DNA of 64,000 nucleotides, taken from contig NZ_CP087585.1 of assembly GCF_022200785.1 (NCBI RefSeq), forward strand, positions 310,001 through 374,000, read 5' to 3'. Each line of letters starts with the position of its first letter. The first letter of the stretch is position 1. Of this stretch, positions 1 through 64,000 are shown piece by piece. The position numbers and the translations under genes were made by a program. Under the pieces are notes generated by a model. That model made no database searches, had not been told where the DNA came from, and worked only from the letters and a program-made list of their open reading frames with translations. The stretch comes from Pedobacter mucosus (GTDB taxonomy: Bacteria; Bacteroidota; Bacteroidia; Sphingobacteriales; Sphingobacteriaceae).

Positions 1-2
1 GT

Positions 3-479
3 TTAGTCGAAGAATTTATTTATACTACTTATTTAGGTAATGCAAATGTTGACGGTTCACAAAAACGAATATATTCAGATAACGTAAATTCAAGGTTAGC
101 AATTAATTATACCAATAATGCTAATGAAAACAAACCAAATTATAAATGCGGTCCTTGGGTAAATGAATATGATCAAGGCAATTATTATGACTCTACTATT
201 CCACCAAATGGTGCCAACGTAATAATTCCTGCTGAGCATGATATTAAGCTGAGAGACACAAATTATGGAGGTTGTGTTAAAGCACCTACCCTTAATGCTA
301 CACACACTGGCGGTTATGGTTTATATATAATGTCGTATCAAAATAATTTACCAAAATACTGTTTAAGCGTACCTGCTAACATGCCAATTGATGACTATTT
401 TTTGCCTTTTCTTTTGTTTGCGAGTTTCTATGGATTTAACGCGATACGTAAAACAAGTTTGATTTCGGAACTTGCATAA
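3..479 (+). CDS. Secreted protein with PID-CTERM-like C-terminal sorting signal (5' end outside window)
   Basis: This reading frame is open from the window edge to TAA at 477-479, giving 158 residues of a protein whose start lies upstream. I recognise no enzymatic domain; the body is rich in Asn and Tyr and has a few Cys (KCGPW, GGC, YCL). The last about 28 residues are the informative part: MPIDDY, then a hydrophobic stretch of about 16 residues (FLPFLLFASFYGF), then Arg-Lys. The next two secreted proteins end in the same layout (CPLDNY and CPFDNY). This resembles exosortase-type C-terminal signals of Bacteroidota (PID-CTERM class), in which the protein is exported, held by the helix, then cleaved. 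That role is inferred from the pattern; no exosortase is in the window. Nothing can be said about the N-terminus. Confidence 0.7.
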   Translation, partial: LVEEFIYTTYLGNANVDGSQKRIYSDNVNSRLAINYTNNANENKPNYKCGPWVNEYDQGNYYDSTIPPNGANVIIPAEHDIKLRDTNYGGCVKAPTLNATHTGGYGLYIMSYQNNLPKYCLSVPANMPIDDYFLPFLLFASFYGFNAIRKTSLISELA

Positions 480-581
480 GTTAAAATATTATTATAATCC
501 TTCTAAATAGAGCTTACCCTAGAGCCTCAATTATCCAATTATTAGCATGTATCTTATTATAAAGTGTATTGTTGATATGCT

Positions 582-589
582 TACTTTTG
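582..589 (+). promoter_or_regulatory. Candidate -7 promoter element (TACTTTTG)
   Basis: TACTTTTG fits the Bacteroidota -7 consensus TAnnTTTG and lies 71 bases upstream of the small secreted-protein gene at 661. I see no clear -33 TTTG at the usual spacing, so this is only a candidate. The rest of 480-660 holds nothing I recognise. Confidence 0.35.
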
Positions 590-660
590 TAAATTCTTGA
601 ACAAAATGAACGTAGTTATACGCAGAGCAATGATGTAATTTTGAATTATATCATTTCCCT

Positions 661-1020
661 ATGGTAAATTCATTTAAGTGGTTTCTTGCTATAATTATTA
701 TTATTGCTATGTCAAATAGTTTACTGTATGCAGATATGGGATGTAAACTTCCAAATGGACAAGTTTATAAAATTGATCCTATTTTTGGATCCATTTTATC
801 CGGTGATGCTAAGTTAAGCTTTTGTCCTAATACTTCAACCACTACTACGATACTTCGAAACATTACTAAAACGACTACTACTCCTTGTTTGGTATTGTTG
901 GCAGGAGGCGTATATGTAGAATATACCGAGCTCAATTGCCCCCTCGACAATTATGCCTTTGCATTCAGCTCGATATTCGGCCTCTTAGGTTTTATTTATA
1001 TCCGCAAGATGAAATTATAA
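661..1020 (+). CDS. Small secreted protein with PID-CTERM-like sorting signal
   Basis: This 119-residue protein begins with a signal peptide (basic start, an Ile-rich hydrophobic core, likely cleavage after SLLYA, about residue 24). The mature part has GCK near its start, a Thr-rich stretch in the middle and a PC motif. It ends with NCPLDNY, one hydrophobic helix and IRKMKL. The layout is signal peptide, YAD, GC[KR], PC, NCP[LF]DNY, helix, basic tail. It matches the protein at 1682-2077 point for point, so the two are paralogues; the partial protein at 3-479 shares the tail. The function is unknown. By analogy to exosortase substrates it would be a surface or matrix protein cleaved at the PLD motif. 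The two sugar-transferase genes that follow fit an exopolysaccharide context. An antisense frame here is a shadow. Confidence 0.8.
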   Translation: MVNSFKWFLAIIIIIAMSNSLLYADMGCKLPNGQVYKIDPIFGSILSGDAKLSFCPNTSTTTTILRNITKTTTTPCLVLLAGGVYVEYTELNCPLDNYAFAFSSIFGLLGFIYIRKMKL

Positions 1021-1071
1021 ACCAAACTACCAACTGAACAATCCCCGTATCGGAAATTTTTTAGCTTAGAC

Positions 1072-1408
1072 CTAAGCGATTTTTTGAACTAACGCGCTAT
1101 AGTTTGTCGACATAATCCCCGCAGGATGAAATATCTTCCCATTGAGACTATTATATATTTTATTTCTGCTTTCTGCGAACCTCAATGAAATACCTACAAG
1201 TGCTAAATTAACTTCTTTGGTATTATAGTATAAATTTAATCAAGGGCTAATGAGCTTTCCAAAAATTAAAGCACCTTTATATGTCGCTTGTGTTTGCTTA
1301 ACGCCTCCAACACCAGGTTTTGATTTAACAACTGTAACCTTACCACGTTGGCTAAATACAAAATTACCAATTGCACCTTTTTAAGTTTTTTCCGCCGAAA
1401 ATAGCCAT
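1072..1408 (-). pseudogene. Decayed gene remnant on the minus strand (frameshifted)
   Basis: Read on the minus strand, ATG at 1408 gives MAIFGGKNLK. A shift of one base near 1382-1390 then continues as GAIGNFVFSQRGKVTVVKSK and on to a TGA at 1240. A further shift opens a stop-free stretch down to TAG at 1072-1074. The GN-(F/V)-V-x-x-x-R-G-K-x-x-x-(R/V)-(S/K)-x-P pattern followed by QTxAT is like a short Bacteroidota protein family that starts with a G-x-x-G-N-x-V segment (as I recall, often annotated as hypothetical or DUF). The family link is from memory and weak; the broken frame is directly visible. The stretch 1409-1681 otherwise holds only a short inverted repeat and AT-rich sequence. 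Confidence 0.45.
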
Positions 1409-1512
1409 AATATTGAATTATATATAAATACTAAACCAGGAATTATTTGGTTATAGATAAGATGTTGGTGCACTCAATTAGCCATATTAAAGGTAGTACA
1501 AATCCTTTGATA

Positions 1513-1562
1513 CTCCGCATATTCTTATAAATAGGCGGACTTGCTGTGGTGTCTATGCGGAG
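1513..1562. repeat. 9-bp inverted repeat (CTCCGCATA / TATGCGGAG)
   Basis: CTCCGCATA at 1513-1521 is repeated as its exact reverse complement at 1554-1562, with a 32-base spacer. It lies in the gene-poor gap before the secreted protein at 1682. No U-run follows, so it does not look like a terminator. Its role is unknown. Confidence 0.35.
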
Positions 1563-1681
1563 ACAATGTGAGCATAATTAAGGTAAATACCGAATTATAT
1601 TAAATAAATTAATATAATTCAAAAATATTCCTATTAGTTGTGTAATTTGCTATATTTAGTTAATGATTAATTCTGAAGCTT

Positions 1682-2077
1682 ATGAAAAAGTTAAGACTAA
1701 TCATCCCGCTCTCAATACTTATCCTATTTCTATGTTTGTCATCATCTTATGCAGATACGCCAATATATGGCTGTCGTTTTGGGTCAAGGATTTGGGCGAA
1801 TGAGGATTTGACCAATAGTCATCCAAATTACCCAGCTTATTTTAATTATAGTAACACATCCGATAACGGATATAATAATTTTTCAGGTAAATGTTATGAT
1901 GGAGGTAGTTCACCTTGTTATATTTATACTACGGATGGAACTTTATGGCATCAGGGCACACTAGGAAGTATTAGTTATGATAATTGCCCATTCGATAATT
2001 ATATTCCGCTATTACTAATCTTTACAATAGGCTTTACTATCTTGCGTTTCAAGAAGCAATATGCAATTCATCAATGA
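1682..2077 (+). CDS. Small secreted protein with PID-CTERM-like sorting signal
   Basis: This 131-residue protein has a signal peptide (MKKLRL start, hydrophobic core, cleavage likely after SSSYA near residue 24). The mature part is rich in Asn, Tyr and Gly, with Cys at YGCRF, GKCYD, SPCY and DNCPF. It ends with NCPFDNY, a hydrophobic helix of about 18 residues, and RFKKQYAIHQ. It is a paralogue of the protein at 661-1020 (shared YAD, GC[KR], PC and NCP[LF]DNY landmarks). Its stop overlaps the start of the downstream GT2 glycosyltransferase by 4 bases (ATGA), so the two genes are translationally coupled. That ties this protein family to polysaccharide synthesis. The start ATG is well placed before the signal peptide. 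The sorting role is inferred from the tail only. Confidence 0.8.
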   Translation: MKKLRLIIPLSILILFLCLSSSYADTPIYGCRFGSRIWANEDLTNSHPNYPAYFNYSNTSDNGYNNFSGKCYDGGSSPCYIYTTDGTLWHQGTLGSISYDNCPFDNYIPLLLIFTIGFTILRFKKQYAIHQ

Positions 2078-2817
2078 AAATTTCCCTCATCACAGTAGTT
2101 TTTAATGGAGCTGATTTTTTGGAAGAATGCATTAGTTCGGTTTGCAGTCAGGTTGATGTTGATTTAGAATATATTATAGTAGACGGTGGCTCTACCGACG
2201 GAACGCTTGATATTATTAAAAACTATAACGCTCATATTCATCATTTTGTAACAGAAAAAGATAATGGATTATATGATGCCATTAATAAAGGAATAAAACT
2301 GGCAACAGGAGATATTATCGGAATCTTAAATGCAGATGATAGTTTCGAAAGTATAAATGTTTTGGCTCAAGTAGCAAAAGCTTTTAAAAACAACATCAAT
2401 TTGGATGGGCTTTACGGTAATTTAAATTATGTTCATCCTCAGAATAAAAATATTATTCGCAAGTGGAAATCTAAGGAGGCCGATTATAGTGATATTGAAA
2501 AAGGCTGGATGCCAGCCCACCCAACTTTATATCTCAGGAGGAATGTATTTACATCATTTGGCAATTATACATTGGACTTGGGTACAGCAGCAGACTATGA
2601 TTTTATATTAAGGATCTTCCACACCTATAAAATCAAAACGGCATATCTTCCTATCTTAATGGTAAATATGCGTACTGGCGGACTAAGTAATAACTCTCTA
2701 AATAGCCTTTTTAATGCATTGCTTAATGATTATAAAGCCTTAAAGCGAAATAAAGTTTCACATCCTTTATCAGTCTTGCTTCAGAAAAAGTTGTCGAAGC
2801 TTAGTCAATTTTTTTAG
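2074..2817 (+). CDS. Glycosyltransferase family 2
   Basis: This 247-residue protein is a GT-A fold glycosyltransferase that should transfer a sugar from a nucleotide-sugar donor, most likely to a lipid-linked glycan at the inner membrane face. The N-terminal ITVVFNGA strand, VDGGSTDGT (about residues 47-55), EKDNGLYDAINKG and LNADDS (the DXD-type metal site) are all typical of GT2, close to the WcaA/WcaE-like subgroup. There is no membrane segment. It starts by an ATGA overlap with the upstream secreted protein, so it belongs to that operon. Donor and acceptor cannot be told from sequence. An undecaprenyl-phosphate sugar transferase gene follows after about 170 bases, consistent with an exopolysaccharide or O-antigen-like pathway. 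Confidence 0.9.
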   Translation: MKISLITVVFNGADFLEECISSVCSQVDVDLEYIIVDGGSTDGTLDIIKNYNAHIHHFVTEKDNGLYDAINKGIKLATGDIIGILNADDSFESINVLAQVAKAFKNNINLDGLYGNLNYVHPQNKNIIRKWKSKEADYSDIEKGWMPAHPTLYLRRNVFTSFGNYTLDLGTAADYDFILRIFHTYKIKTAYLPILMVNMRTGGLSNNSLNSLFNALLNDYKALKRNKVSHPLSVLLQKKLSKLSQFF

Positions 2818-2954
2818 GTTTAACAGTCTAGAACTTTCAATTATTTTATGAATAGTAAATAAATAAAATATATATTTCAAATTTTTCAGGATATAAAACT
2901 CTAATTGACTAATGCTATGGTAAATATTTAGGCTATATAAGCTTAAACATTGTT

Positions 2955-2962
2955 TATATTTG
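2955..2962 (+). promoter_or_regulatory. Candidate -7 promoter element (TATATTTG)
   Basis: TATATTTG is an exact match to TAnnTTTG, 30 bases before the ATG at 2992. It overlaps a possible upstream TTG start of the next gene, which argues that the true start is downstream. No clear -33 TTTG is seen. Confidence 0.45.
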
Positions 2963-2991
2963 ACAACCAAACGTATGTGTCTTTGAAAGTG

Positions 2992-4062
2992 ATGTTCCAG
3001 ACTTATCCTGAATATTTATATTTTGCTATATTATTGTTAGCATTTGGTTTGGTGATTTTTATGATTCCTTCTATCATTTATACCTCCCTTAAATACCATC
3101 TTTTTGATAAAAACGACCTTCATCGGAAAAATCACAAACGCAATATATCCAGATTAGGGGGCATAGCCATTGTTGCCAGTTTTACAATTAGTATTTTACT
3201 GTTTACTACATTTATAAACTTCAAAGAAGCTAACTTCTTAATTACTTCTTGCATAATTTTATCGGCTCTGGGCGTAAAAGATGATATTTATGGAACCAAT
3301 ACCAGTACAAAGTTCCTGCTTCAACTAGTGGTAGCTGGTATTTTAGTATTTTTTGGCCATTTTAGATTAACCAGTTTATACGGCGTATTGGGTATAGGGG
3401 AAATGGATTTATGGTGGGGTGGATTGTTTTCAATAGTCCTTATTATTTTTCTCAATAATGCATTCAATTTAATAGATGGCATCGATGGCTTAGCAGGCTC
3501 GATTGGCATAATTGCTAGCTTGGTTTTTGGAATTTTATTTGCAAGAATGGGTGCCATACCTTATGCATTCATTGCCTTCGCTTTAGCAGGGGCAATTGCT
3601 GGCTTTTTAAAATATAACTGGTATCCAGCTAAAATCTTTATGGGTGATACCGGAGCATTAATAACAGGTTTAATATGTGCTGCATTGGCAATTAAGTTTA
3701 TTGAGCTAAATAAGTTTACCGCTACCAATGATCCGGATTTTTATTCTGCTCCAGCGATAGCAGTCTCCATTTTAATTATTCCTATTTTCGATTCCTTAAG
3801 GGTTTTTTGTGTGCGTTTGCTAAAGGGTAAATCACCTTTTAGGGGCGATCGCAACCATATTCATCACCGTTTACAACGACTTGGTTTAAAGCCCAATAAA
3901 ATCGCATTTATATCTGCATCGCTGAATTTAATTACCATCCTGTTAACCATTATGCTTCAGCATTTAGGTAATTTTCTGCTCATTTTTCTATTGATTAGTA
4001 TTTGTGCAGTAAGTAATGCCATTTTAACGCTCCAGTTAAGAAAGAGAGGCATTTACAATTAG
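2992..4062 (+). CDS. Undecaprenyl-phosphate sugar-1-phosphate transferase (WecA/WbpL-like, GT4)
   Basis: This 356-residue polytopic membrane protein belongs to the MraY/WecA/WbpL family. These enzymes move a sugar-1-phosphate (usually an N-acetyl-hexosamine) from a UDP donor onto undecaprenyl phosphate, starting a cell-surface glycan. Family motifs are in order: HRKNHKRNISRLGG near the N-terminus, KDDIYG, NLIDGIDGLAGS with the catalytic Asp pair, FMGDTGAL, and RGDRNHIHHRLQRLGL near the C-terminus (the His-rich loop typical of WecA-like members). About ten hydrophobic helices are visible. I chose ATG 2992 because an upstream TTG (2950) overlaps a -7 promoter box; GTG 2977 is an alternative. 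It is distinct from the true MraY at 13848. Context suggests exopolysaccharide or O-antigen initiation; the exact sugar is unknown. Confidence 0.9.
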   Translation: MFQTYPEYLYFAILLLAFGLVIFMIPSIIYTSLKYHLFDKNDLHRKNHKRNISRLGGIAIVASFTISILLFTTFINFKEANFLITSCIILSALGVKDDIYGTNTSTKFLLQLVVAGILVFFGHFRLTSLYGVLGIGEMDLWWGGLFSIVLIIFLNNAFNLIDGIDGLAGSIGIIASLVFGILFARMGAIPYAFIAFALAGAIAGFLKYNWYPAKIFMGDTGALITGLICAALAIKFIELNKFTATNDPDFYSAPAIAVSILIIPIFDSLRVFCVRLLKGKSPFRGDRNHIHHRLQRLGLKPNKIAFISASLNLITILLTIMLQHLGNFLLIFLLISICAVSNAILTLQLRKRGIYN

Positions 4063-4191
4063 TCTATGTAATAATTATAGGGTCAATCATTTATATTAAT
4101 TATATATTTTGCTAAAATAGCTGATAATTGTAATTGCGTTGGTTCTTGTTTGGCTACATAAATCAATTAAATAATATATAAAAATAAAGAC

Positions 4192-4199
4192 TAATTTTG
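4192..4199 (+). promoter_or_regulatory. Candidate -7 promoter element (TAATTTTG)
   Basis: TAATTTTG matches TAnnTTTG and lies 19 bases before the GAPDH start at 4218, so the transcript would have a very short leader. A -33 box at normal spacing is not clear. Confidence 0.5.
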
Positions 4200-4217
4200 C
4201 GCTCTAATTTTACAACA

Positions 4218-5207
4218 ATGAGGCTTGCTATTAACGGTTTTGGAAGGATAGGAAGAACTTTTTTACGCTTGGCTTTGGCTGAGGGTTTTGAAGTGGTTGC
4301 CATAAACGACCTTGCGGATGCCACCACAATGGCCCATTTGTTTAAATATGATTCTGTTCATGGTGTGTATTCAGGTAAAGTTTCTGCCCAGCCAGATTCG
4401 CTTGTTATCGATCATTTATCAATTCCTATATTTTGTATTAAAAATGCCGACGAATTGCCTTGGTCTGCATTAAGGGTAGATTTAGTGGTTGATTGTACCG
4501 GTAAAAATTTAACAAGAGAAGGTGCCCAAAAACATATTATATCTGGAGCAAAGCAAGTGCTTATTTCTGCGCCAGCTGCCGATGATATTCCAATGGTGGT
4601 AATGGGTGTAAATGATGATACAATTGATTTAGCTAGTCCGATTTTATCAAATGCAAGTTGTACCACTAATAATATAGCGCCAATTATTAAGATTTTAAAT
4701 GATAATTGGGGTGTAGAAGAGGGATATATTACAACTATTCACTCCATGACGGGTGATCAGAATTTGCATGATTCAAACCATAAAGATTTACGCAGGGCAA
4801 GAGCAGCATCTTCCTCCATCATTCCAACTACAACTGGAGCAGCGAAAGCAATTACGCATATTTTTCCAGCGCTTGATGGCCGTTTAGGTGGGGCCGGAAT
4901 CCGGGTGCCGGTACTTAACGGTTCATTGACAGATTTTACCTGTTTGCTGAAAAATAAAACCACCATTGACGAAATTAACGCTGCATTTAAATATGCTGCT
5001 GAAAATGAAATGAAAGGTATTATCGAATATACTGAAGATCCAATTGTTTCCGTTGATATTATTAATAATCCACATTCTTGTATATTTGATGCGTTATTAA
5101 CCTCTATTGTTGGCGATTTAGTAAAAGTTGTAGGCTGGTATGATAATGAATTCGGTTACAGTAGCCGATTAATCGATGTGGTAAAAAGAATTAATTTATT
5201 ACCTTAA
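4218..5207 (+). CDS. gap: Glyceraldehyde-3-phosphate dehydrogenase (first of two)
   Basis: This 329-residue cytosolic enzyme converts glyceraldehyde 3-phosphate, phosphate and NAD(P)+ to 1,3-bisphosphoglycerate. The N-terminal INGFGRIGR is the dinucleotide-binding motif and ND in AINDL is the adenosine-ribose site. SNASCTTNN carries the catalytic Cys148, HSMTGDQ has the paired His, and WYDNEFGYS closes the protein. The region after the catalytic His reads HDSNHKDLRRARAAS, so the two residues that are often Leu-Pro or Ser-Pro in NAD-specific forms are Ser-Asn here; this may mean relaxed cofactor choice (inference). ATG 4218 is preferred to a TTG seven codons upstream because the -7 box overlaps that position. 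It heads a unit with an acetyltransferase and pgk. A clearly different GAPDH lies at 61908-62906. Confidence 0.93.
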   Translation: MRLAINGFGRIGRTFLRLALAEGFEVVAINDLADATTMAHLFKYDSVHGVYSGKVSAQPDSLVIDHLSIPIFCIKNADELPWSALRVDLVVDCTGKNLTREGAQKHIISGAKQVLISAPAADDIPMVVMGVNDDTIDLASPILSNASCTTNNIAPIIKILNDNWGVEEGYITTIHSMTGDQNLHDSNHKDLRRARAASSSIIPTTTGAAKAITHIFPALDGRLGGAGIRVPVLNGSLTDFTCLLKNKTTIDEINAAFKYAAENEMKGIIEYTEDPIVSVDIINNPHSCIFDALLTSIVGDLVKVVGWYDNEFGYSSRLIDVVKRINLLP

Positions 5208-5241
5208 ATGATCTATTAAATATTTCTTCTCACTAATTAAT

Positions 5242-5679
5242 ATGGTAAAATTTATTCTTCCAGAAGAAGTACTTCCCTTAAGAAGTTTGGTTTTAAGAAA
5301 TAATAAGCCCCTAATTGAATGTGTTTTTGAGGGTGATAAGAACTACGATACTTTCCATTTGGGCTATGCTCTCAAAACTCAAATTCGATCGGTTGCCAGC
5401 TTAATGCGGAATGATTTTTTTGAAGGTGACGGTATTGGCTATCAGCTAAGGGGCATGGCTACACATCCAGATTTTGGCGGTAAAGGCTTTGGTGCAGCAC
5501 TAATTAATTTTGCCGTAGAATATTTACAAGAGTATAAAACTGATTATTTATGGTGCAATGCAAGGTCTACAGCTGCTTCATTCTATGAAAAACTTGGCTT
5601 CATCAATACATCACCTGAATTCGATATCCCTGGTATTGGCTTCCACTATGAAATGAAATTAAACTTAAATACAAAATAA
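5242..5679 (+). CDS. GNAT-family N-acetyltransferase
   Basis: This 145-residue protein has the GNAT fold, which moves an acetyl group from acetyl-CoA to an amine. The acetyl-CoA pyrophosphate loop is seen in YQLRGMATHPDFGGKGFGAALI (motif A, about residues 69-90, with the Q/R-x-x-G-x-G/A type loop as GGKGFG). Later ARSTAASFYEKLGF is the typical motif B region. The substrate is unknown. It lies 34 bases after the GAPDH stop and 6 bases before pgk, so it is co-transcribed with two glycolytic genes. Its start ATG at 5242 leaves a complete N-terminus. A role in acetylating a metabolite or one of the neighbours is possible but not shown by sequence. Confidence 0.85.
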   Translation: MVKFILPEEVLPLRSLVLRNNKPLIECVFEGDKNYDTFHLGYALKTQIRSVASLMRNDFFEGDGIGYQLRGMATHPDFGGKGFGAALINFAVEYLQEYKTDYLWCNARSTAASFYEKLGFINTSPEFDIPGIGFHYEMKLNLNTK

Positions 5680-5685
5680 ATAAAT

Positions 5686-6879
5686 ATGAATACGATAGAT
5701 CAATTTGATTTTAAGGATAAAAAAGCGCTGATTAGGGTAGATTTTAATGTTCCCTTAGATTCAGATTTTAACATCACTGATGATAAAAGAATGCGTGCTG
5801 CATTGCCTACCATAACTAAAATATTAAATGATGGCGGTTCGGTAATATTGATGTCGCATTTAGGGAGACCAAAAGACGGCCCAACTGATAAATATTCACT
5901 CAAACATATTCTTGGAGATCTATCTCGCATGCTAGATATTGAGGTTAAATTTGCTGATGATTGCATTGGCGAATCTGCAGTTGAATTGGCGAAAAATCTT
6001 GTTCCTGGCGATGTTTTATTGTTGGAAAATCTTCGTTTTTATAAGGAAGAAGAAAAAGGTGATGTTGCTTTTGCAGAGAAGCTATCAAAATTAGGGGATG
6101 TTTATGTAAATGATGCATTTGGTACAGCTCACCGTGCTCATGCTTCAACTGCTATTATTGCTCAATTCTTTGCTGATGCAAAATATGCCGGTTATTTAAT
6201 GGCTTCGGAAGTGGAAAATGCAGAGAAAATTCTTAATCATGCAGAGCGACCTTTTACGGCTATTATGGGTGGTGCAAAAGTTTCTGATAAGATTTTATTG
6301 ATCGAAAAACTGCTGGATAAGGTAGATAATATCATCATTGGTGGAGGCATGGCCTATACTTTTGCAAAAGCACAAGGTGGAGAAATAGGAACTTCACTTT
6401 TAGAAGCTGATAAACAAGAACTTTCTCTTGAATTAATTGAAAAGGCTAAAGCAAAAGGAGTAAATCTAATTTTACCTGTAGATACGGTAATTGCTAACAA
6501 GTTTGCAAATGATGCAGATAAGAAGGATGTAGATTCTGGTGAAATTCCTGCAGACTGGATGGGTTTAGATATAGGTCCAAAATCAATTGCTTTATTTCAG
6601 GATGTAATTAAAAACTCCAAAACATTGCTTTGGAATGGTCCGATGGGTGTTTTTGAAATGGAAAGTTTTGAAGTTGGAACCAAAGCCGTAGCTGACGCCT
6701 TAGTTGCTGCAACAAAAGAAAATAATGCATTTTCGCTAATTGGTGGTGGAGATTCTGCTGCAGCAATTGCAAAGTTTGGTTTAGAAGATGAGGTTAGTTA
6801 TGTTTCAACTGGCGGAGGTGCTTTGTTAGAATATATGGAAGGCAAAGAATTGCCAGGTGTTAAAGCATTGAACGACTAA
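5686..6879 (+). CDS. pgk: Phosphoglycerate kinase
   Basis: This 397-residue enzyme transfers the acyl phosphate of 1,3-bisphosphoglycerate to ADP, the step right after GAPDH. Signature parts are [12 protein letters not shown] at the N-terminus, [10 protein letters not shown] (substrate Arg/His loop), [32 protein letters not shown] in the hinge and nucleotide region, WNGPMGVFE, and the C-terminal [12 protein letters not shown] and [13 protein letters not shown]. The length is normal for the family. It follows the GNAT gene by 6 bases and is closed by a strong intrinsic terminator at 6887-6924, so gap-GNAT-pgk is a defined transcription unit. Nothing is odd in the sequence. Confidence 0.97.
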
Positions 6880-6886
6880 TATTAAG

Positions 6887-6924
6887 CATTCGGTTTGTGG
6901 GATTTCACAAACCGAATGTTTTTG
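6887..6924 (+). terminator. Intrinsic terminator after pgk
   Basis: A perfect 13-bp inverted repeat (CATTCGGTTTGTG at 6887-6899, CACAAACCGAATG at 6906-6918) with a 6-base loop is followed directly by a T-rich run. It starts 8 bases after the pgk stop. Confidence 0.92.
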
Positions 6925-7034
6925 TTAATATGGCTCCACAGCTTATGCTTGCCTCGGTACATTGGCGCTGTATTCTAGAATCACGATTTTCCAAATTTGT
7001 CATGGCTTCCTGAGAGATCGGACATGGTGGTTGT

Positions 7035-7290
7035 GATGTCGGAAAATTTGTTGAAGTTTTTTTGCTGGCAGCATAAGGTCGATGAAGAATATGCCTGTGC
7101 TTTTTTACCTATAGCTGTTAGATTGTATCTAATAGATACTAATTCTTTTAAAGGTTATTTACCCGACTCATTGGCGCCGGAGAGCCTAGTACTTTTGGCT
7201 TAGCCCAAATTGGGCAAAAACCCAAGGCTTGGTTCTGATGTCGGATAAATTCGTTAAGCTTTTTTGCCGGCAACACAAGCCCGATGAAGA
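7035..7290. repeat. Pair of related about 55-bp direct repeats
   Basis: 7035-7090 and 7237-7290 both read GATGTCGGA, A/T-rich, TTTTTGC, GGCA, AAG, CGATGAAGAAT, with about 75-80% identity by eye. They lie just upstream of the longer tandem repeat. Their nature is unknown; they may be worn parts of the same dispersed element. Confidence 0.5.
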
Positions 7291-7340
7291 ATCGGGAGAG
7301 CATGCTGCCTGATTCCTTGGTTGAATAATTATTTATTAGA

Positions 7341-7600
7341 GAAAGCTTTAACGTTTTCTCTCTCCATCATAACCTAGGCCGACTAAAAGGGTGCATATAC
7401 CATGATTGCAATTGAAAAGTGCACCTAGCTAAGCCCAACCACTGTTTCTTCGTTCTACTTTGGTGCCGGCCTAACAAATGTTTTGGTACAGCTTAAACAA
7501 GCTTACCCACTGACTTTAATAAAAACATTTTAAGCCGGAAACTTTTGGTCCTTTTGGTTTCTCAAAAGGACTATGGCCTCCCGGCCAAGAGGGTTCCAAT
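7341..7600. repeat. Dispersed repeat, copy A
   Basis: It starts with GAAAGCTTTAACGTTTTCTC, includes CCATCATAACCTAGGCC, GTGCACCTAGCTAAGCC and a TCCTTTTGG...CAAAAGGA hairpin, and ends with GGCCTCCCGGCCAAGAGGG. The same landmarks occur in the same order in copy B. It has no open frame with family features. It could be a non-coding dispersed element or the decayed tail of a larger mobile element. Confidence 0.7.
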
Positions 7601-7618
7601 AAATCATGTTATTACTAT

Positions 7619-7960
7619 GAAAGCTTTAACGTTTTCTCACTCCATCATAACCTAGGCCAGATTGCAGGGTGCATATAGTATGATGCACCTAGCTAAGCCT
7701 TACCACTATTCTCCGTTCCGCTTTAGAACCGGCCTGGACTAGATTTCGGGTTGGCACAGTCTAACCCAAACCTCTGACTTTAACAGAAATTTATTAAGTC
7801 GGAAACTTTTGTTTTATCACATACTCTTATTTTTTAATGGTGTTATAGCTAGCTATGTGGTCTTTTGGTTTCTCAATAATGCGCAGCATTCTTGAAGACA
7901 ATTTAAAACATATATACTTCTGAAAAACGAATAGGGCCTCCCGGCCAAGAGGGCTCCAAG
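7619..7960. repeat. Dispersed repeat, copy B (with an internal insertion)
   Basis: It is a diverged copy of 7341-7600: GAAAGCTTTAACGTTTTCTC at the start, CCATCATAACCTAGGCC, TGCACCTAGCTAAGCC, GTCGGAAACTTTTG and the closing GGCCTCCCGGCCAAGAGGG. It is longer because about 100 bases of AT-rich sequence (about 7815-7930) are inserted before the closing block, around the TCTTTTGGTTTCTCAA segment that forms the hairpin in copy A. Confidence 0.7.
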
Positions 7961-8332
7961 AAAATAATTTTTTCTTCCTCACCGCCGGAACGGCTAGATA
8001 AAATCAAAACTCATGGCTTACATCTGATGAAGGATCTGCTCGTCAAAACTTTCTAGTCATTAAAGTTCCAGAAAATCATAATCTAATTAAAGCAACCATT
8101 TAAAAATCAAAAATTTAAATTATGTAAATAAACGCCTACAATTGTTGTATTTGCGGTTCGAACACCCATAGTAGTAAATTGAATCTTGAATGCTTGAAGC
8201 AAAAATGTGGGTGAATAGCTTTTAATTATTTATAACGCCTAAAGTTCCTTATTATCAATGAATAAGCTCATTTAATTATTACTTAGAAAATATAAAATTG
8301 TACCTTACCAACTCCTAAACACATAAAATACA

Positions 8333-8374
8333 TGTGGAAAACTTTTTTGTGGTAAAAAGTGGTAAAAAGTGGTA
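8333..8374 (+). promoter_or_regulatory. MraZ operator: GTGG direct repeats upstream of mraZ
   Basis: GTGG occurs at 8349, 8359 and 8369 in the frame GTGGTAAAAA-GTGGTAAAAA-GTGGTAG, an exact 10-bp period, with a further GTGG at 8334. MraZ of other bacteria is known to bind direct repeats with a 10-bp period in its own promoter (TGGGN repeats in E. coli, AAAGTG-type repeats in mollicutes). This is therefore the expected autoregulatory site of the dcw operon. TGTGGAAAAC at 8333-8342 also occurs upstream of ftsZ. Confidence 0.8.
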
Positions 8375-8417
8375 GAACTCTTTACTTTTACACTAGATAA
8401 AAAGTGTAGATACCATT

Positions 8418-8885
8418 ATGACCCAACTTTTAGGAGAATTCGATTGTAAACTTGACGCAAAGGGCCGCCTTATGGTTCCTGCTGCGCTTAAGAAACAATT
8501 GCCAAATGCCGAAAAAGAAGGGCTGGTAATCAATCGTGGGTTTGAAAAGAACCTAATTATCTATCCAAAAAACATTTGGGATGCAATCGTTGCCGATTTA
8601 AGTAAATTAAATATCTACGACGAAGAAAACAGGAAATTTATTAGATCATTTACCCGTGGCGCAACCGAGCTATCGCTTGACGCTGCTGGTCGCGTGCTTT
8701 TACCTAAATCTTTAGCAGAATACGCTGGTCTTGGTAGCGATTTAGTATTGGCTTGCCAATTGGATCGCATAGAATTGTGGGATAAAAAATCATACGAAGA
8801 TATTTTTGATGATGTACCAGCAAATTTTGCGGCACTTGCTCAAAAAGTAATGGGCGATAAAAAAGGAGGGAATGATGGAGAATAG
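8418..8885 (+). CDS. mraZ: Transcriptional regulator MraZ
   Basis: This 155-residue DNA-binding protein is the usual first gene and autoregulator of the dcw cluster. It has two SpoVT-AbrB half-domains, each with the hallmark D-x-x-G-R: DAKGRLMVP (about residues 13-21) and DAAGRVLLP (about 89-97). MraZ forms ring-like multimers that bind the tandem repeats upstream, and these are present at 8349-8372. The start ATG (8418) lies about 45 bases after the last repeat. The gene overlaps the start of rsmH by 11 bases. The length is normal. Regulation is probably repression of its own operon. Confidence 0.96.
   Translation: MTQLLGEFDCKLDAKGRLMVPAALKKQLPNAEKEGLVINRGFEKNLIIYPKNIWDAIVADLSKLNIYDEENRKFIRSFTRGATELSLDAAGRVLLPKSLAEYAGLGSDLVLACQLDRIELWDKKSYEDIFDDVPANFAALAQKVMGDKKGGNDGE
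8864..8870 (+). promoter_or_regulatory. rsmH: Unusually strong Shine-Dalgarno for rsmH (AGGAGGG)
   Basis: AGGAGGG lies inside the end of mraZ, just before two in-frame ATG codons (8872 and 8875). Most genes in this window have no such site. The spacing favours ATG 8875. Confidence 0.65.
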
Positions 8886-9780
8886 TTATCACGTTCCAGT
8901 AATGTTGCAGCCTTGTATTGATGGTTTAAACATCAAACCAGATGGTGTTTATGTAGATGTAACTTTTGGTGGCGGTGGTCATTCAAAAGAAATATTAAAA
9001 TATTTAGGTCCGAAAGGAAAACTGATTGCTTTTGATCAGGATCCTGATGCGCAGCAAAATATTCCTGCGGATGATCGTTTTATCTTCATCGACCAAAACT
9101 TCGGTTTCCTGAAAAATAACCTTCGCTTAAAAGATTTTAAACAAGTGGATGGCATTTTAGCCGATCTGGGTGTTTCATCACATCAGTTTGATGTGCCGCA
9201 ACGTGGTTTTTCTATTCGGTACAATGCGAATTTAGACATGCGCATGGATCAAAATAGTAAACTAACTGCTGCTGAAGTGCTTAATACTTATACAGAAGAC
9301 AAGCTTCATAAAATTTTCGGCATTTATGGTGAGGTTAAGAACGCCAAAACTTTGGCTCGAGCCATCGTGACAGCCAGGTTAGAAAAGCCTTTTACCGATA
9401 TTGATAATTTTAAATCTGCCATTGCAGAATATATCCCAAGAGGCAAAGAAAATAAATATTTGGCGCAGGTTTTTCAGGCTTTGCGCATAGAAGTGAATGC
9501 TGAAATTAAAGTGCTTGAAGATTTTTTACAACAAGCTGCTGATGTTTTAAAACCTGGTGGCCATTTAGTGGTAATGTCTTATCACTCATTAGAAGATCGA
9601 CCGGTTAAGAACTTCATGGCCAAAGGAAAATTTCAAGGTGAAGTAGAGAAAGATTTCTTTGGAAATCAACAAAAGCCATTTAGTGTGATTACACGCAAAG
9701 CGATAATTGCTTCTGATGAAGAAATTGCTCAAAATAACAGGGCTCGTAGTGCGAAATTAAGAATTGCAGAGAAACTATGA
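8875..9780 (+). CDS. rsmH: 16S rRNA (cytosine(1402)-N(4))-methyltransferase RsmH
   Basis: This 301-residue S-adenosylmethionine-dependent methyltransferase (MraW) modifies C1402 of 16S rRNA in the decoding centre. HVPVML at the N-terminus, YVDVTFGGGGHS (SAM-binding glycine loop), ADLGVSSHQFD, RGFS, DMRMDQ, KYLAQVFQALRIEVN and VVMSYHSLEDRPVK are all family signatures. It overlaps mraZ by 11 bases and ftsL by 4 bases (ATGA), so translation is coupled on both sides. Start 8875 is preferred over 8872 from Shine-Dalgarno spacing. The length is normal. Confidence 0.96.
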   Translation: MENSYHVPVMLQPCIDGLNIKPDGVYVDVTFGGGGHSKEILKYLGPKGKLIAFDQDPDAQQNIPADDRFIFIDQNFGFLKNNLRLKDFKQVDGILADLGVSSHQFDVPQRGFSIRYNANLDMRMDQNSKLTAAEVLNTYTEDKLHKIFGIYGEVKNAKTLARAIVTARLEKPFTDIDNFKSAIAEYIPRGKENKYLAQVFQALRIEVNAEIKVLEDFLQQAADVLKPGGHLVVMSYHSLEDRPVKNFMAKGKFQGEVEKDFFGNQQKPFSVITRKAIIASDEEIAQNNRARSAKLRIAEKL

Positions 9781-10199
9781 ACAGGTTTAGAGAGGATATA
9801 GAAGAAGAGGAAATCGGACCTGAGCCAGAGTTAAAAGCTGCACCTAAAAAGCGAAGAACTGCCGAAGAAAAAATGGATAGTAACTCATTCATTAGTAGGC
9901 TGTTTAATGATGGATTGGTAACTAAAGAAGCGGCGACAAATGCATTGCCTTATATCTGTTTTTTAGCGCTTTTAGGTATGATCTATATTGCTAACAGTCA
10001 TTTTGCGGTTAATAATGTCCGCCGGATTGATAAATTAAATAAAGAAGTAAAAGAATTGAGATGGGAGTATAAATCATTAAAGGCCGACTTAATGTTCAAA
10101 AGCAAATTGACAGAAGTTGCCAAAAAGGTAGATACCCTTGGAATAAAAGAATTAATTGAGCCACCTAAAAAACTAATTGTTAAGAGCGATGAATATTAG
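9777..10199 (+). CDS. ftsL: Cell division protein FtsL-like
   Basis: This 140-residue bitopic membrane protein lies where ftsL always lies, between rsmH and the division transpeptidase. It has a charged cytoplasmic N-terminus of about 55 residues (Glu-rich, then KKRR), one membrane helix (about 60-79, YICFLALLGMIYIA), then a coiled-coil-like stretch with heptads (IDKLNKEVKELRWEYKSLKADLM). FtsL works with FtsQ and FtsB in the divisome and helps activate FtsW and FtsI. Sequence conservation in this family is low, so the call rests on topology, size and position. It overlaps rsmH by 4 bases and ftsI by 11 bases. The closing IKELIEPPKK is typical for Bacteroidota versions. Confidence 0.85.
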   Translation: MNRFREDIEEEEIGPEPELKAAPKKRRTAEEKMDSNSFISRLFNDGLVTKEAATNALPYICFLALLGMIYIANSHFAVNNVRRIDKLNKEVKELRWEYKSLKADLMFKSKLTEVAKKVDTLGIKELIEPPKKLIVKSDEY

Positions 10200-12291
10200 A
10201 GCAAACATTTTGCTTCGTGTATACCTGGCATTTGGCTTAATTGTGCTTTTTGCTGTGGCGGTTTTTCTTCGCCTGGGTCAGGTACAATTTGTGCAAGGCA
10301 AAAAGTGGAAAGCCATGGCTGATAGCCTTTCTACACGCTATGTAAATGTGGAGGCTACACGTGGAAATATCTATTCTAACGACGGAAGTTTATTGGCTAC
10401 ATCTGTTCCTGAATATGAATTGAGAATGGATATGTTTGCGGGTGGCATCGCTGATAAAGATGTTTTTAACGAAAAAGTAGACTCTTTAGGACTAAAATTA
10501 TCTCAGATTTTTCAGGATAAAACTCCGAAAGAATATGCCCGTTATTTACGCGTAGGTCGTCAGGACAGTGCTCGTTATTTGTTAATTCACCGCAAGGTTG
10601 GTTATGCTGATTTAAAAACCATCAGAACTTTTCCGCTTTATAATATTGGCAAGTTTAGCGGTGGTTTAATCGCTGTTCAACAAAACAAGCGCATTCTTCC
10701 ATTTAAAGCATTAGCCGCCCGTACCATTGGTTATAAAAATGAAAACGTAAGTAATGGCGTTGGTTTAGAAGGTGCATATAACGAATATATTAACGGAGAA
10801 ACTGGCAAAAGATTAATGCAGCGCATTGCTGGAGGTGTTTACATTCCGGTTAATGAAGAAGCAGAGGTTGCACCAAAAGATGGGGCGGATATCATTTCGA
10901 CCATTGATGTAAATATGCAGGATTTAGCGCAAAGCGCTTTAGAAAAGCAGTTAATCAAATCCCAGGCAGATCACGGTGCGGTGATTGTAATGGAAGTTGC
11001 TACTGGAGAAATTAGAGCGGTAGCTAATTTTTCAAAAGTTGAAGAAGGCGTTTATAAAGAGAAATTTAATTATGCCATCGCTGGTAATCAAGATCCGGGT
11101 TCTACTTTTAAACTGGCTTCTTATATGGCTTTATTGGAAGATGAACTGGTTGATACCAATACGATGGTGGGTACAGGAACTTACAAAATTCCTGGTCATA
11201 CGATTAAAGATTCTCATGGAAGTATTGGTGTAGTAACGGTTAAAAAAGCATTCGAACAATCTTCAAATGCGGCGATTGCATATTTGATTAACAGTAAATA
11301 TGGTGCTAACCCTAAAAAATTTACGGATCATTTATACGATTGGCATTTGAATGAAAAAATGGGTTTGCAGATTCCTGGGGAGGCTATGCCAGCGGTAAAG
11401 AATCCAAAAACGAATAAAAGCTGGAACAAAAATATGACCTTACCACAAATGGCTTATGGTTATGAAATGCAATTAACACCTCTTAAAATGTTGTCGCTTT
11501 ATAATGCAATAGCAAATAACGGTAAAATGGTAGCGCCAATTTTTGTAAAGGAAATTAGGAGGTTGGGTAATCCAATCGAGCAGTTTAAGGCAAGAGTAAT
11601 TAATGATAAAATCTGTTCCGATGTTACCTTAAGCAAAATTAAAAACATGCTCGAAGGAGTGGTATTGGAAGGTAGTGGAAAGCAGATTGTTTATAATCCT
11701 TTGTATCCGATTGCTGGTAAAACTGGTACCGCTCAGGTTGCTGATGCAAACAAAGGTTATAAAGCAAATAAGCAATATCAAGCTTCTTTTGTAGGGTATT
11801 TTCCTGCAAATAAGCCAAAATACTCCATGATTGTGGTGATCAACGATCCGAAAGGGGCTTATTATGGCGCATTGGTTTCTGGTCCAGTATTCAGAGAGAT
11901 TGCAGATCGCATTTACGCCAGCGATATGCAAATGTATAACGATGTGCCTATACGCATGGTGGCTCATGCTGGAAATCCACCAACAAAAGCCGGACAAAGT
12001 AAAGCCACGCAAAAAGTATATAAAGCATTTGGGTTTAAGCCGCTTTTTGCATCAAAGTCTGAATATTATAATGTAGTAAATACAAGTGCCGGAGATGTTT
12101 TTCAGGAAAATAATGAGCGTAAAGGCGTAATGCCAAATGTTGCTGGTATGGGCTTAAAAGATGCACTTTATCTTTTAGGGAATGCTGGATTAAAAACAAA
12201 GGTTAATGGATCTGGAAAAGTAATTTCTCAATCCATTTTAGCCGGAACAAAGGTTGGTAAGGGAATAGGCGTACAAATAGAGTTGGAATAG
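10189..12291 (+). CDS. ftsI: Division-specific penicillin-binding protein FtsI (PBP3-type, with PASTA domain)
   Basis: This 700-residue inner-membrane transpeptidase cross-links septal peptidoglycan. One membrane helix (about residues 8-28) is followed by the PBP dimer domain (ATRGNIYSNDGSLLATS) and the transpeptidase domain. Catalytic motifs are S305-T-F-K308, S358-S-N360 and K511-T-G-T514. The C-terminus (about residues 643-700) is one PASTA domain (MPNVAGMGLKDALYLLGNAG). ATG 10189 is chosen because the longer frame begins at a TTG with no support; it overlaps ftsL by 11 bases. The PASTA domain is common in Bacteroidota division PBPs. A 99-base gap with an inverted repeat separates it from murE. 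Confidence 0.95.
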   Translation: MNIRANILLRVYLAFGLIVLFAVAVFLRLGQVQFVQGKKWKAMADSLSTRYVNVEATRGNIYSNDGSLLATSVPEYELRMDMFAGGIADKDVFNEKVDSLGLKLSQIFQDKTPKEYARYLRVGRQDSARYLLIHRKVGYADLKTIRTFPLYNIGKFSGGLIAVQQNKRILPFKALAARTIGYKNENVSNGVGLEGAYNEYINGETGKRLMQRIAGGVYIPVNEEAEVAPKDGADIISTIDVNMQDLAQSALEKQLIKSQADHGAVIVMEVATGEIRAVANFSKVEEGVYKEKFNYAIAGNQDPGSTFKLASYMALLEDELVDTNTMVGTGTYKIPGHTIKDSHGSIGVVTVKKAFEQSSNAAIAYLINSKYGANPKKFTDHLYDWHLNEKMGLQIPGEAMPAVKNPKTNKSWNKNMTLPQMAYGYEMQLTPLKMLSLYNAIANNGKMVAPIFVKEIRRLGNPIEQFKARVINDKICSDVTLSKIKNMLEGVVLEGSGKQIVYNPLYPIAGKTGTAQVADANKGYKANKQYQASFVGYFPANKPKYSMIVVINDPKGAYYGALVSGPVFREIADRIYASDMQMYNDVPIRMVAHAGNPPTKAGQSKATQKVYKAFGFKPLFASKSEYYNVVNTSAGDVFQENNERKGVMPNVAGMGLKDALYLLGNAGLKTKVNGSGKVISQSILAGTKVGKGIGVQIELE

Positions 12292-12310
12292 ATAATGAGC
12301 GCATGTATGA

Positions 12311-12382
12311 ATTTTGAATGAGTGATGCCGAAAGGCGATCGCTAGTAGACATTCTCTCATTCAAAACTCACTCATTCAAAAT
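12311..12382. repeat. Inverted-repeat insertion between ftsI and murE
   Basis: ATTTTGAATGAGTGA (12311-12325) and TCACTCATTCAAAAT (12368-12382) are perfect 15-bp inverted repeats around a 42-base loop holding GCCGAAAGGC. The arms also contain a direct repeat of CTCATTCAAAA. It occupies nearly the whole gap between two genes that are otherwise tightly linked, so it looks like a small mobile palindromic unit rather than a terminator (no U-run). Confidence 0.6.
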
Positions 12383-12390
12383 TAAAAATA

Positions 12391-13848
12391 ATGCAATTAC
12401 AGGATTTACTTTATGGTGTTACGATTAAAGAATTGGTTGGTAAAACCGATAGGGAAATCAACACCCTAAACTTTGATTCGCGTAAAGTAGTTCAGGATGA
12501 TGTTTTCTTTGCGGTTGTTGGAACTGCTGCTGATGGTCATTTGTTTATTGAACAAACGATAAAACAGGGAGCAAGTACAATTGTTTGTGAAAACCTGCCA
12601 GAGATACATGATTATAGGATTACTTATATCAAAGTTCAAAATACTTCGGTTGCTTTAGGCATAATGGCTGGTAATTATTTCGGAAATCCGTCGGCTGATT
12701 TAAAGCTAATTGGTATAACCGGAACCAATGGTAAAACGACCATTGCTACAATTTTATATAAACTATTTTTAGATCTAGGTTATAAAACCGGACTGCTATC
12801 TACGGTAGAAAACTTTATTCATACTGTTGCTGTAGCTGCAACGCACACCACGCCTAACCCAATTGAGTTGAATCAATTGCTGAGGGATATGGTAAATGCT
12901 GGTTGCGATTATTGTTTTATGGAAGTAAGTTCGCATGCGGTTTCTCAGCATCGTATTGAGGGTTTAACTTTTTCTGGTGCAGTTTTCTCTAACCTTACTC
13001 ATGATCATTTAGATTTTCACAAAACTTTTGATAGTTATTTAAAAGCCAAAAAAGCATTTTTTGATAAGCTTCCAAAATCTGCTTTTGCCTTAACCAATAC
13101 CGACGATAAAAATGGTATGGTGATGTTGCAAAACACAAAAGCACATAAAAAGACTTATGCCTTAAAACAGTTAGCAGATTTTAAAGCAAAAATTACGGAA
13201 AATCAGTTTAGTGGTTTGCTTTTAGATATCGATGACATTGAGGTTCATTTTAAATTGGTAGGTGCTTTTAATGCTTATAATTTACTTGCGGTTTACGGAA
13301 CGGCAATTCTTTTAGAGCAAGATAAATTAAAGGTTTTAACCTTATTAAGCCGCTTAACAGGTGCTGAAGGTCGTTTTGATTACATAACTTCTGAAGATAA
13401 AATTATAGCCATTGTGGATTATGCTCATACTCCAGATGCTGTTCAAAATGTGTTAAGCACCATTGCAAATATTCGTAAAGGAACCGAGCAGGTAATTACC
13501 GTTATTGGTTGTGGCGGAGATCGCGATAAAACTAAAAGGCCGGTAATGGCGCAAGTTGCCTGCGATTGGAGTGATAAAGTAATTTTAACTTCGGATAATC
13601 CACGTACTGAGGATCCACAAAGTATAATTAATGAAATGGAGGCGGGTGTTTCTCCTTCAAATAAGCGGAAAACATTATCAATTTTAGATAGAAGAGAGGC
13701 CATAAAAACAGCTTGCCATTTAGCGCAAAGCGGAGATATTATTCTTGTTGCCGGTAAAGGTCATGAAAAATATCAGGAAATAAATGGCGTAAGAAACCAT
13801 TTTGATGATAAAGAAATATTACTTGAACAACTTAACCCAAACAGCTAA
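12391..13848 (+). CDS. murE: UDP-N-acetylmuramoyl-L-alanyl-D-glutamate--2,6-diaminopimelate ligase MurE
   Basis: This 485-residue cytosolic Mur ligase adds the third residue of the peptidoglycan stem peptide, using ATP. The ATP loop is GTNGKTT at residues 111-117. The UMT-binding part [12 protein letters not shown] and the HTPDAV segment follow. The motif DNPRTEDP at residues 402-409 contains DNPR, the signature of meso-diaminopimelate-adding MurE rather than lysine-adding forms, so the organism makes DAP-type peptidoglycan. A dapA gene is in the window at 32802-33689, consistent with this. Its stop overlaps the mraY start by one base (TAATG). The length is normal. Confidence 0.96.
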
Positions 13849-15095
13849 TGTTATATTTATTATTCGAATACCTGTATAAGCATTACGATATTCCCGGGCT
13901 AAGGTTGTTCCAATATATTACCTTTCGTGCGTCGATTTCCATCATTTTGTCTCTCGTGATCACAACGGTTTATGGTCGTAGGTTAATTGATTATTTGCAG
14001 GCAAAACAAGTTGGAGAAACCGTAAGAAACTTGGGTTTAGAAGGACAAATGCAAAAGCAAGGCACTCCAACAATGGGAGGTTTAATTATTTTGCTTGGCA
14101 TTTTAATTCCGACTTTATTATTCGCTAATATCACTAACATATATGTAATCTTAATGATCGTAACCACCGTTTGGATGGGTGCAATTGGCTTTTTAGATGA
14201 TTACATCAAGGTTTTCAAGAAAAATAAAGAAGGTTTAGCCGGTCGGTTTAAAGTTGTTGGTCAGGTTGGTTTGGGTTTAATTGTAGGTTGTACCATGTAT
14301 TACCATCCTAATATTGTGGTAAGAGAAACGGTTCAGGACGACGTTAAAAATGTTTCGTCAGTGCCGATGGTATTACGTCAAAAAGGCGAAACATTTTACT
14401 ACACACAAGATGTAAAATCGACAAAAACCAATATGCCTTTTTATAAAAATAATGAATTTGATTATGCTAAGGTGCTTAAGTTTTTGGGTGATGATTACCA
14501 GAAATATGCATTTATTATTTTCTTGGCTTTTACGGTATTTATTATTACTGCAGTATCGAATGGAGCAAACATTACAGATGGAATTGATGGCTTAGCTACG
14601 GGAACATCAGCAATTATAGGAACAACACTTGGAATATTAGCCTACGTTTCTGGTAACACGGTTATGGCCGATTACCTCAACATTATGTATATCCCAAATT
14701 CTGGAGAGTTAATGATTTTTGCGGGCGCTTTTGTAGGGGCATGTGTTGGTTTTCTTTGGTATAATTCATACCCAGCGCAAGTTTTTATGGGCGATACCGG
14801 AAGTTTAGCTATTGGTGGTATCATTGCATCGTTTGCTGTAATGACCCGTAAAGAATTACTGATCCCAATTTTGTGTGGCGTATTTCTAATCGAATTGGTA
14901 TCTGTAATTATGCAGGTTTCTTATTTTAAATATACCAAAAAGCGGTTTGGCGAAGGGCGGCGGGTTTTACTAATGGCGCCACTGCATCATCATTATCAAA
15001 AGAAAGGATATCACGAAGCAAAAATTGTAACCCGATTTTGGATTATAGGAATTATGCTAGCAATTATCACCATTGTAACATTGAAATTAAGATAA
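13848..15095 (+). CDS. mraY: Phospho-N-acetylmuramoyl-pentapeptide-transferase MraY
   Basis: This 415-residue polytopic inner-membrane enzyme transfers phospho-MurNAc-pentapeptide to undecaprenyl phosphate to make lipid I. Motifs are [40 protein letters not shown] (catalytic Asp region), [12 protein letters not shown] and [10 protein letters not shown]. It is longer than the E. coli enzyme (360 residues) because of an inserted soluble segment around residues 155-215 (containing [15 protein letters not shown]). Such an insertion is usual in Bacteroidota MraY. It overlaps murE by one base. About ten membrane helices are evident. Confidence 0.96.
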
Positions 15096-15153
15096 TAAAA
15101 TTTGAAGTTGCGTTTAAATAATGTAACTGATACTCAGTACTTGATACTAAAAT

Positions 15154-16548
15154 ATGAATACAAATAGCAATATATCGCAAAGCAAGGTTCAGTCAGAAAT
15201 GACAGGGCAGGGCCGTGTTGTTATTTTAGGTGCAGGAGAGAGTGGTGTAGGTGCTGCTAAACTTGCTCAACTAAAGGGATTTGATGTTTTTGTGTCCGAC
15301 TTTGGCGTAATCGCCGATAAATATAAAGTAGCGCTTGAAAATTTATCTATTCCCTTCGAATCAGAAAAACATACTGAAGAACTTATTTTAAGTGCCATTG
15401 AGGTGATTAAAAGTCCAGGGATTCCTGCCACTGCTCCAATAATTAAAAAACTTATTGAAAAAGGAATTCCGGTAATTTCTGAAATCGAGTTTGCCAAACG
15501 TTATACCAATGCAAAAACTATTTGCATTACCGGTTCGAATGGAAAATCTACAACCAGCTTGCTTACTTATCACATCTTAAAAAATGCGGGTTTAAATGTT
15601 GGTTTGGCGGGTAATATCGGACAAAGTTTTGCAGCACAAGTGGCTACGGAAAACTTCGATTGGTATGTTTTAGAGATCTCTAGTTTTATGCTTGATGATA
15701 TGTTCGACTTTAAAGCAGATATCGCAGTATTACTAAACATTACACCAGATCATTTAGATCGCTATGATTATAAATTAGAGAATTACGCTGCCTCAAAAAT
15801 GAGAATAATTCAAAATCAAACTGAAAATGATGTGTTCATTTACTGCGCTGATGATGAAGAAACCTTAAAAGCATTAGAAAAAGTGAAGCCGCTGGCAAAG
15901 ACTTATCAATTTTCAATCCTTAAAAAAGTTGAAGAAGGTGCTGATTTAGAAAATAACCAAATACACATTCACACAGAATTAAATAACGAATTAACCATGT
16001 CTATTCTTACAGATTTGGCCCTACAAGGCAAGCATAACATTTATAATTCTATGGCTTCTGGCATTGTTGCTAAGCGTTTAGAATTACGAAATGAGTCCAT
16101 TCGCGAGAGCATGGGTAATTTTAAGAATATCGAGCACAGGTTAGAACATGTGGCTAAGATTTCTGGCATCGATTTCATTAACGATAGCAAAGCAACGAAT
16201 GTAAACTCTACCTGGTATGCTTTAGAAAGCATGACAACCGATGTGGTTTTAATTATGGGTGGTGTTGATAAAGGAAATGATTATAGCATGCTCAAAGATT
16301 TGGTTCAAAATAAAGTGAAAGCGATTGTTTGCCTTGGAAAAGATAACAAACGCATTCATGATGCATTTGAAGATGATGTTGAGGTAATCGTAAATACTTT
16401 TTCAGCAGATGAAGCAGCACAAATTGCTTATCATTTAGCTAAACGTGGCGATACCGTTTTGCTATCTCCTGCATGTGCAAGTTTTGATTTGTTCAAAAAT
16501 TACGAAGACCGCGGCAATCAATTTAAAGCGGCAGTTAAAGAATTATAA
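15154..16548 (+). CDS. murD: UDP-N-acetylmuramoyl-L-alanine--D-glutamate ligase MurD
   Basis: This 464-residue cytosolic Mur ligase adds D-glutamate to UDP-MurNAc-L-Ala. VVILGAGESGVGAAKLA is the N-terminal nucleotide-sugar domain, VIKSPGIP is the conserved substrate loop, CITGSNGKSTT is the ATP loop, and LNITPDHLDRY, NDSKATN and LLSPACASFD(L/M)F are the family signatures. The first about 15 residues (NTNSNISQSK...) are an extra unconserved leader; a second Met at residue 16 is a possible alternative start. It follows mraY by 58 bases and precedes ftsW by 15 bases. Confidence 0.95.
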   Translation: MNTNSNISQSKVQSEMTGQGRVVILGAGESGVGAAKLAQLKGFDVFVSDFGVIADKYKVALENLSIPFESEKHTEELILSAIEVIKSPGIPATAPIIKKLIEKGIPVISEIEFAKRYTNAKTICITGSNGKSTTSLLTYHILKNAGLNVGLAGNIGQSFAAQVATENFDWYVLEISSFMLDDMFDFKADIAVLLNITPDHLDRYDYKLENYAASKMRIIQNQTENDVFIYCADDEETLKALEKVKPLAKTYQFSILKKVEEGADLENNQIHIHTELNNELTMSILTDLALQGKHNIYNSMASGIVAKRLELRNESIRESMGNFKNIEHRLEHVAKISGIDFINDSKATNVNSTWYALESMTTDVVLIMGGVDKGNDYSMLKDLVQNKVKAIVCLGKDNKRIHDAFEDDVEVIVNTFSADEAAQIAYHLAKRGDTVLLSPACASFDLFKNYEDRGNQFKAAVKEL

Positions 16549-16563
16549 TAGGAGGCTTAATAG

Positions 16564-17754
16564 ATGTTTCAAGCACTACTTAATAAAACTAAAGGCGATA
16601 GATGGATCTGGTTGATTATCATCCTGCTTTCGCTAATCTCCGTAATGGCCGTTTATAGCGCTACGGGAACTTTGGCGTACAAAAAGGGCGAAGCTGTAGA
16701 AAAATTGCTTTTAACAAAACATTTAATCTTCGTTTTAATGGGGATTGGAATGATTTATATTGCCCATTTGTTGGATTACAGGTATTACGCAGGCATCTCA
16801 AAAATCTTGATGATCATTACAATTCCGTTGTTGTTCTATACTTTGATTTTTGGTGCTAATGTAAATGATGCTTCCCGCTGGGTAAAAATTCCGGTAATTG
16901 GTTTAACGTTTCAAACATCCGATTTGGCTAAACTTGCTCTAATTACGTTTCTGGCTAGAATGTTAACCAAAAAACAGGAAAATATTAAGAATGTAAAAGA
17001 ATCTTTCATCCCAATTATGGGCTCAGTTTGTGTGGTTTTTGTGCTTATTGCGCTGGCAAATTTATCTACCGCTTTAATGTTATTCGGTGTAAGTATTTTA
17101 CTGTTGATTATTGGAAGGATTAGCATTAAACAGATTTCTATAGTTTGTGTTGGAGGCGCCATTTTATTATTGTTTGTGGTATTTTTGGGTCCTAGACGTG
17201 CAACTTACGCCTCTCGTATCAAGTCTTTTATTCACCCTGAACAACAGCATTCTGATAAAACTTTCCAAGCAGATCAAGCTAAAATTGCTTTAGCAACTGG
17301 TGGTGTTTTTGGCAAAGGACCTGGAAACAGTACGCAAAGGAACTTTTTGCCTCACCCGTATTCAGATTTTATTTTCGCCATTATTATTGAGGAGTGGGGA
17401 ACATTAGGAGGTATTGTAATCATGATGCTTTACCTAATCCTCTTATATCGATGTATAAAAATTGTAACCAAAGCGCCCAAGGCATTTGGTGCCCTACTGG
17501 CGGCAGGATTAAGTTTTAGTCTAACCATTCAGGCTTTTGCAAATATGGCGGTTGCTGTAGGTTTAGGTCCGGTAACCGGAGTTCCATTGCCATTGGTAAG
17601 TATGGGCGGAACCTCAATGATTTTTACCAGTGTTGCCTTCGGAATTATATTGAGCGTAAGCAGAGATGTAGAAGAAAACTTGGCTGGTTTAATAAAGGAA
17701 GAAAAAGAAAAAAGTAATAAAGTGATTGTTGGAGAGATACCGGCTTTTGGATAG
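16564..17754 (+). CDS. ftsW: Septal peptidoglycan polymerase FtsW (SEDS family)
   Basis: This 396-residue inner-membrane SEDS glycosyltransferase polymerises lipid II at the septum together with FtsI. Ten hydrophobic helices are visible. Family signatures are GANVNDASRWVKIPVIGLTFQTSDLAKLALITFLA, HPYSDFIFAIIIEEWG, and GPVTGVPLPLVSMGGTSM near the C-terminus. A GGAGG Shine-Dalgarno is present just upstream (about 16550-16554), an exception in this window. The normal downstream partner murG is displaced by an inserted GxxExxY cassette (17770-18262). Confidence 0.96.
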   Translation: MFQALLNKTKGDRWIWLIIILLSLISVMAVYSATGTLAYKKGEAVEKLLLTKHLIFVLMGIGMIYIAHLLDYRYYAGISKILMIITIPLLFYTLIFGANVNDASRWVKIPVIGLTFQTSDLAKLALITFLARMLTKKQENIKNVKESFIPIMGSVCVVFVLIALANLSTALMLFGVSILLLIIGRISIKQISIVCVGGAILLLFVVFLGPRRATYASRIKSFIHPEQQHSDKTFQADQAKIALATGGVFGKGPGNSTQRNFLPHPYSDFIFAIIIEEWGTLGGIVIMMLYLILLYRCIKIVTKAPKAFGALLAAGLSFSLTIQAFANMAVAVGLGPVTGVPLPLVSMGGTSMIFTSVAFGIILSVSRDVEENLAGLIKEEKEKSNKVIVGEIPAFG

Positions 17755-17769
17755 AATTAATTAGTGATT

Positions 17770-18262
17770 TTGACCACAAAAGAAACAAAAGAACACATAA
17801 GGTAAATGATAATAAGTAAAGCATATTTAAAGGATTTAACTTATCAAGTCAATGGCGCTGCCATTGAAGTGCATAAGGCTTTAGGTGCAGGGTTGTTAGA
17901 AAGTACTTATCATAGATGTATGAGACACGAACTTTTGCTTAGGGGAATTCATTTTGAAACTGAAATGATGGTCCCTGTTCATTATAAAGGTATGGACATA
18001 GATACAAATCTTAGGTGTGATTTATTTGTTGAAAATGTTTTAACGATTGAATTAAAATCCGTGGATAAAATTATGCCGATCCATGAAGCGCAAATTATTA
18101 CCTATATGAAACTATTAAGTTCACCAAAAGGAATTATGTACAACTTCAATACAGTTAATATATATACTGAAGGGCAGAAAACATACGTAAACGATTTATA
18201 TAGATTTTTACCTGAATAAATAACAAATAACTTTTGTTCACTATTGTTTCTTTTGTGGTCAA
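17770..18262. mobile_element. GxxExxY cassette 1 with inverted terminal repeats, between ftsW and murG
   Basis: A perfect 19-bp inverted repeat bounds this about 490-bp unit: TTGACCACAAAAGAAACAA (17770-17788) and TTGTTTCTTTTGTGGTCAA (18244-18262). Only one gene, a GxxExxY protein, lies inside. It splits ftsW from murG, which normally are adjacent in this operon. The left end continues as AAGAACACATAAGGTA and aligns with the left end of a second unit at 33715-34213 (ACCACAAA, ACAAA, ACAC and TAAGGTA in the same order). Together this suggests a small mobile or cassette-like element. No transposase or target-site duplication is evident, so the mechanism is unknown. Confidence 0.6.
17806..18219 (+). 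CDS. GxxExxY protein, PD-(D/E)XK nuclease-like (copy 1)
   Basis: This 137-residue protein carries the name-giving motif G29-L-L-E32-S-T-Y35. The family is placed in the PD-(D/E)XK nuclease superfamily, and the matching pattern is visible: D72, then E82-L-K84 (TIELKS), then Q96 in EAQIITYMKLL. Its actual substrate in the cell is not known. It stands on the plus strand inside the dcw operon but has no link to cell-wall synthesis. It is flanked by 19-bp inverted repeats at 17770-17788 and 18244-18262. A homologue with the same motif layout lies at 33756-34136. The N-terminus fits ATG 17806. Read-through from ftsW would transcribe it. Confidence 0.85.
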   Translation: MIISKAYLKDLTYQVNGAAIEVHKALGAGLLESTYHRCMRHELLLRGIHFETEMMVPVHYKGMDIDTNLRCDLFVENVLTIELKSVDKIMPIHEAQIITYMKLLSSPKGIMYNFNTVNIYTEGQKTYVNDLYRFLPE

Positions 18263-18284
18263 CAAAAATAATTATAAACTAACA

Positions 18285-19391
18285 ATGAATAATTTCCCAA
18301 AAATTATCATATCGGGTGGTGGCACCGGCGGGCATATTTTTCCCGCCGTAGCCATAGCCAATGCGCTAAAACGTATTGTGCCAACCTGTGAAATTTTATT
18401 TGTGGGCGCAATTGGTCGCATGGAAATGGAAAAGGTTCCAGCTGCCGGATATAAAATAATTGGTTTAAATATCAGTGGGATGCAACGCGGTTCGATTGTA
18501 AAAAATCTGGCCCTGCCTTTTAAAATAATTGGAAGCGTACGCAAGGCAATTCAAATTATTAATGATTTTAAACCTGATGTTGTTGTGGGCGTTGGCGGCT
18601 ATGCATCCGGACCAATACTATACGCGGCATCTTTAAAAGGAATACCTTATTTAATACAAGAGCAAAATTCGTATGCAGGGATAACCAACAAGTGGTTAGG
18701 TAAAAAGGCTTCGAAAATTTGTGTTGCTTTTAATGATATGGAACAGTTTTTTCCTGTTGATAAAATTTTGAAAACAGGAAATCCAGTTCGTAAGGATGTG
18801 GTAGATATTAAAGGGAAACATTATGCTGGCGCTGAGCTATTAAAACTCGATCCATTAAAAAAAACAATATTGGTTACTGGCGGAAGTTTGGGTGCCAGAA
18901 CTTTAAATAAGAGTATTGAAAAACATTTGCCTGATATACTAGCTGAAGATGTTCAGTTGATATGGCAAACTGGGAAATTTTATTACAAGGAGGTTATAGA
19001 AAGATTGGGTTTAGCATATCATCCAAATGTTAGGATTTTAGAGTTTTTAAATAAAATGGATTTGGCTTATGCAGCTGCTGATGTAATTATTTCTAGAGCA
19101 GGTGCGGGCACAATCGCAGAACTCTGTTTAATTAAAAAACCGGTTATTTTAGTTCCTTCTCCAAATGTTGCGGAAGATCATCAAACTAAAAATGCAATGG
19201 CTTTAGCAAAAAATGGTGCTGCTATTTTAATTACTGATCGCTATGCAGAAGATACATTGGTGAAAGAAGCTTTAATGCTTTTAAAAAATAAAGAATTGAG
19301 TGAAAAGTTATCAGATAATTTAGGAAAAATGGCTTTGCCTAAAGCAGATGAAATTATTGCTAATGAAGTGTTGAAGCTGGTAGAAGAATAA
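18285..19391 (+). CDS. murG: Lipid II synthase MurG (GlcNAc transferase)
   Basis: This 368-residue peripheral membrane GT28 enzyme adds GlcNAc from UDP-GlcNAc to lipid I. GGGTGGHIFPA near the N-terminus and GGYASGP are the acceptor side; QEQNSYAG, TGGSLGAR and SRAGAGTIAEL with PSPNVAEDHQTKNA form the donor-binding domain. ATG 18285 is chosen: a longer frame starting at TTG 18234 would have its first codons inside the right inverted repeat of the GxxExxY cassette and lacks support. The gene therefore starts 22 bases after the inserted element. The length is normal. Confidence 0.95.
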   Translation: MNNFPKIIISGGGTGGHIFPAVAIANALKRIVPTCEILFVGAIGRMEMEKVPAAGYKIIGLNISGMQRGSIVKNLALPFKIIGSVRKAIQIINDFKPDVVVGVGGYASGPILYAASLKGIPYLIQEQNSYAGITNKWLGKKASKICVAFNDMEQFFPVDKILKTGNPVRKDVVDIKGKHYAGAELLKLDPLKKTILVTGGSLGARTLNKSIEKHLPDILAEDVQLIWQTGKFYYKEVIERLGLAYHPNVRILEFLNKMDLAYAAADVIISRAGAGTIAELCLIKKPVILVPSPNVAEDHQTKNAMALAKNGAAILITDRYAEDTLVKEALMLLKNKELSEKLSDNLGKMALPKADEIIANEVLKLVEE

Positions 19392-19410
19392 GGAACAAGG
19401 AATAAAGATA

Positions 19411-19501
19411 AAAGACTAAAGCTGAAAGACCAGGCGAAAGACAAAATCTAAAAAACACAAAAAATAAACGGTAGAAAGGAAGGCTTTAAGCTTTAGTCTT
19501 T
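19411..19501. repeat. 13-bp inverted repeat between murG and murC
   Basis: AAAGACTAAAGCT (19411-19423) and AGCTTTAGTCTTT (19489-19501) are perfect inverted repeats around 65 A-rich bases. The AAGCTTTAG/CTTTAAGCTT words recur within the right part. It fills most of the 131-base gap. It may be a palindromic repeat unit; no U-run supports a terminator. Confidence 0.5.
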
Positions 19502-19522
19502 CTGCTTTAAGCTTAAGAAAAA

Positions 19523-20878
19523 ATGGAATTAGGTAAAATAAACAAAGTGTATTTCGTGGGTATCGGTGGTATCGGTATGAGTGCGCTTGCACGTTATTTT
19601 GCCAAACGCGGTCAGGAAGTAAGTGGTTATGATAAAACGAAAACTAAGCTAACGGCCACACTAGAAGAAGAAGGAATTTCAATTTCTTATCAGGATGAAG
19701 TTGCTGCTTTACCAAGTTCTTTTCTGAATAAGCAAGATGATTTATTGGTGGTTTACACGCCTGCAATTCCGAAGGATTCGAAAATTTTAAATTACTTTTT
19801 AGACAAAGGATTTGACTTAAAGAAACGTTCTGAAGTTTTAGGAATTATCAGCAAAGGTATGTTTTGCATTGCAGTTGCTGGCACTCATGGAAAAACGACA
19901 ACTTCATCAATTGTTGCACATATTCTAAAGGATACGGGTTATGATTGCACAGCTTTTTTAGGTGGGATTACCAGTAATTATAATAGCAACGTGTTATTCG
20001 GAAATAACAATGTAGTGGTTGTAGAAGCTGATGAATATGATCGTTCGTTCCTAACTTTACATCCTGATATTGCTGTAATTACTTCAATGGATGCGGATCA
20101 TTTAGATATTTATGGCGATAAAAATCAGCTGGAAGAATCTTTCCGTTTGTTCGCTGCACAGTTAAAGGAAAGTGGAACTTTGTATGCGCATGAAGATCTG
20201 CCATTAGCAAATTATATCAGCTATGCTGCCAGTGAAACTGCGGTTGCAAAACCTAAAAATTTAAGGGTAGAAGGATCGAAATTTTTATTTGATTACCAGG
20301 ATGCAGCGCAAAGTATAAAGGATATCAGCTTGATGCTGCCTGGAAAACATAATGTAGAAAATACAACGGTCGCCATCGCAATTGCGCTGCAATTGGGTAT
20401 TAATGCAGAAAAAGTTAAGCAAGCGGTAGCTAATTTCAAAGGTGTAAAACGCAGATTTGAATTTATTGTAGATAACAATCAGCAGATTTATATTGATGAT
20501 TATGCGCATCATCCTGAAGAATTGAAAGCCTGTTTTGATGCCGTTAGACAATTATATCCTAACAAAAAATTAACGGTTATTTTTCAGCCGCATTTGTTTA
20601 CCCGCACCCGTGATTTTGCGGATGAATTTTCAAAAGTTTTAAGCACCGCTGATGAATTGTTGTTATTAGAAATTTATCCAGCTAGAGAATTGCCTTTAGA
20701 AGGCATTGATTCTCAATTTTTAATGAATAAGATAACATTAGAGGATAAAAAAATATGTTCAAAAGATTTTGTGCTTCAGCATATTAAAGATACAAAACCT
20801 GAATTAATTTTAACCGTTGGAGCTGGCGATATTGACACCATCGTTGAACCCATAAAAAATATTTTAAATCATGTTTAA
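19523..20878 (+). CDS. murC: UDP-N-acetylmuramate--L-alanine ligase MurC
   Basis: This 451-residue cytosolic ligase adds the first L-alanine to UDP-MurNAc. VYFVGIGGIGMSALARYFAKRG is the N-terminal nucleotide-sugar domain, VAGTHGKTTTSSI is the ATP loop, VVEADEYDRSFL and SMDADHLDIYG contain the metal and substrate residues, IDDYAHHPEEL is the MurC hallmark, and FQPHLFTRT lies near the C-terminus. It overlaps ftsQ by 8 bases. The length and all motifs are normal. Confidence 0.96.
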   Translation: MELGKINKVYFVGIGGIGMSALARYFAKRGQEVSGYDKTKTKLTATLEEEGISISYQDEVAALPSSFLNKQDDLLVVYTPAIPKDSKILNYFLDKGFDLKKRSEVLGIISKGMFCIAVAGTHGKTTTSSIVAHILKDTGYDCTAFLGGITSNYNSNVLFGNNNVVVVEADEYDRSFLTLHPDIAVITSMDADHLDIYGDKNQLEESFRLFAAQLKESGTLYAHEDLPLANYISYAASETAVAKPKNLRVEGSKFLFDYQDAAQSIKDISLMLPGKHNVENTTVAIAIALQLGINAEKVKQAVANFKGVKRRFEFIVDNNQQIYIDDYAHHPEELKACFDAVRQLYPNKKLTVIFQPHLFTRTRDFADEFSKVLSTADELLLLEIYPARELPLEGIDSQFLMNKITLEDKKICSKDFVLQHIKDTKPELILTVGAGDIDTIVEPIKNILNHV

Positions 20879-22058
20879 GCGAATCAATTGGAGTGCGATA
20901 TTTACTGGCTTTGCCTGGCTAATTAGTCTGGCGGGTGTGGTGGTACTTTTGAGTTTCATTAACGTAAAAAAGCAGGAAGTAAAATGTACTGACGTTAAAA
21001 TATTAATTCCCGGGGCGGATAATTTTATCGAACGTGAAGAAATTGATGCAATTTTAAGACAAGATCAAGGCGTGCTTTTGGGGCGGAACCTAGAAAAAAT
21101 CAATATCCATCAAATTGAAAAAAAGTTACAATCAAATCCTTATATCGGTTTTGCCAAAGTTTATGTTGATATGGATGGCATATTGCATATCGAAATTAAA
21201 CAAAGACAACCCATTCTAAGAATCTTAAATGCTCAAGGTCAGGATTTTTACATTGATAATGATGGGTTAAAGATGCCAATTTCATCAAATTTCACCGCCA
21301 ATGTTTTAGTGGCTACAGGAAATATTTCGGAAGTTTTTGGATCGCGGGTGGATACATTACACACACAGTTGGCTCGTGATTTGTATAAGACAGCTCTTTA
21401 CATTAAACAAGATACCCTGTGGGATTCTCAAATTGAGCAAATTACAGTTGATAGTAAAAACGATATCGAATTGGTACCTAGAGTCGGAAATCAACGCATA
21501 ATTGTTGGTAACGCAGATTCGCTTGATACCAAGATGAAAAACCTTTTAATTTTTTACAAACAGGCCATGCCACAGGTGGGTTGGGATACTTACCGAACGA
21601 TTAGCATTAAATATACCAACCAAATTGTTTGCGAAAAAAGGGATTCTTCGCAAATAGCAAAGAGAAAAGTAATATCAAGTGGTGATAGTTTAAAAATTCA
21701 AAGGCAAGTTTCAGATTCCCTTATCAGGAACGTAATTGGTGAGGCGATGAACAATAAAACTGCATCAAACACCAATGTAAAAGCAGAGCCGAAAAAACAA
21801 GAATTACCACAACCAGAAGCAAAAAAATTAGTTCCAAAGGAAGTAGAGAAAACAAAAATCAAGAAACCTGAAGAAAAAAAGGTAATAGCAATTGCGGTAA
21901 CTAAGCCAAAAATTGTAAAACCGGAAGAAAAAAAAGACAAGCCTAAATCTTTAGCTTCAGTACAAGCAAAGCCTAAACAATCTGCAGAGGATTTGAAAAA
22001 GCAAAGAGAAAAAGAAATAAGAGCCCTAGAAAAACAATATAAAACTCAACAAAATTAA
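20871..22058 (+). CDS. ftsQ: Cell division protein FtsQ/DivIB with long Lys-rich tail
   Basis: This 395-residue bitopic protein links early and late divisome parts. It has a short cytoplasmic N-terminus, one membrane helix (about residues 9-28) and a POTRA-like domain (about 38-115; FIEREEIDAIL, LGRNLEKINIHQIEKKLQSNPYI, RQPILRI). A beta domain follows to about residue 260. The last about 110 residues are very rich in Lys, Glu and Pro (KKPEEKK and KPEEKKDKPKS repeated) and look disordered. This makes the protein about 100 residues longer than a typical FtsQ, and by topology the tail is periplasmic. It overlaps murC by 8 bases and stops 5 bases before ftsA. Identity rests on topology, POTRA pattern and position. 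Confidence 0.9.
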   Translation: MFKRINWSAIFTGFAWLISLAGVVVLLSFINVKKQEVKCTDVKILIPGADNFIEREEIDAILRQDQGVLLGRNLEKINIHQIEKKLQSNPYIGFAKVYVDMDGILHIEIKQRQPILRILNAQGQDFYIDNDGLKMPISSNFTANVLVATGNISEVFGSRVDTLHTQLARDLYKTALYIKQDTLWDSQIEQITVDSKNDIELVPRVGNQRIIVGNADSLDTKMKNLLIFYKQAMPQVGWDTYRTISIKYTNQIVCEKRDSSQIAKRKVISSGDSLKIQRQVSDSLIRNVIGEAMNNKTASNTNVKAEPKKQELPQPEAKKLVPKEVEKTKIKKPEEKKVIAIAVTKPKIVKPEEKKDKPKSLASVQAKPKQSAEDLKKQREKEIRALEKQYKTQQN

Positions 22059-22063
22059 CGAAT

Positions 22064-23422
22064 ATGGACAAGGCAAAATTTACTAGTCAGTCTCCCATTG
22101 TAGTAGGATTAGATATCGGTACTACAAAAATATGTGTTATCGTTGGTCGTAGAACCCAACATGGTAAGATAGAAATTTTAGGAATAGGGAAGGCGGAATC
22201 GGCGGGTGTAACACGAGGAGTGGTTTCTAACATTCAAAAAACAGTACAGGGTATTGCGCAAGCGGTTGAGGTTGCGAGTGGCCAATCTAATGTCGAAATA
22301 CAGGTCGTTAATGTTGGTATTGCTGGTCAGCATATTAAAAGTTTACAACACAGAGGGATTTTAACAAGAAGAGAATTAAATAACGAAATCGGTAAAAAAG
22401 ACATCGATAAGTTAATTGATGATATGTTTAAGTTGGTAATGCCCCCAGGGGAAGAAATTATTCATGTATTGCCACAAGAATTTACCATTGATAATGAACC
22501 TGGAATTAAAGATCCTATCGGGATGGCGGGCGTTCGTTTGGAGGCTAATTTCCATATCATCTCCGGACAAGTAACCGCAGTTAAAAACATTATCAAATGT
22601 GTAAACAATGCAGGTTTACAAACTCAGGAATTAATTCTTGAGCCGTTGGCTTCTTCTGAATCGGTGTTGAGCGATGAAGAAAAAGAAGCGGGTATTGCAT
22701 TGGTTGATATTGGTGGTGGTACAACTGATATTGCAATTTTCCATGAAGGTATTATTCGCCACACAGCAGTAATTCCGTTTGGTGGCAATAGCGTTACGGA
22801 AGATATTAGAGAAGGTTGTTCGGTAATGCGCAATCAGGCAGAGTTGTTAAAAACCCGTTTTGGATCTGCTTTAGCTGAAGAAAATAAAGAGAATGAAATC
22901 ATTTGTGTTCCAGGTTTACGTGGTCGTGAGCCGAAAGAAATTTCGGTAAAAAATCTTGCTTACGTAATACAGGCCCGTATGGAAGAAATCATCGAGCATG
23001 TGTACTATGAAATTAAATCTTCCGGTTACGAAAAGAAATTAATAGGTGGCATCGTTATAACTGGTGGAGGTGCGTTATTAAAACATTTGAGTCAGGCCGT
23101 AGAATATGTAACTGGTTTAGATTGCCGTATTGGTTATCCGAATGAGCATTTATCTAAGTATGAAGATATGCCAAAGGCGATTTACGATGATTTAAAGAGC
23201 CCAATGTACGCAACCAGTGTAGGTTTGTTGATCAAAGGAATTCAGAAAGCTGAAGAGCTAATTGAAGAAATGAAACAACCTGGTGTTTTTGTAGAAAAAC
23301 CAAAAGCATTAAAGGAAAAAGAAAAACGCGGACCAGGTTTGTTCGATAAATTACTTGCAAAAACTAAAACTTTCATTCAGGATGATATGAATGTTAGTGA
23401 TGAAGATTACTTGAAAAGTTAA
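22064..23422 (+). CDS. ftsA: Cell division protein FtsA
   Basis: This 452-residue actin-like ATPase tethers FtsZ filaments to the membrane. VVGLDIGTTKICVIVG is the phosphate-1 loop, RGVVSNI and the 1C domain follow, VDIGGGTTDIAIF is phosphate-2, and GGIVITGGGALLKHL is the adenosine loop. The C-terminus (residues about 385-452) is longer and more charged than in E. coli and ends near GPGLFDKLLAKTKTFIQDD, which fits the amphipathic membrane-targeting helix. It starts 5 bases after ftsQ and is followed by an 80-base palindrome-rich gap before ftsZ. Confidence 0.96.
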   Translation: MDKAKFTSQSPIVVGLDIGTTKICVIVGRRTQHGKIEILGIGKAESAGVTRGVVSNIQKTVQGIAQAVEVASGQSNVEIQVVNVGIAGQHIKSLQHRGILTRRELNNEIGKKDIDKLIDDMFKLVMPPGEEIIHVLPQEFTIDNEPGIKDPIGMAGVRLEANFHIISGQVTAVKNIIKCVNNAGLQTQELILEPLASSESVLSDEEKEAGIALVDIGGGTTDIAIFHEGIIRHTAVIPFGGNSVTEDIREGCSVMRNQAELLKTRFGSALAEENKENEIICVPGLRGREPKEISVKNLAYVIQARMEEIIEHVYYEIKSSGYEKKLIGGIVITGGGALLKHLSQAVEYVTGLDCRIGYPNEHLSKYEDMPKAIYDDLKSPMYATSVGLLIKGIQKAEELIEEMKQPGVFVEKPKALKEKEKRGPGLFDKLLAKTKTFIQDDMNVSDEDYLKS

Positions 23423-23426
23423 TTTA

Positions 23427-23495
23427 TTTTTCAACAAAATAAGAGTTTTCCACATTCTTAACACTTGTGGAAAACGTGTGTTGAAAAAGTGTTAA
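23427..23495 (+). promoter_or_regulatory. Nested inverted repeats in the ftsA-ftsZ gap
   Basis: Three perfect inverted repeats interleave here. The outer pair is TTTTTCAACA (23427-23436) with TGTTGAAAAA (23479-23488). The inner pair is GTTTTCCACA (23445-23454) with TGTGGAAAAC (23466-23475). A third pair overlaps: TTAACACTT (23458-23466) with AAGTGTTAA (23487-23495). TTTTCCACA fits the DnaA-box pattern TTWTNCACA on both strands. TGTGGAAAAC and AAAAAGTGT also occur in the mraZ leader (8333-8342 and 8399-8407). It could be an operator, an attenuator or alternative RNA folds controlling ftsZ. Confidence 0.6.
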
Positions 23496-23553
23496 TATTA
23501 CATTGAGTAATGAACAGAATTTAAAAATTTTTAAACAACTGATTCATAAAGAT

Positions 23554-25185
23554 ATGCAGTTCGAAATGTTAAAAGATAAGTCGTCAATAATCAAGGTAAT
23601 TGGTGTTGGTGGCGGTGGCGGCAACGCAGTTAACCATATGTACCTATCGGGTATTACTGGTGTAGATTTTATAATTTGTAATACCGATGCCCAGGCTTTG
23701 GAATCTAGTCCTATACCTAACAAGGTACAATTAGGTGCTAGTTTAACTGAAGGAATGGGTGCTGGTTCTATTCCTGAAGTGGGCAAAAATTCGGCTATAG
23801 AAAATATAGACGATATTAAAGCCATGTTGGGTAGCACAACCAAAATGTTGTTTATTACTGCCGGGATGGGTGGTGGTACTGGAACAGGTGCTAGTCCGAT
23901 TATTGCAAAAGCAGCTAAAGAACTTGATATTTTGACAGTTGCTATTATCACCACGCCATTTTCTTTCGAAGGAAAAAGACGTAGGTCGCAAGCTGATGAA
24001 GGTATGGAAGAGCTTAAAAAGTATGTTGATTCATACTTGGTTATTTCGAACGATCGCTTGCGTGAAATATTTGGAAACCTAACCTTAGGCTCTGCATTTG
24101 GTCAGGCTGATGATATTTTAACCACAGCTGCAAAAGGTATTGCAGAAATTATTACGGTTCCAGGTTATATTAACGTGGATTTTAAAGATGTGCGTACCGT
24201 TATGAAAGATAGCGGTGTTGCTATAATGGGTAGTTTTGCTGCCGAAGGCGAAGAACGTGCGTTAATAGCTGTTGAAGGTGCTTTAGCTTCACCATTATTA
24301 AAAGATAATGAAATTGAAGGTGCCCGTTATATTCTTTTAAATATAAGTTCTGGCTTGCGTGAAGTAACGATGGATGAGGTTTCCATTATTACAGACTACA
24401 TTCAGGAAAAAGCAGGTTTATCAGCTGATTTAATCTGGGGTAATTGTACTGATGAAACATTAGGTGATAGACTTTCTGTAACGATTATCGCTACAGGTTT
24501 TCAAACTTCAGAACAACGTGTCAGTGAAGAGCGTAACAAAAAGAAGATTTCTTTGTTAACGCCTGATGAAGCCCCGATGGTTAAAGTCGTTGAGCCAGTA
24601 AATTCATTTATTCAACCTAAAACTGAGCATTCTTACGAGCCGGTATTAAAAGCTAAAGAAGAAGTAGCGCAAGCTGACCTTTTTGGAGGATTATTTAACA
24701 AACAGGAATCAAGAAGAGTTCAGGAAAATGATAATACCGTTGTTCGTCATACTTTAGCAGAAGAAGAAAAACAGCCTGAGCCACAAGTGGAAACTGGTTT
24801 TGAGTTTGAAGTGAAATTGGCGGAAACTAATTTCGTTTTTGAAATGCCTGTTGCAGAAATTCCTGCAAAACCGGCACCTGAACCTGAACCAGAAATAACA
24901 GTTGCTGGTTTAGATGATGATAAGAATGATGAATCAATGGAAGAGCAATTAAGAAAATCTAAAGAGCGTATTTTACGTTTGAAAGATTTGAGTATGAAAT
25001 TGCGTACAACCAATGGTTTACAGGAATTAGAAAACGAACCTGCTTACAAGCGTAAACAATTGAATTTGCAACAAGTTCAGCATTCATCTGAATCTCAAGT
25101 GAGTCGATTTACTTTAAGTAATGATCAGGATGGTGGAACGGAGATCAGACCTAATAATTCTTTTCTACATGATAACGTTGATTAA
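23554..25185 (+). CDS. ftsZ: Cell division protein FtsZ
   Basis: This about 543-residue tubulin-like GTPase forms the Z ring. VIGVGGGGGNAVNHM is the first GTP loop, NTDAQAL follows, and G106-G-G-T-G-T-G112 is the tubulin signature. NVDFKDVRTVM and GNLTLGSAFGQADD are typical. After residue about 320 comes a long acidic linker, then a conserved charged segment (EEQLRKSKERILRLKDLSMKLR) and the terminal NNSFLHDNVD, as in other Bacteroidota FtsZ. The frame stays open upstream to a TTG at 23503; I prefer ATG 23554 (MQFEML) because that N-terminus is the conserved one, but the 17-codon extension cannot be excluded. A terminator follows at 25206. Confidence 0.96.
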   Translation: MQFEMLKDKSSIIKVIGVGGGGGNAVNHMYLSGITGVDFIICNTDAQALESSPIPNKVQLGASLTEGMGAGSIPEVGKNSAIENIDDIKAMLGSTTKMLFITAGMGGGTGTGASPIIAKAAKELDILTVAIITTPFSFEGKRRRSQADEGMEELKKYVDSYLVISNDRLREIFGNLTLGSAFGQADDILTTAAKGIAEIITVPGYINVDFKDVRTVMKDSGVAIMGSFAAEGEERALIAVEGALASPLLKDNEIEGARYILLNISSGLREVTMDEVSIITDYIQEKAGLSADLIWGNCTDETLGDRLSVTIIATGFQTSEQRVSEERNKKKISLLTPDEAPMVKVVEPVNSFIQPKTEHSYEPVLKAKEEVAQADLFGGLFNKQESRRVQENDNTVVRHTLAEEEKQPEPQVETGFEFEVKLAETNFVFEMPVAEIPAKPAPEPEPEITVAGLDDDKNDESMEEQLRKSKERILRLKDLSMKLRTTNGLQELENEPAYKRKQLNLQQVQHSSESQVSRFTLSNDQDGGTEIRPNNSFLHDNVD

Positions 25186-25205
25186 TTAAACCAAATATAT
25201 TTTTT

Positions 25206-25236
25206 AAAGCCTCGAATTTAAAATCGGGGCTTTTTT
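25206..25236 (+). terminator. Intrinsic terminator after ftsZ
   Basis: AAAGCCTCGA pairs with TCGGGGCTTT (one U-G pair) around an 8-base loop and is followed by TTTTTT. It marks the end of the dcw transcription unit. Confidence 0.85.
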
Positions 25237-25352
25237 GGCATAATAATAGACTATTAAAATCTTTATTGACATGCAGAAGATGAAGTAGGTTGATTATAAG
25301 ATGAATAAACCTTAAATTCGCAAAATTTTAATACAAAAAAAATACATATACA

Positions 25353-26594
25353 TTGGATATTTTCGAAAAAATAGCAAAGCACATGGGCCCACTTGGTCAA
25401 CACCAAAAATGGTCTCATGGGTATTTCTCATTTCCAAAATTAGAGGGAGAAATTGCACCACACATGCAATTTAATGGAAAAGAGCATTTGGTTTGGAGTT
25501 TAAATAACTATTTAGGTTTAGCCAACCATCCAGAGGTTAGAAAGGCAGATGAAGAAGCGGCAGCTAAATTTGGTATGGCTTACCCAATGGGTGCTCGAAT
25601 GATGAGTGGTAATTCTAAGTATCACGAGCAATTAGAGGAAGAGCTTGCGGAATTTGTAGGCAAACCTGATGCGTTTTTATTAAATTTTGGCTATCAAGGT
25701 ATGGTGTCGATTATTGATACATTAGTTGATAGAAACGATGTGGTAGTTTACGATGCCGAATCTCATGCATGTATTGTGGATGGCTTACGTCTACATATGG
25801 GCAAAAGGTTTGTGTATAAACACAATGATGTAGAAAGTGCCCGTAAACAGTTAGAAAGAGCAACTAAATTGGTTGAAGAAACTGGTGGTGGTATTCTTTT
25901 GATTACTGAAGGTGTTTTCGGAATGAGCGGTGCACAAGGTAAATTAAAAGAAATTATAGATCTTAAAAAGGATTTTACGTTTCGCCTTCTGGTAGATGAT
26001 GCGCATGGATTTGGTACCATGGGTAAAACTGGTGCAGGTACACATGAAGCCCAAGATTGTATCGATGGTGTGGACGTTTACTTTGCGACATTTGCAAAAT
26101 CAATGGCTGGTATTGGTGCTTTCGTAGCTTCAACTGTAGAAATAACTAATTTTTTACGTTATAACATGCGTTCGCAAACTTTTGCAAAGGCATTACCAAT
26201 GCCTATGGTAATTGGTTTGATTAAACGTTTAGAGTTATTAAAAACTAAGCCAGAACTTAAAGATAAATTATGGGAAATTGCTATGACCCTACAAAAAGGC
26301 TTGCGGGCACGTGGTTTGGATTTAGGCGTTACTGATACGGTTGTAACACCAGTTTTCTTAAAAGGAGAGTTATCTGATGCAACCGCAATTACTTATGATT
26401 TACGTCAGAATTATGGCATTTTCTGCTCTATCGTTATTTATCCTGTTATTCCAAAGGGAATGATAGAATTGCGTTTAATTCCGACAGCTGTGCATACATT
26501 GGATGATGTTGAACGTACCTTGGAAGCTTTCGGTGAAGTTTCCGAAAAGCTAAAAAGTGGATATTATAAAGAAAATCAATTCGAAGTGGCTTAA
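25353..26594 (+). CDS. spt: Serine palmitoyltransferase-like alpha-oxoamine synthase
   Basis: This 413-residue PLP enzyme of the alpha-oxoamine synthase family most likely condenses L-serine with an acyl-CoA or acyl-ACP to give 3-ketosphinganine, the first step of the sphingolipid synthesis known in Bacteroidota. The pattern SLNNYLGLANHPEV, GMAYPMGARMMSGN, DAESHACIVDG, EGVFGMSGAQG, VDDAHGFGTMGKTGAG and FAKSMAGIGAF is present; Lys249 binds PLP. MSGN at the substrate loop separates it from typical KBL (glycine) enzymes; a BioF-like role is less likely. The start is a TTG at 25353, as no ATG lies before the conserved DIFEKIAKHMGPLG. It has terminators on both sides, so it is transcribed alone. 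Confidence 0.85.
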   Translation: MDIFEKIAKHMGPLGQHQKWSHGYFSFPKLEGEIAPHMQFNGKEHLVWSLNNYLGLANHPEVRKADEEAAAKFGMAYPMGARMMSGNSKYHEQLEEELAEFVGKPDAFLLNFGYQGMVSIIDTLVDRNDVVVYDAESHACIVDGLRLHMGKRFVYKHNDVESARKQLERATKLVEETGGGILLITEGVFGMSGAQGKLKEIIDLKKDFTFRLLVDDAHGFGTMGKTGAGTHEAQDCIDGVDVYFATFAKSMAGIGAFVASTVEITNFLRYNMRSQTFAKALPMPMVIGLIKRLELLKTKPELKDKLWEIAMTLQKGLRARGLDLGVTDTVVTPVFLKGELSDATAITYDLRQNYGIFCSIVIYPVIPKGMIELRLIPTAVHTLDDVERTLEAFGEVSEKLKSGYYKENQFEVA

Positions 26595-26616
26595 CACCAT
26601 TATAAATATTTTTTAC

Positions 26617-26648
26617 GCCCAATCATGTTTCATGATTGGGCTTTTTTG
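26617..26648 (+). terminator. Intrinsic terminator after serine palmitoyltransferase
   Basis: GCCCAATCATG (26617-26627) and CATGATTGGGC (26631-26641) form a perfect 11-bp stem with a 3-base loop, followed by TTTTTTG. Confidence 0.93.
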
Positions 26649-27109
26649 TTTGTTTAAAGTTGACTGCAATAAATATAGAGCTGTTTTAAATGTATTAAAT
26701 ATTTTAGTGTGAGGATAACCATTTGATAATGATGCATCTCTCTGCATATTAATTTAAATCTAATAAGAATTAAGAATGTTCGGCTCTTAGTGTAAATTTT
26801 TAGTTTAATAATTTTTAATTTTTTTATGTTAATATAGCATATATACAAGTTAATTTTGATTATAAATTTATAAATGATAGTTGAACAGCTAAAAATAGCT
26901 TTTAATAGACGTTTACTAGGGATAATTTCTTATTTTTTAATGAATAAACTTTTTAATATTAAAACAGCATTAGAAAATTTCAAATTTGTTTATACACTAA
27001 GTAAAAATTATATATACATTAATTGATTTTCGATGTTTTATCTAATAATTATTAGTGTTTGATTATATATTTGGCCAATTCAACTATAATCAAACCTAAA
27101 TTAGATCAA
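26649..27109. other. AT-rich intergenic stretch before the SusC/SusD pair
   Basis: About 460 bases of very AT-rich sequence. I see no gene on either strand (a 64-codon minus frame is low-complexity Ile/Lys/Tyr and has no family features). It should hold the susC promoter; the best element is the -7 box at 27066. Confidence 0.5.
27066..27073 (+). promoter_or_regulatory. Candidate -7 promoter element for susC (TATATTTG)
   Basis: It is an exact match to TAnnTTTG, 36 bases before the susC ATG at 27110. A -33 box at normal spacing is not clear. Confidence 0.5.
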
Positions 27110-30100
27110 ATGAAGAGATTTTTAAGATGCTTATTCTTTTTTTTGCTTATTGCTTCAACAACAATGGCACAGGAAAGAATTATTACTGGTACAGTTTCCT
27201 CAAAACCAGACGGATTGCCGGTTCCTAATGCAAGTATTAGAGTCAAAGGGACAACAATTTCAAGTTTTAGTGATGCAGCAGGAAAATTTTCTATTAAAGT
27301 AACTTCGCTTCCAGCTGTAATTGTTGTAAGTTACATTGGCTATGTTAATCAAGAGATAAACATTTCTAGTCAATCGAAAGTAGATGTAACCTTAGCCGAA
27401 GATGCAAATCAACTTAATGAAGTATTAGTAGTGTCGTACGGTACTACCAATAAAAAAGTATTTACAGGATCTGTTACACAAATTGATGCAAGTGATTTTG
27501 CACAAAGACCAATAACTAATGCGCTGAGTTCTGTGGTAGGTTCTGGTCCAGGTATTTCTACCACAATTGCAGGTGGTGCTCCAGGTGCAAGTCCAGGCAT
27601 CCGAATTCGGGGTTTTGGTTCAATCAATGCTAGCTCAAGTGCATTAATTGTACTTGATGGTGCGGTGTTTGATGGCACAATTGCTAATATTAATCCTGAT
27701 GATATCGAAACGATCTCACTATTAAAAGACGCCGCAACTACAGCGCTTTATGGATCAAGAGCTAGTAATGGTGTGGTTCAAATCACTACGAAAAAAGGTA
27801 GAATAGGTAAACCAACATTAAATTTTAAAGCAACTACAGGATGGATTAGCAGAGGGCTTGAAGAATATGATCGGGTAGACGCCAATCAATATTATCCTTT
27901 AATGTGGGAAGGATTGCGTAATAGCTTAACTTATGGATCTGCAGCTGTTCCTTTAGCAGTAGCAAATGGAATTGCATCTGGAACAATTTCAAGTTATAAT
28001 GGAATTAATTATTCTGGAATTAATACGTTATTAGGTTATAATCCATTTAACGTGCCTGGAAACCAAATTGTAGGCTTGGATGGACAACTAAACCCAAATG
28101 CGCAATTACTTTATCCAGATGATCTTGACTGGGCTGATCAGGCTGCAAAAGGTGGAAAGCAGAGACAAAATTATAATATGACTTATTCAGGTGCTAGTGA
28201 AAGCACTGACTATTTTGGTTCATTTGGTTACACTAATGAAGAAGGTTATTTAATAAAATCATCTTTAAAAAGGTATAATGCTAGATTGAATGTAAATACC
28301 CAGCCGGTTAAGTGGTTTAAAACAGGTATCAATTTAGCTGGAAGTTATACAAATTCACAGTTTGATAATGCTGATGGTGGATCATCTTTTATAAATCCAT
28401 TTTATATTTCAAGGTACATTGCGCCAATCTATCCTGTTAATTTACATGATCCTGCTGGTAATTTAATACTCGATGAAAACGGACAACCTCGATATGATTT
28501 TGGGGATGGTCGTCCATTTTCGCAAGGAAGACATACGATTTTTGAAAATCTTCAGGATTCTCAAAATGACATTCGTGCAGGAATAAATAGTAGGGCATAT
28601 GCTACCCTAAATCTTTACAAAGGATTAAAATTTACGACTAATATTTCCTTTGATTTGCAAGATACTCATCGTCGCCAGTATGATAACCCGATTTTAGGAG
28701 ATGGTGCTCCAGCAGGGCGCTCTTATCACTATTTATACCGCACGATCAGTTCTACATTTAACCAATTACTAGAATATACCAAGGATTTCGGTAAACACCA
28801 TTTGGATTTATTAGCTGCTCATGAAAACTATGCATATCGGTATAATACGCTTTCGGGAGCTAAAACGGGACAAATTGTAGATGGTATTGTCGAATTACCA
28901 AATTTTTCAACCATTACAACAGCCAGTTCTTATGAAGATAATGCCACTGTTGAAAGTTATTTTTCAAGATTGAATTATAATTATGATCAAAAATATCTAT
29001 TAAGTGCAAGTTTTAGAAGAGATGGAAATTCAAAATTTGCACCAAGCGTAAGATGGGATAATTTTTGGTCAGTTGGCGGTGGTTGGAATATTAGTGAGGA
29101 ATCATTTTTCAAAGTGGGATGGGTAGATCAATTGAAATTAAGAAGTTCATATGGTGTACTGGGAAATGCAGAAGGCCTTGGTAATTTCCCATATCAGGCG
29201 CTTTATCAATTAGGTAGAAACAATGCAGCACAACCTGGTTTTACACAAGAATCTCTTCCAAATAACGAATTAACCTGGGAAAGTGCTAAAAACTTCGATG
29301 TTGGTATTGATTTTAGTTTACTTAAAGGGCGTATTAATGGTAGTTTTGAATATTTTAATAGGGTAACAGATGGGTTGATTTTTGATGTGCCAATCGCTCT
29401 TTCAAGTGGTGGAACTGCAGGTACAAATAATTTCACTATTCCAACAAATATAGGTTCATTGTACAACAGAGGTCTTGAATTAAATATAAATGCACATGCG
29501 GTTAAAGGAACAAATTTTAATTATCGCGTTGGCTTAAACCTAACTACCATCAATAATCAAATTACTAAAATGCCTGAGCAAAGTCCAATCATTATTGATG
29601 GTACCAAGGCTTATAGTGTTGGGCATTCTGTTTATGATTTTTATTTGAGGGATTACTACGGTGTTGATCCACAAACAGGAGATGCTTTGTATAAAACCAA
29701 TACGATAACTGCAAATTCCAGAATTGTTGGTCAAGATACCCTTACCACCATGCAGGGTGAGGCTAACCTTCGTTACACAGGAAACTCTGCTATTCCAGAT
29801 TTAGCGGGGTCGATGAACCATACCTTAAGTTATAAAAATTTCACTTTAAGCTTTCAGTTTACTTTTCAAATCGGTGGGAAAGTTTACGATGGAGCATACG
29901 CTTCATTAATGCACAGCGGGAATTATGGTACTGCGCTTTCTACAGATATTCTTGATCGCTGGCAAACACCTGGCCAAATTACAAACACGCCAAGAATGGA
30001 TGTTGGTCAAGTAGCAAATTACGGTGCTGCAAACTCATCACGATGGTTAACAGATGCAAGTTATTTGCAATTGAATGCAGCGAGTTTATCCTATAGCATT

Positions 30101-30280
30101 CCGCGTGAATGGCTTGCTAAAGTAAATGCAAAAAATGCCAGCCTGTTTGTAAGTGGCGAAAATCTTGCCTTGTTGAGTTCAAGAAAAGGAATGAATGTAT
30201 CTGGTTCATTTGCAGGAACGACAAATAACTCGTACAACTACAACAGGATAGTTTCGGTTGGATTAAATGTAACATTCTAA
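27110..30280 (+). CDS. SusC/RagA-family TonB-dependent outer-membrane receptor
   Basis: This 1056-residue outer-membrane beta-barrel imports a glycan or peptide in pairs with a SusD lipoprotein. A signal peptide ends at about TMAQ (residue 20). A CarboxypepD_reg-like domain follows (ITGTVSSKPDGLPVPNASIRVKGT to VDVTL), then the plug domain with the SusC landmarks LNEVLVVSYGT, RIRGFGSINASSSALIVLDGAVFDG, LNP-like INPDDIETISLLKDAATTALYGSRASNGVV. The barrel ends in IVSVGLNVTF with a C-terminal Phe. ATG 27110 is chosen over a TTG 51 bases upstream, which overlaps the -7 box. susD follows 21 bases later. No carbohydrate-active enzyme, sigma/anti-sigma pair or other regulator is next to it, so the substrate is unknown. 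Confidence 0.95.
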   Translation: MKRFLRCLFFFLLIASTTMAQERIITGTVSSKPDGLPVPNASIRVKGTTISSFSDAAGKFSIKVTSLPAVIVVSYIGYVNQEINISSQSKVDVTLAEDANQLNEVLVVSYGTTNKKVFTGSVTQIDASDFAQRPITNALSSVVGSGPGISTTIAGGAPGASPGIRIRGFGSINASSSALIVLDGAVFDGTIANINPDDIETISLLKDAATTALYGSRASNGVVQITTKKGRIGKPTLNFKATTGWISRGLEEYDRVDANQYYPLMWEGLRNSLTYGSAAVPLAVANGIASGTISSYNGINYSGINTLLGYNPFNVPGNQIVGLDGQLNPNAQLLYPDDLDWADQAAKGGKQRQNYNMTYSGASESTDYFGSFGYTNEEGYLIKSSLKRYNARLNVNTQPVKWFKTGINLAGSYTNSQFDNADGGSSFINPFYISRYIAPIYPVNLHDPAGNLILDENGQPRYDFGDGRPFSQGRHTIFENLQDSQNDIRAGINSRAYATLNLYKGLKFTTNISFDLQDTHRRQYDNPILGDGAPAGRSYHYLYRTISSTFNQLLEYTKDFGKHHLDLLAAHENYAYRYNTLSGAKTGQIVDGIVELPNFSTITTASSYEDNATVESYFSRLNYNYDQKYLLSASFRRDGNSKFAPSVRWDNFWSVGGGWNISEESFFKVGWVDQLKLRSSYGVLGNAEGLGNFPYQALYQLGRNNAAQPGFTQESLPNNELTWESAKNFDVGIDFSLLKGRINGSFEYFNRVTDGLIFDVPIALSSGGTAGTNNFTIPTNIGSLYNRGLELNINAHAVKGTNFNYRVGLNLTTINNQITKMPEQSPIIIDGTKAYSVGHSVYDFYLRDYYGVDPQTGDALYKTNTITANSRIVGQDTLTTMQGEANLRYTGNSAIPDLAGSMNHTLSYKNFTLSFQFTFQIGGKVYDGAYASLMHSGNYGTALSTDILDRWQTPGQITNTPRMDVGQVANYGAANSSRWLTDASYLQLNAASLSYSIPREWLAKVNAKNASLFVSGENLALLSSRKGMNVSGSFAGTTNNSYNYNRIVSVGLNVTF

Positions 30281-30301
30281 CAAAGACATACAAAAAACGT
30301 T

Positions 30302-31789
30302 ATGAAAAAAATATTACAAAAAGGGCTTGTAGCGCTTTCAATAATTGTGCTATCAACAGGTTGTGAAAAGGAATATCTAGAAACCACTCCAACCGATCAG
30401 GTAGCGACTGCAGATGCATTTGCCACTACAAAAAATGCTTGGGCTGCAGTAAATGGTATTCATAGAATTATGTTTTCACAAATTTTCGGCACACAGGCGC
30501 AAGGTGGTCAAAGTGGAAATATGCTATATATGGATATAATGGGAGATGATATGGTTATGAATACCACGTCAAGCTCATGGCTTCGAAGTGAATATCAATG
30601 GATCTCACATAGAAATCCTTCTAGCGCTATTTTACAATATAATTATTCCTTCTATTATGTAATTATTGGCAATGCAAATATGATCATTGCCAACATTGAT
30701 AATGCTACGGGCCCTGTGGCTGACAAAAATGCAATTAAGGGACAAGCTTTAACCTACAGAGCTTGGGCTTATTTTCAAATGGTTCAATTATTTGGTAACC
30801 GATTTGTTGCTGGTTCGCCAAACAATGGATTAGGTGTGCCTTTAGTTATTGCTCCAACAACTGAGCGGGTAGCCAGAAACACCGTTGCCGAAGTATATAG
30901 TAGAATTAATACCGATTTAGATGAGGCATTAAGCTTATTGCCTGCATATAACAGAGGTGCTGATAAATCGCAGTTAAACATTAATATAACAAGAGGTATT
31001 AAAGCAAGAGTGGCTTTAACGCAACAGAATTGGGCTGATGCTGCACGTTTTGCAAGAGAGGCACGCACTGGATTTGCACTGATGAGTAATTTACAATATC
31101 GAGCGGGTTTTAATGATTACAGCAATGGAGAATGGATGTGGTCTTCAAGAATTACTTCAGATCAAACCAATTATTTTTACTCTTATTTCGCTTACATGTC
31201 GTCAAATTATAGTTCAACAGTAATCAGAACTAGTCCGAAATCAATTTACTCGCTACTATACAATAATATTAGTGCAACTGATGTAAGAAAAGGGTTATGG
31301 GATCCAACCGGTAGAAATACAGCTTTTCCAATTCCAGCATCTGGATCCAGATATGCATACATGAGTAATAAATATAGAGTTGCAGATGTAAATTTGAGTA
31401 TAGGTGATGTTCCTTATATGCGAGCTGCCGAAATGTATTTAATTGAGGCTGAGGCATTGGCAAGAAGTGGCGACTTTACAGCGGCAGCAAATGCATTGCT
31501 TCCAATGGCGGTAAATCGTGACCCAAGTTATGTTTTATCAACCAAAACAGGCGATGCGCTAATTGACGAAATTATGATTCAAAGACGCGTGGAGTTATGG
31601 GGTGAAGGGTTTCGTTTTTATGACTTAAAGCGTTTAAATAGCGCTTTGAATAGAACTGGTGGAAACCATAGTGGAACAATTAGCAATGGCGTATTAACTG
31701 TTCCGGCAGGAGATATAAGATGGCAATTTCTTTTACCGCAAGAAGAAATTAATATTGGTAATGGCATCGTAATTCAAAATCCACAGTAG
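30302..31789 (+). CDS. SusD/RagB-family nutrient-binding outer-membrane lipoprotein
   Basis: This 495-residue lipoprotein caps the SusC barrel and binds the nutrient on the cell surface. The signal peptide ends in a lipobox, IVLSTGC (Cys21). YLETTPTDQV, then a TPR-like helical body (GNANMIIANIDN, GQALTYRAWAYFQMVQLFG, YSRINTDLDEALSLLP) and the C-terminal RVELWGEGFRFYDLKRL are classic SusD features. It is coupled to the upstream susC (21-base gap). After the stop, 31790-32054 holds AT-rich sequence with no clear terminator or gene. The substrate cannot be told. Confidence 0.95.
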   Translation: MKKILQKGLVALSIIVLSTGCEKEYLETTPTDQVATADAFATTKNAWAAVNGIHRIMFSQIFGTQAQGGQSGNMLYMDIMGDDMVMNTTSSSWLRSEYQWISHRNPSSAILQYNYSFYYVIIGNANMIIANIDNATGPVADKNAIKGQALTYRAWAYFQMVQLFGNRFVAGSPNNGLGVPLVIAPTTERVARNTVAEVYSRINTDLDEALSLLPAYNRGADKSQLNINITRGIKARVALTQQNWADAARFAREARTGFALMSNLQYRAGFNDYSNGEWMWSSRITSDQTNYFYSYFAYMSSNYSSTVIRTSPKSIYSLLYNNISATDVRKGLWDPTGRNTAFPIPASGSRYAYMSNKYRVADVNLSIGDVPYMRAAEMYLIEAEALARSGDFTAAANALLPMAVNRDPSYVLSTKTGDALIDEIMIQRRVELWGEGFRFYDLKRLNSALNRTGGNHSGTISNGVLTVPAGDIRWQFLLPQEEINIGNGIVIQNPQ

Positions 31790-32054
31790 TAATTTTTTAA
31801 GAGAATTTATTTTTCGCTTTTTGCGGAGGATAAGTTCTTTTACCTTTTGAATTTGTTTTTATGGTGATGTTAAATTTTCAATGCCTTTATATAAAGAATA
31901 TTAATAAAATGTTTATAAAGCTTTAAGTTGTGGAAAAAAAGCAGTTTTAAGGCTATTATTTATTTTAAAAAAAATTTTTAAATCAAATTAAACGCTTTAA
32001 ATTAGATTAGAGAATTAAAAATCAAACCTTTAAAAAATTACAGGAGTACTAAAA

Positions 32055-32231
32055 ATGAAAAAATTTGAAGAAGTAAAAAGTTTGGTAGCAGCTTTAGAAG
32101 CTGATGCAGACAAATTTTATAATAAAGGTAACAGCGCTGCTGGCACCCGTATCCGTAAGGGTATGCAAGATTTAAAAAACTTAGCTCAAGCCATTCGTCT
32201 AGAAGTTCAGGAAACCAAAAACCAGGCTTAG
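32055..32231 (+). CDS. Histone H1-like nucleoid protein (Hc1 family), 58 residues
   Basis: This is a short, easily missed gene. It encodes a small basic protein that starts MKKFEEVKSLVAALEADADK and continues FYNKGNSAAGTRIRKGMQDL and KNLAQAIRLEVQETKNQA. The Lys/Ala/Glu-rich helical pattern with K-G-N-x-A-A-G-T-R-x-R-K-G is that of the Bacteroidota histone H1-like family (Hc1-type), thought to bind DNA in the nucleoid. The ATG at 32055 has GGAG about 12 bases upstream (CAGGAG). It stands alone, with a strong terminator 27 bases after the stop. Confidence 0.85.
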   Translation: MKKFEEVKSLVAALEADADKFYNKGNSAAGTRIRKGMQDLKNLAQAIRLEVQETKNQA

Positions 32232-32257
32232 ACATCTATAAATATTTGAACCATATT

Positions 32258-32291
32258 AAAAGGCCTTTAGAATTTTCTAAAGGCCTTTTTG
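32258..32291. terminator. Bidirectional intrinsic terminator
   Basis: AAAAGGCCTTTAGAA (32258-32272) and TTCTAAAGGCCTTTT (32275-32289) form a perfect 15-bp stem. With A and T runs on both sides it can end the histone-like gene on the plus strand and the small lipoprotein gene (32293-32568) on the minus strand. Confidence 0.92.
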
Positions 32292-32292
32292 T

Positions 32293-32568
32293 TTATTGAT
32301 ATCTAATAAATTGATAATCATCTGCTAATGTTCCTTTTTCGAACCTAACCAGCTTTTCTTTTTGAAAAAAGAAAAATTTGTAGCTAGTAAACGCATTATA
32401 AGTTCTGTAAATTTTTGTGCCATCGTTAGCGGCTGAAACCAATTCAGATCTATTTTGCAGTTTAAAGTCAGATTCAGACATGCCGATTGTGAAGGTAGGC
32501 TCTAATCCATAGAATGCCTTACAGCTTAGCATTATCGATACTAAACCAATTAAAATAAATTTTTTCAT
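32293..32568 (-). CDS. Small lipoprotein of unknown function
   Basis: This 91-residue protein has a signal peptide with lipobox IMLSC (Cys16), so it should be a lipid-anchored envelope protein. After it comes FTIGMSESDFKLQN, then a beta-rich part (KIYRTYNAF, YKFFFFQKEKLVRFEKG). The G-M-S-E-x-x-F segment followed by strands loosely recalls the BamE/SmpA-type fold, but I do not assign it. It stands alone on the minus strand with its own terminator. I recognise no named family. Confidence 0.65.
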   Translation of the reverse strand: MKKFILIGLVSIMLSCKAFYGLEPTFTIGMSESDFKLQNRSELVSAANDGTKIYRTYNAFTSYKFFFFQKEKLVRFEKGTLADDYQFIRYQ

Positions 32569-32710
32569 GTGTGTTTAATTTGTGTGTGCTAGAGCGAAAT
32601 CAAAAAGTGCACCTGATGTATTCCCGAAAAGGGTAAAGCGGAATAAGAACGAACTTTCAATTGTAACGAACTGTAAATGAATTGATTTAATCTCGTAAGA
32701 ATTTAATGAC

Positions 32711-32764
32711 ACAAAAAAAACAGAAATTTCCTCCTGCGCTAAAGCAGTCCGAAAAATTCTGTTG
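32711..32764 (-). terminator. Probable terminator after dapA
   Basis: On the minus strand, AACAGAATTTTTC pairs imperfectly with GAAATTTCTGTT around a GC-richer loop and is followed by a run of eight T. It starts 38 bases past the dapA stop. The stem has a small bulge. Confidence 0.6.
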
Positions 32765-32801
32765 TTTATTTTAAAATATTATTGTTTACTATTCTGGATA
32801 C

Positions 32802-33689
32802 CTAAGCCAGCTGAGTTATTTTTTCAATCTCTTCGATAATATGCTCTTCCAAAGTCGAACTAGCTTTAACCAAAGGCAATCTAACGGTATCGCCACAAAC
32901 ATTTAAATGCTTTAGTGCTGCTTTTATTCCTGCCGGATTTCCTTCAGCAAATGCCAAATGCGTAATTTCAAGCAAACTTAAATGTGCCGGTAAAGCTGCT
33001 TTAAAATTTCCAGCAAGGCAAAGTTTCACCATGTCTGAAAATTGTTTTGGTAATGCATTTCCCACTACAGAAATAATTCCCGATGCGCCTAAAGCAATCA
33101 TTGGTAAGGTGATGGGATCATCGCCAGATATTAGCAGAAAATCTGCTGGTTTATCTCTTACAACTTGATTAAACTGGTCGAAGTTTCCGCAAGCATCTTT
33201 AATGCCAATAATATTATCAAAATCGTTAGCCAACCTACAAATGGTTTCTGCGCTCATATTGCTCGCCGTACGACCAGGAACATTATATAAAATTAAATCA
33301 AGGGGAGAAATTTCAGCTAAATATTTATAATGCTGATAAATCCCTTCTTGAGTAGGCTTATTATAATAAGGACTCACCGATAAAATTGAACTATAACCAG
33401 TTGTATCAAATGACTTTATGTCATCAGCAACTGCAAGGGTATTGTTGCCACCAATACCAGCAACTAATGGCAAACGATTGTTATTAATTTCAGCAGTATA
33501 AGCCCACACCTTCTTCTTCTCGTCTTTAGTCATAGTGGCCGTTTCGCCTGTTGTACCTAAAGAAACGAGATAATCTATCCCTCCATCTACCAAATGATTA
33601 ATCAAGCTTTTTAAGCCATTATAATCAACTGATCCATCTGTGTTAAAAGGCGTAACTAAAGCCACACCAGTACCCTGAAATTTGTTCAT
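32802..33689 (-). CDS. dapA: 4-hydroxy-tetrahydrodipicolinate synthase DapA
   Basis: This 295-residue (beta/alpha)8 aldolase condenses pyruvate with aspartate semialdehyde, the first step toward diaminopimelate and lysine. GTGVALVTPF, SLGTTGETATM, SPYYNKPTQEG, LYNVPGRT (Tyr135) and IGIKDACGN (Schiff-base Lys164) are the family motifs. It supplies DAP for the DAP-type peptidoglycan implied by MurE. The gene stands on the minus strand; upstream of it lies the second GxxExxY cassette, then ligA in the same direction. The length is normal. Confidence 0.97.
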   Translation of the reverse strand: MNKFQGTGVALVTPFNTDGSVDYNGLKSLINHLVDGGIDYLVSLGTTGETATMTKDEKKKVWAYTAEINNNRLPLVAGIGGNNTLAVADDIKSFDTTGYSSILSVSPYYNKPTQEGIYQHYKYLAEISPLDLILYNVPGRTASNMSAETICRLANDFDNIIGIKDACGNFDQFNQVVRDKPADFLLISGDDPITLPMIALGASGIISVVGNALPKQFSDMVKLCLAGNFKAALPAHLSLLEITHLAFAEGNPAGIKAALKHLNVCGDTVRLPLVKASSTLEEHIIEEIEKITQLA

Positions 33690-33714
33690 TTTAATATATA
33701 ATTATTTTTGTTCT

Positions 33715-34213
33715 ACCACAAAGCCACAAAGGACACTAAGGTATTTTTAATAAAGCTATAAATATCCATTTATCACTCTTCTTATTCCATCTTTAATTTT
33801 TGCTTCATTAAAATTAATTAGAAGGCCAAGTTTACAATTTGAGAGCTTTAAGTAAGTTATGGTTTGGGCAAGATGTACTTCTTTCAAAATACTTACCGAC
33901 TTAACTTCTATGATAACTTTATTCTCAACTAAAATATCAATCCTATAACTACAATTTAATTTTGCTTCTTTGTATATAACAGGTAAATCTACTTGAGCCA
34001 TTATTTGCAAACCAGCTTGTTGTAATTCATAAACCAAACAAGCCTCGTAAGCAGACTCTAATAAACCTGGTCCAAGTTCTACATGAACTTGGAAAGCAGC
34101 GTTTACAATAATTTTAGCAATTTCATCTTCCTGCATCCCTTTTAATTTATTAGTTTAATAAGTTGAAGGGATGATAAACTATAATTCTTGGTGTTCTTAG
34201 TGTCTTTGTGGTG
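33715..34213. mobile_element. GxxExxY cassette 2 with inverted terminal sequences, between dapA and ligA
   Basis: The left end is ACCACAAAGCCACAAAGG (from 33715) then ACACTAAGGTA; the right end (34187-34213), read inward on the minus strand, is CACCACAAAGACACTAAGAA. CCACAAAG(G)ACACTAAG is thus an inverted repeat with a 1-base bulge (33724-33740 with 34196-34211). Only a GxxExxY gene lies inside. The left end aligns with that of cassette 1 at 17773-17804 with three gaps and about three mismatches. The gene points the opposite way relative to that end. No transposase or clear target duplication is seen. Confidence 0.55.
33756..34136 (-). CDS. GxxExxY protein, PD-(D/E)XK nuclease-like (copy 2)
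   Basis: This 126-residue protein has G24-L-L-E27-S-A-Y30, D67, E77-V-K79 (VIIEVKS) and Q91 in LAQTITYLKL, the same motif layout as the copy at 17806-18219, in line with the PD-(D/E)XK nuclease superfamily. The two proteins are clearly diverged (about 30-35% identical by eye), so this is not a recent duplication. It lies on the minus strand between ligA and dapA, inside a unit with inverted ends. The function is unknown; nuclease activity is a family-level prediction. Confidence 0.85.
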   Translation of the reverse strand: MQEDEIAKIIVNAAFQVHVELGPGLLESAYEACLVYELQQAGLQIMAQVDLPVIYKEAKLNCSYRIDILVENKVIIEVKSVSILKEVHLAQTITYLKLSNCKLGLLINFNEAKIKDGIRRVINGYL

Positions 34214-34216
34214 AAA

Positions 34217-36981
<2,765 letters not shown>

Positions 36982-37097
36982 CCTGCAAGATAATGTTTTC
37001 TTTTTTGAGGATAAACTTTGAAATAAAATTATGAAGTAACAGGTTGTTGTTTTGTAGATTAATTATTTATAAATTTAATTTAACCAATAACAAAATC

Positions 37098-38390
37098 ATG
37101 CCTAACCCTAAAACTTACAGGATTTTATCTCTAGATGGAGGCGGATCTTGGGCACTTATTCAAGTGAAATGCTTGCGTAAACTCTTTGCCGAAACCTTTA
37201 ATAAGCCAGATCCAACAGGGCATGAAGTACTGGCAGAATTCGATTTAGTTGCAGCAAATAGTGGGGGAAGTTTGGTTGCTGCGGCAATGGCAGAGAACTT
37301 ACGGTTGTCTGAAATAGAAAAAATTTTTGACGATGAAAAGTTAAGGAGCAGGGTATTTTCCAGACTTAATTTTTTTGAAAAAAGCTTACTTTCCAGTGCA
37401 GCTCGAATTTTCAAAATTGGTGCTAAGTATGCTACAAAACGAAAACATAAAGCATTAAAAGAAATTTTACCAGGCATTGCCGCGATAGATTTAATGAATA
37501 TACCTAACCATATTCAAGTTGTTGGCAAAACAAAAACACATTTGCTCATCATTGGATATGATTATTATCGAAATCGAGCGGAGATGTTTAGAACCGATTG
37601 CGACAGTTTAGCAGCAACATCTTCCATAGAAAGAAAGGTTAAAAATCTTCCCCCAATTATACAGTCGCCTTCAGATTGTTTGGTTTCCCTTGTCGATGCT
37701 ATTCATGCATCGAGCACGGCGCCTGTAAATTATTTTAATGAGCCAGCCACTTTTATGGTTAATAATAAGTTAAAATACTATTGGGATGGTGGCGTTACTG
37801 GAAACAACAACCCCGTTTTGGCTGCGGTTACCGAGGCAATTTGTAATAGAGAACAGTATAAAATTGAAAATATTCAAGTGCTTTCCATTGGCACAGGAAC
37901 GGTTTCGCAGTTACAGTCAGATGAAGAAATACCAGTTAAATATGCAGAGTTAAAAGCCAAACATGAGGAGCCAGGGTTGATAAAGGATATTCAAAAAATG
38001 GGAACAAGTATCTTAAATGATCCACCAGATACTGCTGCATTTATTGCTTATATGATACTTCATCCATCTATGCCAGCAAAGCCGATTGATTTTATAAGAA
38101 TGAATCCAGTTTTAAGGCCAATTCTTATAAATGATATTAAGGGAAAATATTGGGATTTGCCAAACGAGATAACTAAAGATGATTACGTTGCCCTTAATGC
38201 TATGGATATGGATGCTGTTGAGGATAAGGAGGTGAGCCTAATTAAGAAATTATGCGATAATTGGTTGGCAAACACAGGCGTTCCAAATCAGGCCATTCGA
38301 AGTGATTCGAGTCTAAATTGTTTGCTTGGTCATGCTGATTTCAATACAGCAAAAACTGATTTTAAAAACTGGTTTTCTCCTGCGAAGTAA
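37098..38390 (+). CDS. Patatin-like phospholipase
   Basis: This 430-residue protein has the patatin hydrolase fold with a Ser-Asp dyad. SLDGGGSWALIQ is the oxyanion loop near the N-terminus, the nucleophile Ser55 stands in AANSGGS (here A-N-S-G-G rather than the usual G-x-S-x-G), and Asp230 stands in the DGG motif of YWDGGVTGNNNP. Such enzymes cleave acyl chains from lipids. No signal peptide is seen, so it is probably cytosolic. ATG 37098 is chosen over a TTG upstream because it directly precedes the conserved RILSLDGGG. It is transcribed away from the ligA block and stands before tyrS; function beyond lipid acyl hydrolysis is unknown. Confidence 0.85.
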   Translation: MPNPKTYRILSLDGGGSWALIQVKCLRKLFAETFNKPDPTGHEVLAEFDLVAANSGGSLVAAAMAENLRLSEIEKIFDDEKLRSRVFSRLNFFEKSLLSSAARIFKIGAKYATKRKHKALKEILPGIAAIDLMNIPNHIQVVGKTKTHLLIIGYDYYRNRAEMFRTDCDSLAATSSIERKVKNLPPIIQSPSDCLVSLVDAIHASSTAPVNYFNEPATFMVNNKLKYYWDGGVTGNNNPVLAAVTEAICNREQYKIENIQVLSIGTGTVSQLQSDEEIPVKYAELKAKHEEPGLIKDIQKMGTSILNDPPDTAAFIAYMILHPSMPAKPIDFIRMNPVLRPILINDIKGKYWDLPNEITKDDYVALNAMDMDAVEDKEVSLIKKLCDNWLANTGVPNQAIRSDSSLNCLLGHADFNTAKTDFKNWFSPAK

Positions 38391-38450
38391 TTTGCTTTAA
38401 ACTAAGCTAAAATTTTATCTTTGCACGCACATTATTAAAGTGTTTGTACA

Positions 38451-39737
38451 ATGACGAATTTTGTTGAAGAATTAAGGTGGCGAGGCATGTTGCATGATAT
38501 TATGCCGAATACGGAAGAAAAGTTGAAAGAGGGTATGATTTCGGGTTATATTGGTTTCGACCCTACAGCAGATTCGTTACATGTTGGGCATTTAACGCAA
38601 ATAATGACTTTAATACATTTCCAAAAAGCTGGTCACAAACCATATGCTTTAGTTGGTGGAGCTACCGGAATGGTTGGTGATCCATCTGGAAAATCTGATG
38701 AACGTAATCTTCAAACTGAAGAAATGATTGAGCACAACCTGACTGGAATGAAACGTCAGCTTGCTAAGTTTTTAAAATTTGAAGACGCTGGAAATGGCGC
38801 CGTGATGGTAAACAATGCAGACTGGTTTAAAGATATGAACCTATTTACCTTTATCAGAGATGTAGGAAAACACATTACGGTAAATTACATGATGGCAAAA
38901 GATAGCGTTAAAAGGCGATTAGAAGGAGATTCCGGATTGTCTTTTACCGAATTCTGTTACCAACTTATTCAAGGTTACGATTTTTACCACTTATGGAAAA
39001 ATAACAACTGTTTAATCCAAATGGGAGGTTCCGATCAATGGGGTAATATTGTTACCGGAACAGAATTGATTAGAAGAAAAGATTCAGGAACTGCTTACGC
39101 AATTACTACGCAATTAATAAAAAAGGCAGATGGAACCAAGTTTGGTAAAACGGAAAGTGGTGCCATTTGGCTAGATGCTGAAAAAACATCTCCATATAAA
39201 TTCTATCAATTTTGGTTAAATGCATCAGATGATGATGTTAAAAAATGGATCAGAATTTTCACACTGAAAAGTAAAGAAGAGATCGAAAGTTTAGAAGTAG
39301 CACATGATGCTGCACCACATTTAAGGGTATTGCAAAAAGCGCTGGCTGAAGATATTACGGTTAAAACTCATTCTGTTGAGGCTTTAGAAACTGCAATTAA
39401 AACTTCAGAATTTTTGTTCGCTAATGGAACATTAGACTTTTTAAAGAGTTTAACAGTTGCCCAAGTTTTAGAGATGTTTGAAGGAATTCCTCAATTTATT
39501 ATTCATAAAGAAGAATTAGAAAGTGGTATTGATGCCGCTACAATTTTGGCAGAAAAATCGAGCGTTGCATCATCAAAAGGTGAAGCAAAAAAGCTAATTC
39601 AAGGTGGCGGGGTTTCAGTAAATAGAGAAAAGATTTCGGAAGTGAATCAAGTTTATAAAACAGCTGATTTAATTAACGATAAATTCATTGTTATTCAAAA
39701 AGGAAAGAAAAGTTATTTTTTATTAATTGCAGAGTAG
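38451..39737 (+). CDS. tyrS: Tyrosyl-tRNA synthetase
   Basis: This 428-residue class Ic aminoacyl-tRNA synthetase charges tRNA-Tyr. YIGFDPTADSLHVGHL contains the HIGH motif (HVGH, 44-47), GGATGMVGDPSGKSDER and QGYDFYHLW are the tyrosine pocket, QMGGSDQWGNI follows, and KFGKT (230-234) is the KMSKS equivalent. The C-terminus has an S4-type RNA-binding part (SKGEAKKLIQGGGVSVN). The length and motifs are normal for the bacterial TyrRS. Confidence 0.97.
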   Translation: MTNFVEELRWRGMLHDIMPNTEEKLKEGMISGYIGFDPTADSLHVGHLTQIMTLIHFQKAGHKPYALVGGATGMVGDPSGKSDERNLQTEEMIEHNLTGMKRQLAKFLKFEDAGNGAVMVNNADWFKDMNLFTFIRDVGKHITVNYMMAKDSVKRRLEGDSGLSFTEFCYQLIQGYDFYHLWKNNNCLIQMGGSDQWGNIVTGTELIRRKDSGTAYAITTQLIKKADGTKFGKTESGAIWLDAEKTSPYKFYQFWLNASDDDVKKWIRIFTLKSKEEIESLEVAHDAAPHLRVLQKALAEDITVKTHSVEALETAIKTSEFLFANGTLDFLKSLTVAQVLEMFEGIPQFIIHKEELESGIDAATILAEKSSVASSKGEAKKLIQGGGVSVNREKISEVNQVYKTADLINDKFIVIQKGKKSYFLLIAE

Positions 39738-39803
39738 AAATGATCAGTTAATTCGCTGATAAACATTAAATTAATAAAGCTTTTTATATTCGGACAAAAT
39801 GTT

Positions 39804-39811
39804 TATATTTG
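39804..39811 (+). promoter_or_regulatory. -7 promoter element for the toxin-antitoxin operon (TATATTTG)
   Basis: TATATTTG matches TAnnTTTG exactly and ends 16 bases before the antitoxin ATG (39828), so the leader would be only about 8-10 bases. Confidence 0.55.
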
Positions 39812-39827
39812 GTTATAATTGTCTGAA

Positions 39828-40307
39828 ATGAAAAAGAAACTTGATCATACAGCCACAGTAGAAGAGCCAATGGTTGCCTACAGTGCTGCCAATTATACCC
39901 CAATGGTAGCTATGATGGGCGATCAGTATATAAATCCTTCTGATATTGATTTATTGAAGCTTGCCCGCAAGGGTATTCCAAAAAAGTCGTTGTTGGCTCT
40001 TGCAAAACGCATTTCTTTAACTATAGAAGAGGTTGCTTCAGTTTTGCATATTTCAGAGCGCACGTTGCAGCGCTATACGCCCAATACACTTGTAAAAACA
40101 GAATATGCCGATAGAGCTATAGAATTGGCACTTTTATATGAGCGTGGCATTGAAGTTTTGGGTAGCGAGAGGGCATTTAGTAGCTGGGTAAAATCGCCAA
40201 ATATGGCTTTGGGAGGTGAAGTCCCATTTAATTTACTTGATACACGCATTGGTTTTAATATGGTATTGCAAATATTAGGCAGAATAGAATATGGCGTTTT
40301 CAGTTAG
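39828..40307 (+). CDS. Xre/MbcA/ParS-type antitoxin (DUF2384) of a RES toxin
   Basis: This 159-residue protein is the antitoxin of the RES toxin encoded directly after it. A helix-turn-helix part (KRISLTIEEVASVLHISERTLQRY, about residues 60-85) is followed by the C-terminal DUF2384 domain (ALLYERGIEVLGSERAFSSWV and the GGEVPFNLLDTRIGFNMVLQ motif, about 125-150), which typically blocks the toxin active site. ATG 39828 is preferred over TTG 39819, as the -7 box leaves little room. The stop codon is directly followed by the toxin ATG. It probably represses its own promoter. Confidence 0.9.
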   Translation: MKKKLDHTATVEEPMVAYSAANYTPMVAMMGDQYINPSDIDLLKLARKGIPKKSLLALAKRISLTIEEVASVLHISERTLQRYTPNTLVKTEYADRAIELALLYERGIEVLGSERAFSSWVKSPNMALGGEVPFNLLDTRIGFNMVLQILGRIEYGVFS

Positions 40308-40760
40308 ATGAAACTTTACCGGATTAGTAATTGCCAGCACGCCAAGGATATGAGTGGAACTGGAGCCAAGCTATTTGGTGGCCGATGGAATTCGGTCGGT
40401 GTACCTATGCATTATATGGCGGAAAATAGATCTTTGGCTGCGCTAGAAGTTCTTGCTAACAAAAATAACATCAGCGATGCCAAAAATTTATGCCTAACAA
40501 TTTTTGAAGTTCCTTCAGATAGCATCGAAATTTATAAGCCAGAACAGTTACCAGAAGATTGGAGAATGTATTCAGCACCTTTAATTCTGAAACAAATTGG
40601 AGATGAATTTATTAAACAAAATAAATTTCTCTTGTTAAAAGTTCCGTCAGTATTAATTGAAGATGAATTCAATTATCTAATGAATGTAAATCATGATTTG
40701 TGTGAAAAAGTTGACATACTTGAAGTAAAGCCATTCAATTTTGATAAGAGATTAATTTGA
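40308..40760 (+). CDS. RES-domain toxin (NAD+-degrading, ParT/Res family)
   Basis: This 150-residue toxin carries the RES fold, related to ADP-ribosyltransferases; characterised members deplete or degrade NAD+ and stop growth. Arg5 (LYRIS), G24-G-R26-W-N (GGRWNSVG), Tyr36, Glu47 (AALEVLA) and Ser114 (VPSVLIEDEFNYLMN) are the conserved pocket residues, all present, so the toxin looks intact. It starts right after the antitoxin stop (no gap). Its own stop faces the minus-strand LuxE-like gene with a single base between the two stop codons, so the convergent transcripts must overlap. Confidence 0.9.
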   Translation: MKLYRISNCQHAKDMSGTGAKLFGGRWNSVGVPMHYMAENRSLAALEVLANKNNISDAKNLCLTIFEVPSDSIEIYKPEQLPEDWRMYSAPLILKQIGDEFIKQNKFLLLKVPSVLIEDEFNYLMNVNHDLCEKVDILEVKPFNFDKRLI

Positions 40761-40761
40761 T

Positions 40762-41748
40762 TTATTGAACCAATAAATTACAACCTCTTATATCAGCGTT
40801 GTCAAATCTGCCCAAAACTTCAAAGCTACCATCTTTATTAATTTTCCCTAAATCTTGGGTTGCGATAAATGAACAAGAATTGATATTGGCTAAATCAATT
40901 ACATTAATTCCTCCAGTTCGTCCTTTCAATATTAAAGACAATGGATCGTTGGTATCTCTAATTAAAATCTTCATCCAATTTGGACAGTTAAACACACCAT
41001 CGCCCAAGGAATAGGCTTGCGAAAGTAGCTCTGTCATTCCATATTCGCTATGGATTGATTTTATTCCGAAGCCCTTAGTAAGCTGTTCATGTAATTCTTC
41101 GCGAACCATTTCCTTACGTTTGCCTTTCATTCCGCCAGTTTCCATTACAATTAAATTAGGAAAATCGATTTCATATTTCTCAATGAAATCAAGCAGAGCA
41201 TAGGTAACACCAATTAAAACTGTTTTTTGATTTTTTGCCTTTAAATCTGTTAAGGTTTGCAACAGCTCCTCATGGTTGTATAAGAAGTATCCACTTTTTG
41301 GATGCTTACTTTTCTCGATCAGATCATTAACCATGTAAATTAAAGATGATCCTGCTCGTTGTTGATAGGATGGCAGAAGGGCCAGAAAGCAGTAATCTTC
41401 TATATTTCCATAAAATTGATTAAACGCCTGAAGATAACTTCGTTCATATAGTCTCGCATCGGTAACATAATGCTGACTTTGACTCATTCCTGTAGTTCCT
41501 GAACTGGAAAAAGTTGTTTCTATAACCTCACCATTACTTAATACTTTGTGACTTTTAAAAAAACCAATAGGGAGAAATGGAATTTGTTCTATAGTAGCTA
41601 CCTTCTCAACATCAATATGTAAATGACGAATATATTCGTTGTAAACCAAGCAGTTTTCGGCTTGAAGTTTAAAAATAGCTAGAGCAATTTCATCAAATTG
41701 TTCAGTGTTTTTTATTTCAAAAATATTTTCAGCGGTAATTATATTCAC
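40762..41748 (-). CDS. LuxE/PaaK-family acyl-protein synthetase-like enzyme
   Basis: This 328-residue protein belongs to the LuxE family of the adenylate-forming superfamily. IPFLPIGFFKSHKV and TTFSSSGTTGMSQSQH (the P-loop-like SSSGTTG, about residues 81-87) mark ATP binding; LLPSYQQRAGSSLIYMV, ETGGMKGKRKEM and SEYGMTELLSQAYS are further family landmarks. LuxE activates fatty acids as acyl-AMP and takes the acyl group on itself; no luciferase genes are present here, so the role is different. In Bacteroidota such genes are common and unassigned. It is the last gene of a minus-strand unit with a membrane protein (19 bases away) and a penicillin-acylase-like hydrolase. Confidence 0.8.
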   Translation of the reverse strand: MNIITAENIFEIKNTEQFDEIALAIFKLQAENCLVYNEYIRHLHIDVEKVATIEQIPFLPIGFFKSHKVLSNGEVIETTFSSSGTTGMSQSQHYVTDARLYERSYLQAFNQFYGNIEDYCFLALLPSYQQRAGSSLIYMVNDLIEKSKHPKSGYFLYNHEELLQTLTDLKAKNQKTVLIGVTYALLDFIEKYEIDFPNLIVMETGGMKGKRKEMVREELHEQLTKGFGIKSIHSEYGMTELLSQAYSLGDGVFNCPNWMKILIRDTNDPLSLILKGRTGGINVIDLANINSCSFIATQDLGKINKDGSFEVLGRFDNADIRGCNLLVQ

Positions 41749-41767
41749 AGCGCAAAATTACGAAGCA

Positions 41768-42127
41768 TTATGCTATTTTATCGTCAGTTTTTTTAACAAG
41801 CATCGCCATGCGGAATTGATAACCGCAATAACCACTTATTCCTGCAATTAAACCACTTAAAAATCCGGTGACCAATAATAAAGTCCACCATAATTTTACG
41901 CCGGTCATAATTGCAACTCGACTAGCTAAAAGATTATCATTTGGTAAACTTTTGAACAAGGAGTAGCCAATCCAAAGTAAGGATACTGCTAAAAAGGATT
42001 GCCAAAAAGCAATCTTTCCGGTTTTACCAATAATGCCACAGGTTGCAAACGAAATAACGATAATTACCCACCAAGGTGCAACCATTTGAAGTAAAAAACA
42101 GATAATAAGTATAACGATGAAAACCAT
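41768..42127 (-). CDS. Small integral membrane protein of unknown function
   Basis: This 119-residue protein has three to four hydrophobic helices (about residues 2-18, 20-35, 42-58 and 74-100) and a short basic tail (MAMLVKKTDDK). I recognise no named domain. It starts 5 bases after the penicillin-acylase-like gene and is followed after 19 bases by the LuxE-like gene, so it is part of that operon. It might be an envelope partner for one of them; sequence gives no mechanism. Confidence 0.75.
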   Translation of the reverse strand: MVFIVILIICFLLQMVAPWWVIIVISFATCGIIGKTGKIAFWQSFLAVSLLWIGYSLFKSLPNDNLLASRVAIMTGVKLWWTLLLVTGFLSGLIAGISGYCGYQFRMAMLVKKTDDKIA

Positions 42128-42132
42128 TGTTG

Positions 42133-44562
42133 CTATTTAGAAATTTTTAAATGAGAGATAATTGTTCCTGATTTATCATCAGGCGTTTGCATATAGAAGA
42201 GATCATAAAGCTTTCCACTAGCCCAGGTATCAATCATATTATCGTAAAATTTACTGCCCGGATTACCAGATTGCCCGCCAGGATAAACGCCATGTCCTTT
42301 AGGTGTTTTACCAAGTTCAATTACCATTCTCCATGATGGGCCGTTGGTTTCACTAATGGCATTAATTGTACTTTTTGCTCCTCCGATTAACAATGTTTTA
42401 GAACCAAAGCCAGGTATTTTTGCCAAATGCGGAACGTTCGTTTGTTTAACGTTTGCCCAGTTCCAATCTTTATTTATAGGTCCAAACCTACGTTCTAAAC
42501 TATCGCAACTGTACTTGAATGATTCATTTACCAAATCAGATAGTGTTTCTTTTTTACTGGTTTTTATGTTATCGTACCACTTCGCGTTTGGCTCCTTCAA
42601 AATCATTTCTACGGTTCTATCTCTAGATGGATAACGCATTGGAATACCTTCTACTTCAAACTCATCATTCCAGATATTGAAGCTTAGACGTTTGGTCCAG
42701 ATTTCGAAAACACTTGCTGCAATTTCGTTTGCATCATAACGTTTATTCCATTTAGTAAGGTAACTGTAAGCTTCTTTTTGAGTTGCATTTAATTGTTCTC
42801 CATTAACTAACGGCATTAAAGCAGGCAATAAATTTTGGGCCATTATGCTATAATTGTCTGTTTGCATTAACCGAATACTATCAAGCGTAGCTTTACTCAT
42901 TGCACCAAGTCGATCGTTAATTCGTTTGCCACGTTCATAAGGAGAAAATTCCCAATTGATATAATAAGGATAGGTTTTATCTGTTGAAGATTGATTTGCA
43001 GAACTTACAAAGCCACGTGGTGGATTTTTAACGGTGGGATTTTGTTCAGCTGGAATCCAACCTTGCCAATCATAAGCTGGATCTGTTCCATCCAGCACGA
43101 ATTTGCCTTGATCTTTCCATTTTAGCGGAAATTTTCCATTTGGCGTAATGGCGATATCATTATCAATACTAGCGAACACAAAATTTTGAGCAGGAGCTGT
43201 ATAAAAAGTTAAAGCTTTACGGTAATCATCATAATTTTTACCACGATTTAAATAGTAAAAAGTCATAAGTTCGTTTGATTCATCATGCGCAATCCACCTT
43301 AATGCATCGCCAACCGGAACATTGTTTGCCCTTGCATATTTTGGTTTTTGAAAGTAAACTACTGGTCCATGGTGAGTATAATAAACGGTATCAATTTCAT
43401 CTTTACCACCACGGATTTTTATAGTTTCGTAGCGTTTATTTGTAGAGTTCCATTTATTGTTATACCAATACTCGTTGTGCGAATTATCTCTAAATTTAAT
43501 TTGATAAAAGTCCAACACATCTGCAGCAACATTTGTAACTCCCCAGGCAATTTTTTGGTTAAAGCCAATAATTATGCCAGGCGCACCGGGAAGCGAAACA
43601 CCATAAGTATTTATGCCTGGCGCATGCAATTGAATTTGGTACCAAATAGAAGGAAGTGTTAAATCAAGATGCGGATCGTTTGCTAAAATTGGATAACCTG
43701 ATGCCGTTTTTGAACCTGAAAGTGCCCAGTTATTGCTGCCAATACCTTCAATTTTTTCTTTCGTTTTAACATTTCCTGTTTGCGCATCGATAAAACTTTG
43801 TGGTGTTTTTGGCGTTGGCAATGGAGAAAAATTCCATTTTGTTCCTACTGGAATAATTGGATCTTCACGGAAAGGATAATCAGGGAAAAGATTGCTGGTT
43901 ACTTCAGGACCGAATTTTTTCATGATATTAGTCATGTAAAATTCATCAGATCCCATGGCTAAAACTGCCGACATTTGTTTAAGCAGTAATGCGCATTTTA
44001 CTGGTGTCCAGTTCTCTGGTTTAAAATCCAATATTTTATATTCTATCGGATAATTTGCATGAGAAAGCGTTTTAATGTAAGCATTAATCCCATCGGTATA
44101 AGCTAGGATCATTTCTTTCGATTTCGGATCAGCCATCATTCCTTTTAAAGAATTTTCAGCTCCGTACACCAGGCCCATTCGGCGTTGATATCGATCTACT
44201 TCAATTGCTTTTTCGCCAACCACTTCGCTAATCCGCCCTGCGGCAAAACGGGTTTGGAAATCCATTTGCCAAAGGCGATGCATTGCCGTAACATAACCCT
44301 GAGCTAAGTAAAGGTCGTGATCATTTTTAGCGAAAATATGCGGAATCATCCGGTCATCAAATTCAATTTCTATTACATCGGTAGCGCCTTTTATATTCGC
44401 TTTATGATTGAACATAAAATGATTGTTTTCGGCATTTTGCCAAAAACCCATAAAAGGATTTAAAAATTTTAAGAGGGGCGGAGTGCTGCCCATTTTTGTA
44501 TTAAATAGAAAGGCGAGTGCTATTGGAATTATAATGCAAGAAAGCGCTTTTATTTTATTCAT
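42133..44562 (-). CDS. Penicillin acylase-family Ntn hydrolase (secreted or envelope)
   Basis: This 809-residue precursor belongs to the N-terminal-nucleophile amidases that include penicillin G acylase and acyl-homoserine-lactone acylases. A hydrophobic N-terminus (residues 8-22) exports it. The alpha chain ends before Gly275, and Ser276 in GSNNWALSG would become the catalytic N-terminus of the beta chain after self-cleavage. Further landmarks are ANDPHLDLTLPSIWYQIQLH, PGAPGIIIGFNQKIAWGVTN and the distal SANQSS and GQSGNPGSKFYDNM segments. The substrate (beta-lactam, AHL or other N-acyl amide) cannot be told from sequence. It is first in an operon with a membrane protein and a LuxE-like acyl-activating protein. 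The gap 44563-44757 is a divergent promoter region toward the TonB receptor. Confidence 0.9.
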   Translation of the reverse strand: MNKIKALSCIIIPIALAFLFNTKMGSTPPLLKFLNPFMGFWQNAENNHFMFNHKANIKGATDVIEIEFDDRMIPHIFAKNDHDLYLAQGYVTAMHRLWQMDFQTRFAAGRISEVVGEKAIEVDRYQRRMGLVYGAENSLKGMMADPKSKEMILAYTDGINAYIKTLSHANYPIEYKILDFKPENWTPVKCALLLKQMSAVLAMGSDEFYMTNIMKKFGPEVTSNLFPDYPFREDPIIPVGTKWNFSPLPTPKTPQSFIDAQTGNVKTKEKIEGIGSNNWALSGSKTASGYPILANDPHLDLTLPSIWYQIQLHAPGINTYGVSLPGAPGIIIGFNQKIAWGVTNVAADVLDFYQIKFRDNSHNEYWYNNKWNSTNKRYETIKIRGGKDEIDTVYYTHHGPVVYFQKPKYARANNVPVGDALRWIAHDESNELMTFYYLNRGKNYDDYRKALTFYTAPAQNFVFASIDNDIAITPNGKFPLKWKDQGKFVLDGTDPAYDWQGWIPAEQNPTVKNPPRGFVSSANQSSTDKTYPYYINWEFSPYERGKRINDRLGAMSKATLDSIRLMQTDNYSIMAQNLLPALMPLVNGEQLNATQKEAYSYLTKWNKRYDANEIAASVFEIWTKRLSFNIWNDEFEVEGIPMRYPSRDRTVEMILKEPNAKWYDNIKTSKKETLSDLVNESFKYSCDSLERRFGPINKDWNWANVKQTNVPHLAKIPGFGSKTLLIGGAKSTINAISETNGPSWRMVIELGKTPKGHGVYPGGQSGNPGSKFYDNMIDTWASGKLYDLFYMQTPDDKSGTIISHLKISK

Positions 44563-44757
44563 AATGATTTACTAGAATCTCAAAAGTCTAATATAAAGTA
44601 ATTTGCTGATTTATGTTCACTGCAAATTACAACAAACTGTATATCAATCAAAATTATAATTATAGGGAAATTTATTATGCTAACATAATTTGTTTAATTA
44701 AAAAAAACCAATTATGTTTACTAACAGAAATCAGATGCTAACCAAATATTATTGATT

Positions 44758-47643
44758 ATGAGAAAATTTTTTACACAGATCTTTTTAGTGTTTTTTATTG
44801 TTTGCGCATTTATTTTTGAAGCACAAGCGCAAACCCTAACTGTTAGCGGAAACATTAAAGATAAGCAATCGAAAGAACCATTAGTAGGCGTAAGTATTTC
44901 CATCAAGGGGCAATCTAGTGGTACAGCAACAACTAATACCGGTGCATTTTCGTTTACAACATCGGCAAAACTTCCCTTTACGCTCGTTGCATCATATGTT
45001 GGCTACGGAACAGTAGAACAGCAAGTTACAAATATTAATACGCCAATAAGCTTAGAATTGGAAGCGGTTACGCTTTTAGGTGGTGATGTAGTTATCTCCG
45101 CATCTCGTACGCCAGAAAGAATTTTGGAATCACCAGTTTCAATAGAGCGAATGGGTGCTGCGGCCATTAAAGATATTGCTGTCCCATCTTTTTACGATGC
45201 TTTGAATAATATGAAGGGCGTAGAAAGTAGTAATCAAAGTTTAACTTTTAAATCTATAAATACCCGCGGTTTTAATTCAAATGGAAATACACGTTTTAAC
45301 CAATATATAGATGGGATGGATAATCAAGCTCCAGGACTTAATTTTTCTGTAGGAAATATTGTTGGTATCACCGAACTCGATATTGATAATGTAGAACTTT
45401 TACCCGGTGCATCTTCCGCTTTATATGGTGCTGGTGGTATTAATGGAACTTTATTGATGACATCAAAAGATCCATTCAGATATCAAGGTGCTAGTTTTCA
45501 ATATAAAACAGGCGTAAATCATGTAAATGATGATAATAGTAGCGTTCAGCCCTTTAACCAATTGGATGTTCGTGTAGCCAAATCGTGGAATAACAAGTTT
45601 GGTATGAAGGCTGCCTTCTCATTTTTGCAAGCAAAAGATTGGAACGCAAATAATTATTCAAATTTTGATCGGGTTGCAAGAACTGTAAAGCCGGGAACTA
45701 GAGAGTCTGATCCAAATTATGATGGCGTAAATACTTACGGTGATGAATTGAGCCAAAACATGAGAAATGTGGCTCAAAGTGTTTTGTCGGCCGGAACTGC
45801 AACATACGTAAGAAATTACGGTTTAGCTACTGGCGGATTAGTACCAAATCAAACGCAGATTAATACATTTTTAGCCTCGAACGCTCAAACCAGACCTTTT
45901 TATGCTGGTTTAACTACACCAGGTTTAATCCCAAATCAAAATATAACCCGAAATGGATATAATGAAGCAGATTTAGTTGATTACGATACAAAATCACTTA
46001 AAGCATCTGGAGCATTATACTATAATATTAGTAACACTGTTCAGGCAACTTTACAAGCCAATTGGGGAACTGGTACTTCGGTATATACAGGCTCAGATCG
46101 TTATTCATTGCGCAACTTTAACATCGGACAGTATAAACTGGAATTAAAGGGAGAAGATTTTATGTTGCGTGGATACACTACGCAGGAGCGTTCAGGAGAT
46201 TCCTATATTTCATCAATTTTAGGAAGTTATATCAATGAAAAAGCAAAGGTTTCACAGGCATGGTTTCCCGAATATGTAGGTAATTATGTTGGCGCTAGAT
46301 CACTTGGTTTAAATGATGCACAAGCTCAAGCTGCAGCAAGAACAGCTGCAAATTCTGCATCTGCAGGTGGTGGAGCCTATTTTGCACCAGGATCACCAGC
46401 CTTCAACATTGCGAAAGATCAAATTATTAATACAACTATTAGTGCATCCGATCCATCAAAAGGAATTTATGGTGCTAAGTTTGATGATAAAAGTAACCTT
46501 TACCATTATGAAGGTTTGTATAATTTCACAAACCTTTTTAATAAAGTAGTAGAATTTCAAGTAGGTGCATCTTACCGTCTTTATGATTTAAATTCTGCCG
46601 GAACAATTTTTAACGATTTAAATGAATCTATTGACATTAAAGAATACGGATCATTTGCACAAATTGGCAAGAAGTTTTTTAATGATAAAGTTAAATTTAC
46701 GGTTGCTGGTCGTTATGATAAAAGCCAAAATTTTGAAGGAAGATTTACGCCAAGGGTAACAGGAGTTTTTACAGTTGCTAAAAATAATAACATTCGGGTT
46801 TCTTATCAAACGGGTTACCGTAATCCTACAACTCAAAATCAATATATAGATTTATCAGTAGGCGGCGGTACTCAACGTTTAATAGGTGGCTTACCAGAAA
46901 TCATCTTCAATAAATACAAGCTTGATGTTAATAAAGCTTATACTGATGTAAGTTACAGAGCATTTTTAGGATCAGCAGCAACTACAGGAACACCAAATGG
47001 CGCACTGCTTCAACAATATACTTTCGATAGCAGGGGTGTTCGTCCGGAAAGCGTTCAATCCTACGAGTTAGGGTATAAAGGCTTAATTCTTCCGAACTTA
47101 TTGTTAGATGCGTATGGTTATTACAATAAATACAAAGATTTTATTACTGCTGTAGAAGTATATCAAAACACAGGAACGGCAGCTGCTCCAAACTTTGTAA
47201 AATTTGGCGTGCCTGTTAATGCAGAAGGCGAAGTTACTTCCTATGGTGGCGCTTTAGGCTTAGATTATCTTATCGGGAAATATAACATTAGCGCTAACGT
47301 TTCTTATAACGAAATTGGCGACTTACCAGTTAATTATATCAATGATTTTAATACGCCAAAGATTCGTTACAATTTAGGTTTAGGAAACAGAGAAATAATT
47401 AAAAATTTCGGTTTCAATGTTTCCTACCGTTGGCAAGATCAGTTTTACTGGAATTCTTCATTCTCTGCAGGTCAAGTTCCAGCTTATAGCTCATTGGATG
47501 CGCAAGTTAGTTTACAGATTCCATCAGTTAAATCATCAATTAAATTAGGCGGATCGAATGTACTTAACAAATATTATTTCACATCTTATGGTAATCCAGC
47601 TTCTGGTGCAATTTATTATTTAGCATTTACTTTTAATCCATAA
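44758..47643 (+). CDS. TonB-dependent outer-membrane receptor
   Basis: This about 961-residue outer-membrane receptor has a signal peptide (cleavage near EAQA, residue 24), a CarboxypepD_reg-like domain (VSGNIKDKQSKEPLVGVSIS to ISLEL) and a plug domain (VVISASRTPERILESPVSIERMG, FNSNGNTRFNQYIDGMDNQAPG, VELLPGASSALYGAGGINGTLLMTSKDP). A large barrel ends in YYLAFTFNP. It lacks a SusD partner and the long SusC-specific plug insert, so it is probably a stand-alone importer rather than a SusC. The ligand is unknown. ATG 44758 is chosen over a TTG two codons upstream. It is divergent from the penicillin-acylase operon and closed by a terminator at 47664. Confidence 0.92.
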   Translation: MRKFFTQIFLVFFIVCAFIFEAQAQTLTVSGNIKDKQSKEPLVGVSISIKGQSSGTATTNTGAFSFTTSAKLPFTLVASYVGYGTVEQQVTNINTPISLELEAVTLLGGDVVISASRTPERILESPVSIERMGAAAIKDIAVPSFYDALNNMKGVESSNQSLTFKSINTRGFNSNGNTRFNQYIDGMDNQAPGLNFSVGNIVGITELDIDNVELLPGASSALYGAGGINGTLLMTSKDPFRYQGASFQYKTGVNHVNDDNSSVQPFNQLDVRVAKSWNNKFGMKAAFSFLQAKDWNANNYSNFDRVARTVKPGTRESDPNYDGVNTYGDELSQNMRNVAQSVLSAGTATYVRNYGLATGGLVPNQTQINTFLASNAQTRPFYAGLTTPGLIPNQNITRNGYNEADLVDYDTKSLKASGALYYNISNTVQATLQANWGTGTSVYTGSDRYSLRNFNIGQYKLELKGEDFMLRGYTTQERSGDSYISSILGSYINEKAKVSQAWFPEYVGNYVGARSLGLNDAQAQAAARTAANSASAGGGAYFAPGSPAFNIAKDQIINTTISASDPSKGIYGAKFDDKSNLYHYEGLYNFTNLFNKVVEFQVGASYRLYDLNSAGTIFNDLNESIDIKEYGSFAQIGKKFFNDKVKFTVAGRYDKSQNFEGRFTPRVTGVFTVAKNNNIRVSYQTGYRNPTTQNQYIDLSVGGGTQRLIGGLPEIIFNKYKLDVNKAYTDVSYRAFLGSAATTGTPNGALLQQYTFDSRGVRPESVQSYELGYKGLILPNLLLDAYGYYNKYKDFITAVEVYQNTGTAAAPNFVKFGVPVNAEGEVTSYGGALGLDYLIGKYNISANVSYNEIGDLPVNYINDFNTPKIRYNLGLGNREIIKNFGFNVSYRWQDQFYWNSSFSAGQVPAYSSLDAQVSLQIPSVKSSIKLGGSNVLNKYYFTSYGNPASGAIYYLAFTFNP

Positions 47644-47663
47644 TTAAATTCTCAATGTTTAAG

Positions 47664-47697
47664 CCCTCTTACCTAATAAGTACAGAGGGTTTTTTTG
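47664..47697 (+). terminator. Intrinsic terminator after TonB-dependent receptor
   Basis: CCCTCT (47664-47669) pairs with AGAGGG (47684-47689) around a 14-base loop, followed by TTTTTTT. The stem is short but the U-run is good. Confidence 0.7.
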
Positions 47698-47798
47698 TGA
47701 ATTAAATAATGGGCTTCTATAAAATATTTGTATTATAGTACTTTCTTAAGCATCTATGGTTTTTGAAGATGGTATGATTTAAATTTGAATAATTAAGA

Positions 47799-50261
47799 AT
47801 GGAAGCGCAAAACGAAAAGCCAGTAGAAGTAAGCGATCTAATTGAAAAGGAACAAGAAATACAGCATTTAAATAACCCGGTAGATATATCCGTTAAGCCT
47901 ATCGTAAAACAATACCTTGGCGCTGTAAAAAAAGTAAAAAAAGAGGGCAATCGCTTTTACTTTTCTGATGGTGATGCCAGGGTCGAAATTAGGGTAGTTA
48001 GCGATGATATAATAAGGGTTAGACTTGCGCCTCATGGTGTTTTTTTAGATGATTTTTCTTATGCGGTTCCTGAGGTAGATCAAAAAGTTTCGGTGTTTAA
48101 AATGCAGGAACATGCAGATTATTATACCGTTTCTACCTATGCTGTAACCTGTAAAATAGAAAAGGCAAATTTCCATATTTCTTTCTCTGATAACCTTACT
48201 AATTTAGTGATGGTTGATGAGGCTAATTCAATGCATTGGGAAGAAAATGTTGACTTTGGCGGCTATTATATTTATGCAACAAAACAATGCCATCCAGAAG
48301 AAAACTTTTTCGGTTTAGGAGATAAATCTGGTAATTTTAATCTTCGTGGTCGCCGTTTTGAAAACTGGAATACTGACGCTTACTCTTTTGGCTGGGATCA
48401 GGATCCGCTTTATCGAACTATTCCTTTTTATATCGGCCTACATAATCAGGCAGCATATGGAATCTTTTTTGATAATACTTTTAAATCTTATTTCGATTTT
48501 GGTAAAGAAGATATAAGTAAAACTAGTTTTTGGTCTGATGGTGGCGAGCTGCAATATTATTACATTCATGGGCCACACATGATGGATGTTGTTAAGCGTT
48601 ATGCAAGCTTAACGGGTACACATCCTATGCCTCCAAAATGGACTTTAGGTTATCAACAATGCCGTTGGAGTTATTATCCAGAATCGAAAGTTAAAGAAAT
48701 AGCAAAACAATTTAGAGAACGAAAAATACCATGTGATGCCATTTATTTGGATATTGATTACATGGACGGGTATAGGTGCTTTACCTGGAACAAAAAATAT
48801 TTTCCAGATCCGAGAAGGATGATCAAGGAACTTTCTGATGATGGTTTCAAAACTGTTGTAATGATTGATCCAGGAATTAAAGTGGATGATGATTACTGGG
48901 TTTTTAAGGAAGGAAAAGAGAAAAGATTTTTTTGTCGCCGTAGCGATGATTATTATATGGAAGGCCATGTTTGGCCTGGACGATGCCAGTTTCCTGATTT
49001 TACAAATCCTAAAGTAAGAACTTGGTGGGGCAATTTATATAAGGAATTAGTGGACATGGGCGTTGCAGGATTCTGGAATGATATGAACGAACCAGCGGTT
49101 TTTGGCTCTGGTACTTTCCCTAACGATGTGCGTCATAATTACGATGGTTTCCGCGGTTCGCACCGTAAAGCGCATAATGTTTATGGCATGCAAATGGTGC
49201 GTTCAACCTATGAAGGACTTAAAAAATTAATGCGTAATAAACGCCCTTTCACCATTACTAGAGCAGGTTATTCTGGTATGCAACGTTATGCAAGTGTTTG
49301 GACAGGAGATAACATTGCTAGCTGGGAGCATTTAAAATTAGGCAACATTCAGTGTCAACGATTATCCGTTTCTGGTGTTCCTTTTTGCGGCACTGATATT
49401 GGCGGATTTAGTGGCGAGCCCGATGGTGAATTATTTACCCGTTGGATTCAGTTAGGCACATTTTCTCCTTTTATGAGGGCGCATTCTGCAGGAGATACAG
49501 CAGAACGCGAACCTTGGAGTTTTGGTGAGTTTTTCGAAGATATTAACCGTAAGTTTATTGAACTTCGTTATCGCTTAATGCCTTATTTATATTCTGTTTT
49601 TTGGGAACATCACCGTTATGGCTTTCCAATTCTACGGCCTTTAGTAATGCTTGAGCAAGAGAATATTGGAAATAGTTTCCGCCAGGATGAATTTTGTTAT
49701 GGTGATAAACTATTAATATGTCCAATTCTGGAACAAGGTGCAATTGCAAGAAAAGTTTATCTTCCGAAGGGAACCTGGTATAACTTTTGGACAAATGAAG
49801 TTTTAATAGGTGAAAACGAATATCATGTTGAGGCAAAAATTGATAGTATGCCTATGTTTGTTAGGGCGGGCTCGGTTATTCCCGAATATCCAGTAATGCA
49901 ATATGTAGATGAGAAAGTAATTTCTGAGGTTGTTTTAAATATTTATTATAGCGATTATGAGGTTAACTCTTACATGTATGAAGATCATGGTGATACTTTT
50001 GCCTACGAACAGGATATATATTTAGAGAAAAAATTTACCGTGAAAGGTGATAATCAGATTGTTAAAATTAACCAATTAAGCGAAGGACTTTATACTCCAA
50101 ATTACGAACTCTATGCTTGTAACGTTATGGGTGTTAATTTTCAAGTTAAAAAAGTCCTCGTGGATAATAAAGAAGTTACCGATTTTTATACCGACGATAA
50201 AAACTGCCTTCAATTTAAATGCAATAAAAACTTTTTAGATATTCAGATTTTTAGTCTGTAA
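47799..50261 (+). CDS. Glycoside hydrolase family 31 (alpha-glucosidase-like)
   Basis: This 820-residue enzyme hydrolyses terminal alpha-linked glucose (or related) residues. After an N-terminal beta domain (GH31 N-terminal part, FFGLGDKSGNFNLRGRRFENWNTDAYSF), the catalytic barrel has GFWNDMNEPAVFG with nucleophile Asp428 and WTGDNIASWEHL with acid/base Asp504. MRAHSAGDTAEREPW and YRLMPYLYS follow. No signal peptide is seen, so it is likely cytosolic. It is followed, after a terminator, by glycogen branching enzyme, so a role in alpha-glucan turnover is likely. Start ATG 47799 gives a leader of about 35 charged residues not needed for the fold. Confidence 0.93.
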   Translation: MEAQNEKPVEVSDLIEKEQEIQHLNNPVDISVKPIVKQYLGAVKKVKKEGNRFYFSDGDARVEIRVVSDDIIRVRLAPHGVFLDDFSYAVPEVDQKVSVFKMQEHADYYTVSTYAVTCKIEKANFHISFSDNLTNLVMVDEANSMHWEENVDFGGYYIYATKQCHPEENFFGLGDKSGNFNLRGRRFENWNTDAYSFGWDQDPLYRTIPFYIGLHNQAAYGIFFDNTFKSYFDFGKEDISKTSFWSDGGELQYYYIHGPHMMDVVKRYASLTGTHPMPPKWTLGYQQCRWSYYPESKVKEIAKQFRERKIPCDAIYLDIDYMDGYRCFTWNKKYFPDPRRMIKELSDDGFKTVVMIDPGIKVDDDYWVFKEGKEKRFFCRRSDDYYMEGHVWPGRCQFPDFTNPKVRTWWGNLYKELVDMGVAGFWNDMNEPAVFGSGTFPNDVRHNYDGFRGSHRKAHNVYGMQMVRSTYEGLKKLMRNKRPFTITRAGYSGMQRYASVWTGDNIASWEHLKLGNIQCQRLSVSGVPFCGTDIGGFSGEPDGELFTRWIQLGTFSPFMRAHSAGDTAEREPWSFGEFFEDINRKFIELRYRLMPYLYSVFWEHHRYGFPILRPLVMLEQENIGNSFRQDEFCYGDKLLICPILEQGAIARKVYLPKGTWYNFWTNEVLIGENEYHVEAKIDSMPMFVRAGSVIPEYPVMQYVDEKVISEVVLNIYYSDYEVNSYMYEDHGDTFAYEQDIYLEKKFTVKGDNQIVKINQLSEGLYTPNYELYACNVMGVNFQVKKVLVDNKEVTDFYTDDKNCLQFKCNKNFLDIQIFSL

Positions 50262-50271
50262 ATCTATTTTC

Positions 50272-50300
50272 CCCAAATGCTTTCTAGCATTTGGGTTTTA
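50272..50300 (+). terminator. Intrinsic terminator between GH31 gene and glgB
   Basis: CCCAAATGC (50272-50280) and GCATTTGGG (50287-50295) form a perfect 9-bp stem with a 6-base loop, followed by TTTTAAT. The U-run is short, so some read-through into glgB is possible. Confidence 0.7.
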
Positions 50301-50320
50301 ATCTATCTAGCCTTATAATA

Positions 50321-52288
50321 ATGTCGCCAGCAAAAAAAGTTTCTGCAAAACCCGCAGCCTTAGCAAAAATTGATAAAAATAAATCCGTTTGGGTGCATAG
50401 TTTATTTTCTGATTATGACATCGATTTATTTCTTGTAGGGAAACATTTTCGCTTATATGAGAAAATGGGTTCCCACATTATTGAATTAGACAATGTTAAG
50501 GGTACTTATTTTTCTGTTTGGGCGCCTAATGCGCAAAAAATTTCAGTTGTCGGCGATTTCAATCAATGGGATAAAAATGGTCACGAATTATACAGGCGAT
50601 TAGACAAATCTGGCATTTGGGAAGGTTTTATTCCAAATGTATCTAAAGGAGATGTTTATAAATATTTTGTAAAAGGTTATGATAATTCTGAACACCTTAA
50701 AGGCGATCCTTATGCAAGGCGATGGGAGCATCCTCCTCAAACTGCGTCGATTGTTTGGGATACAGATTATAAATGGAAAGATAAATCATGGATTAAAAAA
50801 AGACCGGTATTAAATGCATTAGATCAACCTATTTCTGTTTATGAAATACATTTAGGTTCTTGGCAACGTGATCCAAATGAACCTGAAAGGGTTTTGAATT
50901 GTAGAGAAGTGGCCAAAACGCTTGTTCCTTACGTTAAGGAAATGGGTTTTACGCATGTAGAATTAATGCCCGTTATGGAGTTTCCATACTTCCCGAGTTG
51001 GGGATATCAAATAACAGGTTATTTCGGTGCAAGTTCTCGTTACGGATCGCCACAAGATTTAATGTACCTAATAGAGGAGCTTCATAAGGAAGATATTGCT
51101 GTCATATTAGATTGGGTACCTTCGCATTTTCCTGGTGATAGACATGGTTTGTACGAGTTCGATGGAACGCATTTATACGAACATTCTGATATGAAAAAAG
51201 GTTTTCATCCCGATTGGAAGTCATATATATTCAATTATGACAGAAATGAGGTGAGGTCATTTTTAATTAGTAATGCCATGTTTTGGATTGATCAGTATCA
51301 TGCTGATGGTCTACGGGTTGATGCGGTTGCTTCCATGCTTTATTTTAGTTTTTCAAGAGAGGCAGAAGATTCCGCAACCAATGAATTTGGTGGAAGTGAA
51401 AACTTAGGAGCCATTCAATTTCTAAAGGATTTAAATGAAGCGATTTATGTCAATTTTAATGGCGTACAAACCATTGCAGAGGAAAGTAGCACTTTTGATG
51501 GAGTAACCAGACCAGTTTATGCTGGTGGTTTGGGTTTTGGCATGAAATGGATGATGGGTTGGATGAACGATACCTTAAAATATTTCAAAGTAGATCCGAT
51601 CGGTAGAAAAAACAGCCATAATCAACTCAGCTTTAGCATGACTTATGCTTTTACCGAAAACTTCATGCTTCCTTTTTCTCATGATGAAGTTGTTCACGGT
51701 AAATCGCCTATGTTGTATAAAATGCCTGGCGATGACTGGCAAAAGTTCGCAAATCTAAGGGCGCTTTATGGTTACATGTTTGCGCATCCAGGCGCTAAGC
51801 TCTTATTTATGGGCAATGAATTTGCTGAAACCAATGAGTGGAATTTTACGCAGTCTTTAGATTGGCATTTATTAGAATATGCACCTCATAAAGGCATGCA
51901 GGAAACAGTGAAAGCCTTGAATTTTTTACTAAGAAAAGAGCCTGCATTGTATCATTTCAATTTTAGTTACGAAGGATTTGAATGGATCGACGCAAATAAT
52001 TCAAACGAATCAGTTTATGTATTTATGCGAAAAGGGCCTAAAGCGGAGGATACACTAATCATTGCCATGAATTTAACGCCAGTTATTAGATCAAGTTATA
52101 AAATTGGTGCTCCCTTTAAAACAGCGTGGATAGAGTTATTTAATACCGATGCTATTGAATTTTATGGCAGCGGTAAGTTAAATGATGGTGATTTGATTCC
52201 AATTTTAACAGGACACAACGGGCAAAAATATACACTTACAGTCGATCTACCACCCTTAGCGGTCATTATTCTTAAAAGCAAAAAATAA
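50321..52288 (+). CDS. glgB: 1,4-alpha-glucan branching enzyme GlgB
   Basis: This 655-residue GH13 enzyme makes alpha-1,6 branches in glycogen. A CBM48 domain (GTYFSVWAPNAQKISVVGDFNQWD) precedes the catalytic barrel: YEIHLGSWQ, GYQITGYFGASSRYGSP, VILDWVPSHFPGD, GLRVDAVASMLY with nucleophile Asp334, TIAEESS with acid/base Glu387 and LPFSHDEVVHGK with the third carboxylate. The C-terminal beta domain is complete. ATG 50321 is chosen over an earlier start that would lie in the preceding terminator. The start (SPAKKVSAKPAALAK) is an extra basic leader. With the GH31 enzyme it forms a glycogen-related pair. Confidence 0.95.
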   Translation: MSPAKKVSAKPAALAKIDKNKSVWVHSLFSDYDIDLFLVGKHFRLYEKMGSHIIELDNVKGTYFSVWAPNAQKISVVGDFNQWDKNGHELYRRLDKSGIWEGFIPNVSKGDVYKYFVKGYDNSEHLKGDPYARRWEHPPQTASIVWDTDYKWKDKSWIKKRPVLNALDQPISVYEIHLGSWQRDPNEPERVLNCREVAKTLVPYVKEMGFTHVELMPVMEFPYFPSWGYQITGYFGASSRYGSPQDLMYLIEELHKEDIAVILDWVPSHFPGDRHGLYEFDGTHLYEHSDMKKGFHPDWKSYIFNYDRNEVRSFLISNAMFWIDQYHADGLRVDAVASMLYFSFSREAEDSATNEFGGSENLGAIQFLKDLNEAIYVNFNGVQTIAEESSTFDGVTRPVYAGGLGFGMKWMMGWMNDTLKYFKVDPIGRKNSHNQLSFSMTYAFTENFMLPFSHDEVVHGKSPMLYKMPGDDWQKFANLRALYGYMFAHPGAKLLFMGNEFAETNEWNFTQSLDWHLLEYAPHKGMQETVKALNFLLRKEPALYHFNFSYEGFEWIDANNSNESVYVFMRKGPKAEDTLIIAMNLTPVIRSSYKIGAPFKTAWIELFNTDAIEFYGSGKLNDGDLIPILTGHNGQKYTLTVDLPPLAVIILKSKK

Positions 52289-52303
52289 TTAAGTGTAAAT
52301 AAG

Positions 52304-52361
52304 AAAAGCCTTCCATTGCTGGAAGGCTTTTACAAATCCTTGGAGTGGAAGCTTCCAAGGA
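52304..52361. terminator. Terminator hairpins after glgB
   Basis: AAAAGCCTTCC (52304-52314) and GGAAGGCTTTT (52321-52331) form a perfect 11-bp stem. A second hairpin (CCTTGGA with TCCAAGG, about 52338-52361) follows. The first can act in both directions, also facing the minus-strand receptor gene that ends at 52429. Confidence 0.85.
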
Positions 52362-52428
52362 GTGCCAAAGGTATGTTTATTTAAGTTATCCTGCAACAGG
52401 AATATCAATTATTTAAACGCTATGTATC

Positions 52429-54615
52429 TTATAGCTTAAATTTTATACCACCATTAAAAGTTCGACCCTCCGTGTGCGTCCATATATCATCGAAAGTAGG
52501 GTTAAGATGCGATCCATTTACAACGCTTTTAAATTTACTTTGCCTGGTATCGGTAAAGTTTTCCGCATTTATAAATATTGATATTTTTCCAAAAACCTTT
52601 TCAGCCATAAATCCAAATTCCCAAAATGGATTGGTTTCTAAATTGTTATAGAGATATTGTTTATCCGTGAAATAGCCTTCTAAACCCATTTTAAAATTTC
52701 GTTCCTTTTCATAAATCAAAGCTAGATTTAGCTTGTTTTTAGGAAGTAGACGAATATTTTGAATCACAGGAAGGTAGGCTGCTTTTGCATTTGTAAAAGT
52801 ATATCCAGCAAAAAGCTTAAAATATTCTTTAAAAATAATTTTGATATTGCTTTCAAAACCTAAACTTTTAACCGGTTTATTGGTATTTGCGAAATGAAAA
52901 TATCCAGCCCCATCTTGCAAAAGAATAGTTGAATTTGTAATTTTGGTATAAAAGAACATTTGATTTATGCTTAAAATCCATTCTTCACCAATGTTTGTTT
53001 TATAATTTAAATCAGCCGTGCCACCAAAACTTTTTTCAGCTTCCACTTCATTTAAAGGCAATAAGTTCTGATATTGAAAAGTCTCAGTTTGCTCTGTAAA
53101 TAATGTAGGGGTTTTATATCCAAGTCCACCGCCAATACGTGAGCTAAATTTATCGTTAAACTTGTACAGTGCTGAGATTTTTGGCAGTATGAAAAGTTCA
53201 CTCTTGCTATAGTAATCATTATAATAGTGAACTAAATCAGCTCGTAAACCACTTTCTAGCTTAAACGTGTTCGAAATATCCCAAGTTTGCTGAGCATATG
53301 CGCCAGCTGTTTTTGTGGTGAAATCTTTTTTGAATTCAGGTTGCTGATTTTTTTCTAAAAATGAATCGTAAACTATGTTCGCACCAAAAATTAAACTTTG
53401 GTTTTTTAGGTTTTTTAGATAACTTATATCTGTATATGAATTATGATTCACACCATCAAAACTGTATTCAGGAATAGATATTCCCCGCTTAAAATAGTTA
53501 TAACTGGTTTTTATCTTAATTAGATCCTTTTCTGCAAGTTTATAACTTACATCAAAAGTTGAGGTATTGCGGATGGTTCTATTGGTTTCGAAATAGCGAT
53601 GGTTTGCATCTTCACCGTCTTTAATAACATAAATATCTCCACCTGTTCTATCACTTTTAGTAAAGGAATTACCAATAATTAATGTCGTTTTATCGTTTGG
53701 ATAAACGAACAATTTCGGATGGATTGTAAGATCTCTGGTTTTTGGAAGTTCCGTAAAATCATCTCCATCCACATCATATGGTTGTTGCATATTGACTAAA
53801 GCTAAAAGACTATAACCAATATTTTGATTTCTTTTCATTGCAAAAGCCCCAATATTAGTCTGACCAACATTCGATTGATTTAGAATGAAATTCAAATCTG
53901 CTTGTTCTTTTGGAGTTCTGGAAACGAAATTTACTACCCCAGCAATAGCACCAGCGCCATATAGAGTTGATGCCGGACCTTTAATAATTTCTACCTGACT
54001 TAAATCCAAAGGTGGAATTTCTAATATACTTAAACCGCTGGCAAAGTTTCCAAAGCTTGCATATCCATCTTTTAGGAGTTGAGTGTATCTTCCATCTAAA
54101 CCCTGAATTCTGATGCTTGCATTAGCACTTGTAGCAGATGTTTGTTGGACAGATATTCCTGTACTTTCATGTAAAATCATCGAAACATTTGCAGGGCGCA
54201 TGTTACTTTTTTCATCAATTTCTTCCAATTCAATCGTTTCAACTCTTGTTGGTGTGTTTTGAATTGTTCTACTCGTTCTAGTTGATGAAATAATTACTTC
54301 CTCTAAATCATCGGAAATTTCTTCTAAACTTATTTCGATAATTTTTTCCGTGACTGGAAAATTTATTAAAAGAGTTTGCTCCTGATAACCAACATTCCGA
54401 ATGATGAGTGTTTGATTTCCGTTTGGAATAGGTGTTAAAACCGCAAGTCCAGAATTGTCTGTCTTAAAATTGAGTTGCAATCCTTTGACTAATATTGTTG
54501 CATTTGAAATAATGTTTTTAGAAATTTTATCCTTAACGGATATGGTTACTGTATTTTGTGCATAGGCACTAACTATGCAAAATATGGCGCATAGCGATAG
54601 AGTTATTCTTCGCAT
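52429..54615 (-). CDS. TonB-dependent receptor (possibly metal or metal-chelate uptake)
   Basis: This 728-residue outer-membrane receptor has a signal peptide (cleavage near SAYAQ, about residue 19), a carboxypeptidase-like regulatory domain (VTISVKDKISKNIISNATILVKG to IIEISLEE), a plug (EEVIISSTRTSRTIQNTPTRVETIELEEI, SIRIQGLDGRYTQLLKDG, VEIIKGPASTLYGAGAIAGVVNFVS) and a barrel of about 500 residues ending in FNGGIKFKL. The size and plug (IKGPxSxLYGxGAIAGVVN) resemble BtuB/FepA-type receptors more than SusC. Directly upstream (42 bases) is a Cys-rich lipoprotein of a kind found beside metal-related genes, so metal uptake or sensing is a reasonable guess. The ligand is not proven. Confidence 0.9.
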   Translation of the reverse strand: MRRITLSLCAIFCIVSAYAQNTVTISVKDKISKNIISNATILVKGLQLNFKTDNSGLAVLTPIPNGNQTLIIRNVGYQEQTLLINFPVTEKIIEISLEEISDDLEEVIISSTRTSRTIQNTPTRVETIELEEIDEKSNMRPANVSMILHESTGISVQQTSATSANASIRIQGLDGRYTQLLKDGYASFGNFASGLSILEIPPLDLSQVEIIKGPASTLYGAGAIAGVVNFVSRTPKEQADLNFILNQSNVGQTNIGAFAMKRNQNIGYSLLALVNMQQPYDVDGDDFTELPKTRDLTIHPKLFVYPNDKTTLIIGNSFTKSDRTGGDIYVIKDGEDANHRYFETNRTIRNTSTFDVSYKLAEKDLIKIKTSYNYFKRGISIPEYSFDGVNHNSYTDISYLKNLKNQSLIFGANIVYDSFLEKNQQPEFKKDFTTKTAGAYAQQTWDISNTFKLESGLRADLVHYYNDYYSKSELFILPKISALYKFNDKFSSRIGGGLGYKTPTLFTEQTETFQYQNLLPLNEVEAEKSFGGTADLNYKTNIGEEWILSINQMFFYTKITNSTILLQDGAGYFHFANTNKPVKSLGFESNIKIIFKEYFKLFAGYTFTNAKAAYLPVIQNIRLLPKNKLNLALIYEKERNFKMGLEGYFTDKQYLYNNLETNPFWEFGFMAEKVFGKISIFINAENFTDTRQSKFKSVVNGSHLNPTFDDIWTHTEGRTFNGGIKFKL

Positions 54616-54657
54616 AAATTATAAATGTTGAATTAATAAATATTGATTTCTCGGTAA

Positions 54658-54993
54658 TTATCCGATTAGAAATAATTCAACTTTTGGCGGTTGCCATATA
54701 TTTTGATTGAAATGAGGAAGAATAATATTGTTATAAGCTTGAGTTTTTTTAATGATTAAAGAATCATCTATCAAGTTGTGAATACTTAAACCTACGTTTT
54801 CTATTAATGGTTGTCCACAGCAATTGCATGTGCACATTGGAGAACAATTATCTTGATTATGCTTACTTGGTTTACTTTCGATTTTTTCTGCAGCGTTTGA
54901 AAGTTGATGCGAGGAAATGGCTGGTAAATCTTCACATGATATACATGATAGGAGCGCAATGCTTAAACAAAGAAGATAAATCACAATTCTCAT
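54658..54993 (-). CDS. Cys-rich small lipoprotein or secreted protein (DUF6660-like)
   Basis: This 111-residue protein starts with a signal peptide containing ALLSCISCE (possible lipobox Cys at 17 or 20). In the middle stands a tight Cys cluster, NCSPMCTCNCCGQP (about residues 49-62), which could bind a soft metal such as copper or zinc. The layout fits a Bacteroidota family (DUF6660-like as I recall) that sits upstream of TonB receptors and metal efflux genes. The gene is followed by the receptor at 52429-54615 after 42 bases on the same strand. The function is unknown; metal capture or sensing at the envelope is inferred. Confidence 0.7.
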   Translation of the reverse strand: MRIVIYLLCLSIALLSCISCEDLPAISSHQLSNAAEKIESKPSKHNQDNCSPMCTCNCCGQPLIENVGLSIHNLIDDSLIIKKTQAYNNIILPHFNQNIWQPPKVELFLIG

Positions 54994-55127
54994 ATTTATT
55001 GTAAAGGTACAATTCCTAGTTTAAGCATTAAACATATTATTCATAATTGTTAAAAATATGGCGATTTAAATAACGCAAAGTTATATTAATGAATGAAGTG
55101 AACAACTAATTATCGTGTGGCTGCATT

Positions 55128-55135
55128 TACTTTTG
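55128..55135 (+). promoter_or_regulatory. Candidate -7 promoter element for the surface-protein operon (TACTTTTG)
   Basis: TACTTTTG matches TAnnTTTG and lies 47 bases before the TTG start at 55182. No clear -33 box is seen. Confidence 0.45.
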
Positions 55136-55181
55136 TAATACCGAGCAAGCTAATTTTTTAAGTTCTCATACCCTATTTTTC

Positions 55182-57389
55182 TTGAAACACTGTCCCTGTT
55201 TATTGTTCTTGCTGTTATGTAGCTTCATGCCTACATTTTTATACGCACAGTGTGAAAATACAGCACGAACTTATGCTGATTATCAAGGAAGCTTACGTAC
55301 TGGTTTAGGTTTATTAGGTCAGCCTGTATTAGTAATTGGAGAAATTAGTGATGCAGCTTATGCAGTTAATGGACAGGTAAAAGATGCTTCAACTTTAAAA
55401 GTTGGCGTTGGCTTGGTTGGACTAGCCTCTACCACTCAATACTTACAATTCACTACAAACGGCACCACTCCAAGATCAATTGCCGCTAATACACCAGTAA
55501 CAGTTAAGATTTCACTTCCGACAGAAGTTTTAAGCGTATTAAGTGGTGTAGAAATTGGCTCTTTTACTGGCTTGCATAATGTCGCTGCAAATTGGCCAAT
55601 TGTGATCGGTGCTGGAAATTTTGCCGGCCAAGATGCCACAAGGGTTCCTATTTATACATCTGCCAATATAGCTGGTGTTGTAAGTGGAGCTGGTGAAATC
55701 GAAATTACATTGACACCCACCCAAATATATAATGGAATATATGTAAAAGTTTCAGGCAACGCCTTATCAGTCGCCTTATCAGCAAAATTATTCCATGCTT
55801 ATATAATGGAGATTACTACAAATCAAATTAACTGCGACGAGGTAATCGATGTTCTATCAGGTGTCCAACCTACTGCTGTTGGAGGTGTTCTAAATGCTAG
55901 TGGAAATGTATCTAATCCGTTTAATGCAATTGATACAGATCAAAATAGTTTTTCTCTTATGGATGTTGGTACATCTGTTCTGAACAAAATATTCTTGACT
56001 GCCATTTTCAATAAACCTTCGCAACCTAGGGATTCTGTTACAATCATATTAGGAAAACCTGGCGGAGGATTATTAGATCTTAATCTACTTACGGGATTTG
56101 TTATTCAACCTTATTTAAATGGAGTAAAAGCAGGCCCAGCTTTCGATAATACCAATACCTTTTTGAATTTAAGATTATTCCCGGGATCTTCAGATAAATA
56201 CAGTATTACATTTCCAATTACTGACGTTTATGATCGGTTAGAAATTACTACGGGTGGCTTGGCTGGTGTATTGGGCTCATTAAGAATTTACGACATCAAA
56301 CGGAAGCTAGCTAAACCAAGAACGCTTGTAGATCCTACGGCAAACGACTTAAGGACTATTTGCGAAGGAAGTACAACTATTTTTTCAGTTCAAAATCCAC
56401 AGGCTTGTACAGAATATAAATGGTATAGCGCAGAAACTGGAGGTTTATTACTTCATACCGGCTTAACATTTGATCCCGGGCAACTACCCGCTGGCGAATA
56501 CAACTATTATGTGCAATCTAGTAGAACGTATTGTATTACAGCTGTTTCTGATCGGTCAAAAGTTACGTTAAAAGTTAATCCGTTGCCGCCGCTTATTGTG
56601 CCATCACTTATTATTTGTAGTGGTAGCTCAGCTACGCTTGCTGTTTCAAATGCTGAAGAAAATCTTTATACCTATAACTGGTACAGTTCATCCACTAGTA
56701 ACGTTGTATTAAATGTTGGATCAACTTATACAACTCCAATTCTAAACGCCAGTACGGTGTATTATGTCGAAGCTATCAATAAACTAACTGGCTGTGTTAA
56801 TTTAGGAGGAGCAAAAGCTGTTAATGTAACGGTAAAACCATACGCTATAGTATCACCTATATCAGGGCCAAATACGATTTGTATTAATGCAGTTGAAACC
56901 TTAAGCAATACCAATACTACAGGAAAATGGACCAGTAGTAATCAGGCCGTTGCCACAATTGATGCTAATAATGGAAAGGTTATCGGCATTGCTTCTGGGA
57001 CTACAATTATAAGTTACACTGTTTTAGAAGATTTAACTTATTGTGGTAAAAAGGTAGATTTCACTTTAACTGTAAATCCACAACCTAATTTAACTTTAGG
57101 TCCTGATCCAAGTATTTGCGAAGGACTTTTAAGCACAAAGCTATCCTATAGTAATCCAGTTTTCGAACCAATAACATACAGCATAACTTGGTCTAGTGGC
57201 CCACTATCGAATGTAATTAATCAATCATTACAACCGAATGAAATTCTTATTAATGTTCCAACTAATACTCCAGTTGCTGTCTATCCTGGAATTTTGACAA
57301 TTAAAAATGCCTATGGCTGTGAGCGGGCAATTAACTTCAATTTTCGAGTAAAGCTCATACCACACAAACCAATTGTATCTATTCAATAA
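55182..57389 (+). CDS. Large secreted surface protein with Ig-like domains
   Basis: This 735-residue protein has a signal peptide (hydrophobic core LLFLLLCSF, cleavage near LYAQ, about residue 22). The first half (about 25-380) is beta-rich with no named domain. From about 400 it has repeated Ig-like modules typical of Bacteroidota surface proteins: CEGSTTIFSVQNPQACTEYKWYSAETGG, LIICSGSSATLAVSNAEENLYTYNWYSSST, then a BIG2-like part (WTSSNQAVATIDANNGKVIGIASGTTIISYTV). It seems to lack its own C-terminal sorting domain, so it may be held by the type-B protein downstream. It starts with TTG at 55182, because ATG 55227 would cut the signal peptide. It heads a four-gene operon with PorP/SprF. Confidence 0.8.
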   Translation: MKHCPCLLFLLLCSFMPTFLYAQCENTARTYADYQGSLRTGLGLLGQPVLVIGEISDAAYAVNGQVKDASTLKVGVGLVGLASTTQYLQFTTNGTTPRSIAANTPVTVKISLPTEVLSVLSGVEIGSFTGLHNVAANWPIVIGAGNFAGQDATRVPIYTSANIAGVVSGAGEIEITLTPTQIYNGIYVKVSGNALSVALSAKLFHAYIMEITTNQINCDEVIDVLSGVQPTAVGGVLNASGNVSNPFNAIDTDQNSFSLMDVGTSVLNKIFLTAIFNKPSQPRDSVTIILGKPGGGLLDLNLLTGFVIQPYLNGVKAGPAFDNTNTFLNLRLFPGSSDKYSITFPITDVYDRLEITTGGLAGVLGSLRIYDIKRKLAKPRTLVDPTANDLRTICEGSTTIFSVQNPQACTEYKWYSAETGGLLLHTGLTFDPGQLPAGEYNYYVQSSRTYCITAVSDRSKVTLKVNPLPPLIVPSLIICSGSSATLAVSNAEENLYTYNWYSSSTSNVVLNVGSTYTTPILNASTVYYVEAINKLTGCVNLGGAKAVNVTVKPYAIVSPISGPNTICINAVETLSNTNTTGKWTSSNQAVATIDANNGKVIGIASGTTIISYTVLEDLTYCGKKVDFTLTVNPQPNLTLGPDPSICEGLLSTKLSYSNPVFEPITYSITWSSGPLSNVINQSLQPNEILINVPTNTPVAVYPGILTIKNAYGCERAINFNFRVKLIPHKPIVSIQ

Positions 57390-57425
57390 ATAATTTAATA
57401 AATCATCCTTAAACGTCCCATGATC

Positions 57426-58151
57426 ATGAAAACAAATTCTACTAAATTAAAACTAAAAATCTTCGGATTTTTGATGTTTCTTTTACCTCTTGGCGCTTTG
57501 GCACAGACTCCAAACGCTTATTTGTGCGGCACAGGAACAGTAAAATTAACACCAGCATTTACTGGTTATACACCTGTTGTGGGAGATAAAGTTATCTGGT
57601 CTGTAAATGGAACACCGGAGTCACCTGTAATATATAATGTTGCAGCCGATGCCATCTATAATGTTGCAGCATCTTTAGCTCCAGGTAATTACAAGTATAC
57701 TGTTCAGGTTGTTCCGGCAGATGTAAATCTTTGTCCAAGTACTGCATCTGACGATATGGTAATAGAAAAGTTACCAGCGCCAGCAATTGCTGTTAATGCA
57801 AATGGAAGTATTTTCTGTACAGATCAAACCAATACTACAGTAATTACCGCTTCTAATACAAATACGACATATACTTTGCCTGCCGGTGTAAGCATGACAT
57901 ATGCGTGGTCTGCAACTCAAGGTGGAATAGCTGTTGGCAATGTTACTACGCTCGGAACAGCTTCAGCTAATGGCGATACATTTACGCTAAATGCTGGCGT
58001 TACTCCTGAGACTTATGTATTTACTGCAACTGGAAGCTATGCAACTGGTGGTGTACAAATAGTTCCGGCTACATCTTGTACTGCTTCAGCTAATAAAACC
58101 ATTACAGTTTCTGTTAAACCTGGTAAAGCAACAATTACTATAGCACCGTAA
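57426..58151 (+). CDS. Secreted beta-rich protein of a T9SS-linked operon
   Basis: This 241-residue protein has a signal peptide (LKIFGFLMFLLPLGALAQ, about residues 9-27). The mature part is rich in Thr, Ala, Val and Asn with a few Cys (YLCGTG, LCPST, FCTDQ, SCTASA), and looks like two Ig-like beta-sandwich repeats (VIWSVNG and MTYAWSATQGG as the core strands). There is no sorting domain. I recognise no named family. It stands between the large Ig-like protein (36-base gap) and the type-B cargo (22-base gap), so these are made together. A second ATG two codons upstream (57420) is an alternative start. Confidence 0.7.
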   Translation: MKTNSTKLKLKIFGFLMFLLPLGALAQTPNAYLCGTGTVKLTPAFTGYTPVVGDKVIWSVNGTPESPVIYNVAADAIYNVAASLAPGNYKYTVQVVPADVNLCPSTASDDMVIEKLPAPAIAVNANGSIFCTDQTNTTVITASNTNTTYTLPAGVSMTYAWSATQGGIAVGNVTTLGTASANGDTFTLNAGVTPETYVFTATGSYATGGVQIVPATSCTASANKTITVSVKPGKATITIAP

Positions 58152-58173
58152 TAAACGGGTTTATAGCGAATTT

Positions 58174-59109
58174 ATGTTTTCTAATAAAGGGATATTTATG
58201 TTCTGTCTACTGTTACTTTCGGTAACGGCAGGCTTTGCGCAATCTAATAATAGTCAGCAAATTACACTAGCATCTGGTTCTTCATTAAAATTGAGGGCCA
58301 ATGTTAGTAATGTAGCGAGCTATCAATGGTTCGTAGACAAAAATATCATTCAAGGTGCTGTAAATCAAGATCTCATCATCACAAAGGCAGGAAAATATTC
58401 GGTGATTTCATTCAGTTTAGGAGGATGTGTATCCGATATATCTGACGAAATGGACGTAATTTCTTCTGTGCAGTTATCAGCAGATGTATCAGTTACTAAA
58501 AAATCTGAAACGCGACAAGTTATCAATAATGAAACATTTAAATATTATTTGTTGGTTAGAAATAATGGCGCCGCCGATGCTACAAATGTCGAATTAAAAG
58601 ACATTTTACCTGATAATCTAGTACTTGAAAGTGTCGAAACCCCAGCACATGGTGTAACTAATTATGTTGCGAGTACAAAAACAATTTCTTGGCAAATACC
58701 AACGCTTACTAATGGTAACTTTTTAGAACTTGTTATAAATGTTAAAGCGCTTAAAACAGGTAAAGTGGTAAATAGTGCATCCGTAACTTCAACAGAAAGT
58801 GATCCTGACCCCTCAAACAATACTTCGACAGATACAAAAGATATTACCGGTTTGATTGTTCCAAACGTTTTTACCCCTAATGGTGATGGTAAAAATGACA
58901 CGTTTTTTATTCCTTCGCTGGCAAGCTACAGCGCTAATGAGCTAACTATTGTTAATAGGTGGGGAAGTACAGTTTACGAAAAAAACACTTATTTGAATGA
59001 CTGGACAGCCGAAGGGCTTGTTGATGGAACCTATTTCTACATTTTAAAGGTAAAAAATTCAAATTCAGATTGGGAGGTGCTAAAAGGGTACGTTACCGTC
59101 ATTAGGTAA
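58174..59109 (+). CDS. Cell-surface protein with T9SS type B sorting domain
   Basis: This 311-residue protein has a signal peptide (MFCLLLLSVTAGFAQ), an Ig-like part (LRANVSNVASYQWFVDKNII), a DUF11-like conserved repeat domain (ADVSVTKKSETRQVINNETFKYYLLVRNNGAADATNVELKDILP to VVNSASVTSTESDPDPSNNTSTD), and the C-terminal gliding-motility-type domain starting VPNVFTPNGDGKNDTFFIP and ending in EVLKGYVTVIR. That last about 85-residue module is the type B sorting signal of the type IX secretion system, which carries cargo through the outer membrane. A PorP/SprF gene follows 10 bases later, the usual pairing for type B cargo. Confidence 0.92.
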   Translation: MFSNKGIFMFCLLLLSVTAGFAQSNNSQQITLASGSSLKLRANVSNVASYQWFVDKNIIQGAVNQDLIITKAGKYSVISFSLGGCVSDISDEMDVISSVQLSADVSVTKKSETRQVINNETFKYYLLVRNNGAADATNVELKDILPDNLVLESVETPAHGVTNYVASTKTISWQIPTLTNGNFLELVINVKALKTGKVVNSASVTSTESDPDPSNNTSTDTKDITGLIVPNVFTPNGDGKNDTFFIPSLASYSANELTIVNRWGSTVYEKNTYLNDWTAEGLVDGTYFYILKVKNSNSDWEVLKGYVTVIR

Positions 59110-59119
59110 TATGTAAGTT

Positions 59120-60091
59120 ATGAAAAGGAGAATTTTAACTTTATTACTTTGCTTATCGGGGCTTAATTTATTTGCACAGCAGAATTCACAATTTGGGCAA
59201 TATATGTTTAACGGTTTATTTATAAACCCAGCTTATGCGGGTTATAAAGAAGAATTATACTTACAAGCATTTGCCCGTTCTCAATGGAACGGAATAAAAG
59301 GTGCGCCCCAAAGTCTATCTGTTTCAGTTGATGAAGCTGTTAAGGAGGAAAGCTTAGGTATCGGTTTAATTGTATCCAAAGATAAAATTGGAGCACAAAA
59401 TACCCTAAATATATCAGGCAACTTAGCTTATCGAATTAAACTAGATAGAACAGAAACAAATGTTTTAGCCTTTGGCATCGGAATGGGTATAATACAAATG
59501 GGGCTTGATGGAACTTCCTTAAACCCTTATGAACAAGGTGATAATAGAATTCCGATTGGCTATGAAAGTAAAATTGTTCCTGATGTTAGGGCAGGAGTGC
59601 ATTATTCAAATGAAAAATTCTTTATAGGCTTTTCTGCAAATAATTTGCTTTCAAAGTATTTTCCAGTTTTTAATGATAATAATGTTTTAAATATAAAGGT
59701 AGAACCCCATTTCTATTTCACAACGGGAATGGTTTTTCCTTTAAGTGATGATTTCTTATTTAAACCAACGCTTTTGCTAAAGGATGATTTAAATGGCCCA
59801 ACCTCATTAGATGTTAATGCATTTCTTTTAATCAAAGAGCGCTGGTGGTTAGGCGGAGTTTACAGAACATCTGTAAAATTATACCCTAAACCGTTGCTTC
59901 AAAATGATCTGCTTGCTAGAAGTGCATTAGGTCTTATTACTGAATTTTTTGTAAAACCTAACTTAAGGGTTGGGTATGGATATGATTACAGCATGAATAA
60001 ATTAAGCAGTTTTGAATACGGGTCTCATGAAATTTCTGTAGGATATTATTTTAATACAGCTAAAGGCCGTCGGCCAAAGTGCTATTTTTAG
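59120..60091 (+). CDS. PorP/SprF-family type IX secretion outer-membrane protein
   Basis: This 323-residue protein has a signal peptide (LTLLLCLSGLNLFAQ) and QNSQFGQYMFNGLFINPAYAGYKEELYL, the hallmark of the PorP/SprF family, followed by a beta-barrel of about 290 residues ending in ISVGYYFNTAKGRRPKCYF. These outer-membrane proteins bind and anchor type-B T9SS cargo. It is the last gene of the four-gene operon starting at 55182; its partner is most likely the type-B protein directly before it. The length is normal. Confidence 0.93.
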   Translation: MKRRILTLLLCLSGLNLFAQQNSQFGQYMFNGLFINPAYAGYKEELYLQAFARSQWNGIKGAPQSLSVSVDEAVKEESLGIGLIVSKDKIGAQNTLNISGNLAYRIKLDRTETNVLAFGIGMGIIQMGLDGTSLNPYEQGDNRIPIGYESKIVPDVRAGVHYSNEKFFIGFSANNLLSKYFPVFNDNNVLNIKVEPHFYFTTGMVFPLSDDFLFKPTLLLKDDLNGPTSLDVNAFLLIKERWWLGGVYRTSVKLYPKPLLQNDLLARSALGLITEFFVKPNLRVGYGYDYSMNKLSSFEYGSHEISVGYYFNTAKGRRPKCYF

Positions 60092-60220
60092 ATAAATCTT
60101 TCAAAGTAAACGTAGTTATTATATTAAATTTACAATTACTCTCTTTAGTTGTATGATTTATAATATACGTGCTAAACAAATTATCTACAGACGTGTTAGT
60201 TAGTTTATTACACAAAAAAA

Positions 60221-60535
60221 ATGCAACAAGCTAACTCTTCTCAAGTGTCAAATTTAGATTCTAATCTAAGTATTTGGTTATCAGATAAAGAGATCTTTAT
60301 TCAAAAATTAAAGTCAAATGATTTTGAAGCATTTAAATTGCTGTACAAACAGTATTCATCAGCATTAATGGGCTCTATTTTAAGAATGGTTGATGAGGAA
60401 AAATCAGCTGATTCTATCTTAGAAGAAACATTTACTCAAGTTTGGATATCAATTTCGACTTACGATCAATCAAAAGTAATGATGTTTACATGGCTTAATC
60501 AAATTGCAAAAAGGTGTTGCAACACTAAATCCTAA
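60221..60535 (+). CDS. Truncated sigma-70-like protein (region 2 only)
   Basis: This 104-residue protein carries an ECF sigma factor region 2: FIQKLKSNDFEAFKLLYKQYSSALMGSILRMV, then SADSILEETFTQVWISISTYD and MFTWLNQIAKRCCNTKS. Region 2 binds core RNA polymerase and the -10 element. It ends right where region 4 would follow; the next 160 bases hold no region 4 in any frame, so this is either a genuine short protein or a long-fixed truncation. The usual DNA-binding residues after W-L-x-x-I-A-(R/K) are replaced by CCNTKS. It stands between the surface operon and a single-domain response regulator. It may act as a sigma-like regulator or be inactive. Confidence 0.75.
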   Translation: MQQANSSQVSNLDSNLSIWLSDKEIFIQKLKSNDFEAFKLLYKQYSSALMGSILRMVDEEKSADSILEETFTQVWISISTYDQSKVMMFTWLNQIAKRCCNTKS

Positions 60536-60700
60536 AGATATCCTCAACTATCAATTTTCTTTGTTGAAATTTATACGTATTAATTTAAGCGATTACTTAA
60601 TTAAGTTTTAAGAATATGTATTAATACTATAAAATTATTTTTTAATCTTAAATTGACTACTTATAGGAGTATATTTAGATTATAAATACCTAAAAGATAA

Positions 60701-61063
60701 ATGGAAAGAATATTAGTCGTTGATGATGATACGGCAACATTGGAGGTAATTATTCTTTTATTAGAAATTGAAGGCTACGAAGTACTAGGAGTAGCAAATT
60801 GTTCCAACATAATTAATGTTATAGATAATTTTAAACCCAAAGCCATCATTATGGATGTTATTATGGGAAGTGTTGATGGTAGGGATTTATGTGCAGAACT
60901 GAAAAATAGTTATACTCATATTCCAATAATGCTAATGTCTGTTGTCAATAATTTTCACATTGATGTAAAGCACCCAATGTTGGCAGATGATTACATCGAT
61001 AAGCCTTTTGAACTTACTGACATGGTAAGCAAGATAGCTGCTCTCGTGAAACAGTGTAAATAA
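60701..61063 (+). CDS. Single-domain response regulator (CheY-like)
   Basis: This 120-residue protein is a bare receiver domain. Asp9 and Asp10 (VVDDD) bind magnesium, Asp52 (IIMDVIMG) is the phosphorylation site, Ser80 replaces the usual Thr/Ser switch, and Lys101 (DKPFE) completes the pocket. There is no output domain, so it must act by protein contact, for example in a phosphorelay or on a histidine kinase. No kinase is next to it. It follows the sigma-like gene by 165 bases of AT-rich sequence. No terminator follows directly. Confidence 0.92.
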   Translation: MERILVVDDDTATLEVIILLLEIEGYEVLGVANCSNIINVIDNFKPKAIIMDVIMGSVDGRDLCAELKNSYTHIPIMLMSVVNNFHIDVKHPMLADDYIDKPFELTDMVSKIAALVKQCK

Positions 61064-61077
61064 CTTTCTAAAGGAAA

Positions 61078-61215
61078 TTAAACTAGGGTACTTTCTTTTT
61101 TATAAAACTTATAAATTGAGAAAGCTATAATTGAAGTAGCTAACAAATATAAACTCTTATCAATCGGACAATCGTTATCAAAAGGATCACTCCCTTGCTT
61201 CGAGCTTACTGAATT
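61078..61215 (-). pseudogene. Remnant of a small PID-CTERM-like secreted protein
   Basis: On the minus strand an open stretch of 45 codons, from just after an in-frame TGA (61216-61218) to TAA (61078-61080), reads GSDPFDNDCPIDKS, then a hydrophobic helix (LYLLATSIIAFSIY) and a KFYKKESTLV tail. This is the layout of the C-terminal signals at 3-479, 661-1020 and 1682-2077 (C-P-x-D, helix, basic). No start codon or signal peptide is found upstream: the frame is blocked by TGA, then TAG. So this looks like a gene with a decayed front end. It overlaps nothing else and converges with the response regulator gene. Confidence 0.5.
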
Positions 61216-61339
61216 TCAATATTTTTTTACTAATTGTCCAGCAAACTTAACTGCCACTATAATATTATTATCAGAATTTCTATTCTAAAATAGCTGCAAA
61301 TTTAGTTATATTTCAAAATTTGATTTTCACTTAAATAAG

Positions 61340-61372
61340 AAAAGGGACAACTTATCCAAGCCTGTCCCTTTT
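61340..61372. terminator. Terminator-like hairpin in the gap after the response regulator
   Basis: AAAAGGGACA (61340-61349) and TGTCCCTTTT (61363-61372) form a perfect 10-bp stem with a 13-base loop, followed by TTTT. It is 277 bases past the response-regulator stop, so it may end that transcript or an unrecognised small RNA. Confidence 0.6.
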
Positions 61373-61841
61373 TTCTAACCAAATATAAACCTGTTATGAG
61401 CCAGGCTTTGTCTTAAATTCTTTCCAAAAACCTAAGTTTTTGTAGAGAATGATTTATCTTTTTTATTAGTAACAAATAACGTTCCGTTTATTACTCTACA
61501 AATATAGTAAATAAAATGATAGTGTATATATTACACTAAGAAATATTTTACTTTTTTTTTGTCATTTTTTATAAACAAATCTTTTTATAAGGATTTTAAG
61601 TAAATAAATAACTCGGTTGCAAATATAAGCCCAAAATATGTTAAGGAATTGTTAAATATCACATCAAATCGAAGTTATTTGCTTAATTAATGTAAGTAAA
61701 CAGTAATTAGGCAAAATTAAACTCATTTTTGTGCCTTAAAATTAAATGTTTGCTGCGGTAAATTACTATTAATGGGTAAAGTTTGGTTATTTATTAAAAA
61801 TGGTAACTATTTAAATAATAATTTACTAATGAATAACGTAT
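61373..61841. other. AT-rich gap without recognisable genes
   Basis: About 470 bases with no open frame of note on either strand. On the minus strand TATATTTG (61380-61387) matches the -7 consensus, but it faces straight into the hairpin at 61340-61372. I see no tRNA or other structured RNA that I can name. Confidence 0.5.
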
Positions 61842-61878
61842 TTAACAAAAAAGGCTCCTTAGGAGCCTTTTTTGTTAA
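61842..61878. terminator. Bidirectional intrinsic terminator after the second GAPDH gene
   Basis: A perfect 18-bp palindrome (TTAACAAAAAAGGCTCCT and its complement, centred at 61860) with A/T runs on both sides. It lies 29 bases past the stop of the minus-strand GAPDH gene (61908). Confidence 0.92.
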
Positions 61879-61907
61879 GATTAACATATAGAAAAAATAG
61901 CTTTTTA

Positions 61908-63756
<1,849 letters not shown>

Positions 63757-63757
63757 A

Positions 63758-64000
63758 TTATATAGAAAGTACCTCCGTCATTTCCATTAAATCGGGTTCT
63801 AACTTAAAAGAGTGTGCAGTTAATGCTTCAGTTATGCTTATCAATTTAATTTCATTTCCCTTTAACCCAACCATTTGTTCCGTTTTACCAGCAATTAAGG
63901 CATTAACAGCTGCAAAACCTAAGCGGCTTCCTAAAATACGATCAAAACTACTTGGGCTGCCGCCCCGTTGTAAATGGCCTAGGATAGTTACTTTTGTATC
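63758..64000 (-). CDS. pfkA: 6-phosphofructokinase PfkA, C-terminal part (rest outside window)
   Basis: The minus-strand frame is open from the window edge to TAA at 63758-63760, giving the last 80 residues. TKVTILGHLQRGGSPSSFDR and ILGSRLGFAAVNALIAGK then QMVGLKGNEI are the conserved C-terminal part of ATP-dependent phosphofructokinase, where G-H-x-Q-R-G-G contacts fructose 6-phosphate. It is the first visible gene of a glycolytic unit with the sugar-kinase-like gene and gapA. Confidence 0.9.
   Translation of the reverse strand, partial: DTKVTILGHLQRGGSPSSFDRILGSRLGFAAVNALIAGKTEQMVGLKGNEIKLISITEALTAHSFKLEPDLMEMTEVLSI

What the first reader, a model, noticed from the sequence alone, without database searches (positions are those of the whole stretch)
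17770..18262. GxxExxY nuclease-like gene flanked by perfect 19-bp inverted repeats splits the dcw operon
Seen: TTGACCACAAAAGAAACAA at 17770-17788 and its exact reverse complement at 18244-18262 bound a unit with a single gene between ftsW and murG. Known: GxxExxY proteins belong to the PD-(D/E)XK nuclease superfamily, and ftsW-murG adjacency is the rule in this operon. Inferred: a small mobile or cassette-like element that carries a nuclease-type gene instead of a transposase, sitting harmlessly inside an essential operon by keeping the transcript open (no terminator inside).
Basis: partly seen in the sequence, partly recalled or inferred. Interest (0 to 1): 0.72.

Follow-up and report, generated by a model that had tools for sequence, protein, structure and literature searches.

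The report
Self-bracketed nuclease gene inside essential operon
A small DNA-cutting-enzyme gene, framed by mirror-image repeat sequences that seem matched to the enzyme, sits between two essential cell-wall genes; similar units occur in several groups of bacteria and look like a little-described kind of gene-carrying element.

Summary
They belong to longer arms, each with three ~9-bp units. The pattern recurs: 100 of 162 sampled GxxExxY loci have strong inverted arms, against 1 of 98 control genes and 2.6% of mismatched arm pairs; counted once per site, 78 of 126. Arm class tracks the protein tree (8 changes; shuffles 33-39). Arm mismatches show no G.U excess over A.C (154:146), so matching seems kept at DNA level, not in RNA. 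In 13 of 1,350 aligned pairs at different sites homology ends within 10 bp of both arm ends; most alignments stop inside the unit. Units sit a median 5 bp behind a stop codon, mostly in operon sense. The window's copy is at the same place in 7 genomes, under purifying selection; the closest relative has a four-helix (S23-type) gene there. No target duplication, clean empty site or recent jump was found; plasmids and phages hardly carry the gene. Best reading: a REP/RAYT-like element with a nuclease in place of the transposase. Mobility and enzyme action are inferred.

The parts
17758..17804 (+). left arm: array of ~9-bp units, with the perfect 19-mer at 17770-17788; units ACAAAAG 17776-17782, ACAAAAG 17785-17791, ACATAAG 17795-17801
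18228..18274 (-). right arm: mirror copy, with the perfect 19-mer at 18244-18262; units read on the - strand ACAAAAG, ACAATAG, ACAAAAG
17806..18219 (+). GxxExxY protein, PD-(D/E)XK nuclease fold, 137 aa; conserved G27, G29, E32, Y35, D72, E82, K84, Q96, Y100, N113, F114
   Evidence: families; conservation, 73 sequences; AlphaFold2 pLDDT 96.9; fold match
16564..17754 (+). ftsW, upstream neighbour; stop codon 3 bp before the extended left arm, 15 bp before the 19-mer
18285..19391 (+). murG, downstream neighbour; start codon 10 bp after the extended right arm, 22 bp after the 19-mer
33756..34136 (-). second GxxExxY gene of the window (TIGR04256 148.6 bits), with its own arms, between ligA and dapA
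33717..33740 (+). array of the second element, downstream of its gene
34187..34210 (-). mirror array of the second element, upstream of its gene, 6 bp behind the stop of ligA (34217-36232, -)

Best explanation
The unit is a single-gene insertion element of about 0.5 kb. It has mirror-image end arrays of short degenerate repeats and encodes one compact RecB/Cas4-like nuclease. SHOWN by comparison: the arms belong to the gene, match without RNA-type asymmetry, and their sequence class follows the protein family; some homologous elements at different sites share sequence up to the arm ends and not beyond; units sit directly behind stop codons, mostly in operon sense; the window's copy is inherited at one site under purifying selection. 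INFERRED: the nuclease binds its own class of repeat and cuts at the ends; this has let the unit, and gene-less hairpins with the same ends, be copied or moved rarely into operon junctions, where the gene is transcribed from the host operon; long residence and decay follow. It works like a REP/RAYT system, with an unrelated enzyme.
For: Arms are real: own-arm score 15 or more in 100 of 162 loci; mismatched partners 2.6% of 648; window genes 0 of 45; neighbour genes 1 of 53; one locus per site 78 of 126. Arm class follows the protein: 112 labelled elements of 121, 4 classes, 8 changes, 200 shuffles 33-39; arm k-mer similarity against protein identity r 0.36 for pairs under 60% identity, 0 of 300 permutations as high; nearest relative under 75% shares the class in 104 of 111. 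Ends alike within an element: own arms median 19.5 against 11.5 and 12.5 with that relative, own higher in 107 of 121 (these 121 were chosen for own score 13 or more). DNA level: G.U 154, A.C 146 (p 0.69); one per site 127 and 121. Unit edges: 13 pairs end within 10 bp of both arm ends in both elements, L075/L171 and L074/L075 within 1 bp. Placement: stop of a co-directional upstream gene to arm, median 5 bp (n 100 of 120); of 85 elements between neighbours that share a strand 79 in operon sense, 6 against. Turnover: one junction beside a SprT-like gene carries units of three arm classes, or remnants, in close relatives. Active-site residues D, E, K in 164, 163 and 164 of 164. Gene-less hairpins with such ends.
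Against: No clear target duplication: mean best repeat 4.0 bp against 3.6 in shuffled pairs, 92 elements. No clean empty site at three junctions. No recent jump: the closest pairs are at the same site. Edge coincidence is rare: 13 of 1,350 pairs, not independent, 5 of them over 70% identity; in 9 pairs the left and in 63 the right edge was neither short nor at the arm end. Only 8 of 72,556 plasmid and 0 of 50,697 phage records match the window protein, the one query used. 41 of 162 loci score under 13. The arm-protein correlation drops to r 0.17 for pairs under 50% identity, and shared descent adds to it. Gene-less ends are not firmly tied to the gene: beyond own arms 15 matches in 7 gene-bearing genomes (3 of 7 with two or more) and 78 in 138 others (11 of 138), Fisher p 0.02, rank test p 0.06; the richest genome, G139, has no window-type gene. 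Template switching could keep arms alike without an enzyme.
Confidence: 0.55

Rival explanations
1. RNA-level intervening sequence, as in 23S rRNA: the arms form an RNA stem in the ftsW-murG transcript, RNase III cuts it, and the piece is tolerated because it leaves the mRNA.
For: The transcript folds with the arms paired (z -5.1). The junction in G007 and G008 holds a four-helix (TIGR02436) gene with inverted ends scoring 14.5 and 17, and TIGR02436 genes show the same design (23 of 30 loci with score 13 or more, mismatched 11%). The Coxiella IVS has a 28-bp stem, RNase III cleavage in vitro and tandem heptamers before its S23p gene (PMC4990558, passages).
Against: G.U mismatches (154) do not exceed A.C (146) in the sense strand, nor in TIGR02436 loci (16 against 28); an RNA stem under selection should tolerate G.U (established knowledge; no positive control was run). 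Arm class follows the protein, which a host RNase would not require.
Confidence: 0.12
2. Host-kept gene, not mobile now: a domesticated nuclease in the operon, its arms relics or regulatory sites made alike by template switching.
For: Same place in 7 genomes, dN/dS about 0.04-0.14; scarce on plasmids and phages; no clear target duplications.
Against: Patchy: ftsW-murG gaps of 29 relatives hold other inserts or almost nothing; one orthologue is broken (G483); in 13 pairs homology between sites ends at the arm ends.
Confidence: 0.18
3. Homing-like drive: the nuclease cuts the unoccupied junction, or a gene-less end left there, and repair copies the unit in; spread is by recombination between strains.
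For: Repeated occupation of one junction by units of different classes, with nested remnants; stable sites, few plasmids.
Against: The sites that co-vary with the protein lie in the element's own ends, not in the target; the same clade sits in different junctions.
Confidence: 0.1
4. Passenger in a MITE-like element moved in trans by an unrelated host transposase; the nuclease plays no part.
For: Gene-less hairpins with the same ends exist; TIGR02436 genes share the design.
Against: Arm class tracks the GxxExxY protein over elements from several phyla, hard to explain if a different enzyme reads the ends.
Confidence: 0.05

Closest known systems
REP/RAYT (REPtrons, TIRtrons, REPINs)
   Same: Single gene bracketed by inverted repeats; end 'flavours' matched to the protein; gene-less hairpin copies; old vertical inheritance; RAYT genes reported as not observed on plasmids (PMC3116915, PMC3733652, PMC8049555; passages only).
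   Different: RAYT is an HUH tyrosine transposase; here a PD-(D/E)XK nuclease. REP tags are GTAG/CGTC; here ends read TTNACCRC followed by tandem units. Copy numbers of gene-less forms are far lower here.
23S rRNA intervening sequence with S23p ORF
   Same: Small ORF between mirror-image ends; tandem heptamers near the ORF in Coxiella (PMC4990558, passages).
   Different: Lies in 23S rRNA, encodes a four-helix bundle, is cut out of RNA; ours lies in an mRNA operon and its arms show no RNA-type asymmetry.
Cas4 / RecB-type nucleases
   Different: Below the Cas4 Pfam cut-off (17.3 against 22.7 bits); shorter (137 against 202 residues in 4ic1); neighbours are ftsW and murG, not cas genes.
Insertion sequences and MITEs
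   Same: Terminal inverted repeats, gene-bearing and gene-less forms.
   Different: No transposase, no clear target duplication, nearly absent from plasmid records.

Membership tests
GxxExxY (TIGR04256 / PF13366) | Score over the curated cut-offs | tested here: met
   126.5 bits (cut-off 35) and 127.1 bits (cut-off 22)
GxxExxY (TIGR04256 / PF13366) | GxxExxY motif and nuclease residues D, ExK | tested here: met
   G29, Y35, D72, E82, K84 invariant and E32 nearly so in 73 sequences; enzyme activity not tested
REP/RAYT (REPtron) | HUH (Y1) tyrosine transposase | tested here: not met
   The only gene is a PD-(D/E)XK protein by family and model
REP/RAYT (REPtron) | GTAG or CGTC tag at the repeat end | tested here: not met
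   End consensus TTNACCRCNNAG at both ends (73 left, 70 right ends)
REP/RAYT (REPtron) | Gene flanked by repeats whose flavour matches the protein | tested here: met
   8 changes on the tree against 33-39 in shuffles
REP/RAYT (REPtron) | Gene-less hairpins tied to presence of the gene | tested here: inconclusive
   3 of 7 against 11 of 138 genomes with two or more, Fisher p 0.02, rank test 0.06; G139 a strong exception
23S rRNA intervening sequence | Inserted in 23S rRNA | tested here: not met
   Between ftsW and murG
23S rRNA intervening sequence | Function through an RNA stem | tested here: inconclusive
   No G.U excess, 154 against 146, speaks against; excision itself could not be tested
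Insertion sequence | Own transposase | tested here: not met
   Single ORF, nuclease family
Insertion sequence | Target-site duplication | tested here: inconclusive
   No clear signal in 92 elements; old copies may have lost it
Cas4 | Pfam Cas_Cas4 gathering score | tested here: not met
   PF01930 17.3 bits against 22.7
Homing endonuclease gene | Cuts the unoccupied allele | not testable with these tools
   Needs the enzyme

The most novel reading that the evidence does not exclude
A class of mobile element in which a lone PD-(D/E)XK nuclease reads the class of its own end arrays and copies the unit behind stop codons; the S23/four-helix units, of which 23S rRNA intervening sequences would be one case, are a sister class using the same end design with a different protein and repeat alphabet.
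Probability: 0.3. Interest if true: 0.9.

Novelty: new variant of a known kind. Interest (0 to 1): 0.7.

Why it matters
GxxExxY genes occur in about half of the genomes sampled from the window's phylum (122 of 247, 120 over the cut-off, up to 12 matches in one genome; Bacteroidota, judged from the Pedobacter matches), and the family libraries searched give them no role. If they act on their own ends, a large set of unexplained nucleases and of intergenic repeats gets one explanation. The arm-class link is a ready-made test set for how a small nuclease chooses DNA, and the S23 parallel would place rRNA intervening sequences in a wider class.

Tried and rejected
RNA-stem function as the reason for the arms: judged unlikely by the G.U/A.C test. 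Target duplications: no clear signal. Empty sites at ftsW-murG, the SprT-like junction and upstream of a parC/gyrA-like gene in another genus: relatives without the unit differ too much to define an edge. Travel on plasmids or phages (window protein as only query): hardly seen. Known RNA: one match far below its gathering score, inside ftsW. Anti-phage library: only weak Cas4 models, E 0.0004 and 0.0023. Sequence match of the profile to solved structures at E up to 1: 0. One search used a wrong reading frame for murG; redone. Literature, all in the open PMC library: 'GxxExxY' in 2 papers, one passage read, the other seen in the listing only, neither seen to concern such elements; PF13366 in 1 paper, listing only; twelve repeat strings in none; wider searches listed none that I recognised as describing it. 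Supplements and subscription papers were not searched. The TIGR04256 curators' comment was not available.

Full report

2. The same place in relatives. The 30 loci are the own genome and 29 of the 58 others searched for ftsW. Their ftsW-murG gap holds: this gene (own genome only); a four-helix gene (L034, L045, TIGR02436 81.5 and 80.3 bits; L046 a similar one with a stop, by eye); gene-less CCACAGAGG-type repeats; GTCATTGCGAGG hairpins; or nearly nothing. G007, the closest (ftsW 97%), has the four-helix gene. A DNA search of 145 genus genomes found the window-type unit at this junction in 7 (own, G427, G483, G439, G423, G512, G129); by matching values three of these are P. chinensis, P. frigiditerrae and P. 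montanisoli. Six intact copies give dN/dS 0.04-0.14 in 13 of 15 pairs, with dS high; two pairs gave no value; the G483 copy is broken. So the gene is an old resident, maintained for its protein.

3. The pattern is general. The own genome has 7 GxxExxY loci, two of them in the window. 56 of 121 family genomes and 122 of 247 phylum genomes have the family. From 178 loci (best matches plus hand-picked next ones, not a random sample) 173 gave a domain of 80 or more model positions; 9 duplicates were dropped; 164 remained, 162 with both flanks. Inverted-arm score of 15 or more: 100 of 162; mismatched partners 2.6% of 648; window genes 0 of 45; neighbour genes 1 of 53. At 13 or more: 121 of 162, against 6.5%, 1 of 45 and 3 of 53. 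The 164 still hold copies at the same site in related species; one per site leaves 126 scored, 78 at 15 or more and 95 at 13 or more. All 8 loci L077-L084 score 16 or more; their titles are six Planctomycetota/Planctomycetes (one a Phycisphaerae; four of the six share one site), one Chloroflexi and one Pyrinomonadaceae. Median unit length is 505 bp, arms 35 columns, unit spacing mostly 8-10 bp.

4. Arms and protein go together. Four arm classes (CRCNNAG 73, CRCNNAT 18, ATAAG 13, GATT 8; 9 of 121 not classed) need 8 changes on the protein tree, against 33-39 in 200 shuffles. The classes were set after seeing the arms, so the free test matters more: arm k-mer similarity correlates with protein identity (r 0.36 for pairs under 60%, 0 of 300 permutations as high; r 0.17 for pairs under 50%). 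Shared descent contributes to both measures. The two arms of one element match better (median 19.5) than with the nearest relative under 75% identity (11.5 and 12.5); the 121 elements were chosen for a good own score, which favours this; without choice it is 16.25 own against 9.0 mismatched.

5. DNA, not RNA. If the stem worked in the sense RNA, G.U mismatches should outnumber A.C. They do not: 154 against 146 (95% interval of the G.U share 0.46-0.57); one per site 127 against 121; in TIGR02436 loci 16 against 28. No positive control was run.

6. A unit with edges. Among pairs with aligned genes and good arms, 42 share flanks (same site). Of the other 1,350, 1,192 alignments stop inside the unit on both sides; 13 end within 10 bp of the outer arm ends on both sides of both elements, the best within 1 bp (L075/L171, L074/L075; flanks). 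They are not independent (L074 pairs with L075 and L076, one site), and 5 of 13 exceed 70% identity. Placement (120 elements, ORFs by a simple rule, same-site copies included): upstream gene co-directional in 100, stop to arm median 5 bp; next co-directional start median 21 bp. Of 85 with both neighbours on one strand, 79 lie in operon sense, 6 against. Co-directionality of the upstream gene alone (100 of 116) is not clearly above other gene pairs (99 of 127; p 0.10). Selection against harmful insertions could produce this as well as targeting.

7. Turnover. Of 30 loci of a SprT-like gene, 14 share the same upstream ORF; their junction holds a CGCAAAG-class unit (5), a CACAGAG-class unit (4), a CATATAAG-class unit (1, G007) or decayed remnants (4), classed by eye; in 16 loci the upstream ORF was not found. 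Two genomes have tandem copies. Gene-less hairpins with window-type ends lie elsewhere in the own genome and in G436, G439 and G459. G139 has 22 matches to the end pattern; the 15 that I looked at are one-sided, and no window-type gene was found there: unexplained.

8. Four-helix genes. 30 loci of TIGR02436 show the same design with other repeats (AGTTATAAGT, GTATCAAG, TTAGACA): 23 of 30 score 13 or more, mismatched 11%. The Coxiella 23S intervening sequence carries an S23p gene, terminal inverted repeats and tandem heptamers (PMC4990558, passages). I take this as a parallel, not as proof of one class.

9. Verdict. A recurrent single-gene unit whose mirror-image ends are linked to its nuclease is well supported; sharp unit edges are supported by few pairs. 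That the nuclease acts on the ends, and that the unit moves by it, is inference. No target duplication, empty site or recent jump was found, and plasmid (8 of 72,556) and phage records (0 of 50,697) hardly carry it. The closest analogue in behaviour is REP/RAYT; it fails that membership test on the enzyme and the end tag.

Noticed in passing
window 33717-34210: A second GxxExxY element (- strand) with CACAAAG-class arms between ligA and dapA.
   Followed up: partly
L034, L045, L046 (ftsW-murG gap of G007, G008, G029): A four-helix gene with its own inverted ends sits where the window has GxxExxY (L034, L045: TIGR02436); the L046 copy, judged by eye, has an internal stop near its end.
   Followed up: partly
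L344-L373: TIGR02436 (four-helix, 23S-IVS-type) genes are also framed by inverted arrays of short tandem repeats, with a different repeat alphabet.
   Followed up: partly
L324-L336 (genome G139): One-sided copies of the window-type end (15 of 22 matches looked at), next to AAAGACCAAAG minisatellites or a ~90-bp repeat, in a genome without a window-type gene found.
   Followed up: partly
L003, L005, L008-L011, L015, L017-L019 (own genome): An unrelated repeat (TTTTGACAnCAAAAGAAACAAA with variants) that matches the 19-mer with 1-3 mismatches.
   Followed up: no
L035, L036, L039-L042, L044, L059: GTCATTGCGAGGAAG-type hairpins in the ftsW-murG gap of relatives: this junction collects palindromic inserts of several kinds.
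   Followed up: no
L374, L375: Tandem duplicated GxxExxY units (92-94% alike), apparently joined through their end repeats.
   Followed up: partly
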